From the NCBI GenBank assembly GCA_015832175.1, contig WJXW01000017.1:806001-870000 (forward strand): 64,000 bases of DNA, given 5' to 3'. The number at the start of each line of letters is the position of its first letter. The first letter of the stretch is position 1. Shown here one piece after another: positions 1 through 64,000 of this stretch. Source of the stretch: Paraphaeosphaeria minitans. Taxonomy: Eukaryota; Ascomycota; Dothideomycetes; Pleosporales; Didymosphaeriaceae. The notes under the pieces are model-generated. The model was not told where the DNA came from and did not search any database. It saw only the letters and a program-made list of their open reading frames with translations. A program made the position numbers and the translations under genes.

Positions 1-76
1 GTAGTGAAGCCATGTCAAGGTAGTGAAGCCATGTCAAGGTAGTGAAGCCATGTCAAGGTAGTGAAGCCATGGCAAC
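1..76. repeat. 19-bp tandem repeat at window edge
   Basis: Four head-to-tail copies of a 19-bp unit (gtagtgaagccatgtcaag). The first three are identical and the fourth has two changes near its end. The array is cut by the window start, so its true size is unknown. Degenerate pieces of the same motif (gtgaag, catgtca) continue to about 230, so the array may be an eroded larger minisatellite. Confidence 0.9.
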
Positions 77-2127
77 GTGAGTGGCAGGCGGCGTAATGTC
101 AACCAGTGAAGGTTGATGCGACAAGTCGTTGTGATGCTGACAAGTCAAGGCAGTGATGACATGTCGATGCGATGCGATGTTGTGACATGACATCAAGGTC
201 CTGTGTATGTTAGTGAAGCGCATGGGCGAGGGACGAGTGTTCCAACAAACCAATGCGAGCTTCGAGCGGGGCATGCACAGGTGAGACATGGTCTGTGCTT
301 AAGCAATGCGTGCCGATGTTGATTGAGGTGAACAGGCGATGCGCCAAAGGCAAGAATATAACAAATTCATACGACCAGAAGGCAAGGCTGTGAGAAGTCA
401 AAGCTGAGTGGAGAGAAGAAGTGAGGGAAGCAGGCGACGGGCGCGCTTTTATACTCTGCGGGGAGCACGCCAAGGTCTGGCACAGACCACGTCACGTGTA
501 GGCGCAGGTTGGTTATCTGGGAGCCGTCTTCACCTGCAAACACGCTTCTGGAACTTTCTCCGCCTTTAGAAAGCGCAGGAAGCCGCTAAAAGTTGTTTGA
601 CGCTCGGGTGAAGGCGGTTAATATCGCACTTGAGCGGCAGCGCAGGCGCAGGCCGCCGGTAACTCTCACCTTCACTGGCAGCTTCCGAGCGCTACAGTAC
701 AGAGTAAACGCTGCGCCTGCTATCTGAGACTCTATCTAGAGCGTTTGGTGTCGCAATTGAGGTGGGTGGCTTGGGCGGGCAGCTGTTGACTCTCCCTTTC
801 ACCCTTGGCCAGGGAAACGGCAAGGAAAGTACGCAAGGCCGTAACCACGCTGGCTTGTTTGCTTGGATATGGGACAGGAGGAACAGCTACGGTAGCCATG
901 TAATCGAATCCAAGGCACACCAAGAGTTGCGCCTTCCCCTACAAGGTTCTCTTCTTCATTCATGAGCTCACAGAGTAACTACGAGTCTCGCAATCGAACT
1001 AGGAAAGCAACGGCATTATAACATGGGACACAGAGAATGGAGCTTATGTGAAGGCGAGGGCTTTCACTCACTCGGACTTGGGGAGATATATCGTGACCCC
1101 GACACAGGCGCCACAGAGCAGGAAACAAAAGCGGAACGAACGTTTCCGCGCACGAGAAGGAATTTAGAGCAGATCAGATTCTGTGGATGATCCTCATAAC
1201 GATATAGCAACAGAGCCTTGGTTTCCATTCACGTCCCAATTCAAGCTTGATCTACCAATGCCGATGTATGTATAACAGCTTTAGAACGTCTGGATCTGTA
1301 TCGAAGTACCCAGAGGTAAACACATAATTACACCGCTCATTCGTCGCCCTAACATCGGCTTTGAAGAGGCACATCACTGAGCCAGGCTTCACCACATGCA
1401 TTATTCTTTCACAGTGGCATCAACAACATGGTCCACATCCTTCCCAACGTCAACATGGAAGAGAGCTCTTCCAGCGCCCTTCCAGACCCTCCCTTCGCCT
1501 TTGCCTTCTGCAAACGATCTTCGCCATCCTCGCCTGCATAATGGGATGCTTGACGTGTTGGATTGCGTGGTTGCGGAACCGCCCGTGTCACCCACATCGC
1601 CCATCGCAACAAGCGCGGGAAGGGTATGTTCATGAATTGGAAGCGATGTGCGAGTTCGTTTACAAACTTGAAGCGTAATGTTACATGTTGTACATCCGAT
1701 TTCAGTCGCCCCCAATACACGATCAATAGCATATGCAGCAATACCCGAGAACTCTCAAGGCTACTTCATGAGATGTACATACCCCTTGTACGACGAGTCG
1801 CTTCGCTTTCAATCTTTGTGTTGATATTGAGTGACGTATCTAAGTGCGTTATACTATACAGCCGTAAATACTCAGTTCATTTGTGTCCCGATATCCTTCC
1901 CACGTTTACTACCCAGCCCAACGTATTTCCCAAAGTCAATGACAATTTGCATATCGCATTCCGAATCCATTCATGCAAGCAGCCACCCTTGATGCAATTT
2001 GTACTCCGCCACCACCTCCTCCCCTCCATTCATAATGGTCCTATTTCTCACTCGGTGTCGTCGCATGCGTCTTTTGTCCTGCTGTGGCCCAAAAACCCGA
2101 GCCGGCCAGCGCTTAGGAGACCAGCAC
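77..2127. other. gene-free stretch
   Basis: No protein family was recognised on either strand. The open frames here (for example plus 1563-2207 and minus 1409-1741) overlap each other, lack recognisable motifs and look like chance. The last few hundred bases should hold the 3' UTR of the minus-strand AAA ATPase gene. Confidence 0.6.
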
Positions 2128-5100
2128 TCAGGTATAGTGTCTCATCGCATCGCGATATCCCCTCCCACCCTTCATATCCTCCTCAAACGCCTCGTGACTC
2201 TCCATAACGCGCTTGACGTAGTCCATGCCGAAGACGCCCTTCTCGGAGATGGCGATGGACTGGCTCGTCTTGACCGCGTTCTTGATCTGTTTAGAAATGT
2301 CGTTAGCATCCATTGTCATGACGCCACAACCCAACACCTCGATGGCGAATGTGAATAAGAGTGGGTGGATACATACCTGTCGCCCGTTCATAACCTTTCG
2401 ACTCAACTCGTCGAAATCCGCATCCGCAAACACCCGCACCTTACCCTCGCCGTCTTTCTCGTCCATCTCGAGCACTTTTCCTACGTAGTGCATCCAAATC
2501 TTCTTCCGCGCCTGCACCGTCAACTGCTCATACCGAATCCCCATGTGAATCCTGCTCTGGAACGCCTCGTCAAACGTCGCCACGCGGTTCGTGGTCAGAA
2601 ACAGGATGCCTTGGTAGTACTCCGTCAGACGCAGGAACACGCTGACGAGCGCATTGCGATGGATGTCGTGCGGCTGACGCGCCTCGAGGAACACGTCTGC
2701 CTCGTCGAGCAGTAGGATCGCGCCCCATGCGTGGGTGATCTCCATGATGCGATTAAGGTCGCGCTCGAGCTGCGCGGCGTTGGTGCCGAGTTCGCCGGAG
2801 GACACCATGTACAGCGGGCAGCGCAGGAACTCTGCGATAGACTCGCCTGTAAGTGTCTTGCCTACTCCGGGCGGACCATGCAGCACGACATTGAGGCCCT
2901 TGCCTTTGCCGACGATGACATCGTCGATGGTTTTAGCGGCATTGAAACGATGGCTGGAGACGAGGCCTTTCAGGTTCTGCTTAATTTGAGCGGGCAACAC
3001 GAGCGATTCGAAGGCCTCGGATTGCCACTTGATGTCGCTGATGCCGGCGAGGGAGAACTCGAGCCAGAGTTTCTCCGAGAAGGAGAAGCCGAGGACGACG
3101 GGAGAAGAGATGAGGAGCTCTTCTTCGGAGAAGATGTGCTTGATCTCGTCATCTTCGTTCGCGACGACGTCGAGCTTCTGCGAGGTAGTGTCCTCATTGT
3201 CATCGGTCTTCTCGATCCGGATGAGGCGTCGCTTGCCCAACTTGTCGCGCCACAGGACGGTGCGCATCTTAGGCAGCTTCTCAGTCTCCGATTCGGAGCC
3301 GCACTCTGAGCCGCAGCAGTCAGATTCCTCTTCATCTTCATCTTCGTCAGGGCCGAGCTCGTCCTGCAGCAAGTATTGTTAGCGTGGAACTTGATGATAA
3401 TCTGGCATGATAGGAATTACACACTTACCGCCTTGATGTATGACAGCAGGTAGTTCGGATGCAGTCTCCTAAAGATTGCCGGATCAATCATCACCCTGCC
3501 GTTGATGTTATGCTTCAGCACCGTATTCTTGTGTTTCAGATACCCCAGGCCACAATGAAACATGTAGTTCATGCCCTGTAGCGCGACGAACTTCTTACCC
3601 CTCTCGATAAGCTGCTCCCGAAGTGTGTCTGGGTCCTTGTGGAACTCCAACGGATATGTGCCGAGGTTGGAAATCTTCTTGGAACCGCGGAACTGGCGAA
3701 TGGGAACAAAGTGGTCACCGAATCCAAAAACCTTACCGTCATACTCAAGGTAGCGACCCTCGATCATCCAGTTCTTCTCCAAGGTCATCCAGTTCTCTTG
3801 CTCGTAGCAGTAGTCGACTTTGAAGCAGCGAGGGTCGTCTTTGTTGCCGTAAGTAGTGGTGTAGGCGATAGTGTTGGGTTTGAATAACGCCCAGACGAGG
3901 TCGTATGTGATGGTGCCTGTTAATGTGGTCAATACCGCGCATCTACGTTCGCCACGCGATGACGGGCTGGACCATGTCACTCACCTGCTTTGAGCATCGG
4001 CCTCAACGCCTTCCTTGTCTCTTCGTAATCTTCATCAACATAAGTCAACAGAAGCTGACCCTGCCTGATCTGCTGATCAATCGTCTTTCTAGTCTTGCGC
4101 TTCTTCGCCTTGCTCAGCTGCTTCTTGAGCGTTCTCTTAACATATGTTTTGATTTCGGGGTAGTAATGGAACAGCAAGTGTGGATGAATGCACGGCTTGT
4201 CCTCCACCAGACTAACACTCTTGCAGTCTTTGAAGATGGCCTGGAGCACACTACGAAGCACCTTTGACTTGACGTCAATCATAGTCTCAAGATATTTGTT
4301 GTCCCAGCCGAACCTTCGGCGGACCGTGAAGACGCAGTCGAATTCGTCTTTGACGTCTTCGACGCTCTCGGTGTATTTGTAGTCGCGGATCTTAGAATCC
4401 CACACTTGGTCTACGCGCTTGAACTCGAGGATGTTCTTCTTCTGCGTCTGAGTATTTGCAGCAGCAGCCGTGGCCGATGTATCGCTGAGCGCCAAAGCCT
4501 TGCTCAATGTCGCGAGGTCAAGCTGGGTTTTGCTATGCGCAGCTTGTGCTTGCATAGCCGCCGCAATCGCAGCCTTCTGGGCTGCTAGATTTGTAGCGGC
4601 ATCATCTACAGATGTGGTGCTGATCGCCTCATTCGTAGCGGTGCTATCTGCCTCGTTGTCCGTAGATGAGGCCGAGGAATCGCTGACAACAACCTTCGAC
4701 TTTTTGCTTCTCTGTTTTACGACTTTGGCCTTGGCCTTGGTTTTGGCCTTAGCTTTGGCTTTGGCCTTTTGGCGCTTTTTCTTCTCGGTTCCAGAGTCAC
4801 TTTCCGAAGAGGATGAAGACGAGGACGAGCTCTCTTCGCTGGAGCTTTCGTATTTATTATCTGTGCAAAATCAGGTTAGCGCTGTTCCTGCAACCTAAAT
4901 CAGAAGCTTGGAAATTGGAGTTAAATTGGAAGCTTACTCTTCTTCTTGGCTTTAGTCTTGACCCTCCTCTTGTGCTTAGCCTTTTCGCCCTCGTATTCAG
5001 ATTCGCTGTCGCTGCTGCTCTCGCTCTCAGAGCATGCGGAAGATTTGCTTTGCACATACTTCTTGCTCTTCTTCTTCTTCTTAGCCTTCTCCTTTGCCTT

Positions 5101-5565
5101 CATCTGAAGCTTCTTTTTCTCCTTTGCCTTCTTCGCGGCAGCACGGGCCTTCTTCTTCCTCTTCACCGGCTCATCTTCGCTGCTCTCGTCATCGCTATCG
5201 CTTTCCTCGCTGAGCTCTGACTCTGATGAGCTGACATCCTTCTGCTCCCTCTTCTTCGGGACCCGCTTGCCCTTCTTTTCCGACTTGAACTTTGATTTTG
5301 TGTCCGCAAGGCTGACCTTGACATCCTTGTCGCCGGCTGATTCGGGTGGTGGGGTTGGCGCCTGTGCACCCTGTACTCCGGATTTGGCGGCCTCTCCCGC
5401 AGCCTTGCTGGTGTCAGCCTCCATGAGTGCGGAGTCGTCGGGTTCGGGTTCCTCGGTGGATGTAGGTGTGGGTATCAAGACAGGCGATGAAGAGCCTGTA
5501 GAAGAAAGCTTATTTGTGATAGAAGCTTTCGTTTCGGCACTGCTGGATTTGTTTGACTTGTTCAT
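2128..5565 (-). CDS. AAA-family ATPase with DUF7025-like region
   Basis: Model of five exons: 5565-4938, 4860-3985, 3916-3429, 3363-2377, 2286-2128 (1045 aa). All four introns are GT-AG and keep frame. Residues 1 to about 330 are disordered, very rich in Lys, Ser, Asp and Glu, with a Lys-Ala run. A conserved region follows (about 350-600, typical of fungal DUF7025 proteins). The C-terminal AAA domain has Walker A GPPGVGKT (827-834), Walker B ILLLDEAD (Asp-Glu at about 884), sensor-1 TTN (about 921) and a candidate arginine finger in FQSRIH. It ends in the usual MNGRQ-IKNAVKTSQ block, whose halves are joined across the last intron. Such proteins are common in filamentous fungi and their substrate is unknown. 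The charged N-terminus suggests nuclear location or nucleic-acid binding, which is inference. Confidence 0.88.
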
Positions 5566-6781
5566 ATGGTGGTGTTGTAGAGTCGTTGGTGTTGCAAAAT
5601 TGGGCTGTTGCCTTGGGAAAACTGCCGACTTCGATAAACTTGTGAAAGTGTTTCTGGTGGTGGATTATATAGACAACAAAGTAAACGCTGCACGCGCGGC
5701 CGGTGAGATGACACTGTTGGCTGAGCAATGAGGTTCAGAGCTAGTAGCGTCGGCAGGTGAGAGAACGAGGGGGCCAATCCAAGTAGACGGCGTTGCTCAG
5801 CCTGGTAACCCTAAGATATAGAAGCCGGCCGGATGTAAGGTGCTAAGCGGCTCAAGTAAAGGCAATCGTCACCAGAATACGTCTGCCTGATGCAATCTTG
5901 ATTGCGACAACGAGGCTGAAGTCTGGGTGTGCAGCAACCGGTGAAGTGGTCGCCAATAGCTGAGCACAGCCTCTCCACCCTTTACACGAGGAGAATGCGC
6001 CACTCGCTCAAACCGACAACAATACAGATTGGAGTCACTTGCTGATATCTCTTCCAAAGCTCTTCGTCCTGCCTGACTGGCCCAAGGCCTCAATGAGCAT
6101 CGTGCAATGGAGGGCTATGGTCCATTTATAGGGACGGATGAAGGCGCCACAGCCCTGCATGCAAGTTATGCGAAGACGCAAGGGTCAGCGACTTGGAAAG
6201 TTGAACGAAACCAATGCGCAGAATTGTCACCTCGTGCACGAATGAGAAGGTTGTAGGTGTTTCTATAGTGTGGTCTCATTCGCTGGAATTGCGAGCATAA
6301 ACGGTCGAGGTCAGAGACCCGATCACGGGAACAAGCGTCTAACCGCAGCAGGGTCGATATCATTGGATTCACCCGGTTCGTGGGAGCACAAACGACTTTG
6401 CACAGGTGTGTTCAAGTGATTCGATACTTGTGCGCATAGGCTAGCTGTTCTCGACCGTGCATCCCTCACCGCCTGGACCAAAGGGAAGTTCGCCTCACTT
6501 TCGAATGCTGACAGCGTGCAGAGTGCAGGAGCAGTATTGGAACCACGATCTTGTAGCAATATTGAGATAGGCGCGGAAGAAATGAAATGTGTATAACCCT
6601 AGAAGTAGGTGGTATAAATCAAGGAAATGTCCCGTAGCCGCGTTGTACAAAGCAACAGCTTTTCTGGTCTGTCAACCCGTTCACCCCAAAGCCTGTGCCT
6701 CGTCCATGCGTCTACACCACGCCACGCAAGAAATGTTGGAAGTCTAAACGCTAACGTCGATATCGTACGGAACGCACTAGG
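5566..6781. other. intergenic, no gene seen
   Basis: This lies between two minus-strand genes. It should hold the promoter and 5' UTR of the AAA ATPase gene and the 3' end of the tep1 gene. Only short frames without motifs occur, and no RNA gene was recognised. Confidence 0.6.
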
Positions 6782-8673
6782 TCATGAGCTCGTGGCTTTC
6801 TTCATGCCTAGATGGAACAGATGGTGCTCTTTCGCGTCCTTCATTTCCGCTTCGGGTCGACCATCCGGGAGGTCGTCCGTAGAGACGTGCTGCACGCCGG
6901 TGACAATACCTTCTACTCCACTCGCGTGTGACTCGGGAGGCTGCATCCGCTCGTCGACAACTTCATTTGACTTGTGCAACGTACCATCTGGGCGGCTTGG
7001 CGCTGCGAGGATGACAATGTCCGGGCCACTTCCGCTCCCGCTACGAACATCTGTAATCCTGTCCTTCCCGCCCGGACCATGCGATCTCACAGCCTTGGTG
7101 TCGCTGTCGTCGCTTGTCCTGCCAGATTTTGTGAGCAAATGGGGAATGTACTCCTTGGCTTGGCTCCTAACGCTGCTCGCCCGACTAATGTCAGTATTCG
7201 AATCGGTAGGGCTGGAGATGCGCATGCCAATATCCTTGTCTTCGTCCGGGCTCACATGATGCCGACCTTTCCAGTCTGCAGGTGAGGACTGTTTCACTTC
7301 TTCGCCCTCTTTTGGCTCAGTAATGACGACTCCGGGTTGCCCTCCCTCGAACGGGAGGGCTTTCCATACGACGGCAACCTTTTCGAATGCTTGGGTCCCT
7401 TTCCTAGAAGATCCCTTAATACCGTCCATGGCTTCCCAGCCAATTTCGAACACACCTGAGTCGTCAGGGATGCCGTTCTGCTCAGGGCCATTGCCTTCGA
7501 AGAAGGTGTTAAACCACACATGAGCTACGGCTGTCACCATGGTCACATCGAAGGCGGCTTTGTTGCGGCGCTCGATGTCGAGGTTGATATCGTTGGTTGG
7601 GAGCACGATGCGCTTTTCAGGGCGGAAGACGACGTCGCCATCGGTGATTTCTTCCTCTCTGCTCGTCGACGCGCCATCAAGGAAGCCCTCGTTGGCATGC
7701 TTGAGTGCATCTCCCTCGCTTTCCATCTTTGCCTCGGTCTTGTCTTTGGCGCTTGTTGCCTTGCTCGCGGGGAGCCCTAACCCGTTCTTGTACATGACTT
7801 CCTGCACGGCCTGGGCCATGGTCGTAGTCTTGACCTCGCCTCTGACAATCTCCCGTTCCTCGCGCGTAAAGGTGTGGAATCTCTTGATTAGCTTGCCGTC
7901 ATCGACGAAGCCTTCAATCTGTATCTTGACCCCGTCTCTTAAGCCCCAGCAGTGGACCTCGAGTATTTCGAGCTGGCGCTCGACGTAGATCTTGCCGTGC
8001 TTGGCCCACCTGTCGACATAGCCGATCCACCTGAGCTGGCTCGGAATACTGACGCCCTTGCCCATGTTTGGCCTCATTCTACGCTCGGTGAATCTCTGTA
8101 GCGCCTTCTCTACGGGCCAGCCCTCCTCGCTGATGAGGTAGCTGCAACTGGCCGTCCCGCTCCTTCCTTTGCCAGCCTTGCAATGTACCACCACGACTCT
8201 GCCCTCTTTCTCGTGCAGCCAGTTGCGCATGGAGGCCATGATGTTCGGTATGAGGGCGAAGGGCGGCGGATGGTGATCAGGGAACGGGTAGTGGTAGACG
8301 CGGTTGTAGACCTCTGAGTCGGGATACCCCGTCCCTTCGGCGCGGAACTCCCATATTGCCCAGTCGTCGCCGTGCTTGGAGTCGAGGAATTTGACGAGCG
8401 AGTCGAGCGGGTTGCGGTAGGCGCGCTGGGGATACGTGCCACTCGGGCCGGACGTTGCGATGACTATTCCACGCACACAATTAGCAAACCCTCCTGTACA
8501 ATTAGCTACACAAAGAGCTGGTCTACTCACTATTTTCCGTGACGTAGCAGAGGTCAAGGCCGGCCTCCGGATGCCTGGCCCTAGGGCCCGCTACGATCTG
8601 GCGTAAAAGCGACGCCTGGGACGCAAAAGTCAGCGATGAGTGGGGCAGCGCGAAGCAGGCACATACTGACCAT
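6782..8673 (-). CDS. tep1: PTEN-like phosphatidylinositol 3-phosphatase
   Basis: Exons 8673-8671 (the ATG alone), 8615-8531 and 8463-6782 give 589 aa. PTEN removes the 3-phosphate of PtdIns(3,4,5)P3 at the plasma membrane and opposes PI3-kinase. The N-terminus reads MASLLRQIVAGPRARHPEAG, the usual fungal Tep1 start, and is only obtained if the first exon is just the start codon. The active-site loop HCKAGKGRSG lies at residues 123-132, giving Cys124 and Arg130, the same numbers as in human PTEN. A C2-like region follows (EVHCWGLRDG near 210 and VWFNTFFEGNGPEQ near 385) with long insertions. The C-terminal 150 residues are disordered, rich in Ser, Asp and Gly. The family call is secure. The extent of the C2 domain is approximate. 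Confidence 0.94.
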
Positions 8674-9062
8674 TTGCTTCACTGCGACAAGAGGGTTGGC
8701 AGGCTAAGATGTTACCGGCGGCTGGGCGACATGGCGCGTTGGGGCGTATAGATGTGGACAGACAGCCTGATGATGCGTTCTTACCTCGCCTGTCGCGACA
8801 GCCGCACAGTGGCTAGTGATGTCATCCTGGTTCAAGGCCCGAGCGTCTGGGTAAACTCACACAAGCGCTCCTTCATCGGCACCATCGTTCGCATCACGGC
8901 CACTAACATGCAGTCATGAGAGATGCCCTGACGACGATACGTTTCTGCTGATATCTATGGCCACGGGCCTTTGCCACTCATGCCGCAGGTTTGCGAGCGG
9001 ATTTGCGAAGCAGACAAGCATCGCGTACCTCCATATCATGCTCGGGGTCTCACGGATTGTAG

Positions 9063-9097
9063 GTATGTCTCGCACACCAGTCATGTGCGAGACATAC
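9063..9097. repeat. perfect 14-bp inverted repeat (hairpin)
   Basis: Arms gtatgtctcgcaca (9063-9076) and tgtgcgagacatac (9084-9097) are exact reverse complements around a 7-base loop. It lies in no recognised gene. It is far longer than expected by chance in a gap of this size and could be a cruciform or a binding site for a dimeric regulator. No function is shown by the sequence. Confidence 0.9.
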
Positions 9098-9795
9098 AAT
9101 TGCTTCGCAAGGACCTTCTGACAACTTATGAATCACATCAGCTAGGATCCGCTCTAAGCGATGCTGCTCGTTCGGATGATCTCCACATCGTTCAGTTCTT
9201 GCTCGAGTACGGACAGCTTCTCCGTAACTGAGAAGAATGCAATCTCTGGTGATGGCGCAATGCAATGAATGAGCAGTCGAAAGGGTAAAAGTTGTTTTGG
9301 GTCCGCTATGTTGAATGACAATCAGTGCTTTGGCGAACCCTGGCTGCAATAACCAGAAGTCACAGCCCGGTGAAAACTAGCCAGTAGGCCCGCGCATATT
9401 TTCTGTGCGGTGCGCGCATATGGCCTCGTCTTTTTCACGGCTCAGGGCTGTACCTACAGTGGGGACATGCACACTGACAGCTACGGTAGGTAGGCGGTCT
9501 TAAACAAAACATCACTGACAGTATTCGAGCGACAACGTCTTTCGATTGGATTGGCGCAACCAGTAGGTAACGTATTACAAGGCTAGGGTTTCTGTACTGT
9601 CATACGCTAAAACAGTCGGTTTGGCCTGCAAGACAATGGTGCTGTCTGACACGCCTCGCTCGAGCCCGAGTCCGCTCAGACTAACCGATGTGCATGCGGA
9701 ATGGACACTACCTAATGGTGATCGTTTTGGACACGCGTCATGCCTGATTTAGCATTCCAGTTATACACTAGTACCTATGGACCTTGGTGAATTAC

Positions 9796-9848
9796 CCCCG
9801 GATGGTCGTTGTCCAACAAAATACCCCCGGGCGGTCACTGTTCCCCGG
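9796..9848. promoter_or_regulatory. three CreA-type boxes upstream of rglA
   Basis: CCCCGG occurs at 9796-9801, 9825-9830 and 9843-9848. It fits the complement of the CreA/Cre1 consensus SYGGRG. Two of the copies sit in a repeated block (tacccccggNNggtc). They lie about 245-295 bases before the ATG of the rhamnogalacturonan lyase, a gene class usually under carbon catabolite repression. The boxes are seen; their role is inferred. Confidence 0.45.
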
Positions 9849-10090
9849 ATTGACCTGCTGCAGGTTAATCAACATCGAACTGCTGCACTATAGGTAACGA
9901 ATGCGCTTTGGATAATTACACAGATCGCTTGAGGTAGATGCCGATAGCTGGAAAATCAAGAGCCGCTCATATATCTTTACCCGGTCTCGGAGCTACAGAA
10001 AAACCATGTTCTTAATATAAGTTGCACATGAGCATCCGGACCATTTAAACATGTGCGACAAGACTCGTTGCGCCTTTACTTGACACGAAA

Positions 10091-11820
10091 ATGTCTCTCG
10101 CCGATTGTTGGGTGATACTTCTGGCGCTCTGCGGCGGTGTGAACGCGGCATTTGGACTGACATCAACGAGCGCTAAGTATACCGTGGACACGGATGGTGG
10201 GTTGGTCTTTGAAGTCAACAGGTATGTATAGGAATGGGACAATTTGCATACTGCTAAACTTGAAGAAGGTCCAACGGAGACATAACCAGCCTCAAGTACA
10301 ATGGCGTTGAATACCAAGGCTCTGGTAAAGCATCGTCCATCAACTCTGGTCTAGGTGCATCGACCGTCACCGGCGAAACTGTACATGGCTACGTCAAGAT
10401 TACGGTCAAGGCGTCAAAGCTTCCGGTGACCCAGTACTATGTCGCAAAGCCGAAGGACTCCACAATCTACATGGCTACCTACATCACTGGGGAGGTCGAT
10501 CCCGGAGAGCTACGATGGCTCGCGCGACTGCGGACCTCGGAGCTTCCCACCGGTGTGCACGGGAATGTGGGCGACACTCGAGGTTGCACTGCATTCGAAG
10601 GCAAAGACACATTTAACTGCCCCAATGGACAGACCCGCTGCAAAATGTATACATCAGACCGGTTCATCGATGACAAGGTACATTGCGTGTCGGGATCGGT
10701 AATGCCTTCGCCCTTCGCTTTGTGAGAGCACTGGATTGATGCAGAATAGAAAACTCAAGTATGCATGATCATGCCAGGGACTGCGTACGAAACCTCTGCA
10801 AGTGGCCCGTTCATGCGCGACATCAACAGCCAAACCGGCTCGAGCGACCAAGAGTTATACTGGTACATGAACTCTGGACATGTCCGCACCGAGAAATGGC
10901 GCTTTGGTCTGCAAGGGCCATATGCGATGACCTTTACCTCGCCGAGCACGAAACCTTCCGACAATCTAGATACGAGTTTCTTCAGCACTTTGAGCGTGAA
11001 AGGCTATGTCGCAGCTAGTGGACGTGGCATCGTCACCGGAGCTGCCACGGGCGTCCCGAGCAACTTCGAGACAGTCGTCCAATGGTTCAACAACAACGCG
11101 CAGTACTGGACCAAAGCTACAGTCGGTAAATTCACGTCACCGTTGATGAAACCTGGATCGTATAGTATGAGACTATACAAAGGAGAGCTCGCGGTTGCCA
11201 ACGAGACTGTGACAGTGACGGCTGGCCAGACAGCCGTGAAAGACATTGCGTCCAGAGAGCCGAACCTGCCCGTGATATGGCGCATCGGCGAGTTCGATGG
11301 GAAACCATCTGAGCTGAAGAATGGCGATAAGATCGAGAGGATGCATCCATCTGACACACGCATGTCCAGTTGGAGTGGCACATTCACGGTCGGACAGTCC
11401 AAGGCATCTGATTTCCCAATGGCTTTGTGGGCAAAGCAAGGAAGCCCTGCCACAGTCGCGTTTACGCTCACTCAGGAGCAGGTGAAAGGACATGTGCTTC
11501 GCATTGGGACGACGCTTTCGTTCAAGGGTGGCAGGCCGTCCGTCAAGATCAATAACTGGTCGGGAGCAGATCCTGGCGCACCGGTGAGTCACGAGAATGT
11601 GGAAAAGTTGACATTTACTTACATCAGTCAGATGCTCATCGATAGTCGTGGAGTTACTCGTGGCGCGTATCGTGGATGGGGCGATGTTTACACGTGGGGT
11701 GTACCTTCTAGTGCTTTCAAGGTGGGCGCGAATACACTCACGGTAGGTGTATTTGGGAGCGGAGATGCAACTTGGCTAAGTGCGAATTACATTTTGGACG
11801 CACTAGAGCTGCAGGATTGA
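10091..11820 (+). CDS. rglA: secreted rhamnogalacturonan lyase, family PL4
   Basis: Exons 10091-10221, 10269-10698 and 10750-11820 give 543 aa, a usual length for fungal PL4 enzymes. It cleaves rhamnogalacturonan I of pectin by beta-elimination outside the cell. Residues 1 to about 20 form a signal peptide with a hydrophobic core (WVILLALCGG). The mature start AFGLTSTSAKYTVDT is typical of the family. Splicing of intron 2 restores VHCVSGS followed by CMIMPGTAYETS, a conserved block. The middle (MNSGHVRTEKWRFGLQGPY) and the C-terminal carbohydrate-binding-like part (WRIGEFDGKP; SANYILDALELQD) are also diagnostic. Three CreA-type boxes lie upstream, consistent with glucose repression. It ends 56 bases before the convergent phzF-like gene. 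It indicates that the fungus can attack plant cell walls. Confidence 0.95.
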
Positions 11821-11875
11821 TGCCTGTGCAGCAGTGCGTTGATTCATGGAAAATACAAAATTCCAGTCAATACTT

Positions 11876-13002
11876 TCAAACCTGCAGTCGACCTTCCATC
11901 ACTGCAATAGCACCTCCGCCAAGGGTGATAGTTTCGATTCCCTTCTCCGCCCCCATTTTCACTGATACAGCAATCTCGCTCCGTCGGCCCATCTCTACAC
12001 CCTGCGTTATTGCATATTCAAGAGTCTGGCCTGGCTTCCCAAGCTGAAGAGACAGATATGCCGCCAGGTCGCTTGCTGCGCTGCCCGTAGCCGGATCTTC
12101 GAGTGAGCCTTCGATCATCCTCGTTCTCAAGTGGCGAACACCTTCGGATTCCGAAGTCTGAACATAGTAGTACGTCCCCACAAAAGTCTCGTCCCATCCC
12201 AGGTCCAGCCCATCAACACTTACCTCGGTGGTCAACTTCACCTTTTCGAGAGCATCCAAGCTTTTGAGCTCTATGAGTGCGAAGGTCATACCCTTGACGA
12301 TGGACACAATCGGAATCTTCACATTGTCTCCAACTGACTCGGCCAGCGCAGGTTGCTGCGCAAGCAATTCCTCTCGCGACCAGGTCCTGTCATGGACACG
12401 ACTTGCAATACAAGTCAGCTCGTATCCGCAGCACATTTGCAACAGACATACACGTCGTGAGGAATCACTGCTTTCGCGGTCTTCTTCGCAGTATCATACT
12501 GAAGCTGGACAGGGCCAGCCTTCAGATTGAATCTTCCCTGAATAATGCCTTGAGCATTGGACTTCTCTGCGACTTCCGACAAAGCAAGACAAGCCGTGCC
12601 TGGACAATGTATAAGCGACGGTTGACACATCTTCGCAGTTCAGCACGAGATACCGATGGTAGGATGTCCAGCAAAGGGCAATTCCGCATGTGTCATGAAG
12701 ATATCCACAGTCCATTCCGAAGGATCATCGCTTAGCGGCTCGTGCAAAAATGTTGTTTCCGAAAGATTGAATTCCCTCGCAATATTTTGTTTCTGCCCCT
12801 GCGTCACCTTGCTTGAAGCCGGGAGGCGAACAATTGCCAGAGGGTTGCCTTCGTATCTCTTGTCGGTGAAGACATCGACAATCGCATAATCGAGTTTCTC
12901 GGAAGTAGACCTCATCTTCAAGTCTGGGAATGTGTTGGATGAACGGTTGTGAATCCACGGAAGAACTTGTGGAGGTATGATGGATGTCCTATCATGACTC
13001 AT
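11876..13002 (-). CDS. PhzF-family protein (isomerase-like)
   Basis: Exons 13002-12654, 12599-12452 and 12401-11876 give 340 aa. Introns are 54 and 50 bp. The PhzC/PhzF fold has two similar halves. Family blocks visible are IVDVFTDKRYEGNPLAIV, FNLSETTFL, HAELPFAGHPTIG (joined by splicing to TACLAL) and, in the second half, EGSLEDPATGSAASDLAAYL followed by a QGVEMGR block. The catalytic glutamate of PhzF is expected in the SET motif, which is present. Members isomerise or epimerise small acids, and most fungal ones have no known substrate, so no phenazine role is implied. The start may instead be the internal Met at 12915, which is closer to the usual N-terminus of the family. Confidence 0.88.
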
Positions 13003-13652
13003 GCCAAGACGCTAACCGTAGGTAGAGGGTGGAGGGTGTACGTACCCATAAACGATCGAGCACGTCAAACTTCAAACAGGCGAGGTTAACGGTCGAGCCA
13101 TTGTGAGCCGATTTCGGTTCCTTGAACAATATACTATACGCACTTACGTACCCTTACACATCGCTGACATCAGCCTTCTACATAGGTATGGTAATATACC
13201 ACAGGTGGCTAGCGTAACAAGACTTCGTGTGCGTAGGTTTCTCTGACTACAAACCGCCTCAAGTCTGTTCCGATTTGCATGTACATTGAGCTCTTTCCAT
13301 CAAGTCTCATGCTTAACAGCCGCAGTCTGCAGATGTCGAAACCGTCACGTGATCATCTCACCCCGAAGACCCGGTGTCCCCCAACACTACGTCTCCGGCT
13401 TCGACACCTTCCGCTCACTGCACTGGCTCAACCAGCTGCACAAAGCCATCTACTCGTTCCACTACGTCAACGACATGGCGGTCCGTTTCGCTCATTGTCT
13501 GAACCAGTTGAGACAGAGTACCACATGGAGCTGCAGTCGGTGTAAAGAGCGGGTGATTCGGAACGTGCATAATGGATTGCCTTAGACATTGTCCCTGGGT
13601 TATTTGTATACACAATATGGGAATTCCGAGATGCCATGTTCACGTACGTGCA
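13003..13652. other. intergenic, no gene seen
   Basis: This gap separates two minus-strand genes and should hold the phzF-like promoter. The plus-strand frame 13286-13585 is open but matches no family I know and overlaps other open frames. Confidence 0.55.
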
Positions 13653-14867
13653 TCACCGATACACCAACATCTCCACCTTCTCCGCAATGGCAAGACAGCT
13701 CGTCAACCCCGGACTCTCGATGCCTAGGAGATTCACAAACCCCTCGAATCCCTCTTCCTTCTCGATCCAGAAATCTACAAAACCCTTGCCTCCGCTCGTC
13801 GCGCTGGCTCGGCCCAGCTTCGGTCGGATCCCCACGTAGTCCAGATCTATCGCATCCCTATCCACCCCAGGGAGATAGGACTGTATGTCGTCGAGGGCGG
13901 CGCTGAGGTTCGCCCGGTTGGGCGTGTAGTCCGAGGGGTCGTCGGTCCACTCCACGTCCGGGCCGAAGCGGATGCGGCCTGCCATGTCGAGGGTCAGGTG
14001 TGTGCCCAGGCCGCCGTGACCGGGAACGGGGGCGGGGTAGACGAGAGTGGAGGGCTTGGGTCTGCTGACGGCGTAGCTATAGTACGTGCCTTTTGCGTAC
14101 AAGGGTTTTCTGTGGCGGTCTGGCGGGAGAATCATGTTGGAGATGGATATAGCAGCGAGGCCTGCGGAATTTATCAGGGTTTCTGCCGTGATGGTTGATT
14201 CCTCGCCGTCCCCGGTTTTGGTGGTGACTTCCCAGCCGCCGCGACCGGAATCGATCGGGCTGACGTGGACGACGGGAGACTTGAAGGCGCAGATGCCGCC
14301 GCGGTTCTCAAAGTCGCCCTCCAGAAACTGCATCAGCGAGTGGCTGTCCACGATGCCTGTGCTTGTGCTCTCGAGCACGCCCGCTTCGGCGCGAACATCA
14401 GGTTCTCTCCGTTGCGCTTCCTCTTTGCTCAGAAACCGCGTCGGCACACCGACCTGCTTTGAGAACTCGTGAATGCCTTCCAACGCCTTGAACTGCGTGT
14501 CGTCCTGCGCGACAATCCACTTCCCCGTGTTCCGATGCGGGATCGAGTGTTTAGTGCACAGTTCGTACAGCATCGACTTCCCCTTGATGCACAGTGGTGT
14601 TTTCTGAGAATCAGGGCCGTAGTACAAGCCTGCGTGGATGACTTCCGAGTTCCGCGACGACGTCTCCGTGCCCACGGTGCCGTGCTTCTCGATCAAGACC
14701 GTAGACGTGCCTTCTCGCCCTTGCAGCTGGCGCGCTATGGCCAGGCCTACGACGCCGCCGCCGATGACCGCGTGCGTAAAGTCGGCATCTCGCCGCGCGG
14801 TCGTGCTGAATCCTCTTCGCATGAAACCCCGGACGCACGTCCTTTGTATAGCTCTTTGCGATGCCAT
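13653..14867 (-). CDS. L-2-hydroxyglutarate dehydrogenase, mitochondrial
   Basis: This intronless gene encodes 404 aa. The enzyme oxidises L-2-hydroxyglutarate to 2-oxoglutarate with FAD, a metabolite-repair step in mitochondria. The first 27 residues (MASQRAIQRTCVRGFMRRGF and onward) are Arg/Ser-rich without acids, like a mitochondrial presequence. The FAD-binding GxGxxG motif (AVIGGGVVGLAIARQL) follows at about residues 32-46, then the DAO-type block SSRNSEVIHAGLYY, which is characteristic of L2HGDH. The C-terminus carries VGIRPKLG and NLLGIESPGLTSCLAIAE, also typical. Length agrees with the family. Family identity is firm; location is inferred from the presequence. Confidence 0.95.
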   Translation of the reverse strand: MASQRAIQRTCVRGFMRRGFSTTARRDADFTHAVIGGGVVGLAIARQLQGREGTSTVLIEKHGTVGTETSSRNSEVIHAGLYYGPDSQKTPLCIKGKSMLYELCTKHSIPHRNTGKWIVAQDDTQFKALEGIHEFSKQVGVPTRFLSKEEAQRREPDVRAEAGVLESTSTGIVDSHSLMQFLEGDFENRGGICAFKSPVVHVSPIDSGRGGWEVTTKTGDGEESTITAETLINSAGLAAISISNMILPPDRHRKPLYAKGTYYSYAVSRPKPSTLVYPAPVPGHGGLGTHLTLDMAGRIRFGPDVEWTDDPSDYTPNRANLSAALDDIQSYLPGVDRDAIDLDYVGIRPKLGRASATSGGKGFVDFWIEKEEGFEGFVNLLGIESPGLTSCLAIAEKVEMLVYR

Positions 14868-15822
14868 CGCGAATCTCCGGCTACTGGCTATCTTCCCAGA
14901 TGTGGCGTTGATTGCGCCCAGTTACCCAGACTATGGAAAAGGGGTACGCTGTGGTTCAGTCAAAAGGAATGGCAACGGAACATGTAAAGCACAATTGGCA
15001 TCATGGGGAAAATAGCACCTTAGAACGACCGCACTGATGTTGATAAGATATCGGATAGTTGCTTTTCGCGCCGCGGGCTAGAGCTCACTCTTACCGAGGC
15101 ACGTGACGTCATTTTGCAGAAGAAATGGCGCCCATGCTTTTAGAACTCCAGAATCACGCGCGATAACTGCAGATGATACCTTCACTTTGTCGAGCAACTA
15201 GGTCGAAGTAGCCCATGGATAAGTTCCATGGTACACCTACAGTTGCTGGAGCACCACGATCTTTCAAACCCAGCAGGACACTTAACCGACGGAGCACACT
15301 CCGCCCAGCCACGTTTCCACACATGCGCATGATCAGGAGGCGTTTCCGTTGCTGCAGGTACGAAGTAGCGTACCGCTCTTGATCGTTACCCCTGGAAACA
15401 ACGTCTACACACCCATAGCAACAGTTGATTCGAAGAGACAGCACACACCTTATGGCGTCATAGATTAACATTATTCCTGTACACGTTCTTGCTTCTGCGC
15501 ACTATATACCCAAGGCCTCTGCAAGTGAAGCATCCCTTTAACCTAATCATCGCCAATGTAAAGAAAGCCTACATGATGATCCAGTCATGGCCATGTTCGG
15601 TTGCCGTCGCTGTATCCCAGCCATGGGTATTTACAGTAAGGAAAAGAGTGTGCTTGGCTGCACGCTATGCAGACAAAGATGCGGGTGAAGCTCCGATGGA
15701 GGAGATGCTCAAACGCCAGTAGAAGTTCAACTTTTGCATGTAATTACAAGGAACTAAGATGGCTGCGCAGGCTGTGCCGCTAACATGGCAGTGTGCAGTG
15801 ATTGATTCGTTCAGTGGTACGC
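14868..15822. other. intergenic, no gene seen
   Basis: This gap separates the L2HGDH promoter from the 3' end of the chitin synthase gene. The small open frames (for example 15154-15471 minus) show no motifs. Confidence 0.55.
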
Positions 15823-18492
15823 TCATTTCGGAGGCTTCTTGCTTAGCCTCTTGCGCTTCTTCTCAGAGTCGTTCGATCCGCTGCGCTGGTGGCCGGAGTC
15901 CAGCCCAGCGACGGGCGACACATCGCGCATCAAGCCTCGCTGCTGTTGTTGCTGCAGCTCGATGCCGAGGCTCTGCTCTGGTGCAGTGAAAGCTGAGCGA
16001 GCGAGTGGGCTACGGCCCTGTCTTTGATCGCGCTGCCCATTGCTGTAGGTTGGTTGCGGTGCCTCTAGCTCACTTTGACCGTAGTCCGAGGTCTGTCGAG
16101 CAAGAGGCGAGTTCGTAGCAGGCGCGTAAGGGCTGAGGTCACTGAGACCCCTGTTGTGGGGCGGTCTTTGCGATCCCTTGGTCTGGGACATGTAGATGGA
16201 TTCATCGGAGAGTGACTCGACTGACTCGTGGTAGTTGTTCTTGCCGGAGCCGGTGCCGACCTCGTACGGAGAGTTGTAGCGGTTGTCGGCCTCGAAGTAG
16301 GCACCTCCGGCGGGCTTCTGTGCTGCTTGCGCTTTGTGGTAGATGGATGCGTCCGCAGGGTCCATGAAGGATTCGACACGGCGGGGCATGTAGATAGAGT
16401 TGTTGTTGGACGTTCCAGATACCATCGAATCCATGGACGAACGAGGATGCAATGGGATATTGGGGACATTCGGGTTTCTGGGAAGCATGTTGGGCAGAGT
16501 GAGGCCGGAGTCGTTGGAGCCTTGTTGGTACCATCCATTGGGCAGACGTTCGGCCGGGGCAAAGCGACCTTCCAGGTGGTCGGACGGTTGGAGCGGAACA
16601 GGAGCCGGGCGGCCCTTTTGTGCCTCTGCAGCAGCCTTGAAAGTCTCGGGCACAACGTTGAGATCGTCACCGGCAGCTTCGGCCTGCTCGATAGCTTGGG
16701 CGGGTGTCGTGGTTGCGTCGGCGGTTCCAGCATCCGCACGAGGACCTCCCCAAGTACGCTGACCAGCCGTGAAGATACCGTATACCATGTAGACCCAATT
16801 GAAGAAGGGGTTGATGATGAACATGATAGGGTAAAGCATAATCTTGTAACGGCCGAGTTTGGCACCAAAGTAAAGCATAAGCAGCCAGTTGAGTCCGAGC
16901 GAGATGGCGATGAAACCGACCGGCAGGTTCTTGACCTTCTGTGATGTCGTGATGAGAGAAATGACCAGGATAAAGAACAGGAGGGCCGTGGTTCGGATGG
17001 TGTTCTGCATGAAACGGACGATACAAAGGATTGGGTACCGCTTCCAGAGTCGGATATCAGTCAACATGCACACCTCATTAGTGATGAAACCCAGGAACCA
17101 GCGGCGGCGTTGCTTCAGAAGGGAACGGTAGGATTGCACAGCCTCAGTCTTGCAGAAAGCACCAGTGTTCATCTGGATCTGGTAACGTTCTTGGGCGCCA
17201 ATCATGAACAAGTGAGTGAGCCAACGATCTTCGCCAAGATGGCACTTACCGTAGTCGAACAGGTCATCGCACTGCTCGGCTTTGTCGGCGAAGTAGTACT
17301 TGGACATCTTGCGGAAAGCGGAGAAACGAAGGATAGTAAGAGCACCAGGCAAACATGTAACAGCACCGCAACCGGACTCGACTGATCGCTCAAAAAGTTG
17401 ACCATGAATGTATTCCATATCCTGGAGGAGAGTGATGAGCGAGTTCTTTTCCGTAGTCGAAGTGATGACACCAGTCATGGCCAGCATGTTCTTTTTACTT
17501 CCAGGCTTGAGTTCCATCTCGTACATGAAGTTCTGGATGCAGACCTTATCGAGGATGCAATCGGAATCGATGAACAGCATGAAAAGGTTGTCGTTGCGCT
17601 TCAGGTACTCGGCGTAGATCTTGTCGATGAGCTTGAATGTCCTCTTCTGGCAATGACGCTTTCCACCGTGAGGGAAGCGAGAAACGGTGATGCGGCAGCT
17701 ACGGTACGTCACATCGATAGACTTGGGGTACGAATCCAGGGTCAGCGGCACTCCGAGCTTCTCGATGGTGTTGAGGTACAGCTCGTCTTCCTGGTCTCCG
17801 TCGAATGAGAGGAAGATGTGCAAGCACGAAGGTGGGTAGTCGCAGTCGACGAGGGAGTCACACGTTCGCAAGAGGATCTCCGGGACTTCCTTGTAACAGG
17901 GCATGACAATGACGACCTTGGGCGCCGATGCCTCGTCCAAGACAGACTTGATCCTCTTTGTTCGGCCAACGGAATGGGTAACGAGCTGGTAGACGCAGAA
18001 AAGCCACGGGATAGTGAGGAGACCGGCGAAGGACCAGAAAGCGAACCACTGGAGGATTTGTACCATTTCGGTCGGGAAGTACTTGGTGACCTGGGCCGGT
18101 AGAGGCAGAGTGACGACCATGATGGGCAAGAATATGGCGCTGTGAAATATTAGCAAATGCGTGCATAGAATTACGAGGCGGCATACCGAAGAGCAGTGAA
18201 AACAATCATCATGATGGCGGAAAGTATGCGAATGCTGATGGTCTCGGCTTTTTGGAAACATTTGACTAAGCAGTAGAGGAATGCGGCGACCCAGAGGAAC
18301 CATTCGAGCAGAGCAGCAAGCATGCAAGTGCCAACGATGGCTACATAGACAATCTGCAGATGGTTAGATAGGCGCCTCGTGGTGCATTCTGTGGGGTCGA
18401 CTCACATCTTTGACCGGCCAAGGGTCTGTAAAAGCGGGAACGCCATCTGCGTCGGCAGCGCGGGCAAAGATGCCCACGTATTCCCAGGTCAT
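15823..18492 (-). CDS. chitin synthase, division 2, probably class VI
   Basis: Exons 18492-18406, 18353-18187 and 18139-15823 give 856 aa. The enzyme polymerises UDP-GlcNAc into chitin at the plasma membrane. The N-terminus (FARAADADGVPAFTDPWPV) and the following TM segments (residues about 30-85 and 110-140) are recovered only by splicing. The glycosyltransferase core shows SFDGDQED, the acidic motif LFIDSDCIL (Asp276, Asp278), GEDRW (about 387-391) and the processivity motif QRRRW (428-432). Three or so TM helices follow at about 455-560. The last 290 residues are a disordered tail rich in Pro, Ser, Gln and Asn. There is no myosin motor and no cytochrome-b5 domain, and the protein is short, which argues against classes IV, V and VII and for class VI (ChsD type). 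The class is an inference from architecture. Confidence 0.9.
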
Positions 18493-21400
18493 ATTAAAAA
18501 GAGGTCGACGCTGTCAGGCGTAGACTAGCTATCCAAAAAGTGTTGACCAAGGCGGGGCACCGATACGAACAGTGGTTCGAGGAGCGGGTGCGGTAGCGAA
18601 ACAGCGATTGTTTATATCATGGACCTAGCGGGGTCTGGAAAGTGGAAATCTGAAGCCGGGCTCGCGGGGCGACGACGGTGATAAAGGCCGCGCGCTGGGC
18701 GACGTCGGATGAGGCGAGGAAGTGGAAGAAAGTGCCAGGGCGGTGGAGGGTCGGTCAAGTGATACAAGCACGCTTGCCAGCAGAAGGCGTTGCACAACGC
18801 TAGATAATGAGGGCGCACCGGGTGGGAGGCGAGCTGCGAAGCTGGAAGAGAGGCAGCTGGATCTTGTTCCGGGTTCGGGGCAGGGTTGTGGTAATATGGC
18901 GGCTATAGACGAGAACTCGCGGAGGTTCCAGATGGGGAAGGCAAACGAGTGTAGGAATGGAAACAGCGAATGAAGCACCTCTCAGGCTCTCATGAATGTC
19001 GGAAGCGAGTGAGGGGTTGGAATGCGAGGGAGAGAGGACCTTGGGCTGGGAGGGAGGAAACAAGCACCTGCAAGAGAGCAATGCTGGAGGGGCCGGGGAT
19101 GTTTGTAGGCGCAGGTGGTGCGGAACGCTGGGACCAATGCCTCGCCCAAAGCGTGCTGGTGCCGTGCGATCGGCACAGGGCCGTCAACAGCTGCTGCTGC
19201 AGGCTCTGGACGGCGGCTCGGCCATGGCATGCCATGCCATAGACTAGGTAGGTAGATTATCTACCTGGGTACGAGTTCCGCGCAGCCGACCAGGAGCAGC
19301 CTTGCGCAGTAGTTGCGCCGTTTGGCGCGTTGCATGGTGCGCTGGTTATTCCTAGACACAGGTCCGCCACAGGATTCATGTCAATCCATCTGACTTGACG
19401 GTAGTCTAGCGTCCCTATCCCCATTTAGCCTATGTAGGCTAAGCTGGCCCGAGTTGGCCTAGAACAAGGTTTCAAGTTCCAAGTTTCAAGTTTCGACATA
19501 GTTGATCATGTTCTTAGCAACCTCTCGCCTATGAAAAGAGCAACTAGAAGATTTGTAAGTTTTCTTCATTTGTACCGTAGACTTCGAGTTGGACAGGATG
19601 AGAACATAGGGTGAGAGTATACCTAGCAGTAGAATGAATAACGTCAACACTCTGGAATGTTCTGAAGATTCAGAGTGTCGAAGAAAACATAACATCTCTC
19701 AACTATACGCTAACCCTCGCTAGGATCACTGAACGCTGACCCTTGCTAGGACTACTCAACGCTAGCCCTCGCTAGGATTACTTACCGCTAACCCTCGCTA
19801 GGGCTACTGAGCGCTAACCCTCGCTAGGATTACTTACCGCTAACCCGCTCTAGGATTACCTGGCGCTAAGGCCAAGCCAGGCTAACCTGTGCGCTCGGGC
19901 CGTCATGCATGTCTCGAATCCTCGCTTGCCCCGCTCAAAGCCTCAAAGGGGGCACGACCTCGCGGCACGACCGCCCAGAGCCGACGACCTTCCCCCGTTT
20001 CAATATTTCGCGCCCTCCACTCGTCTCCATGCACAGCGCATCACATCTACCTTGGGATTGATCCTCGCTGGCCCCAGGCGCGTAGCTACTTGCGAATACA
20101 CAGTAGTTGGCACCTAGCCGCCGCCGCCGAGCCGTGCTTCACCACCCGCCTCTCCATGCCATCATGCTGCAGGCGTAGCGGAGAGATGGCGGGCAAAAGA
20201 CTCTCGCACTGCCTCAAGCGTCTCCAGTCGAAGGCCAACGCCAGGGTGTCTATTGCCAAGCAGATCGCGTAGCGACAACGCACCCAGTCTTGAACCGAGC
20301 ATCACCTGAAGCACGCTGCGTGACTCGCTGCGTGCTGTCAGTCTTCGCTCACCAGGCAGGGCACTTTCATGCGAAGCCTATCGATATCACAATCAAATCT
20401 TCCCCTATTCGCATTTGCTCGTAGCTTGGTGGCGCCGAATCACCATGTCTCGACACTCGCAGTTCCTGTGTCTGTCAGCCAGGCATCGACGGCAATCTTG
20501 GTCGCATGAGCGCGGCTTCGGCTTCCAGCGTCAACGTGCAGCAGCGCGGGTGCTACAGCATACGGCAATGTTCCATCGCAGCAGCTTTCCTTCCAGAAGG
20601 CCATCCGCCTGCTTGATGTTGCTATGTATACTTGAACATGAGGCTGAGCAGGGCTAGTACCTCCACCGAATTTCCATGTGGTTGGGATACCGTACCATCG
20701 TGCGGGTGCTGATCTCGCCCATGTCTAGATGGTGGCGGCAACCGACCCGATCCGAGCTGACGAATAATGTCGTGCATCATCGTAGTAAGCGACAAGAGTG
20801 CGCAACAGCGTACTTTGACGTAGACTAGGTACCAGCTTCTTGCCCGAACGTGATTCTGTTCAAAATCTTTTACTTCACTTCACTTTACGGCAATATCAGA
20901 CGTGCCTCCCTCCGCCTCCGTTTCTCTTGGCATGGACCAGCTGCTAGTCATCTTGATTAGCTCAAGTCAGTTCTCCACAAGAGGGCCTGAACCGCGCACG
21001 AGTTTTCGCTTCAAGGCAGGGCTAGTAGGACTCAGGGGTACGACTGTTGATATGTCATAGCGCTGATGGCCCGTCGAGACCTAGTCGACCGTGGATGAAC
21101 TTTGGAACGCCGGGAGCTGATATAGATATCTATCTAAGTGCCTGCACCTTCCTCCGCAGTGCGACTGACTGTACCCCATAGGAGTTGGTAGTGACTTTCA
21201 TTGCTAATGTCTGTCTCCAGTGTGGCGATGTGTTGAAAGCGTCCCAAGCCTGGTCATCATCGATCTCCGCAGCCCAACATTTTGCAAACGAACGAAATTT
21301 GGCGGAACAGCTTTTTGCGGTGCCAAAGCTCGGGTATCTGAATGTGAAAAGATTATAGCAGCCCTCGGGATGGCAAAGTAACCTTGGAAGCAAGGCCGCT

Positions 21401-22044
21401 ACGAACGCGGCGTGAGAGCTTGACACTGTGAAGAACGACCTTGTGTGCTCCATCAAAAGCCTCTTATATAGCCATGGCCGTTGCGGGCCAGTGATTCTTC
21501 TGAGATACTCATAGCTTGAAGAAATATACAGGCAACTGATCTTCATTGCCATTGTTGAAGCTGCAGTTGCCTTTTTGATGTAGCCCTTGACTTTCTTGGG
21601 CACGCTTGGCCCTGCTTTTGCACGTCGCAGAGCATCTCGCAGAGCATCTTCGGATTCATTCAACCATGTATTAATCGAGCATGAATTCGTACAGTGTCCG
21701 TGTCAGATATCTTTCACAACTGCTGATGATGTTGGGCAGTGGTGGCGGCCACTGCAGGACCGCCGCTTCAACCCCCGCGACGCACGTACCACCTCTGATA
21801 ACGCAGGTACGAAGAACTTCGAGTGGACAACCGTTCTGAGCAACAGCACCACTGCCATACCGAGCCGCGTACCTGCCACACGCACAAACCGATTTGCTCT
21901 CTCGAGCTTACGCACGAGCAACAGTCAAATGCACGCAAACGACGCACCGGATATAGCTGCAAACCTCTGTGTGCACCTGTTGTAGCGATCCCGCCCTGCC
22001 TTCAATTTCCGCCCCTCCCCCACTGCGGGACCGCCACCCCAACC
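18493..22044. other. 3.5-kb gene-poor region
   Basis: The first part is the chitin synthase promoter and 5' UTR. Near 19240-19270 there are CTAGGTAGG-type words and a small inverted repeat (aggtaga-tta-tctacct, 19250-19266), and another at 19426-19441. A 26-bp minisatellite lies at 19709-19864. A 177-codon frame on the minus strand (21130-21663) has no motif I recognise and is not called as a gene. The frame 19889-20272 (plus) also looks spurious. The final 100 bases are the UPF2 promoter. Confidence 0.55.
19709..19864. repeat. 26-bp minisatellite, six copies
   Basis: Six copies, each exactly 26 bases, have the consensus gctaaccctcgctaggatta followed by cttacc. Copies differ by a few substitutions but not in length. 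A seventh start (gctaagg) is lost in unrelated sequence. Most units contain CTAACCC, a telomere-like word, and a short inverted element (ctaaccctcgctagg), but the spacing is not that of a telomere. Confidence 0.92.
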
Positions 22045-25000
22045 ATGGAACGGCAAAGGAAACGTATGTACCAGCTGCGCATGCTTGTACATAATCTCTG
22101 ACAAGATACAGGAGAGCTCCGCGAGCTCAATATCAGGATCTGGAATGGAGAACAAGGTATGACGCGCTCTGCCGTGATCTTCGTGTGCTCACCTTGCGCA
22201 GATGTGTTCCCCATACACGCCTCGCTCGACTCGTCCATGAAAAAGAACACAGCCTACATCAAACGTCTGCGAACCGGTATTCAAGCTTCGGCTCAGCCCC
22301 AGTTTCTCCAAGATGTACAGACGCTGTCTCTCCACAAATACCTCTCCGAGATCATCTCCGCATGCTACGAAGGCCTCTGCAAGCTCAAGACCCCGGCGGA
22401 AATCGCAACCGGCGTCGAAGTCGTCAGCGCCCTCCACCAGCGCTTCGGACCGACGGAGTTCACTGCATATCTTGGATGGTATCTCGGACGGGGACTCAGC
22501 ACCCCCGATAAATCGCAGTTGAAAACGCTTGCGCAGGATGTGCGCGAGAAGGAAGAGAAGGAGCGGCTTGCGCGCCAAAGGATCTTGCTGCGCGTCGCCA
22601 CCGAGCTATGGCTTGTTGGTGTACTGCGTAGCCTAGATGACGTCTCTCGACCGGAGGTAGCTGGCAAGACCAAAGAGAACGTGAAGCTCGTGGAGACCAG
22701 CAAAGCTAGGGCAGCTGCAGCCTCGAGCGCTGACGCCGAGCCGTTTCCACTTGAAGTTCTGAAGGATATGCTTGGTCACGACCGCGAACACGTTAATCTG
22801 CCTCTGCTCGTCATCTTCGCCAAGGCTTTCTCATGGGACATACTCGGAGCTACGACGTCTGCCGCCGAAGGCCGCAAGCATGTTAACGAAGATGGCAGCA
22901 CCACGACCGACAAGAAGGAGGATGCGTCGGCGACAGAAGATGACGATGCCGAGACCAAGGACCCGCCTGTCATTGGGCCCGAACTGCAGCAGCGATTCAA
23001 GAACATCCTTACGCGCTACTTCGAAGACGTCAAGGCGCATTTGCTGCGCGATCAGAAACAACTCGCCAGCCAAGGGCGCAGAAATGCCGAAGCATACGTC
23101 AAGTCGGGAGAAGTCTTTGAGGATCGCCAGGCGAACTACGAGAAACAGACGAAGGCCCAAGAGAAGCTCATTGCCAATGCACAAGTCTTGGCCGATGCAC
23201 TGGGGCTCGATATGCCCGATTTGAAGGAGAAGGACACGTCTGCGAATAATGGGGACGGCTTGATTGGTCTTGTGAAAACGGGAGAGTACCTGCGCGGTCG
23301 AAGTGACGGTGCCGGTATATGGGAAGACGAAGACGAGCGTCGATTTTACGAAAATCTCATCGATCTGAAGGATCGCGTGCCTGGGATTCTATTGGAAGAG
23401 CCGAAGAAAAAGAAAGTGGATGATGAACAAGTTGGCAAGAAGACCGAGAGCAAAGCAGAAGTTGATGAGAAGGAAAAGCCAGAAGCTCCATCAGAAGCCA
23501 AATCTTCAGAAATGGATGATGCATCTACTGCCATTGCGAACAAGTCTGTGGGGGCTCAAGTAGATGCTGTCTTGGCCAAGTTGCCGGAACTCAACACTAA
23601 AGATGCCGTGGACGGGACAGCCATTGACTTCTGCTTTTTGAACTCTAAAGCATCCCGCAACCGCCTAATCAAAGCTGTACAGGAGATTCCAAAGGGACGA
23701 AGCGATTTGCTGCCACTGTACTCTAGGCTTATCGCAACCCTAGGAAAATACATGCCTGACGTCTCGCAAGGTCTTGTGACCTACCTTGACGACGAATTTC
23801 GCAGCCTTCAGCGGCGCAAGTCGAAGGATTTCCTTGGTCAAGTTCGGACACAGAATGTTCGGTATCTTGCCGAACTGACCAAGTTTGGCGTTGTTCCTGA
23901 ACATGTCATCTTCCATTGCCTCAAGGTCAGCTTGGACGATTTTTCTCGCATGAATATCGAGATCATCTGTAATTTACTGGAAAATTGCGGTCGGTACCTC
24001 CTTCGTAATCCCGATACCTCACCCCGCATGGCGTCGTTTTTGGAGACTTTACAGCGCAAGAAGAGCGCACAAGTCATGGGACAGCAGGAACGTATGCTGA
24101 TTGAAAACGCCATGTACTACGTCAACCCGCCAGAGCGTGCCGCAATCGAGCAAAAGGACCGGACTCCAATCGAACTCTTCCTTCGCAAGATCATGTATCA
24201 AGACCTGACCCGCCGATCAGTCGACAAGACTGTTCGGACGATCCGCAAGATGCATTGGGAGGAGGAGGAGGTAGTGGGCATCCTACACAAGATCTTTGCG
24301 AAACCGGGAAAGATCAAGTACAGCAACATCCACCTTTTGGCAATTATCCTCGGGACGATACATCGATACCATCAGGACTTCACCATTTCCGTCATCGACG
24401 AGCTTCTGGAGTCAATCACCTTTGGTCTCGAATTGAACGACTTCAAGTTCAACCAGCGAAGGATAGCGGAGGTGAAGTACTTGGGAGAGATGTACATCTA
24501 CCGCCTGGTAGACTCTCCTCTCGTGTTCGATGTCTTATACAAGCTCGTGAACTTCGGTTGGGAGGGCGGATATGCTCGCCCCGGCGTATACAATCCTTTA
24601 GATCTTCCAGACGACTACTTCCGCATTCGCTTAGTGTGCAATCTGCTGGAAACCTGCGGCATGTACTACGACAAAGGTGCAGCCAAGAAGAAGCTCGATT
24701 TCTTCTTGTCCTACTTCCAGTACTATACCAACATCAAGGAAGCATTGCCAATGGACGTTGAATTTATCGTACAGGACGCGTACAGTCTTACGCGGCCCCA
24801 ATGGAAGCTGATCACGAACTTGGACGATGCGGCTAAAGCGTTTAGCGAGACTGTCCATCAGAACTACCAGGCTTCTTCGAGCGGAAAGGCCGCTGAGCTT
24901 GAAGAGGATGAAGGCTCTGCTTCTGACGATGAAGACGGCCCGGATGACGAAGATTTTGTCATGCCAGAAGGAGACGATGAGAAGTCGTCCGGAGAGGACG

Positions 25001-25719
25001 GAGAGGTAAGTGCTTCCGGTTGTTTGGGAATAATGTACGCTGCTGACATTGTTAAGGAATCTGATGACGATGAACCTGTGAAGCATAACTCATCCGACGA
25101 GGAAGAGGAGCAAATCATTGTCACACGACCAGAAGACGAACGTAATCCTGAAGCTGACGCTGAGTTCGACCGTGAGCTCGCAAAGCTCATGTCCGAGAGC
25201 GTGGAGTCCCGTAAATTTGAGCGCAAGCCCGTGTTTGACGTCCCATTGCCAATGCGTCGCGCTCGTGACGCTGCTACCGCTGCTGCAGAGGACAGCGCCG
25301 CGGAGGCACCTGCCCAGCCCCTCCCTACTAACACAGTGAAGTTCTCTCTTCTCAGCAAGCGCGGTAATAAGAATCAAACTCGCTCCATTGATCTCCCATC
25401 AGATTCAACGTTCGCTGTCGCTATGCGCAACAAGCAGCAAGCCGAGCGGGAGGAGCAGCAGCGCATCAAGAGCCTTGTTCTCAACTACGACCTGCGAGAT
25501 GATGACGCAGAGGGTGAACCGCCTTTTCTTTATGACCACCTCCAACCCAACCCGAACAAGACCGATACTAAAACCCAGCAAGGTCTCGAGAAGACGCACA
25601 ACCCGTACGCACAACCTCGCCTTGACAAGGCCGGGGCAAACCGCAGCAATCAGCGATCGCGGAAACTACAGCTAAGCGATGTCAACTGGTATGCGCCACC
25701 TTCTCGTTCACCCTCATGA
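22045..25719 (+). CDS. NMD2: nonsense-mediated decay factor UPF2/NMD2
   Basis: Exons 22045-22063, 22112-22156, 22202-25005 and 25057-25719 give 1176 aa. UPF2 bridges UPF1 and UPF3 on mRNAs with premature stops. The start (CAACCATGG context) encodes MERQRKRELRELNIRIWNGE, which is reached only through two short introns of 48 and 45 bp. MIF4G domains follow, the first at about residues 30-250, the second near 490-690 and the third near 700-890. The third contains KIKYSNIHLLAIILGTIH and the LLETCGMYYDKGAAKKKLDF block. An acidic stretch (about 905-985) and a basic/polar C-terminus, expected to bind UPF1, complete the protein. The third intron (25006-25056) is 51 bp, has no in-frame stop and could be retained without truncation. 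Its GTAAGT donor and GCTGAC branch site favour splicing. Confidence 0.95.
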
Positions 25720-26516
25720 AAATCCAGAGACGCCTTGAACGTTACATTGTAATTACGACGTGCTACTCAGCAATCATCGGGATTTCGATGCGTTCGGCGT
25801 CATTCTAGAGTCAACTGTCTTGCAAGCGATATTTACTGTACATCAACTTCAGTATTCCCCGGCTGACCACAAGGGCCCGTATGGGCTCGTTTGTCACAGG
25901 ACTTGATCTGCCTCTCACGATGCTATCGAGGCATCATTCAAGCGACTCATTATCCAGCAAGGAAGACATGCCTTGTAGGCACGAGCCTGCGACTTTGGCG
26001 CCTCCGAGCGTCGTCGGCCAAGCTAGCTATCTGCCGCCTTTTCGGAAGCTGCAGAGGCTTGGTGCGAACACTCGCTCTCGGCCGTGCGTAAGGCCAAGTG
26101 CTGGATGCGCTAGGCTGGGCGGATTTGGTGAGGTCAAGTGGAGGGTTCAGAGTTGCAGCGGCTGGGCACTGGCTGTCTTGAGATATAGGACATGCGGGTG
26201 CTTTGCTGGGCACACGTGAGAGGAGATGATGGTGGGTGAGTTAATCTATGGATTCTTTCAGCAAATTGAACACTTTCATTATAGCCGTAATCGCTGCTTG
26301 TCCTAGGCGCTGTGCTGCAGTATGATGGAGGCTTTTTTACATCCACCGTCCTCGTTTTCTACGGCTTTCCCGCGATCGACATGAACAGGCAGTCTTGGGA
26401 GTAGACCAGGTTTCACGCTCCCAGCTGCATTCTACCCATCTTCCGCTTCTCAGCCTCGTCTCTACGGCAACCGTCCAGTCTAGCTCTTCCACCTTGGATG
26501 ATGCATGCATCGGTCG
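25720..26516. other. intergenic between convergent genes
   Basis: This stretch holds the 3' ends of UPF2 and of the small TM protein gene. No gene, RNA or repeat was recognised. The open frames near 25881-26219 overlap on both strands and have no motifs. Confidence 0.55.
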
Positions 26517-26835
26517 TTAATCCATGTTCGCAACCCAGACCTGGATTAAAAGGTTCAGTCACGCTTGTCTGCTACGCGTGACGCGTGAGCGTAGCAGTTG
26601 CAGTACCTACCTCCGGCAGCTGTGCTTCTAGCTCAAACGATCTTTGGCGGCGGCGCCGCTGGCGGTGGTAGTGTGCGCGGAACTTGCCGCGGAATTTCCA
26701 GAGGGCGAAGGCGAGGGCGAGGCAGGCGGTTAGGGCGGCGAGACCTTCGAAGGTTGTTTGGAGGAGTTCGGGTACTGATGGGGTGGTTGGAGGGGTGGGG
26801 TTGCTGCGGGGGCGGTTGGGGTTGAGAGCTGGCAT
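26517..26835 (-). CDS. small single-pass membrane protein (82 aa)
   Basis: Exons 26835-26611 and 26540-26517 are joined over a 70-bp intron (donor GTAGGT, acceptor AATCCAG, phase 0). The protein has a Pro/Asn-rich N-terminus and one hydrophobic segment (GLAALTACLALAFALWKF, about residues 31-48). A strongly basic stretch (HRQRRRRQRSF) follows directly, so the C-terminus should face the cytosol. The protein ends ELEAQLPEVWVANMD. The last exon has only seven codons and the stop. I do not recognise a characterised family. The gene looks real because the intron signals are good and the spliced end is compact. Function is unknown. Confidence 0.6.
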
Positions 26836-28410
26836 TGTCGATGGCGGGGAGGATGGTGAACAGCGATAGTTATCAAAGGTGGGATGGTGTATAGAGAGGA
26901 AAAGACGAGTGAGATTGATGGTGGAGAGAGGCGGGTGGGAGTGTTGGACTTGTTTATGTTCTGCGACATGGCGGTGATATGCTTGAGTGCTTTCAGTGCG
27001 TTCAGTGCGAGTGCGATTAGTGCGACTCTACATCTTTCGTGTTTAACGTGGGTAATTCTCTTTAGCGTACGTTGTAGGCCTGCGAGGACGCAGAAGCATT
27101 GTTCAGTGAGTGCGCTGAGTGCGTGTGAACGGTTATTGGCTTGTCATCTGTCGCAGTTGTTCAGGCGGGGTCTGACCGGTAGACGCACTGTAGATCCGGG
27201 AAGAAATGGAGACCAAAACCAGGACTGCGGAACTGCATGCGAATTCTCCCCGTACGGACCCAGTGCGCGCAGTGCGTCCCACCTTCAAGTGGTTGATCAA
27301 ATGAGGAACCGGGTAGGTAACCCACCGTCTTTCTCCTTGTGCAGTCACATTGAGTGCGATTCTCATGCCATTCGTTTACTTGACCAGTAGATACCTAAAA
27401 TGAAAGCCACGCTCACCCCTTCAGCATACGAGAGACGGCAGGCAGGGTGACAATCCGCAGTGCAGTGAGCTGGCAGTACAATTGGGCCATCAGCCATGGT
27501 GCAGCGACAATATCTGAACTGAGTGGTCAGTTGGTAGTCAACTCCGACCAAACGTTCCGTCCAGGTCATCTTGCATACGATGAGATTGCACTCAGTGCGA
27601 AACGCCTCTCGTTGGTCCTATGGATCTACCCCCCTACATGCAGGTCGCTTGACACAGCCCCGTCCACCGTACTTTGCGTGGATCATCTCATTGGGTATCG
27701 ATTAGGCGGCCGTGCCCAGGATTTGCCTCTCTTCGCGCTTACATACCTACGGGAGATATCGAACATGCAGTCTTCCACATCCAGCATGCAAATTTCTAAT
27801 GCACTTGCCGCAGACACAACCGAGCTTTTACTTCGCAGCAAAGTATAAAAGTCACGAGACTTGAGTTACAAAAAATGGTGGTTTTGCGGAGATCTAAAGG
27901 TCCAAAGCAAAGTATGTAAAAAGTGAATTAGAGAGAAGATGAGGAAGAGAGATATGTCTTATAATAATCAGTGTGTCGGTAGCGCAGGTTCCTGGCCGAA
28001 CAAATGTCAAAGCATATCCAAGAAAGACCTTGCATGTGCTCTCGACCACCTCCCAAGGCTGAAGAGCATGGAGCAACTTCAAGGGACCAACCTCCCTCTT
28101 TGCATGTCCTATATTGAGCTCAAGAAAAGAAAACTGGAAAGGACTCTTGGGCCTTCAACTGTTGATGCCCTCCAGAGTCGCATACCCCTAAAGAGCGTAA
28201 CACAGAGAGTGCCACCGTCGCCAATTCCGTCCCGTCAGAGTCTGCTCACGCAAGAGATTATCAACCGTATTACTATATTGAACCATATCCAAGATAAGCG
28301 GATTGTACTTCTCCTCTCGGCCACACGATGCAATGAAGCCTATAAAGATAGTGCCTGTCCTGATCAACAATAGACTGCAGTTCCGCTGTGAAATTTGCGA
28401 TACTAGACTA
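26836..28410. other. gene-poor stretch with AGTGCG words
   Basis: No family was recognised. The word (C/G)AGTGCG recurs about a dozen times between 26986 and 27600. A 144-codon plus-strand frame (27939-28373) has no known motif and was not called. The stretch includes the promoter of the small membrane protein gene. Confidence 0.5.
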
Positions 28411-28630
28411 GGAGGTTATATCGAGAGACTGACAGTGCATATCTTAGGCGGAGAATGAGGTGAGTAGGTTCAGATCGAAGCCTTGACGCGAAGTTGCGTA
28501 GAGCGTTAGAGGATGGGAGGTCAAGGAAGAGTGCGAGAGGAGAGTTATGCAGATGGCACGACCAATGCCGCGGTTCGCGCCTGTTACGACTACGATCTTT
28601 GAAGGTGACGTTGTTGCGACTTCGACTGGT
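28411..28630 (-). pseudogene. decayed N-terminal piece of an SDR dehydrogenase
   Basis: Read on the minus strand from 28620, the frame gives a Rossmann start, KIVVVTGANRGIGRAIC, with the TGxxxGxG cofactor motif. It continues through HPLTLYATSRQGFDL and hits a stop at 28444-28446. A frame-shifted continuation (28440-28411) reads QSLDITS, the expected next SDR strand, and then stops again. No start codon precedes it and no catalytic YxxxK segment was found. It is therefore a truncated, frame-shifted relic of a carbonyl-reductase-like short-chain dehydrogenase. A short unmatched intron-like gap before it cannot be excluded. Confidence 0.7.
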
Positions 28631-29259
28631 AAGTTTATGTTTCTTTGTGTTACCTTGTGTTTGAGGATGGTGCTGAATAGTTACCTAAACACAATGTGAT
28701 GATGTAAAGACTCCTACTTTAATGATTGACATATCATTAACCGGGATCCACACGAAGTCTTAAGAATACAAGGTGCTGGCAGATTTTCGAGCTTGGTAAT
28801 ATATACGGTATTCATATGACATGCTACGGGTTGCCTCCGCTTGGCCATGGCTTTTTTTAAATGCACTTGGAGTAGCAACTCTGCAGTTTATAGAAGCCAC
28901 CTAGTCAGCATAGAGATCGCACACATAGTGTCCACCTGCAATAAATTGGTGCCATTGGCAAGGATCAGGGTATAAAGAAAAGTTCCTCAAACCACCACGC
29001 CCACATCAGCCCATAAAGCCTGATACACCCAAGTATCTCCGATTTGAGCTCTGGAAGCTTTAGTAAAAGATCCCACAAGATTGACATTTAGCCAGTCGCC
29101 AGGAGGATATCAGATCGTCCCATCCATCCTCGCGACTCAAAGACATTCGTCCAAGTATTTCGAATGTTCCAATATTATCAATTCCTTTGAACCTAACGCA
29201 GGAAGATCTTACTCGAATCGAACCCCATTTTCGATCGTTATCTCTTTGCGAGCGAAGGC
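28631..29259. other. intergenic, no gene seen
   Basis: No coding or repeat signal was recognised. It lies between the SDR relic and the 3' end of the minus-strand secreted-protein gene. Confidence 0.5.
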
Positions 29260-29673
29260 TCAATGCGCGGTAGCGTAGCACCGAATCGCATCCCAGGCAG
29301 CAGGGTTAAGTTCGGCAGCATTCTTGACGCCAGGCCAATCGATCCGCTTGACGAAGGTCTGGTCGTTGCAGATTCTCCCTTTGAACACATCGCAGTGGCC
29401 TCCTTGGTCTGGACCGACCGATCGAGGTTTGTAGCCGACTCCACTGCTGGGGTTTCCGATCAGAAGAAGGGCGCACGCTAGCATTCGCTCGGGTGGGTTC
29501 CAGAAACAATCGCCGGTGAAATTTTCGCCTTGACATGCGTACACGCCGCCAGTGACTCCGACTGTGTCGGTGGTTGTGTCGATAGGGGTGGATGGATATT
29601 CGTTTGCGACCGGTGAGGCGGTCGCGAAGAGGAAGAAGCCTAACAAGAAGGCGGAGAAGGTGAAGAGTCGCAT
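29260..29673 (-). CDS. small secreted cysteine-rich protein
   Basis: This intronless gene encodes 137 aa. Residues 1-20 are a clear signal peptide (MRLFTFSAFLLGFFLFATAS, cleavage probably just after). The mature part has six cysteines (in ACQG, GDCFW, LACAL, GHCDV, RICND and IRCYA), enough for three disulfides, and one N-glycosylation sequon (NFTG). The block SVGPDQGGHCDVFKG resembles a group of small secreted proteins common in plant- and insect-associated ascomycetes, with a VGPDQG...C pattern. No enzyme motif is visible. Size, Cys content and isolation in a gene-poor stretch make it a candidate effector, which is inference only. Confidence 0.75.
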   Translation of the reverse strand: MRLFTFSAFLLGFFLFATASPVANEYPSTPIDTTTDTVGVTGGVYACQGENFTGDCFWNPPERMLACALLLIGNPSSGVGYKPRSVGPDQGGHCDVFKGRICNDQTFVKRIDWPGVKNAAELNPAAWDAIRCYATAH

Positions 29674-30848
29674 GTTGACGGACTATCCGGCTTGAAATCT
29701 GTCTAAGTTGCTTGTCCAAGAAGTTGAGAGGAGCACGGCCGTGGGTAAGGAGAAGTATGGGGTCAAGGGCAAAATATTTGGTGTTTAGTGAGAGGTGACT
29801 GGCAAAGTGCTTGTTGTTGAGTGAGAGGTGACTGAGCAAAATGGCTAATAGCAACGACATGCCCAGCGCAGCAATCGAAGTGGTGATGATCTAGCCCAAA
29901 GAAGCGGCGCACGTACCTTACGTGAATAATAGTCAATACGACGATCTTTGCCTAATCTGGACTCGCGAAACTATGACAGGTGAAACAGCATGGAAGGAGC
30001 ACGTTATCTGGTGTAACTTTAGGTATTTGCGTATAAGGAATGAGGTGGCTGTGACTATAAAAAGCTTTAACCTTCTGTGCGATTCAATGTTCTGATCTAT
30101 TTTTATGGTCTTTTAGACTGGACCTCCTAGTAGGTAGGTCATAGATGCGGCGGCGTAATTGTCCGACATCAGTATTGAGAGAAGAAGCCGTCAAATTTCA
30201 AATTTTCCTTGCTCGAAGCTCCATCCCAGTGCATTCAGCCTCGTCGGAATGCGTCTATCGTTGAAAAGAGCTGTATCACCCCGGGTTGCAGTCAGAGCTC
30301 TCAAAAATTTCATTTCAACGGCGGACTTGTTAAGTATATAGAATCATGCATGAGGTGGGAGTAGGTTTCAATATTCTTATTCGAGTAGGATGTGGAATCC
30401 ATCCATCATGGCGACACTGTACACTTGTGGTTACACGACGTTCACTAAATTAGCGTGCCAGCCCAGGCTTAGCGTTGCGGGATGACAATTGAATACACAT
30501 GATCACCCAAGACAACGCGGCTGTTGGCGGCATTCTAATGAATTATGTCTTTTCCACGTTGGATGCAAAAGAGGTAACTCCATATCTGCTTTCCCTGGTT
30601 TCGGCTGGTTGATATAAGGTTTCCGGATGGTCAAGCCTTTCAACAGCACGTGTATACGCGTCTTGGCAACGCGATCTGGATCTGGCCATCGGGTTCCCAG
30701 CAAAAACCGGATCGCATGATGGGAATGTTACGTTTACGCGCTCCGTCATGCTGAGCACACCGTGAGGGCCTTTGGCCGCGCGCATTTCCCTTCTCCACTG
30801 GTCCATACACCTTCACTCCAGTCGCTCATTTCGCCCAACCGCGCCACC
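29674..30848. other. intergenic between divergent genes
   Basis: This gap holds promoters of the secreted protein gene (minus) and the phospholipase gene (plus). Near 29760-29840 a short imperfect repeat (gtgagaggtgactg) occurs twice. No gene was seen. Confidence 0.55.
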
Positions 30849-33405
30849 ATGGTCCGTCCAAACAAACAACGAAATCTTGGGCAGCTTTGGCGGGGATCTC
30901 GTCGATCGTAAGCTTGATGCCACCCCAGATTCTGCGCAAGCTATTGACGCGCAGTAGCTTGTATACTGGACGGGTTCTTCCCACCAGAGCCACTGCTTTG
31001 CACCTGAGCACGCGATATGGCCCTCCAGTTTTCGTCGCGGCTGCGACCGCCGGCTACCTGTCATCCTCCTCGTTGCCATGCGCATTCCTACGCCCCACCC
31101 AGCTTGATGCGCCGCAAGCTTCATGGTCCATCCTCGGCCGGCGCGAAGCCTCAACCCAGGCGAATGATACATCGGACAGTAGCAGTGGCACCGAATCCAG
31201 CGAGCACCGCAGCGGTGACCAAGCTCCCCCACCACAGACACGCGTGGTAAAAAAAGAAGAGGGTGAGGCATCCATAATCGAGGAAGACAAAGTATCTGCA
31301 TGGCAGGCTATGACGCGGAAGCTTTCCGAGGCGCCAAAATCTGTGAGTTCGCTAGGTGACACTATCGTGGACTACGTAGTGCCGGACTGGGCCAAGGTGC
31401 TCCCAGGTTTCGTGAGGAAGTTGCAAAATGAGCTATCGATGGCACCGGGTTCCCTAGCTGAAGAGATATGGTACGAGGCAAACGATCCGGAGACTCATCC
31501 CGAAATTGTCTGGGATGCTTCTGTCCGTATTTCGAACGAGCTGTGCGCAGAAGAGAAGAGATTCTTGGAAAAGCGACGGCAGTTTACGAAAAGAGCTCTG
31601 GCACGCTATCTGGATATTCCCGAGGCTAAGATACACCCCGACGACGTTCCCACCATTGCCGTGTGCGGGTCCGGAGGTGGTCTCCGCGCGCTCGTAGCGG
31701 GAACAGCCTCTTACCTTTCGGCCCAAGAGGAAGGGCTTTTCGATTGTGTCACATACACCGCAGGTGTGAGCGGGAGCTGCTGGCTGCAGACGCTCTACTA
31801 CTCCAACATCGCGCAACGAAGCCACTCTCGGTTGGTTCGGCATCTCAAGAACCGGCTAGGTGTGCACATTGCCTACCCTCCTGACGCACTTGAACTCATT
31901 GCGAGCGCTCCTACGAACAAGCATCTGCTTGGCGGGCTTGTCGAAAAAGCGAAAGGAACAACGAGTGCAGAGTTCGGTATCGTCGACATTTATGGTGTGC
32001 TTTTAGCTGCAAGGTTGCTGGTGCCAAAAGGCGAATTATCCGTGGACGGTTACGACTTCAAGCTCTCCTATCAGCGCAGGTACACTGACGATGGCTCTCA
32101 CCCACTTCCGATCTATACGGCCGTTCGACACGAGATACCCCTAGCCGAGCAGCAAGACACCAAGGACCCAGTCGCTGCTGAAGCAAAGGCGCGAAGAGAG
32201 GCCTGGTTCCAATGGTTTGAGTAAGTTGAAGTCCGGTCTAAAGAAATACATCTAATGACCACATTAGATTCACACCCTACGAGTTTTGGTGCGAAGAATT
32301 GGACGCCGGCATTCCCACCTGGGCAGTCGGTCGCAAATTCGAAAATGGACGATCAGTTTGGCGAAACAACGGCCTAGCTTTACCAGAAGTCCGCGTACCA
32401 TTGCTGATGGGCATTTGGGGCAGCGCGTTCTGCGCCACTCTCTCGCACTACTACAAAGAAATCCGACCCGTTTTCTCGGGTATCGCGGGCTTCACTGGGT
32501 TGGACGCCATGATAGCGGAGAGAGACAGAGACCTGGTCAAAGTTCATCCTATCGATCCGGCCGCAATCCCTAACTTCGCGCTGGGTATGCGAGAATACCT
32601 GCCCCCATCCTGTCCAGAAAGTATACACTCAATCGAGAATTTCCAGCTTATGGACGCCGGTATGAGCAACAACCTACCAATCTATCCCTTGCTACGGCCT
32701 GGCAGAGATGTGGATGTTTTGATAGCATTCGATGCGAGCTCTGATGTGCGTACGGACAACTGGTTGAAAGTGACTGAAGGCTACGCGAAGCAGCGCGGAA
32801 TCAAAGGCTGGCCTGTGGGAGCGGGTTGGCCATCAGACGATGAGTCGGCAGAAGAGTTGCAAAAGGACTTCGATAGCGCACAAGCGCGTACAAAAGAGCA
32901 GGCACAAGAGAAAATCCGCGAAGCCAAAGAACATGACAAGCCTAAACATCAAGGTGGAAAAAGCAAAGACCTCGGCTTCTGTAACGTCTGGGTAGGCACC
33001 ACTGAAGAGCGCACGGCAGACCGGGAACACTTGAGCTCCAAGCAAGCTGAAGAAGATTGGGAAATCACGAGGCCCGATGCTGGTATCACGGTCGTCTACT
33101 TTCCATTCTTGAAAAACCCCAAAGTTCCCGACATTGATCCAACGACTTCGGACTTCATGAGCACATGGAACTTTGTATATACGCCTGAACAGGTAGACTC
33201 TGTCATGGAACTAGCCAGGGCCAATTTCCAGGAGGGCGCGGAGCGAACAAAGCGAACCGTGCGTGCGGTGTATGAGCGCAAGAAGAAGAGGCGAGAGGAG
33301 AGAGAAGCCAACGAGCTTGAGAGGCGGAGGAGGTGGAAGTTGAGGCAAGGTCGGTCGAGCGGGAGTAGAGCTGGCGAGAGTGATCATGGAGATCACTTCA
33401 GCTAG
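30849..33405 (+). CDS. cytosolic phospholipase A2-type lipase
   Basis: Exons 30849-30907, 30955-32220 and 32268-33405 give 820 aa. cPLA2/lysophospholipase B catalytic domains hydrolyse acyl chains of glycerophospholipids using a Ser-Asp dyad. The nucleophile motif GVSGSCW gives Ser292, preceded by the oxyanion block CGSGGGLRAL. The second residue is in DAGMSNNLP (Asp571). The start at 30849 has an ideal context (GCCACCATGG). It needs a 47-bp intron that matches the size of the next one, and it produces an Arg/Lys-rich N-terminus without acids, like a mitochondrial presequence. A hydrophobic segment (PPVFVAAATAGYL) lies near 43-55. The next ATG (30917) would fall inside this intron. The C-terminus is a long charged, probably helical, tail rich in Arg, Lys and Glu. 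Lipase family is firm; start and location are inferred. Confidence 0.9.
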
Positions 33406-34065
33406 CCGCGTCACTGGTTTGAGTTGTCAACCACCGGACGCGGTGTTTCGTATCGCGCATTATACCCAATCTGATTTTGTACCATGAACCGCTGGCTTTG
33501 AGACTCGGCTTTTGTGAAACGATCTCTACAACGCTACGACAAGCTCTGAGTACAGCGTGTGATCCCAGTGTAGGCAAAGTGTAGGCCAAGTGCACCCGGA
33601 TTTTTTGTCTTGGTATTGCATGACGGGTGCAGCATTGGACTTCGTGTGGGTATCGCGAGCGACACGTGACGTCAGACGCGTCGACTGGTACTTAGGGTAC
33701 CTGCCGCGTTAGGCCCGGGCCCCGTCCGCCAACCTATGGATACACTATGGCTACTGCTGCCTTCCCTCATTATGAAGCTTTCGCCTCTCACTCCGACTCC
33801 CTACGTACGATTATAGTACGCTCGGCGACCGAGTCCCCTTGAGCCCCCGGGAACTCGCGTTACGATTGCTGTAGTGCAGCCACCCCGCTCTCTGCTCTGA
33901 GACATCAACGTTTCTATCCGTAGCGCGCGAACCCGAATCTTAAGCCGAAGACACTCCACAGCTATCTAGACATCCAAACGGACGCGTGTGGTCGCCTAAA
34001 TTCGACAATCACACTCATCAACCTCTCATCCCGCTCGCCTTCCACCACCGCAGCTCAGCTCCACG
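33406..34065. other. intergenic, promoter of DSP-like gene
   Basis: No gene was seen. A GC palindrome (ggcccgggcc) lies at about 33712. The last 100 bases are C/T-rich, as in many fungal 5' UTRs. Confidence 0.5.
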
Positions 34066-35046
34066 ATGGCCTTCATCACGACGCACGAGGATATGGCCAT
34101 GTCCGACATCACCCACACCCACAGACCGCACCACGAGTATACGTATAGACTGCCGACTCCGCCACGAATAGTGGTGCCTCCGCCCACCCTCACCACCGAG
34201 GTGCCCGAGCTACATATCAGCCAAGTTGACCCCGCGGAGGAGAATGACACCAACTTCCTGAAGGAGATGAACCTTGGAAGCAAAATAGCTAAGAACACAC
34301 TGCTGGACTGGTCATACGAACGGCGACGGAAAGCTCAGATGATGCTCCCATGGCTGTATCTGGGTCCGCTTAATGCCGCCCGGGATCGTGAATGGTTGAA
34401 GAGCGAGGGCATCACGATGGTGTTGGCTGTACGTTCGCAACCCAAAACCATGGCGGGTACTATTCAGATTGCAAAGGAAACCTGCGGTCAGGTTGAGTCC
34501 GTGGTGGCTGCTACTTATTTCGAGTTGGTCGGCCAGTTGTCGTACACCACGCGCTTGATCAATCAACACGTCGCGAAGATCAGGCGACTGACGGAAGCGA
34601 CAGGAAATCCACAGCTCGGCAAGGTCCTGGTCTTTTGTGAAAGCGGCAATGAGAAGTCGGCGGCGGTAGTGGCAGCATATCTGATGGAGATTCTCGACGA
34701 CTTCGATTTCATCAAGAGCATGCAAATTTGCCAGGCCCAGCGCTTCTGCGTAAACTTTGACGACAGTATTAAGAACATGCTCCAAAACCACTGGGACATA
34801 CTTGTCGCCCGGCGCTCAGTTGCACATTCGCGGTCCGAACTGCTGAATTCCACAGCGCTCACCAATGGACTGCAGCAGGTCGCACGACAATCTCATCAAG
34901 GCCAGCTGCACGCTCCTCAAAACTCGACGTTCGGGCTGAAGCGATACGCCGAGGACATGGACGACGACATGGACATGAGCGACGGTGGGGACCCTACGGA
35001 TGTGCTTCGGTTCCAGGGCAGGGACGTCACGCCCTTCATGGATTAG
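34066..35046 (+). CDS. dual-specificity phosphatase-like protein, degenerate site
   Basis: This intronless gene encodes 326 aa. After a His/Pro-rich disordered N-terminus (1-75), a DSP fold is visible. It starts at MMLPWLYLGPLNAARDREWL (92-111), the usual WLYLGN-like strand, and continues to the P-loop VLVFCESGNEKSAAVVAAYL. In active enzymes this loop is HC-x5-R. Here the His is Phe190, the Cys is kept (Cys191) and the Arg position is Lys197. Loss of the invariant Arg suggests weak or no catalysis, as in STYX-type pseudophosphatases that bind phosphoproteins. The C-terminus is acidic (DMDDDMDMSD). A specific partner cannot be named. Confidence 0.8.
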   Translation: MAFITTHEDMAMSDITHTHRPHHEYTYRLPTPPRIVVPPPTLTTEVPELHISQVDPAEENDTNFLKEMNLGSKIAKNTLLDWSYERRRKAQMMLPWLYLGPLNAARDREWLKSEGITMVLAVRSQPKTMAGTIQIAKETCGQVESVVAATYFELVGQLSYTTRLINQHVAKIRRLTEATGNPQLGKVLVFCESGNEKSAAVVAAYLMEILDDFDFIKSMQICQAQRFCVNFDDSIKNMLQNHWDILVARRSVAHSRSELLNSTALTNGLQQVARQSHQGQLHAPQNSTFGLKRYAEDMDDDMDMSDGGDPTDVLRFQGRDVTPFMD

Positions 35047-35766
35047 TGTTATTTGGCATATTGGTTTTCTGGCGTCTGCGGCATACAGTTCATGATACCC
35101 AAGCATCTTCGATGCGGCGACCTTCGGCTTTGGTCGACAGCGCCCACCCCTCGCGCCACGGATCATTCCATTTTCGCCCTTACCCCTGTGCGCGCATACA
35201 CATTGTTTCGGATGACCGTGGGACCACCTGAAGAGGGATTGGAAATATGCAAGGGTGAGAAGGGCGATGCATTTTCTTATTCGAGAGAACGGGGCTGAGA
35301 AACGATTTGATTTGAAGTGGGAGGTTTCTTGCACAGGATCGAAAATGGAGCCGGTTGCTTAGCACCCAGCACTAATCTTGCGCTCCATATTGTACGTTAG
35401 CATGGAGTGTTCCAAGGACGATCTTTGTCCATGTTACTTGCACTTCGAATTTGATGTGTACGTATACCCGGCTCTCTTTCTTCAAACTCCGCCACACAGT
35501 GATCCGCTCTAGAAAACTGGACACATTTTTCCACGACTGGATTCTAACTACATGCCCCTATTTCTTGGCCCAGTGTCCTTAACTAAAACCCTTTACTAAG
35601 TTTCTTGGTGTTCGGCAGGGTCATGTCTCCGAGGCCGTGATTGCTCTTGATTGGGCCGACGCGACATGTCTCAGCCGTACCTACGTCTCAAGCGAAATGT
35701 CGACCCTCATCCTCATCGCACGCCCAAGCACGCGCGGCCACGGCCATAGCTCCCCACGCCGCGAAA
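35047..35766. other. intergenic, no gene seen
   Basis: This is the 3' end of the DSP-like gene and the promoter of SEC5, which are in the same direction. No repeat or RNA was recognised. Confidence 0.55.
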
Positions 35767-38700
35767 ATGGAGTCGATCGAGACGCAGCTCCTCAACAAAT
35801 ACAACATACCCACTCTCTTCCCTGCGCAATGGCCTGAAGAGAAAGACAGCAGCTCCGATTCCGAGGAAGATGCGCCCGCACCACAGCGGCCGCAGACGCT
35901 GCAGCCGCCGGGCCGCCGCAAGAGCCGGTTCAGCGTGCTAGAAACCGGCGGCAACTTTATGCGGAAGAGGGACGGCGTGGAGAAGACGAAGGAGGGCGTG
36001 GAGAACCTGGTGCAGAAGGATGAGCAGGACCCGCTGGGGACATATCCGAGTGTTGTGCAGGTGCTGCGGCAGCGCGGTCTGGCAGTGGAGGACGATGTCA
36101 AGCTGAGTATGCATGCACCGGAATGCAGACATCATATGCATCACTCGCTGACTCATTTGCTCAGGGAACCGGTTCCTCCTCAGCTCGACGACCTTCTCGC
36201 CCTCGTTGTTCCTCTCCAACGTACACAGCTCTGCATCGACTGACTCGCTGCTGTCCGGCCTCGACTTCCTCTCCCGCAGCATCGAGAAGAAATCCGCGTC
36301 CCTCAAAGTTCTCGTGGAAGCCAATTTCGAGCGCTTCGTCGGCGCAAAGGCGACCATTGACAGGGTCTACAGCGAAATGCGCGCCGACGGACAAGAGGCG
36401 CCTGAACCCCCAGCAAGCCCTAGCCGCCGGCCGGGGCATTCACGGGGTCCTAGTCGGAACAGCTTTTCGGCTCGGCCGCGGGGAGCCAGCGCGACTCTGA
36501 CACCGCAAACTGTTGCTCAGATGCATGGAGAAAAGAAGAAGAACGCGCTGGTCAAGGAGAGCGAATACGGTGTGCACGGAATCAAGGTGCCGCTCACCGA
36601 GGTGGCAGTCAAGGTCGAGGAAGTATGGGGCCCTGCGCTGGGCGGGAAAGACAAGGAAGACACGCTGAAAGAGATTCTCTTATCTGTGGAGAAGAACCGT
36701 GGCTTGTTCGAAGTGGGGTCCGCGATACAGGACGCGATCCGTCGGAAGGACCACGAGATGATAGTGGACGAATACGCTCGAGCGCGAAAACTCGCTGAAG
36801 ACACGCGCTACATCGTGGAACAAGCCAGCTATTCGAAGACCCCGCTTACAGATTCCCAAATTCACCAGATCATCGTCACCGCGAGGATGTGGGCCGACGT
36901 CGAGCAACAAATAGAGACGTTCAAACGAGATTCATGGAAGCGGCTAACCTTTACGCACTTCTCGAGGCACGAAACTGGCCTTGATCAGACAAAGGAGCAG
37001 TACATGGAGCTCATCTCCATCATGCTGGACCTGGGCGTTGAGGACAGCCCTATCTGGGTGTGGCTGCTCTCGCGATACGAGCATCTGAGGAAACGACTTC
37101 TTGAAAGCTGCGACCGTGCAAGGATGGAGATCGAGTATCTGCGGCGGCTGTTGGGCAACCAGCCGAAGCCGGGGCTGAAGACTTTGTTGAAGCACCTGAG
37201 GGCCGTTCCGACCAACAGCAAGATCACCGCAGAACCTGGAAAACTGGACACATCCAAGACGATCGAGTTTTGGGAGTATGTGCACACTTCAATGACATCG
37301 CTGCTCGCTGCTAACGGTGGCATACTGGGCGAGATCGTTGAGTACTGGGACATAGCCCAGTCATTCATTGATGGCAAAGCGCAGAAGTTGCTGCCCATGG
37401 GTTTCAACAACCAGTCATCGGTGCACCACAAGCTCACGCCTGGCAACGTGACTGAGCTGGAAAAGGGGATCACAGAGCTGGTGAACATTATCCGGGAACA
37501 TATTTTTTCGTTCTTCGCGGAACCGCCCATCGAGGACATCACGTCGCTATATTCGCCGCTGCCCACGAGCCCTACCCCTACTACACCAAGAACGCCAATG
37601 AGCGCGGCACTAAGCCCGACCACGGGTTCCAAGTTCCGCTTCGATCCAAACAGTGCGCCGCCTCCTTCGCCAAAAAAGGGCGACGCCTGGGAGAAGTATG
37701 CGTTCTGGCCACCACATTCGAACGCGTTGTCGGGGTCTCACTACCTGGCCAAGTCGCTGCTTTTGATCGGTACGGCAGCAAACGAACTCGCCTCCTTGCG
37801 CTTAAAAGAGACCGGATCAACGGTGCGCCTTGATGAAGCTCTTCGCGCTCTCGTTGGGGGCGTGCGTGAGCGATGCGTGCAGGCCGTGTGTACAGCGTGG
37901 AACACAGATGCCGAGAGTCTGAAAGTGCTCGAGGACTGGACGCGAGACGCTGATCGCAAAGATATTACCACCATGCCTACACGCTTCCTGGCTGTGCAGA
38001 GCTTCCTGCTCAACAATCTGCAAAAGATCATGTATGTGGAGGCGTCGAGTAAAACAGCCGTGGATGTTCTGGTTCCACCGAGCAGTAAGCTACTGCAGAT
38101 GGTTAGAAGCCAGTTCGTGACAAGCTTGTACAGAACGCTGAGTGGGATGGTTGAATGTGCGGAGAAAGGGCGAGCAGCGTTGGGCAAGGATTTCGAGATC
38201 AAGAGTGACGATCTGACCGTGGACGATGAGGAGGCTCACACCGCAGGATGGGGCAAAGTCGATGCCAGCAAGAGGGTAAGTCTCCCTTCACGCGCTTGCA
38301 ACTTGACATAAATCGCCGCTAACATCCACCCAGTCCATCCGACTCCTTCTCACCCTCTCCAACATGACCGCCTTCCAAACCGAAATCACCCCGCAACTAA
38401 TTGCCCTCTTCCAAAACCTCTTCTCCGTCTCCCTCACCGACGAGTCCAAGAAAATCGACGGTGTCCTCTCCCAGCTCGATGCCCAGCTCTTCAAATCCTA
38501 CAACCAGCCCCACACTGCCCGCATCGCCGGCACCATCGAGCAAGGCATCTTTTCGTCCAGCTGGGCGCCGCCCTCCGACCCCGGAAGATCCGTGGCTGAC
38601 CGCCAGCCCTCGCCCTACGTCTTCGCCATCCTGCTCGGGCTGGTGCTCGTTCACACCGAAGTCAGCACCACCTCGCCCCCACTTACCGCACGCATTCTGT

Positions 38701-39023
38701 GCGCGCTGTTCGAAGCCACGACCATGGCGCTCATCAAGACGTTCAACGACGCACGGCTCTCAAACATCAACCTGCAAGCGCTGATGCAGGCGACACTGGA
38801 CGTGGAGTTTATGGCGCAGACGCTGGCAAGCTACACCACCGAGGCGGCGAGCGCGACGCAAACGGAGATTTACCAGGTGCTGGATGGGAAAACTGATAAT
38901 GAGGCGAGGGTGAGGCTGCAGGGGGAGTTGGGAAATTTGAGGGGCACGTTGAAGAGTCTAAGGGAGGGGACGAGGGTGGAGTTTAGCTGTTTTAGGAGGG
39001 AGAAGAGGGCACCGAGGGGTTGA
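35767..39023 (+). CDS. SEC5: exocyst complex subunit SEC5
   Basis: Exons 35767-36106, 36165-38275 and 38334-39023 give 1046 aa. Both introns are 58 bp. Sec5 is one of eight exocyst subunits that tether secretory vesicles to sites of growth on the plasma membrane. The protein opens with an acidic N-terminus and MESIETQLLNKYNIPTLFPA, then TYPSVVQVLRQRGL, and a helical region with LSRSIEKKSASLKVLVEANF (conserved start of the Sec5 core). The rest is long and mostly helical, with a disordered Ser/Thr/Pro insert near 550-605. The C-terminal part (SIRLLLTLSNMTAFQTEITP onward) lies in exon 3. Its stop is 157 bases before the LINE target-site duplication, so only 3' flanking DNA is touched by the insertion. 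Confidence 0.92.
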
Positions 39024-39179
39024 TCGGGGATTTGTTGCGCGTCTTGTCTGCTTTGTGTGGAAGGAGATTATCATTGAGCCGGGGTTTTTGGATTGAAACA
39101 CCACAGCTCTAGTCTCGTGATCTTTAGCACTAAGCTGACCTAAGCGAGCTTTCCACCTTTGCATTTTCGGCTTCACTCC

Positions 39180-39192
39180 ACCTCCAAAAGCT
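39180..39192. repeat. 5' target-site duplication of the LINE
   Basis: The 13-base word acctccaaaagct here is repeated exactly at 44976-44988 and brackets the retrotransposon. Part of the acc could be shared with the 3' tail of the element, so the true duplication may be 10-13 bases. Confidence 0.85.
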
Positions 39193-39362
39193 GCGCCACC
39201 ACCATATGTCTGCGCCACAATTGTATAGAGCGTGGAGTCGGACAGTAAAAGACACCGGTGGTACCCTCATAATTCTTTAGCGCGGCGGAGGAGACAGCTT
39301 ACGTACACATTGCGAATACCGGAGTCCAATCACAGAGTGCGAAGAGACGCGGGGAGGCGGCG

Positions 39363-40817
39363 ATGCCGACGCGTCCCGGCGGGATGACCGACGAACCCCA
39401 TACGAACGTCCCCCTACCAATCGTCGACGGTGACCAACCGGTACGCCCACAACGCGAATCAAGACCGGTTACCTTCTTCGACGGAACGACATGGCGAGGA
39501 ACCACGACCGAACCCACTACCCTCGACCCAGACGCTGCGCCAGACACGACACGAGTAAACCAACCATCGAACGTACCCGCAAATAAGACCAATCGCATCG
39601 CTAGATTACGATCAAGGCAAAGGAGATCCCCAGAACCTCCACAAACCCGATGGGAAGAGATAACCTGGCTTATAGCAAGCCTACGGGACGTCATCACAAA
39701 ACAGGAGCGGATGATAGAGGGTATTAGAACCAACCTGGCCGCACTACAGAGGCAGAACGAAACGCTACAAGGCCAGAACGAAACGTTGCAGGACCAGAAC
39801 GAGGCGTTAAGCGCGAGGGTTGACGAGCTTGGAAACCGGATAAAGGAGCTTCAGGAACATAGCAGCGCACATAGGAGTCAGAACGAGACGTTGAAAGAGG
39901 GTATTTCTGCCCTTAAGAGTGAGTTACAGACACTCGGTACGAATCGTCCATCATGGGCCGCAATCGCAGCGCAGGGTAACACAACAGCGCCGGGCAGGCC
40001 TCCATCGGTAAACCCTAGCCCGAGCCAACAAGCAAACGAACAAAAGCTTCCGGGTATCAGTCTTGACCTCTCCGGTGTGATCAGCCCCCAATTTCAGATA
40101 TCCAACACTAAAGAGATCAGAGATCGTGTCCGCCAGGCGTTTAACAGCCACGCGAATACCAAGGACATAGGCTGGTTTGGCATTGCGAGGACAGGAGCAG
40201 ACCCAAACAGGGTCAAAATATGCTTAAGAACGCACGAGGAGGCAGCCAGGATCAAAAGGCATGACGAATGGCTTCAGTCCCATTTCCGAGGAGCTCGTGT
40301 CCAGGGCGAGCAATGGTACCCGGTCAAAGTCGACAGGGTAAATAAGGCTAGCATATGTGATGATTCGAGAATTCACCTCCGGGAGGATGCCGGAGCGAAG
40401 ATAGGTGCCGAAAACGGGGTCGTAGTCAGGAAATTACGCTTCATCGGCCGCCCGAACCCAGACAAGCTCCATTGCTCAGTCGTCCTCTTTCTCGCTAGCA
40501 AACAAGAAGCGGAAGAACTCATACGGCGCAAGTACCTAGATGTCGACGGTGAGGTAGCGTACACTAAAACCTATGAACCAAGGCCTACCCCTCGACGCTG
40601 TTTTAATTGCCACAAGTTCGACGACCATGAGGCTCGAAGATGCCCGACCAGAGAGCCGACATGCGGATTCTGTGCTAGAACCGGTCACGTAGAACGCGAC
40701 TGTGCTTCGGAGACTCCGAAGTGTGTTAATTGCTCCGGCCCACATAAGGCCAGCGATAGAGGATGCCCTGAATATAAAAGACTCCTGCAGGAAGTAAATC
40801 CCCTACGCCATGCCTAG
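39363..40817 (+). CDS. LINE ORF1: Gag-like nucleic-acid-binding protein
   Basis: The protein is 484 aa. Residues 1-100 are Pro/Thr/Arg-rich and disordered. A coiled coil covers about 115-200, with repeated QNETLQGQNETLQDQNEAL heptads, presumably for oligomerisation. A folded middle region follows (about 230-400; KDIGWFGIARTGADPNRVKI). Three Cys/His knuckles lie at about 418-475: CFNCHKFDDHEARRC, the canonical CGFCARTGHVERDC (CX2CX4HX4C), and a variant CVNCSGPHKASDRGC. The usual role is coating the element's RNA. It ends with TAG overlapping the ATG of ORF2. Confidence 0.9.
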   Translation: MPTRPGGMTDEPHTNVPLPIVDGDQPVRPQRESRPVTFFDGTTWRGTTTEPTTLDPDAAPDTTRVNQPSNVPANKTNRIARLRSRQRRSPEPPQTRWEEITWLIASLRDVITKQERMIEGIRTNLAALQRQNETLQGQNETLQDQNEALSARVDELGNRIKELQEHSSAHRSQNETLKEGISALKSELQTLGTNRPSWAAIAAQGNTTAPGRPPSVNPSPSQQANEQKLPGISLDLSGVISPQFQISNTKEIRDRVRQAFNSHANTKDIGWFGIARTGADPNRVKICLRTHEEAARIKRHDEWLQSHFRGARVQGEQWYPVKVDRVNKASICDDSRIHLREDAGAKIGAENGVVVRKLRFIGRPNPDKLHCSVVLFLASKQEAEELIRRKYLDVDGEVAYTKTYEPRPTPRRCFNCHKFDDHEARRCPTREPTCGFCARTGHVERDCASETPKCVNCSGPHKASDRGCPEYKRLLQEVNPLRHA

Positions 40818-43800
40818 AAGGTTCAAGGTCCTGCAAGCGAACGTAGGGCGAATAAGCGAAGTGCAGCACAGCATTATGAACGATCACGATCTTGAAGACT
40901 TCAGCCTACTTCTTATGTCAGAACCATATCTATTTCGTAACCAAGACGGAGAATACAGGGTAACCCCTCAATCTCACCCATACTGGACACCATTCCTCCC
41001 TGAGCACACGGAAGGGAGTCTACGACCTAGAGCGATGCTCTGGACACATAGAGATATTACAGCACGGCCGATATCGACCGAGTCCACCGATATAGCGGCA
41101 CTCCTAATTGAACTAGAGACTGGACCTTTACTCGCCATTTCAGTTTATATCCCCGCCAAATCGGATTCGGAGGACAGCGAACTGAACAGCAGACTTGACA
41201 TAATTCGGAGGACAATTGACACCACTCGGCGGAATCATGATAAAAGAGTCGAAATACTCATTGCCGGGGACTTTAACAGGCACGACCAGTTCTGGGGCGG
41301 TGACTTGGTTGCAACCTCCCAGCGCCAAGGAGAAGGTGAACCCATCATCCAACTCATGTCGGAACTCGATCTCCAGTGTCCACTCCCCAGAGGGATCGAA
41401 ACTTGGATCTCCTATAATGGGGAACACAGTTCGACAATCGACTTAATCCTGGTAACACAAGAACTCGCGTCGGAAATACAGCGATGCACTACAGACTCGA
41501 TGGCGCATGGCTCCGATCACCTAGCTATCTGCACGGAGTTTGCCATCGATCTTACGCACGAGAAAGGGACACCAAGAAAACTCTGGAAGAAAGCGCGCTG
41601 GGACCCAATTAGGAAAGTCGTCGCAGGAGAGCTGGAGCGCCGATCCCAGCCGGACATCCCGGGAGACGTAGACAGTTACTGCCAGTTTGTCACAGAATGC
41701 ATAGCGCCAGCCATCGAAAAATATGTCCCAGTGGCCAGACCGTCACCATACGCGAAGAGATGGTGGACGGAAGACCTAACGGAACTAAGGAAACACTACA
41801 CGTATTGGCGTAACAAGGCTAGCGCATCTCGAAGAGCGAATACACCTGACCCAGGCCTCCAACAGATGGCGGTGACTTGTAGGAAAAGGTACCATGACGC
41901 CATCAGAAACCAGAGGAAAACTCACTGGCAGGACTTTGTTGCCGAAGCCCGGAACATCTGGACCATAGCGCGGTACTTAGACCCAGCTCAGTGTGCGACC
42001 TTTGCAAGAATTCCAGCCATCAAAACCTACGAAGGGGTGAGCACGTCTAATGGCGAGATCGCTAGATGCTTGTTAGAGGAATTCTTTAAGCCCCCGCCAG
42101 GAGTCACCGAGGAGCCGGAAGACGAGAGGCCGCGAGAGGCTTTACCAATGGAACCACTCTCGGAGGTTGAAGTACAAAGGGCGATATTCGCGTCCAACCC
42201 ATACAAGGCCCCGGGACGAGACGGCTTACCAGCCATCGTATGGCAGCAACTGTGGCCAGTCCTCAAACACCACATCGTAGCGCTATTCAAGTTATCACTC
42301 GAAACGGCGACGCTTCCATCGGAGTGGAGAGTAGCAAAGATTGTACCCCTGCGAAAACCAAACAAACCGGACTACACGGTAGCCAAGGCATACCGACCCA
42401 TCTCCCTTCTCGCGACCCTAGGAAAGAGCTTAGAAGCAGTAGTAGCTGAAAGGCTATCCTTCCTAGCGGAGGCACACCGCCTGCTTCCAAAGAGCCACTT
42501 TGGAGCGAGGAAAGGCAGATCGACAACCCAAGCGTTGACTATACTCCAGGAAAGCATCTTCCAGGCCTGGAGGGATAAGAGGGTTCTAAGTCTGGTCAGT
42601 TTCGACGTAAAAGGCGCTTACAATGGGGTTAATATCGATGTCCTTGCGAAAAGACTAAGGAAGAGAGGAATCCCCAACGCATTGGTGGATTGGATAACTT
42701 GCTTCTGCAGCCAGCGAAAAGCGTCGGTCGTAGTAAATGGCCATACCACTGAGACAGTCGATCTACCACAAGCGGGCTTACCTCAGGGTTCCCCACTCTC
42801 CCCGATCCTGTTTCTCTTCTTCAACGCAGATTTGGTTTCATCCAAAATAAACCGCAACAAAGGGGCGATAGCATTTATAGATGACTACACAGCGTGGGTC
42901 ACCGGAGCGTCAGATGGAGAGAACACCAACCTATTACAAGAAACGGTAGTAGCAAAAGCAGAACAGTGGGCACGGAGTAGCGGCGCCACCTTCGAAGCTG
43001 ATAAGACGGCCTTCATCCACTTCACGCGCAGGAACAACACAGTATCGAGCAGCCCACTCTTCGTCAATGAAGAAGCGATACGGCCACAAACAGAAGTAAA
43101 GATTCTAGGAGTAGTTTTCGACCAGAAACTCCGATTTAGCCAACACACGGCCAGAGCGGCTAAGAGAGGAATTAGGGCAGCGCTAGCACTGAAGCGAATC
43201 AAAGGGATGACCGTAGGAACGGCGAGGCAACTTTTCACCTCAACCGTAACACCTACAGTCGATTACGCATCACCGATATGGTCCACAAGTCTGACAGGTC
43301 GTACAACTAAAATGCTAAACCAGATACAGCGTATCGGCACGCAAGCCATAATCGGAGCTTTCCGCACAGTGGCACTAATCAGGGCCGAGATGGAAGCAGG
43401 TATCGAGCAGCTCACGGCCCGCATGCACCGCCAGGAGTATAAATTCTGGGTCAAATGCCACACTCTTCCCGTAAACCATCCCTGGTGGAAAATACGTCGG
43501 GGAATAGATACCAAAAACAAGCGCTTCCCGTCGCCGCTCCAGCGCATCGCAATGCAACTCGATTCGGTCGACCTCACGGAGATGGAAAGAATCGATCCAT
43601 TCTGCATACCCCCTTGGCAACAAGGGATAGAAGCACAGATCCTCGAGGGAGAGGAAGCACAAAAATGGGCAGAAGACTCCGACGAGTTAAAAGTTTTTGT
43701 GGATGCCTCATACCGAGGACACAACGCAGGAGTAGGGGTCTATCATTCGGCCAGAAGAAGTGACAACTCGGTAGTCGAACACCGCGAGGCGGTAAAGATC

Positions 43801-44640
43801 GGGAAGAACGCTGGATACACATCCACCCATGTCGAACTCACTGCGATTCAAGCCGCACTGGAACTCATTTCAGCAATATGGTCACCCGACACGATCGCCC
43901 GATTTGGCAACAAGGCCAGAGATCTCACGTATGTGATAGTGAGCGACAGTCAATCAGCGATCAGAGCAGTGTCGCGCCCCTCTCGCCAAAGTGGCCAGGC
44001 GGTGATCCGACTGATTGTAAACACCACAATGGAAATTAAAAGAAGGGGAGGCCCACATATCCGCCTCCAATGGGTCCCCGCTCACGCTATGGTAGTGGGA
44101 GACGAGATCGCAGATGAGCTGGCAAAGCAAGCAACGGAAGGGACCCTGGACCCTATTCCTGGGCTTACGTTGTCGGCAGCTCTCAAGAAGACTCTCTCAT
44201 GCATACCGAAGATAAAGCTCGAGAAACCGGTCGACATAGACACAGCACTTCCTGGAAAGCATACGAAAAGCATCTATGATCTACAAACCTACAAGAGAGC
44301 AGCAGTGCTATGCCAACTGCGCACAGGGAAATGCCGGTTAAACAGTTATCTAGCCAAGATAGGTGCTACCAATTCGGACAGATGCACCTGCCGGGGACGC
44401 CAGCCGGAAACGGTACGCCATTTCGTGTTCGAATGCCCGCTGTGGAAAGAAGAACGCAAAACGCTCCAGGAAGTCGCAGGCAACAGATGGGGAGATCTAT
44501 CCTTCTTTCTAGGAGGTCGATCTGAACAGCGGCTTCCGTCCGGTGAGCTCTTGGATGGGAAAGCCGAATCCTGGAAACCAAATCTCGACGTAGTCAACCA
44601 GACCATTGAATTTGCAATGGCCACCGGACGGTTATGCTAA
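40810..44640 (+). CDS. LINE ORF2: endonuclease, reverse transcriptase, RNase H
   Basis: The protein is 1276 aa. The N-terminal endonuclease-exonuclease-phosphatase domain (about 1-240) shows LQANVGR, LLMSEPY, AGDFNRHDQFWG (Asp154) and GSDHLAI, all expected in APE-type LINE nucleases. Reverse transcriptase spans about 440-760, with KAPGRDGLPA, the FDVKGAYNGV box, the GLPQGSPLSPILF box and the catalytic FIDDY (689-693). An RNase H domain follows with VFVDASYRG (Asp965), HVELTAIQAAL, VSDSQSAI and HAMVVGDEIADELAKQA. A C-terminal Cys/His segment (DRCTCRGRQPETVRHFVFECPLW) closes it. This set suffices for target-primed reverse transcription. The ATG overlaps the ORF1 stop by 8 bases, suggesting stop-coupled re-initiation. 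Confidence 0.94.
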   Translation: MPRRFKVLQANVGRISEVQHSIMNDHDLEDFSLLLMSEPYLFRNQDGEYRVTPQSHPYWTPFLPEHTEGSLRPRAMLWTHRDITARPISTESTDIAALLIELETGPLLAISVYIPAKSDSEDSELNSRLDIIRRTIDTTRRNHDKRVEILIAGDFNRHDQFWGGDLVATSQRQGEGEPIIQLMSELDLQCPLPRGIETWISYNGEHSSTIDLILVTQELASEIQRCTTDSMAHGSDHLAICTEFAIDLTHEKGTPRKLWKKARWDPIRKVVAGELERRSQPDIPGDVDSYCQFVTECIAPAIEKYVPVARPSPYAKRWWTEDLTELRKHYTYWRNKASASRRANTPDPGLQQMAVTCRKRYHDAIRNQRKTHWQDFVAEARNIWTIARYLDPAQCATFARIPAIKTYEGVSTSNGEIARCLLEEFFKPPPGVTEEPEDERPREALPMEPLSEVEVQRAIFASNPYKAPGRDGLPAIVWQQLWPVLKHHIVALFKLSLETATLPSEWRVAKIVPLRKPNKPDYTVAKAYRPISLLATLGKSLEAVVAERLSFLAEAHRLLPKSHFGARKGRSTTQALTILQESIFQAWRDKRVLSLVSFDVKGAYNGVNIDVLAKRLRKRGIPNALVDWITCFCSQRKASVVVNGHTTETVDLPQAGLPQGSPLSPILFLFFNADLVSSKINRNKGAIAFIDDYTAWVTGASDGENTNLLQETVVAKAEQWARSSGATFEADKTAFIHFTRRNNTVSSSPLFVNEEAIRPQTEVKILGVVFDQKLRFSQHTARAAKRGIRAALALKRIKGMTVGTARQLFTSTVTPTVDYASPIWSTSLTGRTTKMLNQIQRIGTQAIIGAFRTVALIRAEMEAGIEQLTARMHRQEYKFWVKCHTLPVNHPWWKIRRGIDTKNKRFPSPLQRIAMQLDSVDLTEMERIDPFCIPPWQQGIEAQILEGEEAQKWAEDSDELKVFVDASYRGHNAGVGVYHSARRSDNSVVEHREAVKIGKNAGYTSTHVELTAIQAALELISAIWSPDTIARFGNKARDLTYVIVSDSQSAIRAVSRPSRQSGQAVIRLIVNTTMEIKRRGGPHIRLQWVPAHAMVVGDEIADELAKQATEGTLDPIPGLTLSAALKKTLSCIPKIKLEKPVDIDTALPGKHTKSIYDLQTYKRAAVLCQLRTGKCRLNSYLAKIGATNSDRCTCRGRQPETVRHFVFECPLWKEERKTLQEVAGNRWGDLSFFLGGRSEQRLPSGELLDGKAESWKPNLDVVNQTIEFAMATGRLC

Positions 44641-44975
44641 CCATAAACTCTGACCTTAGACATTCCCCAGGATACTCCCACAATATCTCCCGTTTGGACT
44701 CGAAGTCGACTGGCCGGTAACAAGAAAGCCGACGACCGGGAAATTGCTCTCGGAGGCGCAGTGCAGGTAGGGGTAAGGAGGATCTCTGGGTGGACACCTA
44801 GTGTTGGCAACAGTTGATACAGGAAGGTGAGGACGAAGCGCGTCGGGCTTAGAATGAAACGGGGACTCGACGGAATTTCATTGGCCGGAAGAGACAGAAG
44901 TAGTTTAGGCAGCCTACGGGCCGAAAGGCACCCGAGTGGCGTAAGAATAAACCAAACCAAACCAAACCAAACCAA

Positions 44976-44988
44976 ACCTCCAAAAGCT
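44976..44988. repeat. 3' target-site duplication of the LINE
   Basis: This is an exact copy of the 13 bases at 39180-39192. It directly follows the (ACCAA)n tail and lies 50 bases before the ATG of the methyltransferase gene. Confidence 0.85.
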
Positions 44989-45038
44989 TTCTCGCATCTA
45001 CCGAAATCCCACTCGCCACCAACGCGAAGATCGACTTG

Positions 45039-45834
45039 ATGGACGACTCGGATGGCAGGCCTTTGTTTGCCTTCCAAGATCTGGACTATATTCCCTTCGG
45101 GTACAGTGGTATCTTAGCGCCGTACATCGAAACTGGACCAGGCACCATGCGGGCAGCTGCGGCTCTGATGGCGCTTGATGTGGCGCTGAAAGACGGAAAG
45201 GCAGCTGCAACTGTCGTTTGCGATCTTGGCTGCGGCGATGGTGAATTCCGTAAGATGGCGAGACAATCTATTCTACCTCTATTTTATTCATCATACATAG
45301 ACACCTCTTCCCCACCTTAGCAGCTGACAGGTATCACCCCACTAACGACATTAGACAAGTCATGAGGCCAAATACTAATTGTGTTATGTCAAGTCCTCGG
45401 TTTACTCGGCCATATCAATGGTTCCACAAGCAACCTCACAACTGCCCAAGGTATTGGCATCGATTACAATGCCGACTTGATCAAGACTGCAGGTATCAAC
45501 TCAAAAACCAAAGGCGCCAAGGCCGAGTGGCTCATCTACGACTTCAACGATGATCAAGATGATGTCGCAAGCACATTGATCGATACCCACAAGGTTACCC
45601 ACATGTTCATCTACCTCATCCCGAAGCAATTGGCCCTGCCGACGGTGAGAAGGGTAAGCAAGACTCCTGGGCTTTGGCGTCGCGACTCGGCCGACTGACT
45701 GCGGAAGCTAGATCCTGACACAACTTCATGAGAACGGCGTTGTGCTTTGCTGTCACAAATTCTATCCCGAGTATCTGACGCCTACGAGAGTGGATGCCGT
45801 GATGAACTTGACGGTTTACCATTGCCCTAGATGA
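45039..45834 (+). CDS. small SAM-dependent methyltransferase
   Basis: Exons 45039-45249, 45394-45653 and 45712-45834 give 197 aa. The N-terminal block DLDYIPFGYSGILAPYIETG is followed by SAM motif I, VVCDLGCGDGEF (about 60-71), then GIGIDYNADLI (motif II, acidic end of strand 2), AEWLIYDFND, the strand-4 segment KVTHMFIYLIPKQL and HENGVVLCCHKFYPEYL. The PYxxTGP...DLGCGDGE arrangement recalls the FAM173/ATPSCKMT group of lysine methyltransferases, but the substrate cannot be told. The first intron (144 bp) is long for this genome. Its donor (GTAAGA) is good but the acceptor is weaker. The LINE has separated this gene from its original upstream DNA, so expression may be altered. Confidence 0.72.
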
Positions 45835-47018
45835 GGGAGGGGTCAATGACTTTGTTCACATTCCTCTTCCAGAACCTGTTCTGCTGGCGAAAACGCTGGG
45901 TTTCCAGCTCAGAGCATTTCGGCTTTTGCTACATATAGGCTTTGGACAGAAGCTCATCCTGCAGCATACCTTCAGCGAAATGGAGGGACGGTCCTTGGAT
46001 TGTAGTGACTCTACATACCGTAGTGGGAACGGAAATGTGGTGTGGAAATCAAGACTTATCAATCCTCAATTTTTTTCCTTCAGCGCAGTGATTCTTCTGA
46101 TGACTGAGCAAACAGCAAGCTTGTCCTCTTGCTTGACCGAAGAGTGTAGGACCGTAGCGACCGCGAGATTTCTCCGTTCCAAAGTCAGCGTGAGAGTCAA
46201 TCTTTGAACTTGGTTTCTGGTCATCATTTATTGTTCGCGCTGACCTTGGTTTTGGTAGATGGTTGGCAGGAATATTGGGAGACCAATACATACTGCATTG
46301 CGAAGAGCCTGTCTAGCTTGTTGGTATAGCGGTCTGAAGGGAGGGTACTACGAATTATCTAAGGCTTTCTGGGTTTGCATGTGACTCGGACTGGGATTTG
46401 TCACTTGATGCACGACGATAAGACACTTGAGACTTCTGTACTACGACAGATTGTTTTCACCTCAGTTTTGCCTACAACGGGGCAGCTTTTTCAGAAGATC
46501 TTTTCCCAATCTTGGTACTCTTTGCGATGGTCCACATTCGTGTTTACACCAGCTTAAATAATCATCAGTGTCATCTCAGCGACGGACAAGACAAGCCCAA
46601 ACATGCTGCTATAAAAGCCCTAGCCGTTGCTGGAAACTTACGACTAGGAAAATGTAGCCACATTTTCCCATAACGATGCACCCAGCCTGGAGTATGCACC
46701 ATTCCATTCGCCCGAATTCCATTATATAAATTCTCGCTCGGGCGGCATCCAAAGTCCAGAAGCTGGTGACCGATCCTAACAAATTAGTTGCAGTATTATT
46801 CGTTGCTGAGCAACTGCGCGATCAGTGGTTATACGAGTGCATGGTAAACCAAAAATTCCTCTGCACTGGTTGTCTACGTGCTGTTCTTGCGAAGTCGTGT
46901 AGGGTTTTAGGTTCGTTCAGAAATTTATTCTTTTTAAGTTAATGTCTAGGCTAGTATCAAAGTAGCCCGCGTCCAACGATATTGAACGTTTGGCGGGGTT
47001 AAAGAAGTGTTACGGCTC
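45835..47018. other. non-coding, decayed-looking stretch
   Basis: No gene was recognised. A hairpin with 9-base arms (ggaaaatgt and acattttcc) lies at 46647-46668. The sequence looks more AT-rich than its surroundings, and several short frames end quickly. Confidence 0.5.
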
Positions 47019-48480
47019 CTAAATCTTCTCCGTGGCAGAGTCGTCGTCTCTGGTGGAATCGTCCCGTGTTTGCATCCGCCTAAGTGCGACACATTTGAGC
47101 TCACCTGAACTTTTGTTCGGTGACGTGCAATCCATGTACTGAAGATACACGAAGACATTAGAAAAATAATCATCTTTGATCCGATCTACCTGAAGATGGA
47201 GGCATGTGAACATGCACGCTAGAACAACGGTTGCGTCGAACCCTGCATTGTTGATCTGCAAACAGGCCATCTCCCATGTGACGGGGTTTTTGAGGAACTC
47301 GAACAGTGTGCGATGCATGAATTCGACTTTCTCGTGATAGATTCTGAAAAAATTCATGTAGCAGGCTTTGGAAACGGCCCTCTAGCCTGCAACATTTGAT
47401 TTGCAGCTCTTATTTTGAATATGGCTCGAATTTCCTCAGGACCTTCAGGTCGAACTCGTTCTCCTCGGTCCAAGCTACAGCAAATGCTGATGCCGGAATG
47501 CGAATCTCAAGACATTGACAGTCGTAGTAAGCTCGCAAAAGCGAGACGATTGGTATTTCTGCCTAGGATTTGTGCGGAAAGGATCTTCTACCCAGCTCTT
47601 CCCGCAATGAATCAACTCGGCATTGCAGCTCTTTTGAATCAGCGTATACATCGAATCCACCAATCAGAAGTACGATAAGCAAGTACCACCCGCAGATACA
47701 CTCTGCTCGATTTCTTTCGCGAATCTTCCACCAGGCCATTTGGAATGGATTCGGCGAGAAGACAAAGTTCAGCCACATATGGATGTTACTGTATGGTGTG
47801 TTCTATGTATGTTCTGATATCGCCTCCTGTGAAGTCTTGTAACCTGAGCGTTGGCTCGATGAGAAAGATGCTACGCAGCTATCGATGGGTCTGCTCGACA
47901 GAAGCGATTGGTTGTTCGGTTTGTTGGCCAGTCTCTTGAAAATTCAATCCTTTCACGATAGTTGTCGTTGAACTCATCTAATCCATCGATAATGAAGACA
48001 TACGCGACATTTGTTGCTTGAGTCCCAAGTCGTCGGAATGTTTCACCAAGTTCGCTAATTAAAGGCAACCTCATTAACTCAATCCCTTTGTTTGCATGCG
48101 CCTTTCGTCATATTTTGGGGAGGATGAAAGGAATTGGCAATATATTTTTTTTGGGAAAAGTACATGGCACAGTAGGTAAGCCACCGTGGGAGACCTTGTT
48201 GCGTGGTTTGTTCTACACTTCCGAGATTTCATACGAAGAACGCTGCAGTCAACATACGTACGATCTTCAGCCCAGTCTCCTAGCATGCGTTTAACGTCGG
48301 GGTTATTAAGAAGGTACTTCATCAGTGTCAATTTTCCACTTCCGGGCTTTGCGGATGTCCAGTGGAGCTCGTCTCATCGCCGTAGCCACTGGTCCAGACC
48401 ACTCCATTTGGCCGAGGAGCTAGGCCTCGATACAGAACGGCCTTCCGACGAGCCATCGTAGAGTGGAGTGCAAGAACGAG
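47019..48480 (-). pseudogene. NACHT-type NLR (NOD-like receptor) relic
   Basis: Co-linear fragments of a fungal NLR are seen on the minus strand, broken by stops and frameshifts. A P-loop segment (around 48370-48250) reads SAKPGSGKLTLMKYLLNN followed by PDVKRMLGDWAEDRT. A Walker B segment (around 48030-47960) reads YVFIIDGLDEFNDNYRE. A linker (around 47640) reads SKELQCRVDSLREEL. The post-NACHT segment (around 47330) reads KVEFMHRTLFEFLKN. The order and spacing match NACHT proteins used in fungal heterokaryon incompatibility and non-self recognition. The P-loop has Leu for the usual Ser/Thr after the Lys. No single frame is longer than about 110 codons, so it is dead. Repeat-domain and effector ends were not found. 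Confidence 0.8.
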
Positions 48481-48981
48481 TCAAAACTATGCATCTTGCT
48501 ATCTCCGGTCGTTCAAAGTACTCCTGGCTGTCTACATGCTCTGTCTTGCTAGGAATAAGAAGCGAGACTGGAAGAGGCCAGCGTTTGCACTCACCGCAGT
48601 TACATGAGGCTCGTGGAGGTTATCTTGACGCCAATAGTGTTTTTGTGAAGTCCCGTGACAGTTTCTTGGAAGAAGTTTGTGTATACACAGTGCATTGATG
48701 CAGGTAGATTCGCTACGGGAAAAGTGGAGACATTCTGGGGCGGTTCGCTCTACCTAGCGCATCCCTGTTCGTCCTAGACCCAGCGCGCATCGCAACCCTC
48801 CGCAAGCTCCCCCACGCGTTGTTGCTTCAGGCTCCTCGAACGCTCAGCCATGTTATACACTCAGAGATGCACATAAAATCTACAATCATTTAATTTGTCT
48901 GTTGGTTCGGACCTGCATTTCTACTTCCGTCCTTTTGCGCGCTAGGAGCTCGCCGAGAGCATCCCCATCCCGGCAGGCACC
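48481..48981. other. intergenic, EXO70 promoter
   Basis: No gene was seen. Sequence further upstream may hold more of the decayed NLR, but nothing recognisable was found. Confidence 0.5.
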
Positions 48982-51015
48982 ATGGTCGGCCCACGCAAGG
49001 GCGCTTTCGCCGAGGAGGCGGCGGAGGTCGAGGTGCTCGAAGCAAACATCGCGAAGATGAAGAGCTTGACAAAGAAGATACAGGCCTCGCGCAACAGGCT
49101 AGAGACGAGCGGCAAAGCGATGAACGAAGCGATGGCGCCTATTTATGGGAATACGGCGAAGCTGCAGACTACGAATCGCAGTATGTTGCTTTGGAACAGA
49201 AGCGGCCCGAAGGCTAACATGTTTCGTAGACATTGATCGGATCCTCGATGCCATCGACAAGCTGCGTGCACCTTTAGACGAGTCAAATCGGGAGGACCAG
49301 ATCATAAACAAGGGGTACGTTCAGCTGTGCCCTAACCCTACAATTTGCTAACCCAGACAGCCTTCTAAATGTCGACCTCGAAGACTACATAGCTTCTCTT
49401 GGCCGCACCAGTCAGTCTCTTGCAGAGCTCAAGCGAACGAACATGCGCGCCAATCAACAAGCCGTCGCCGACATGAGCGCTCTCTTGAAGCGTGGACTGA
49501 GAGAATTGGAGAATGCTTTCAGAGACATGTTGCGAGAAAGTTGCAGGCAGACTGTTGTGACTCTAGAATATGTCATGAAGAGTACGGACTCTGCTGACCT
49601 GTTCGGCTTATGTGCTAACGTTTGCAGGCATCCCCTTCCCAACGATTCCACAAGAGCAACTTTCGACATTACGCCTCATAAATACCCACATCTCCAACAG
49701 CTTCGGCCAGGTATCGCAACCGGACGCGCGTGAGACACCTACCCAGAAGATATACGCGGAGGTCAGGGGCGAATACGTGACCAGATCGTTACAAGACTTG
49801 GCCGCGGCGTCGATCAATACTGCTAAGAAGGTGACGGCGGATGCAATCTATAGAAAGGGCACGAACGGCATCGGAATATACGCGCAAGGCATGGAGGGCC
49901 TGTTCGTGGCTGAATACGACAACATCACGAATATCTTTCCCCGCGATGAATGGACAATAGTCTGCGGGGCAACTTGTGCTGCACCACTTGCAGACTTCAC
50001 CAAGACGCTACGCGAGCTCAACGGGCACATTCAGAGAAATTTGATGACAGACTGCTTCCTGGGGTATGAGATCGTCGACATAGCGTCAAAATTGTCCATG
50101 CGACTAGAGCAACGGATGTCTGCATTAAGACGGCCGATCCAAGACAGCATGAAACCCATCCGTGAGACTTCAAAGGCGTCAATGAACAAATTACTGGAGG
50201 ATACCAGGGCACGGATACAAACGCTGGTTGCGCTGCCGATGGATGGAGCAGTTGTTCCTGTAACGACGACGACAATGGCCCGACTGCAAGAAATGACGAA
50301 CTATCTGAGCCCCATTAGCTCTCTTCTCGCATCGCTGGGCGACGGAGGGTGGAAGTCGACTACGACGACAGGATCGTCCTCATCTCTTCCGCTGGACGTC
50401 GGGCCAGATGTACAGAGGTTATTTGAGCATTACGCATCCGATACGATCGAAACTTTACTACAGAACCTGGATGGCAAGTCTCGGGCTCTGATGAAGAACA
50501 AGAGCTTGCAAGGGGTTTTCCTCAGTAACAACGCTGCCATCGTGGAGCGCATGATTCGGTCCTCCGAATTGGCTCCCTTGATGGAAGACTATATGCAGAA
50601 GAAGCTGGAACCCTGGAAGAAGAAGGCATCGTCATGGTACCTGGAAGCTTGGCGAGAACCCTCGGGCTATTTGCTCGATGTCCAGTACACGAACCGCAAA
50701 GAACGTCCGCAGTCGAGCACCGCAGGCTCTGCCGACTCGGTGGCCATCGTCAAGGCGCTCGGCTCGAAGGACAAGGACGCGATCAAAGAGAAGTTCAAGA
50801 GCTTCAACACCAGCTTCGAGGAGCTCTCACAACGGCACAAGTCGTACAAGATGGAACGCGAGGTGCGAGGGCATCTGGGCAAAGAGGTGCAGAACATCAT
50901 GGAGCCCTTGTACAGCCGCTTCTGGGACAGGTACCACGAGATCGACAAGGGCAAGGGCAAGTACGTCAAGTACAGCAAGGTCGAGCTGGGACAGGTTCTG
51001 TCTGGGCTGTCGTGA
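48982..51015 (+). CDS. EXO70: exocyst complex subunit EXO70
   Basis: Exons 48982-49180, 49230-49314, 49361-49581 and 49628-51015 give 630 aa, the usual length. Introns are 49, 46 and 46 bp. Exo70 binds PtdIns(4,5)P2 and Rho GTPases and anchors the exocyst at the plasma membrane. The N-terminal coiled coil (about 10-65; [20 protein letters not shown]) starts the protein. The block [14 protein letters not shown] follows. The Pfam Exo70 region covers about 240-620, with [20 protein letters not shown] and [18 protein letters not shown]. The basic C-terminus ([20 protein letters not shown]) fits the lipid-binding end. The start is in CACCATGG context. It lies 10 kb from SEC5, another subunit of the same complex. 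Confidence 0.94.
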
Positions 51016-51996
51016 AGCGGTGTCCAGGGCGTTTTTCGCGTTTTTCGTGTTTTTCGCAGCATACCCATGGTTTCGGTCTTCAGACTGGTGGTTGGTTAAT
51101 GCGCTGGGTGATTGGGGAACTTGGAAGCGTGTTATTGGATGTGGCAGCGACGACTGCTGTTTCGCTTGGCGTGAGGCAAAATGGTGCCACGATAGGTAGT
51201 CGTCGAGTCTGCAGCACCTGGCAGCGGCGCGGATGGAGGTGTCTGTGGGATAGTAACAGCAGCCTCGTATGCATCGTACATGTAGACTGATATGTCTACC
51301 TAGTACGGCATCATGACCAAGCTCAACCGGCCCAACGCCAGGCTCGGGCAATTTGATGGTCCAGTGTCGCAAGCTCGCTTCTGCACGTGATATGTCCTGT
51401 TCGGGCAGGGGCGCTACGCGACAGCTTCGTGCTGCAGCTGCATCACGGCGCACACAGGACCAGGCGCACAAAACAGAAAGCTGTCAATTGCAGCCTGCAC
51501 GAGTCTCCGTCTGTCTTCTACCACCAGCTTTGCATCTTCCCTACCCACTCTTACGCCGAAGCCGTTCCTGCGTGGCTTGCGGGGAATTTAAGCTAGCGCC
51601 CAGTGTTCAGTGCTCCAACGCTGCTCCCAATCCCTGCGCGGACCCCTTTCCTCAAGCTCGAGGAGCGCACCACGCCTTCTTCAGAACAACAGCAGACTCT
51701 CTCGCACCACGCCATCGCTGTCCGCGCCCCCGACGTCGACTGCTTTGCCCCATTGCTCAGCGTGCATCCATCGCTCAGCAAGCATACCTACCTCTCACTG
51801 GTACGTCGCCGCTCCGATCTCCGTCCCGACATTTTTCTCCAGGTTTCGGCCTGTCGCTCGTGTCGCACCTCCGTCTTGTTTAGTTTTGTCAACAAGTCGC
51901 CCCATCGTTCACCGAAGCGTGTGCTGACCCGAATCCCGCTCTGCAGAAGTCCCTCCTTGACGACATTGTCTCTGCCTTTGCAGTCTCTTGTCCACC
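51016..51996. other. intergenic, septin promoter and 5' UTR
   Basis: This lies between EXO70 and the septin gene, which run in the same direction. It is C/T-rich from about 51500 on, as in a transcribed leader. The open frames here have no motifs. Confidence 0.55.
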
Positions 51997-53700
51997 ATGG
52001 GTAAGAAGTCCCGCCCGATCGAGCATCTGTGCCAGCCATTGTGCTACGCAGCACCATAGCCAGCCGTCTCTTCGCACGGCGGCGCAACTGCTACAGCCTG
52101 CAGTCGCCTCGAAACGGGTGTGGCTGTGCTGATACCGCTGCCTCTGCAGACGCACCTTGCCTCTAAATGTCGATACCCGCTAACAAACACACAGCATCCA
52201 ACGGCGCGTCCCCGACGGCCCCTACGCGTGCATCCCCGTCGCCTCCTACCTCGGCCGGGTCAAATCTCGTTGAACAGATGAACGCGGTACACAGCCAGCA
52301 GGCCTCAGCCCCGGCCCCGGCCCCGGCCCCTACAACCATCTCGTCGAAGGATCCCAAGGCGGCTGCTGCCGCCGCGAGCGATATGAACATCGTTCGCAGG
52401 AAGCTGACCGGATACGTTGGTTTCGCGAACCTGCCCAACCAGTGGCATCGCAAGAGTGTGCGCAAAGGGTTCAACTTCAATGTCATGGTTGTCGGTCCGT
52501 ACACGTGAACTCTAGCTGGTGGAACTACTGTCGCTAACATGTATCGCAGGTGAATCTGGCCTCGGAAAGTCGACGCTGGTGAACACTTTGTTCAACACGT
52601 CCCTCTACCCGCCCAAGGAGCGCAAGGCCCCGAGTCTCGACATCTCCAAGACTGTAGCCATCCAGTCAATCAGCGCAGACATTGAGGAAAATGGTGTGCG
52701 TCTGAGGTTGACTGTTGTTGACACCCCTGGCTTCGGCGACTACATCAACAATGACGAGTCCTGGGATCCCATTGTTAAGAACATTGAGCAACGTTTCGAC
52801 GCCTACCTTGATCAGGAGAACAAGGTTAACCGTATGAACATCGTGGACAACCGTATCCACGCCGTTGTGTTCTTCATCCAACCCACTGGCCACTCGCTGA
52901 AGCCTCTCGACGTTGAGGTCATGAAGAAGCTGCACACCAAGGTCAACTTGATCCCGGTCATTGCCAAGGCAGATACCCTGACCGACGAGGAGATCGCGGC
53001 ATTCAAGGCTAGGGTGAGTACTTGGAGCATGATGCGGAAAAGGGTTTACACTGACAGACTGCAGATTCTCGCGGACATCCAGTTCAACAAAATCCACATC
53101 TTCGAGGGCCCCCGCTACGAGCTCGACGACGAGGAGACGATCGCCGAGAATGCTGAGATCATGTCCAAGGTGCCCTTCGCCGTTGTCGGTGCCAATGCTG
53201 AGGTTAGCACGGCCGATGGTCGCAAGGTTCGTGGGCGTCGGTACCCTTGGGGTGTCATCGAAGTCGACAACGAGGAGCACTGCGACTTCGTCAAGCTGCG
53301 CCAGATGCTTATCCGAACGCACATGGAAGAGCTCAAGGAGCACACCAACAACCAGCTGTACGAGAACTACCGTTCGGACAAGCTTACCTCGATGGGTGTC
53401 CAGCAAGACTCCAGCGTGTTCAAGGAGATCAACCCGGCGGTCAAGCAGGAGGAGGAGCGCTCGCTACACGAGGCCAAGCTCGCCAAGATGGAGATGGAAA
53501 TGAAGATGGTCTTCCAGCAGAAGGTCGCGGAGAAGGAGAGCAAGCTACGACAAAGCGAAGAAGAGCTGTACGCCCGACACCGGGAAATGAAGGAGCAGCT
53601 AGAGCGGCAACGACAAGAGTTGGAGGAGAAGAAGACGCGCATCGAGCAAGGACGACCAATCGAGGAGAAGGGCAAGAGGAAGGGGTTCTCGCTCCGTTAA
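51997..53700 (+). CDS. aspB: septin, Cdc3/AspB type
   Basis: Exons 51997-52000, 52195-52494, 52550-53013 and 53065-53700 give 467 aa. Septins are GTP-binding proteins that form filaments at septa and hyphal tips. The first exon is only ATGG (context CCACCATGG). The 194-bp intron ends with an ideal branch and acceptor (CGCTAAC, then CACACAG). The protein then starts [38 protein letters not shown] before the G domain marks the AspB/Cdc3 group. P-loop GESGLGKST is at 102-110, then DTPGFGD, AKAD and the septin unique element, with a C-terminal coiled coil rich in Glu, Lys and Arg. A 51-bp intron (53014-53064) has no in-frame stop. The ATG at 52167, in frame, would lie inside intron 1. Confidence 0.93.
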
Positions 53701-54770
53701 GGTCTTGGGTCATGATGACGACGGGGCCTATGCTCCCCGACCTCTACGACTCTTGCAGCAGAACACTCGGAAAAGCCTCTTCTCCCTTCTCATATCCTAT
53801 TTATCAAACCTTGTAATTTGCTCTCGGTTGCCGACACCACAGGTGCTGCCGGCGACAGATAATACCTGGCGGAGCGGGCGGCCTGGGCGGAGGACAGAAG
53901 AGCCGAGCGGTGTCGTCTCATTGGTTTAGTTGCTTCGGTTGTTGATTGATACCAGCAGCATTGCGCTCTTTCCGCTTCCCCTTTCTCCTTTGCGGTACGT
54001 TTTATTATTTAGAGGACGGGCAGATGTAGTTCTGGGTGGCGTGGTCAGGGGCTTCTTTTCGTGTATTTTACACATCATCCTAGTAGTCAACTGGTTTCTT
54101 TTGTTCAAACATGTGATAGCAATGACGGCGAGTAACTATCATTGATTCGCGTGAGCAATTGATGATGCGCCGTGAGACAAGCACGCAAGCAGCACATATG
54201 ACACTGGCGCGGCTGAGAGGTGATCGCCAGGGTGCGTGGCCTGTGCGTTCGCGTGTGCGGGTGGACGTGAAGCATTTCCAGTGTGTCGTCACCAACCCAG
54301 AGGGCGGAATTTCTGGTTCCCTGCCTTGCCGACGCGCTACGTACAGCCCCATATCGCAGCCTTATTACCCCTCCTCCCACTCTCCATTGCATCGTATCGC
54401 ATCCCTCGTCGCTTTTTGCATCAGTCGCGTTCGTTGCAGCTTCTTCCAGCTCCGACAAACGTACCCCGCCAGTAAGTGCCCACCTCAGTCATGCACTGAC
54501 CCCGTCATATGTGCCGTGCGTTGAACGGCAAGTCCAGCCACCAGCAACAGCTCCGGGCTTTGGACACATTGCACTGGACGTCTTTTCAACTCTTCCCGTC
54601 AGGCACCAGCGACTGTTGCACAGCTACCTGATCTCTTCCAATTCACTGTCGGCCCTGCGCATTGGTCTCGGGGATTGCTACTAAACAAAGGGATCTCCGC
54701 TGACGAATCTGTTCGCTCCAGACCAACCCACACACGACACCGAAATCGCTACTCACGATCACCACCAAAC
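53701..54770. other. intergenic, no gene seen
   Basis: This holds the septin 3' UTR and the promoter and leader of the POM33-like gene. No repeat or RNA was recognised. Confidence 0.55.
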
Positions 54771-55811
54771 ATGGCTCCCCCACCGCCCGCGACCCTGCCT
54801 CTAGGCCAGCGCCTTGCTGCTCTTGCGCAGACACTGCAGTTTGCGTGGTTCGCCGGCCACGTCACGCTGTTGCTGTCGACATTCCGCTACAGCTTGTCGT
54901 ACGTCACCTTCAACACGGCCTCGCGATGGGCAGCCTTCTCCTACCGCACCGCCTTCCTCTCTGCCTGTGTCACCTACGGTATCGTTGTCTACAAGGCATA
55001 CCGCGCTCGCGTGAGGCAAGGAAAGCAGGGCGGGCTCCTTACCCTTGCAACCGATGAGAATGTGCAGTACTTGAGTAAGTTGCCAAAGTAACCCTCCTGT
55101 GTGCGTAACACGAAAAGACGACGAGCAACCCTTCAAAGTGCTGGTCATTCTGCACGCTGTCAACCTCTTCACAGCACAGCCTGGAGTAGCATCAACGATT
55201 GCATGCAAGGGCGTCTCGAGTCTTGTCGCTCTCTATTCCGATCACCTTCGTAACATAATAAACTGACAATCTCAGTCATGGCCCTCATCTGGCTCTTCTC
55301 CCGCCAGATCCCCATGGCCGTCCTACCTTTCGCAGTCTACTCGGTGTTCCACGTAGCCACCTACGTGCGCTCAAACCTGCTGCCCACCATCCAGCCCCCG
55401 CCCGCCGGAGCCCAGCCTGGTACCAAGAGCGCCTCTGGCTTGTCCGATGCCATTGGCAAGTTCGTGAAGGAGTACTACGATGGCAGTATGACCCTCGTTG
55501 CCATCCTCGAGATTGCTCTCTGGTTCCGCGTCTTCGGCTCCGCTCTTCTCTTCCAGAAGGGCTCATGGATCCTCATTGCCGTGTACACCGTCTTCTTCCG
55601 CGCCCGCTACGCGCAGAGCACCTTTGTCCAGGGCGCCATCACCCAGCTCACCGCCCGCGTTGATGCCCAGCTTGCCAACCAGAGCACTCCTCCCGTCGCT
55701 CGTCAGGGCTGGGGCACCTTCAAGAACGTCATCAGGCAAGCCGCCGATGCGACCGACATCCGCAGGTATGTTGGTGGACAGGAGGCAGCCGGCCCCAAGA
55801 AGACGCACTAG
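54771..55811 (+). CDS. POM33/TMEM33-family ER and nuclear-pore membrane protein
   Basis: Exons 54771-55074 and 55276-55811 give 279 aa. The family (yeast Pom33/Per33, fission yeast Tts1, human TMEM33) shapes ER tubules and helps distribute nuclear pores. Hydrophobic segments are seen at about 20-40 (FAWFAGHVTLLLSTF), 50-75, 100-125 (LIMALIWLFSRQIPMAVLPF), and 155-195 (LVAILEIALWFRVFGSALLF). The splice join gives ENVQYL-IMALIWLF, which is continuous in homologues. The C-terminal quarter is amphipathic and basic. The 201-bp intron is long for the window. No partner gene is adjacent. Confidence 0.9.
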
Positions 55812-58198
55812 ATGCGCGCTGAGAACCAGAGCGATGGCCCATCTCTGCGCCCTAAATTGTCAAGGCGCGGTGCGGAACGAATGTCGGGCCGGGACTGGCG
55901 ATGCGAGGTGGGGTGAATTGACCCGGAAAGATGAAGGCGAGCGTGGGCCGTTTTGAGTGGTGGCCCGGAGTGGATGCCCCACAGTGCATGGACGATTGTG
56001 AACACGCTGGTATGGACATGTGTTATGAGCGCTTTTATCTGGATAGAGGCATGCCACGATGGATGAGTGCGGGAATATTTGTTTAAAAAGCGAGGGGCAG
56101 GCTTGCGGGCGCCACGCCATGGTAGTTGAGATGGTCTCCCGTATGGTATGGCCATGGTTATGTTACTACTCCTGCATTGGTAGGATGGCGTTGCTTCTAT
56201 TCATTACTTGAACAGGCCATTTCCAATACTTTGTCAGTGCTGCGACGTGTGACCATCTCTACTGACGTATGCAGGTACAGCATTCTCCTATGCAAGCCAG
56301 CATAGCATGTGGTTTGGTTTCCCTCCCAAGTCTTCCCATTGTTTCGAAATTCTCAGCTCCCGCGCCACCGCTTGCACAACCCCCGCACCAAGCCCATCCA
56401 AGAAATACCTAGCCATAGCTCCCTCAAAATCACCCGTCATTACGACGTACCTAGATATCTGTTTGTGCCGCGTGCGTGCGGCCGTCACCTGCATACACTG
56501 TGCTAGGTACGTTGGAGAAGGTCACGGCAGCAACAAGATGTCGCTTACTTGACCGCCTTCACGGCGCTGGATTCCCACGCGAGTCTTGGGCAAACAAGTC
56601 CCAGCTGAGACTCTTCGGGAGAGGGCTCCGATGGCGCTCCACTTCCAACATGCAACCATTGTCGCCAAATGTATTGTTTGGGGTGCGTGCGCGGTGTACG
56701 AGTACTGTGTACTGGAATGTGCGCGCTAGGTAGATACCCAAGAGACAGCATTGTGCATCGAGTGGAGCGGTTTTACGGCGGCGTACGAGTACCTAGGTAG
56801 GTACTCGGCGGGAGTTGCACGAGCACGTGCAAAGGCGCGCGCATGGCGAGCTTGAACTCGCATCCTCGCACTCGGGTCTGCATGTCCAGCACATCAGAGT
56901 GGAGGTGTTCTTCTATTCATCGGTGTTCCGCGCGGGGCCGCACACAGGGTCGTCTGTTTCGTCGAGGCAATATTGCAGGCTCCTCCAACGAGGGATAACG
57001 CGGCTTGTTGGACTCGCGGCGACTCCGCTGGCAGTGTCTAGCGCGCAGATTGGCGAGGGGACGGATATCGAGCCAGGCAACTTGACAATGGCGGTGAAAG
57101 ACGCGGTCAGGCCACCGGCGGGAGAAGGCCGGGATGTTGCCTCGGCGGCGGACGGGGTGCGTGAAACGGAGGCGGGCTGGCTGGCTGCGAGCGAGCGAGC
57201 GAGGTGCGGGAGGATGCGCAATGGATGGGGTGAGGGATTCGCCTGGCGTTCGGAACGCGGAAGTTGCAGGACGCGGCGGAGTGCCACAGGGTGTTCGGAG
57301 AGAAAAGGAGGGTGGGATGGTGTATGTGCCATGCAGGCTTGCCGTATTGGCAGTATAGGCAGACTGAGGGGTGGTGGCCAGGCCATACGAGGTGTCGTAA
57401 CCTAGGTGGCATAACCCAGCGTCAATCAAGTGCCATACGAGGTGTCGTGACCCAGCGTCTCTCAAGTGCCATACGAGATGTCATAACCCGGCGTCTCTCA
57501 AGTGCCATACGAGATGTCATCAACTGCAACCCGCAGCCCGCACCCGTATATTGCTGCTGCGCGGAGCGTCTGGGGTTGCTTGCGTGGTCCCTTCTGCCCG
57601 GCACAACGCAGATCTGAGACGGACGGGTGCCAGATCAGGGACAACATCAGCCTCCGGGGATTTGCTGTGGCCGTGGACTTTGTAGATAGTCTCCCTAGTC
57701 CATTGCGTTGCAGAGTGAGACACCGGAGCCATGGTGCGGAAGCCGGACATTATTGCTGTACCAGCTAGACTGCCTAATAACAACTGTTGTGCGTTTTCTG
57801 GCAGACGGCGCTCAGGCGTGCATGAGGACAGAGGTGCGTGGGCCAAGGCCAGTGCTAGAAGCTATTACCGTTTAGCGCCTGCGCGGATGCGAAGCACGTC
57901 AGCCGCTTCACCGTTCCACTCCCCGTTTTGGCGGCGGCTGGGCCACGGCGGCGACGCGAGAGCGTGCGCTGCGAGTCGAGCTGCTACACTATATAGACTG
58001 CGGCGTCGGCTCTCTGCTTTTGCTCCTCTCTCCGCTTGGCGTATTCTTCGGGTACCCTGCTTGCGTGTACCCTCCGGTTGACTTTGCTCGCTGCTACTCA
58101 CCACACTCCGGCACAGATCCTGTTTCATATTGTTGACCTGGAATGAGCCTTCGACACAACCGCACTGAAGGGACCTGGAGCCGTGTACGCTGCCAGCC
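55812..58198. other. 2.4-kb gene-poor region
   Basis: No coding gene was recognised. The plus-strand frame 56815-57405 is long but GC-rich, without motifs, and overlaps two open minus frames. A 36-bp tandem repeat lies at 57382-57525. CTAGGTAGG-type words recur near 56700-56810. A tRNA T-arm-like word near 56850 did not fold into a tRNA by eye. Confidence 0.5.
57382..57525. repeat. 36-bp tandem repeat
   Basis: Copies start at 57382, 57432, 57468 and 57504. The unit begins gccatacgaggtgtcgtgac and ends cgtctctcaagt. The last three steps are 36 bases. The first copy has a 14-base insertion and the last is partial. It lies in a gap between the POM33-like and cyclin genes. Confidence 0.88.
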
Positions 58199-59277
58199 AT
58201 GAACACCTACGGGAACTCGAACAGGAACATGGCTTCGCCTGCGCTGTCCATCCGCAGCAACTTCTCCGACATGGACGATGAAGAGCTGGAACTGTATCTG
58301 GCCTCGTGTGTGCCGCTCTCCAACCTACCTACCCCTCCGCCCGCAAAGGATCAACCACTTCCCACATCGACAACAAAGTCTCTGCCTTCTCCACCATCAG
58401 AATCCGACATGGAGCGCCACAGGCCATGTCCTGAGCTAGAAGGTTAGTGTGTCTGCTGTTTCTATCTGGAACCCTCTTCACCATCGTTGATCCCTGCGCC
58501 GTGTGCACTTGGTTCCGCCCCACGTCATATGCACTGGCGTCTGAGGAAATTTCCCCTGACCATCATTGCTGGCGGGTCCGGCAACACCAGCCTCTTTTGT
58601 CGACGTGGCATTGCCACTCAATACATCGCTTACCATGCTGCGGAGCCGCGCTAACGACGTCGATAGTTTATGCCTTATACCTCGCCAGCCTTGTTCCCAG
58701 GAATGTCGCTGGCCACAAGTCATCCGTGGCCGCCATCGAGGGCTTTCTCGCCAGAGCCTGCTTGCCGGTGGAGATGGTTGCGTTTGCCGCCTGTGTGCTC
58801 GATGCGTTGTCTGACGGGTTTGCCAGCCGGTGGCGGGATGCGTTCCTCCCCATGGACACGACCAGGCTCGACTATTACCTGGGCACCGATTGCTGGCAGC
58901 AGCCACAAACCAGCCCGGACCTGATTGTGCTTGCGGCGCTGGCTCTGGCGCACGGCTTCATCGATGACCGGGGCCGCTCCAACGGGCATTGGGCACGGAT
59001 CGAGGCTGCCGGCCGGTTCGACGCAAAGGAGGTGTCCAAGACGAAGCTTTGTATCCTCGAGGACATCGACTATGGCCTTTTCCGGATCAGCGAGGAAATG
59101 TTGCAGCGCATGGCGAAGCAGATGCAGCAGGCGTCCTACTTTGTCATGCCCAGGCAATCGGTTTCGTTCGACGATGACAAAGAAGGACGTCGGCCACGGC
59201 TGTCGTTGTCGCTGGGCACTGGATCTGGATCTGCCGTTTGGGCGTACGGTGCGCAAACGCCAGAACCCAGCCCGTGA
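58199..59277 (+). CDS. Pho80/PCL-like cyclin
   Basis: Exons 58199-58442 and 58667-59277 give 284 aa. Cyclins of this group activate Pho85-type kinases in phosphate, glycogen and cell-cycle control. The N-terminal 80 residues are disordered (Ser/Pro-rich, with DMDDEELELYL). The cyclin box is seen after the splice at VYALYLASLVP, then FLARACLPVEMVAFAACVLDALS and, in the second half, LIVLAALALAHGFIDDRGRS, WARIEAAGRFDAKEVSKTK and CILEDIDYGLFRISEEML. Identity rests on this pattern, which is weakly conserved. The 224-bp intron is unusually long and may hide an additional small exon. The start could also be the Met at 58229. Confidence 0.65.
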
Positions 59278-59743
59278 AGAACTCTAGACGTGACACACGA
59301 TCTCTTTTCTACCGGACCAGCGAAGAGGTGCCCGCGACACCTCTCATGGCCGCGGCTTTCTGACCTCTCGTTGACGATGATACCCCATCTCTCATCCTGT
59401 TACAATCCACTTTACCATCTCGCATTTCATGGGAGTCTACATGGCGTCTTTACAGGAGTTTCACCGGCTATGGAGGCAATATGCACCTGTGGGTTGCTCT
59501 ACGGCCGGCGTGTTTGTGAGTTTTATACTTTTGCATCGAGGGAGGGATATCTGTTATGGTGGGGTTGTGCATTTTGCGCATTCGGGCTCGGTGGCCTGAT
59601 TGATCGTATTGCGTGCGTCTGCTTGATTGCATGATACCCTTGTATAGCTCTGGCGTTGTGTATTTCAGCTCTGCACCCGGTAGATATAGCAGCGCGCATA
59701 GGCACTGCTTGAATCAAACTCGTGTAACGTTTTCCACAGGTAT

Positions 59744-59776
59744 TTCTTCTTCTTCTTCTTCTTCTTCTTCTTCTTC
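59744..59776. repeat. (TTC)11 microsatellite
   Basis: Eleven perfect TTC units form a pyrimidine-only tract about 1 kb before the glycogen phosphorylase start. Such tracts are length-variable between strains. Confidence 0.95.
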
Positions 59777-60263
59777 TCTTCGCCTGCTAGTGCACGCCTG
59801 GGTGCATTGGGCAGTCGGACCCGGCGGTTCAATCTATGCAGACGAGTCATCAGCGATGGCGGGCTGTCCAAGACGCGTCTCAACATCGGCATCGGACGAT
59901 GGTGTACAGGAACGACTGCCATGGTGGGGTTGCAGTTTGGTGTGTACCTCTCTCTCTACTACCCTAGGTATCGACGCAACGACCCTCGAGTGCGTGCGTG
60001 CATGCATGCATGCAAGCATCCACAACAGTCGTTCACAGATGCTCACCGCAACTTCTGCCGCATGGAAAAGTATCTTCCAGCTCATCTTCCGAGTCCCAAG
60101 TGCACCGAGGAGCAGTCGAAGAGAGATCTAGACAGGCCTGGATGTTCGTTCGTGGTGGATGCGCTTAGGTACCGTACCTACCCCACTTCGTTGGCTTGCC
60201 CTCTCGTGCATGCACAAAGCTCAACGGATGTTGGCGCGACGCGTTGCCATTGGGAATACCTAG

Positions 60264-60424
60264 GGAGTCCGCTTCTCACGCGCTGCCGTGGAGGGTAGTG
60301 AATCCACTTCTCACGCGCTGCCGTTGGGAATAGTGAATCCACTTCTCACGCGCTGCCGTTGGGAATAGTGAATCCACTTCTCACGCGCTGCCATTGGCAA
60401 TAGGAAATCCGCTTCTCACGCGCC
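60264..60424. repeat. 35-bp tandem repeat upstream of glycogen phosphorylase
   Basis: Units start at 60264, 60299, 60334, 60369 and 60404 (partial). The core is ccacttctcacgcgctgccg. The second and third copies are identical and the outer ones diverge. It ends about 335 bases before the ATG, so it lies in the promoter or leader of the gene. Confidence 0.92.
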
Positions 60425-60759
60425 TACCCGTTCCCCGCGCTCTCCCGTCCATCCAGTCGTCATACTCGTCTGATCTGAGCAACACGCGCTAGCCTTTGTC
60501 CTCCCTGAGCACCCGCAGTACCCCGCTGTTTACTGGCCCTGTAAACACCTCGTCTCACCCTCCCCGCTGTCTCCCTCCTACCTCCGTCTTCTCCTTCCCT
60601 GCTGTCCCATCCAGAGAGCGCTCAATTGCAATTGCAATTGCACCGTCATCCCCTTCCATCGGAGCCGCTCCAACCATTCGTCCCTCAACCCCGCCCTCAC
60701 CTCTGGCCCATCGCTTCTCCCTCAGCAATTCGAGCTTCGCGGCAATCGACATCCTGCGA

Positions 60760-63700
60760 ATGGCTACCGCGGTGAATTCAGCTGCGCCGCGCGAGCGTCG
60801 CCCGTCGACCAGCGCCCCGTTGTCGGATTTCAAGGGCCCTGTTGGCCCCCAGGGATTCACGAGGCCGAAGCACAAGAGGACTGTCACTGGGTTCGGTGCC
60901 GGCGAGATCCAGAGCGTTGAGGCGAGCATTCCGGAGCCGCAGCGGGCTGCCTGGAGGAAGTTTGTATGTCATCTGCCAATCATTTCTCAATCGTTCATGT
61001 CCCCCGTGGCGAAGGATGGATGGGTCCGGAGAGCGGGGAGGTGGGGTTGGTGTGGGATGCGCGGGGTGGAGAACATGGAGATCAGCGCGCATGTCGACTC
61101 ATACATCCATGCATCTGCTAACTTGTGTGGTAGACGCCCAAGGGTTTTGCGACCCCCGAAGAGTTCGAGAAGGAGGCTGTGAAGCACATCGAGACCACGC
61201 TTGCGCGGTCGCTGTACAACTGCGATGAGGTCGCGGCGTATGGAGGAACGGCGTTGGCGTTCAGAGACAGACTCATCCTCGACTGGAACAAGACGCAGCA
61301 GAGCCAGACGTTTGCGGACCAGAAGCGTGTCTACTATCTTTCGCTTGAGTTTTTGATGGGCCGCGCGCTGGACAATGCTATGCTGAACGTGGGTCAGAAG
61401 GACTCTGCTACCAGTAGGTCTGTGGTGTCAAGGTTAGAACGTTATGTGCTGATAACTTTCAGAGGGTCTCGACGACCTCGGCTTCCGCATGGAGGACGTC
61501 ATCTCACAAGAGCACGATGCTGCCCTCGGAAATGGTGGTCTCGGGCGTCTCGCTGCATGCTTCCTCGATTCGATGGCCTCGCTCAACTACCCCGCGTGGG
61601 GCTATGGTCTCCGCTACAGATATGGTATCTTCAAGCAGGAGATCATCGATGGATACCAGGTCGAGGTTCCTGACTACTGGCTGGACTTCAACCCTTGGGA
61701 GTTTGCGCGTCACGACATCACTGTGGATGTGCAGTTCTACGGACACGTGAACCGCTGGCAGGATGACGAGGGCAAGCAGCACACCTCTTGGGAGGGCGGC
61801 GAGACTGTTCAGGCCGTCGCCTTTGATGTGCCAGGTGAGAAGATTATCACCCTCCAGCGCAGAGCGAAGCTCATCTTGTAGTGCCTGGATATCAGACTCC
61901 GACGTGCAACAACCTCCGTCTTTGGGGCAGCAAGGCGGCGAGCGGAGAATTCGACTTCCAGAAGTTCAACTCTGGCGAGTACGAGGCTTCAGTTGCGGAC
62001 CAACAGCGTGCCGAGACCATTTCTGCTGTCTTGTACCCGAACGACAAGTATGTGTTCTACCTATGCACATATTTGTAACGCTTGACTTACATCCCGCAGC
62101 TTGGAAAGGGGTAAGGAACTCCGTTTGAAGCAGCAGTACTTCTGGTGTGCTGCGTCTCTATACGACATCGTCCGTCGATTCAAGAAGACTAAGCGCTCGT
62201 GGAAAGAGTTCCCGAACCAGGTCGCCATTCAGCTGAACGACACCCACCCAACGCTCGCTATCCCAGAACTGCAGCGTATACTTGTGGATTTGGAGGGTCT
62301 TGGGTGGGATGACGCCTGGAACATCGTTAGTAAGACGTTTGGATACACTAATCATACTGTGCTACCGGAGGCTCTGGAGAAGTGGTCGGTACCGCTGATG
62401 CAACATCTCCTTCCTCGTCATCTTCAGATCATCTACGATAGTAAGTTATTCCAAGATACGAGATGACGTAGGCTAATGATTTGAAGTCAACTTGAACTTC
62501 CTGCAGTATGTAGAGCGCAACTTCCCCAAGGACCGCGACATGCTGGGCCGGGTGTCGATTATCGAAGAGTCGAACCCTAAGATGGTTCGCATGGCCTATC
62601 TCGCTTTGATCGGCTCGCACAAAGTCAACGGTGTTGCTGAGCTCCACTCCGACCTTATCAAGACCACCATCTTCAAAGACTTTGTCAAGATCTACGGACC
62701 TGACAAGTTCACTAATGTCACAAACGGTATCACACCGCGCAGGTGGCTGCACCAGGCCAACCCGCGGCTTTCTGCGCTCATCGCGTCGAAGCTTGGCAGC
62801 CACGAGTTCCTGAAGGACCTCACTCTGCTGGGCAAGCTTGAGGCTTTTGTTGATGACAAGGAGTTTCGAAAGGAATTCCGCGAGATAAAATATGCCAACA
62901 AAGTTCGGTTAGCGAAGCACATCAAAGAGCATAACGGTGTCACGGTCAACCCCGCTGCGCTGTTCGATGTCCAGGTCAAGCGAATCCACGAGTACAAGCG
63001 CCAGCAACTCAACATCTTCGGTGTGATCCACAGGTACCTCCAGATCAAGGCCTTGTCCACAGAAGAGAGGAAGAAGCTGGCCCCTCGCGTTTTCATCTTC
63101 GGTGGCAAGGCGGCGCCGGGATACTGGATGGCCAAGACAGTCATCCACCTCATCAACAAGGTTGGGGACGTTGTGAACAATGACCCTGACGTTGGTGACC
63201 TGCTCAAAGTCATCTTCTTGGAAGACTACAACGTCAGCAAGGCTGAAATTATCACCCCCGCCAGTGACATCTCCGAGCACATCTCCACTGCTGGTACCGA
63301 GGCCTCGGGTACGAGCAACATGAAGTTCTGTTTGAACGGTGGGCTGATTATCGGTACCTGCGATGGTGCCAACGTAAGTGCAAACGCCAATTGTCATCAG
63401 GTTTCACCAGGCTAACAATCCCTAGATTGAAATCACACGCGAAATTGGTGAGGAGAACATCTTCCTCTTTGGTAACCTCGCAGAGGATGTCGACGACCTG
63501 CGCCACGCGCATCTCTACAACCACTACGAGCTCGAACCTAAGCTCGCCAAGGTCTTCGATGAGATTCACCAAGGACGTTTCGGCGACGCTGGGGCCTTCA
63601 GCGCGCTTGTTAATGGTATCGTCGAGCACGGCGACTACTACCTCGTCTCTGACGACTTTGCTTCGTACGTGCAGACTCAAGAGCTGATTGACGAGGCGTA

Positions 63701-63845
63701 CAAGGACACGGAAGCCTGGACTACCAAGGCCATCCTCACGGTGGCTCGCATGGGCTTCTTCTCGAGTGACAGGTGTATCGACGAGTATGCGGAGAGCATC
63801 TGGAATATCGAGCCGTTGGTGCAGAAGAAGGATGAGGAGGCGTAG
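60760..63845 (+). CDS. GPH1: glycogen phosphorylase
   Basis: Seven exons: 60760-60963, 61134-61413, 61463-61834, 61882-62047, 62100-62440, 62487-63373, 63426-63845 (889 aa). The enzyme releases glucose-1-phosphate from glycogen using PLP and phosphate in the cytosol. All six introns are GT-AG and keep frame. The N-terminal 65 residues are Ser/Thr/Arg-rich, a likely regulatory extension as in yeast. Diagnostic blocks are [87 protein letters not shown] and the PLP segment [16 protein letters not shown] with Lys734. The first intron is 170 bp, the others 46-52 bp. The promoter contains the 35-bp repeat. Confidence 0.97.
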
Positions 63846-64000
63846 ATGGAATCGATCTATAGATCCCCATGGAGTGGCTTGTGGTTTATGTCTGCTGCAT
63901 ATGCTTTTACGATTAATATGAGATAATGATCGGTCGCAACTTTGATATTCTTCTTGTGTTTCGAGGTGCTTATGGAGATGGAAGGGTTGACTAAGCAAAC
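63846..64000. other. 3' flank of glycogen phosphorylase
   Basis: This is a probable 3' UTR. The next gene, if any, lies outside the window. Confidence 0.5.

Follow-up and report, generated by a model that had tools for sequence, protein, structure and literature searches.

A very young Tad-like LINE in Paraphaeosphaeria minitans with 5' ends that point to a probable source locus

The window, a stretch of 64,000 nucleotides in contig C17 of the Paraphaeosphaeria minitans assembly, contains a two-ORF LINE at 39193-44978 (+), in which both ORFs are intact. It is in our view highly likely that this LINE is a recently active, autonomous Tad-like element, that a copy at a duplicated locus, here called S, seeded the burst of insertions to which the window copy belongs, and that the short leaders at 5' ends are flanking DNA of S carried along by transcripts. 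An earlier reading of this stretch, made without database searches (the sequence-only reading), had described the LINE and its flanking duplication. What is new beyond it is that the window copy opens with 26-28 bases matching host DNA that appears to point to the source locus. The element is of an ordinary kind, a new fungal LINE, in an unusually clear state: it is very young, and its origin is readable.

The insertion is bounded by ACCTCCAAAAGCT, which has two exact occurrences in the window, 39180-39192 and 44976-44988. With 2 mismatches allowed, six matches were found in the window, the four non-exact ones each having 2 mismatches; the mean in shuffles was 1.5 matches. The sequence-only reading had claimed an exact 13-bp target-site duplication and ORFs open over 5.3 kb, and both claims held: the word is exact at both ends, and ORF1 and ORF2 are open over 5278 bp from first to last base. 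Its further claim, that the ends of the element can be placed to the base, is not supported in that wording. At the 3' end 3 nt are ambiguous because ACC at 44976-44978 reads either as tail or as target, leaving 10 bp of unambiguous duplication. At the other side the boundary of the insertion is clear to ~2 bases, and it is the bases from 39193 to 39218 (39220 at most) that match the host sequence of another locus. No long direct repeats flanking the element were found among the repeat families listed; with a predicted reverse transcriptase and endonuclease and without long terminal repeats, the element is classed as a LINE (non-LTR retrotransposon). Its layout is given in Table 1.

Table 1. 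Layout of the window copy of the LINE, in window coordinates
Feature	Position	Strand	Remarks
5' copy of target-site duplication, ACCTCCAAAAGCT	39180..39192	+	exact repeat of 44976-44988
5' leader, GCGCCAC + CACCATATGTCTGCGCCAC (26 bp) + AA fitting either side	39193..39220	+	from 5' end alignment of 12 copies
5' UTR	39221..39362	+	element sequence at locus S is unambiguous from TTGTATAG at 39221 onward
ORF1, 484 aa	39363..40817	+	open reading frame
ORF2, 1276 aa	40810..44640	+	start codon overlaps ORF1 stop within ATGCCTAG
Endonuclease domain PF14529 in ORF2	41131..41529	+	1.6e-20, above cut-off
Reverse transcriptase domain PF00078 in ORF2	42364..43116	+	2.7e-28, above cut-off
RNase H domain PF00075 in ORF2	43687..44136	+	3.2e-8, above cut-off
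3' UTR	44641..44948	+	ends in GGCACCCGAG..GGCGTAAGAAT
Pentanucleotide tail (AAACC)6	44949..44978	+	last ACC also fits the duplication
3' copy of target-site duplication	44976..44988	+	ACC shared with the tail

The window ORF2 was aligned with 13 relatives hand-picked from 120 listed. Residues E38, D154, N156, D211, D236 and H237, which we take to be the catalytic residues of the endonuclease, and D599, D691 and D692, presumably those of the reverse transcriptase, were invariant in 14 of the 14 aligned sequences. The usual acidic residues of RNase H were not invariant across the same alignment. Solved-structure matches of ORF2 (n = 10) included LINE-1 ORF2 and R2 proteins, and a P. minitans protein was 99% identical over 29% of ORF2. 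Among the best 120 of 495 matches listed for ORF2, all relatives bearing an organism name were fungal and none was named Tad1. ORF1 gave weak Pfam matches below the cut-off, many of them to coiled-coil families and none to a CCHC family (best 25 of 44 listed); 10 of its 11 homologues have no Pfam domain. By eye, three cysteine-histidine knuckle-like motifs were seen near the C-terminus of ORF1, one of them an exact CX2CX4HX4C; these are candidates for the zinc knuckles that ORF1 has in the Tad clade. The layout of that clade is present, with two ORFs and with endonuclease, reverse transcriptase and RNase H all in ORF2. Judged by ORF layout and domain content, the element appears Tad-like.

A related element is LINE-Tad-RtPc5 of Paracoccidioides (5905 bp, ORF2 of 1312 aa), which, as described in passages of PMC4427930, is similar in length and in the size of ORF2, has ORF1 followed by ORF2 in another frame, and encodes endonuclease, reverse transcriptase and RNase H in ORF2. 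Its tail is given there as poly(A), whereas the window family ends in (AAACC)n. In the literature on P. minitans, no title or abstract opening about this LINE was found.

Copies were searched for in the 47.45-Mb assembly (30 contigs), and all copy counts are lower bounds. The LINE 3' end is present at 18 or more places, and 13 of the 18 are near-full-length copies (at least 13 in the whole genome), whereas 60 of 65 RtPc5 copies in isolate Pb01 are reported as truncated in the passages of PMC4427930 concerned. Eleven of the 13 near-full-length copies, the window copy among them, share one and the same 5682-bp core sequence, and both ORFs are open in each. The cores of these eleven copies, the burst, contain no private differences in 62,502 bases (95% upper bound 4.8e-5 per site). 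As for the other two, L004 differs from the burst at 3 positions over the 5682-bp core and L044 at 199 positions over 5662 bp. ORF1 is identical in 12 of the 13 near-full-length copies and ORF2 in 11, the ORF2 protein of L004 being the same as that of the burst; L044 is an old broken relative, in which the first start codon of ORF1 is missing and ORF2 contains two stops. A 417-bp copy on C8, consisting of the 3' end only, shows no difference from the burst sequence.

A shared word of 11-15 bp was found at both ends in 11 of the 12 young near-full-length copies (10 of the 11 burst copies), and across these 11 copies the target-site duplications vary in length and sequence. L042 has no shared word at its ends, and the shared word of the 417-bp copy sits in a TAGG repeat. 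Simple tails, (AAACC)3-6, and 5' truncation, as in the 417-bp copy, are both seen. The sequence-only reading had regarded the window copy as young and possibly still mobile, which is well supported by the identity of 11 of the 13 copies over 5682 bp; other copies, whose absence together with that of an empty site it had named as evidence to the contrary, were found. The window LINE is intact and very young, and it may still move.

Alternatively, the burst could be old, with gene conversion or polishing of the assembly making its copies look identical. At S, where the element is less diverged than the host DNA around it, conversion is plausible, and the identity of the copies could in part be an effect of assembly or polishing. 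However, the exact end words of 11-15 bp in 10 of the 11 identical copies would be expected to decay in an old burst, and homogenisation would need to spare both L004 and L044. We consider an old burst distinctly improbable, and prefer a recent one.

In the old copy L044, 25 of the 80 changes in the RIP direction are at CpA/TpG, against 17.5 expected (p = 0.03). Taken separately, 14 of 35 C-to-T changes are at CpA (p = 0.14) and 11 of 45 G-to-A changes at TpG (p = 0.07), and neither half is significant. Compared with the reverse changes in that context (11 of 60), the 25 of 80 gave p = 0.06. The test is weak because the direction of change was assumed from the burst sequence, and this mild RIP-like excess neither shows nor excludes RIP in this fungus. 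The burst copies carry no trace of RIP, since they are identical.

The tail consists of 3 to 6 AAACC units across the 12 young near-full-length copies. In a sister family the end of the 3' UTR (GGCACCCGAG..GGCGTAAGAAT) recurs with small changes, and the tail there is (AAATC)n, not (AAACC)n. Because the sister family ends in its own repeat, this suggests that the tails may be family-specific and maintained through slippage, a mechanism suggested for UnaL2 (PMC3747384). This eel LINE is described in that source as ending in a pentanucleotide repeat as well, TGTAA, which is thought to slip in reverse transcription; it differs in belonging to the L2 clade, in its repeat unit and in its host (PMC3747384). 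Separately, (AAACC)4 at five loci outside the known copies (C4, C5, C9, C11 and C21) was considered as extra short insertions and rejected: in 501-bp stretches viewed by eye, no LINE 3' end precedes the repeat at any of the five.

Locus S is present twice in the genome (C15:594k and C20:284k) and is occupied by L003 and L004. In both of these copies, ...CACCATATGTCTGCGCCACAA stands immediately before TTGTATAG (39221), and beyond the tail ATGTCTGCGCCACAA recurs next to host DNA, forming a 15-bp duplication. At S, ATGTCTGCGCCACAA is present on both sides of the element and is therefore host DNA there; the leader bases at S consist of flank plus target-site duplication.

The 5' starts of the copies elsewhere were read by aligning the young copies from the core outward, in window coordinates. 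L001 and L002 start at 39193, L006 at 39201, L005 at 39203-39204, L007 at 39204-39205, L008 at 39214, L040, L041 and L042 at 39253-39254, and L043 at 39263. Thus, 6 of the 10 young copies outside S, including the window copy, carry 5-28 bases of the S leader; the other 4 (starts 39253-39263) begin too far downstream to be traced by it. A 20-base leader word, searched with at most 2 mismatches, was found at seven places in the genome, all of them belonging to S or to the 5' end of a copy, and the reversed word, used as a control, at one place. L001 and L002 have 7 additional bases; these match the last bases of the first unit in a 19-bp tandem repeat found only at L004 among the copies aligned.

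From these alignments we read the leader as a short 5' transduction from S: host flank of the presumed source copy is found at the 5' ends of copies elsewhere, and because these copies carry the host leader of S, S would be the root of the burst. That the leaders are short could be explained by variable start sites near an internal promoter, which would give such leaders. Initiation of human L1 was reportedly found by Lavie et al. in 2004 to be variable, with an effect of the upstream flanks. One extra G at the 5' junction of L002 and L041, which by eye fits neither target nor element, fits a copied RNA cap.

The word CACCATATGTCTGCGCCACAA might instead be the native 5' end of the LINE, truncated variously elsewhere, with its likeness to the S flank resulting from homology-guided insertion. 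The leader-bearing copies are nested, as truncation would give, and an empty S site showing the word as plain host DNA was not found in this genome; the full-length matches of each flank were the two occupied copies only, and the flank search gave five partial matches of 70-90%. However, the 15 bases of ATGTCTGCGCCACAA at S are present beyond the tail too, next to host DNA, and if they were native, L003 would be without a target-site duplication. The 7 extra bases of L001 and L002, which match the tandem repeat of L004, likewise speak against a native end, which we regard as highly improbable.

The transduction from S that we favour resembles that of primate L1, in which upstream host sequence was moved because transcription began upstream (PMC4862182). 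In human genomes 5' transduction was called extremely rare in the passages of that report concerned, with none in the data of the study, and the method for primate L1 requires ~50-60 bp of carried sequence (PMC4862182). The rarity in primates and the 6 of 10 copies found here are not like for like, because leaders of 5-28 bases would be missed by that method.

The order of events at S was examined from three sites at which L004 has C, C, G and the burst has T, T, T. All three older copies covering these sites have C, C, G, like L004; two further old fragments do not cover them, and L046 and L047 have so many differences in common that they may be one duplicated copy. Because its C, C, G matches the older copies, L004 is probably a sister or the ancestor of the burst. 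Gene conversion of L004 by a known old copy was considered as the source of C, C, G and rejected, as donor differences within the tract (5332 and 5378 in L044; 5392, 5420 and 5440 in L046; 5420 in L047) are absent from L004; a donor outside the known copies could still have supplied C, C, G.

L003 has T, T, T like the burst and one 19-bp unit, and occupies the same insertion site as L004. The flanks of the two copies match over 1.5 kb on both sides; further out, right-hand probes at ~5, 10 and 20 kb matched at 99.4-99.8%, and left-hand probes at ~6, 12 and 22 kb had no counterpart at the equivalent position on C15. Between L003 and L004 the element differs at 3 of 5780 positions and the duplicated host DNA at 13 of 4493 (p = 0.0025; p = 0.022 against the adjoining flanks alone, 7 of 2990). 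Simple duplication is disfavoured because the element differs less than the host DNA, and independent mutation because the three SNPs fall within 166 bp (p = 0.0025). For L003 to stand at the site of L004, one of three things is needed: a segmental duplication together with the loss of one 19-bp repeat, a gene conversion, or a second insertion at that place. The C20 copy may have mutated, started the burst and afterwards shed one repeat unit; the burst may have come from a daughter of L004 that also converted the C20 copy; or S may have been hit twice. All three routes put the root of the burst at S.

The last of these routes, with L003 and L004 having inserted independently of each other at one position in both copies of S, seems unlikely to us. 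Their junctions do differ at both ends (the 19-bp repeat and a 4-bp change in the tail), and same-site pairs are described for Zorro3, a LINE of Candida albicans, with three pairs in 30 insertions in the data given in PMC1965478. Against it, the target sites other than S show no evident common motif by eye.

In the mechanism that we propose, RNA would start at various points, close to the 5' end of the element and upstream of it, ORF2 would nick a loosely chosen target, and the RNA would be copied from the (AAACC)n tail by target-primed reverse transcription with slippage of units. The S copy would have given rise, directly or via one daughter, to the burst of at least 11 insertions, and six offspring would have 5 to 28 S bases as their 5' end because transcription at S began inside flanking host DNA. 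Both the copying mechanism and the route from S are what we infer. As S lies ~130-190 bp before the likely starts of a divergent JmjC-domain gene, it is also possible, if rather doubtful, that landing upstream of this gene gave the LINE a host promoter that triggered the burst.

The neighbours of the insertions were scanned using ten ORFs chosen by hand at 7 of the 13 sites, so that no frequency is claimed, and distances were taken from ORFs, not from annotated starts. The window copy is inserted ~160 bp beyond an open frame whose stop is at 39023 and which comes after a Sec5-homologous frame; the latter is 100% identical over 91% to a P. minitans protein; 50 bp downstream of the insertion, an ATG at 45039 opens a frame without Pfam match. 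An SDR gene begins ~140 bp downstream of L043 and a nitrilase-like gene ~600 bp downstream of L006, in the sense direction in both cases. L007 is ~170 bp away from the start of a divergent UIM-domain gene, and L040 is more than 800 bp from an adenylosuccinate synthetase ORF. The insertion of L008 breaks an ORF with a SnoaL-like domain. No family match was found for 3 of the 10 scanned ORFs. For Zorro3, 17 of 30 new insertions were within 500 bp of an ORF start according to the passages of PMC1965478 on its targets; the apparent bias to regions upstream of genes is similar, judged here from hand-picked sites only. The targets of Zorro3 are poly-A tracts (PMC1965478), whereas none are evident by eye at the targets here.

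All 13 near-full-length copies, on 10 contigs, are on the + strand of their contig (two-sided p 0.0002). With the truncated burst copy, which is on the other strand, this is 13 of the 14 young or near-full-length copies (p 0.002). The excess was noticed after the fact, and the orientation of contigs should be arbitrary.

How LINEs renew their 5' end and promoter is difficult to observe, since many of their copies are old or truncated. In this family, whose known copies are mostly near-full-length, identical cores, duplications proper to the copies and host-tagged 5' ends make the locus that seeded the burst and the starts of transcripts readable. If S did provide a host promoter, the LINE would have lengthened its own 5' end with host DNA that was inherited by the daughter copies. 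P. minitans (older name Coniothyrium minitans) is used in the biological control of Sclerotinia, and because of this use an element that may still insert bears on strain stability.

In whole-genome searches of the P. minitans assembly, every near-full-length copy found of the two-ORF Tad-like LINE lay on the contig plus strand (13/13, the number of copies being a lower bound), with the LINE copies in this count carried by contigs C1, C2, C3, C8, C12, C14, C15, C17, C19 and C20. The sole truncated copy of the young burst (C8:2365267) was on the minus strand, and both strands were represented among the older LINE fragments and among the sister LINE family.

An old near-full-length copy, L044 (C19:143297), was 96.5% identical, had broken ORFs and showed a mild excess of CpA/TpG changes. 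At the ends of the burst copy L042 (C8:1300179) the target-site duplication was not recognisable; a deletion or rearrangement of its target is possible.

The sister family comprised L067 (C8:1091500-1098500), with long open frames at the ORF1 and ORF2 positions, and places on C15, C18 and C19. It shared 65% DNA identity with the window LINE over about 1 kb of ORF2, and its tails were (AAATC)n at the places inspected.

The window also contained three short tandem arrays, listed below.

Short tandem arrays in the window
Feature	Position	Unit
Short tandem array	19707-19881	26 bp
Short tandem array	57404-57520	36 bp
Short tandem array	60261-60423	35 bp

The duplicated segment at locus S, the host locus carrying LINE copies L003 and L004, extended about 20 kb to the right of that locus (C20, about 282-311 kb, against C15, about 592-620 kb), its C20 copy being near the contig end. 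Three probes gave 99.4-99.8% identity between the two copies; these may have arisen by segmental duplication, or one may be a haplotype that was left uncollapsed.
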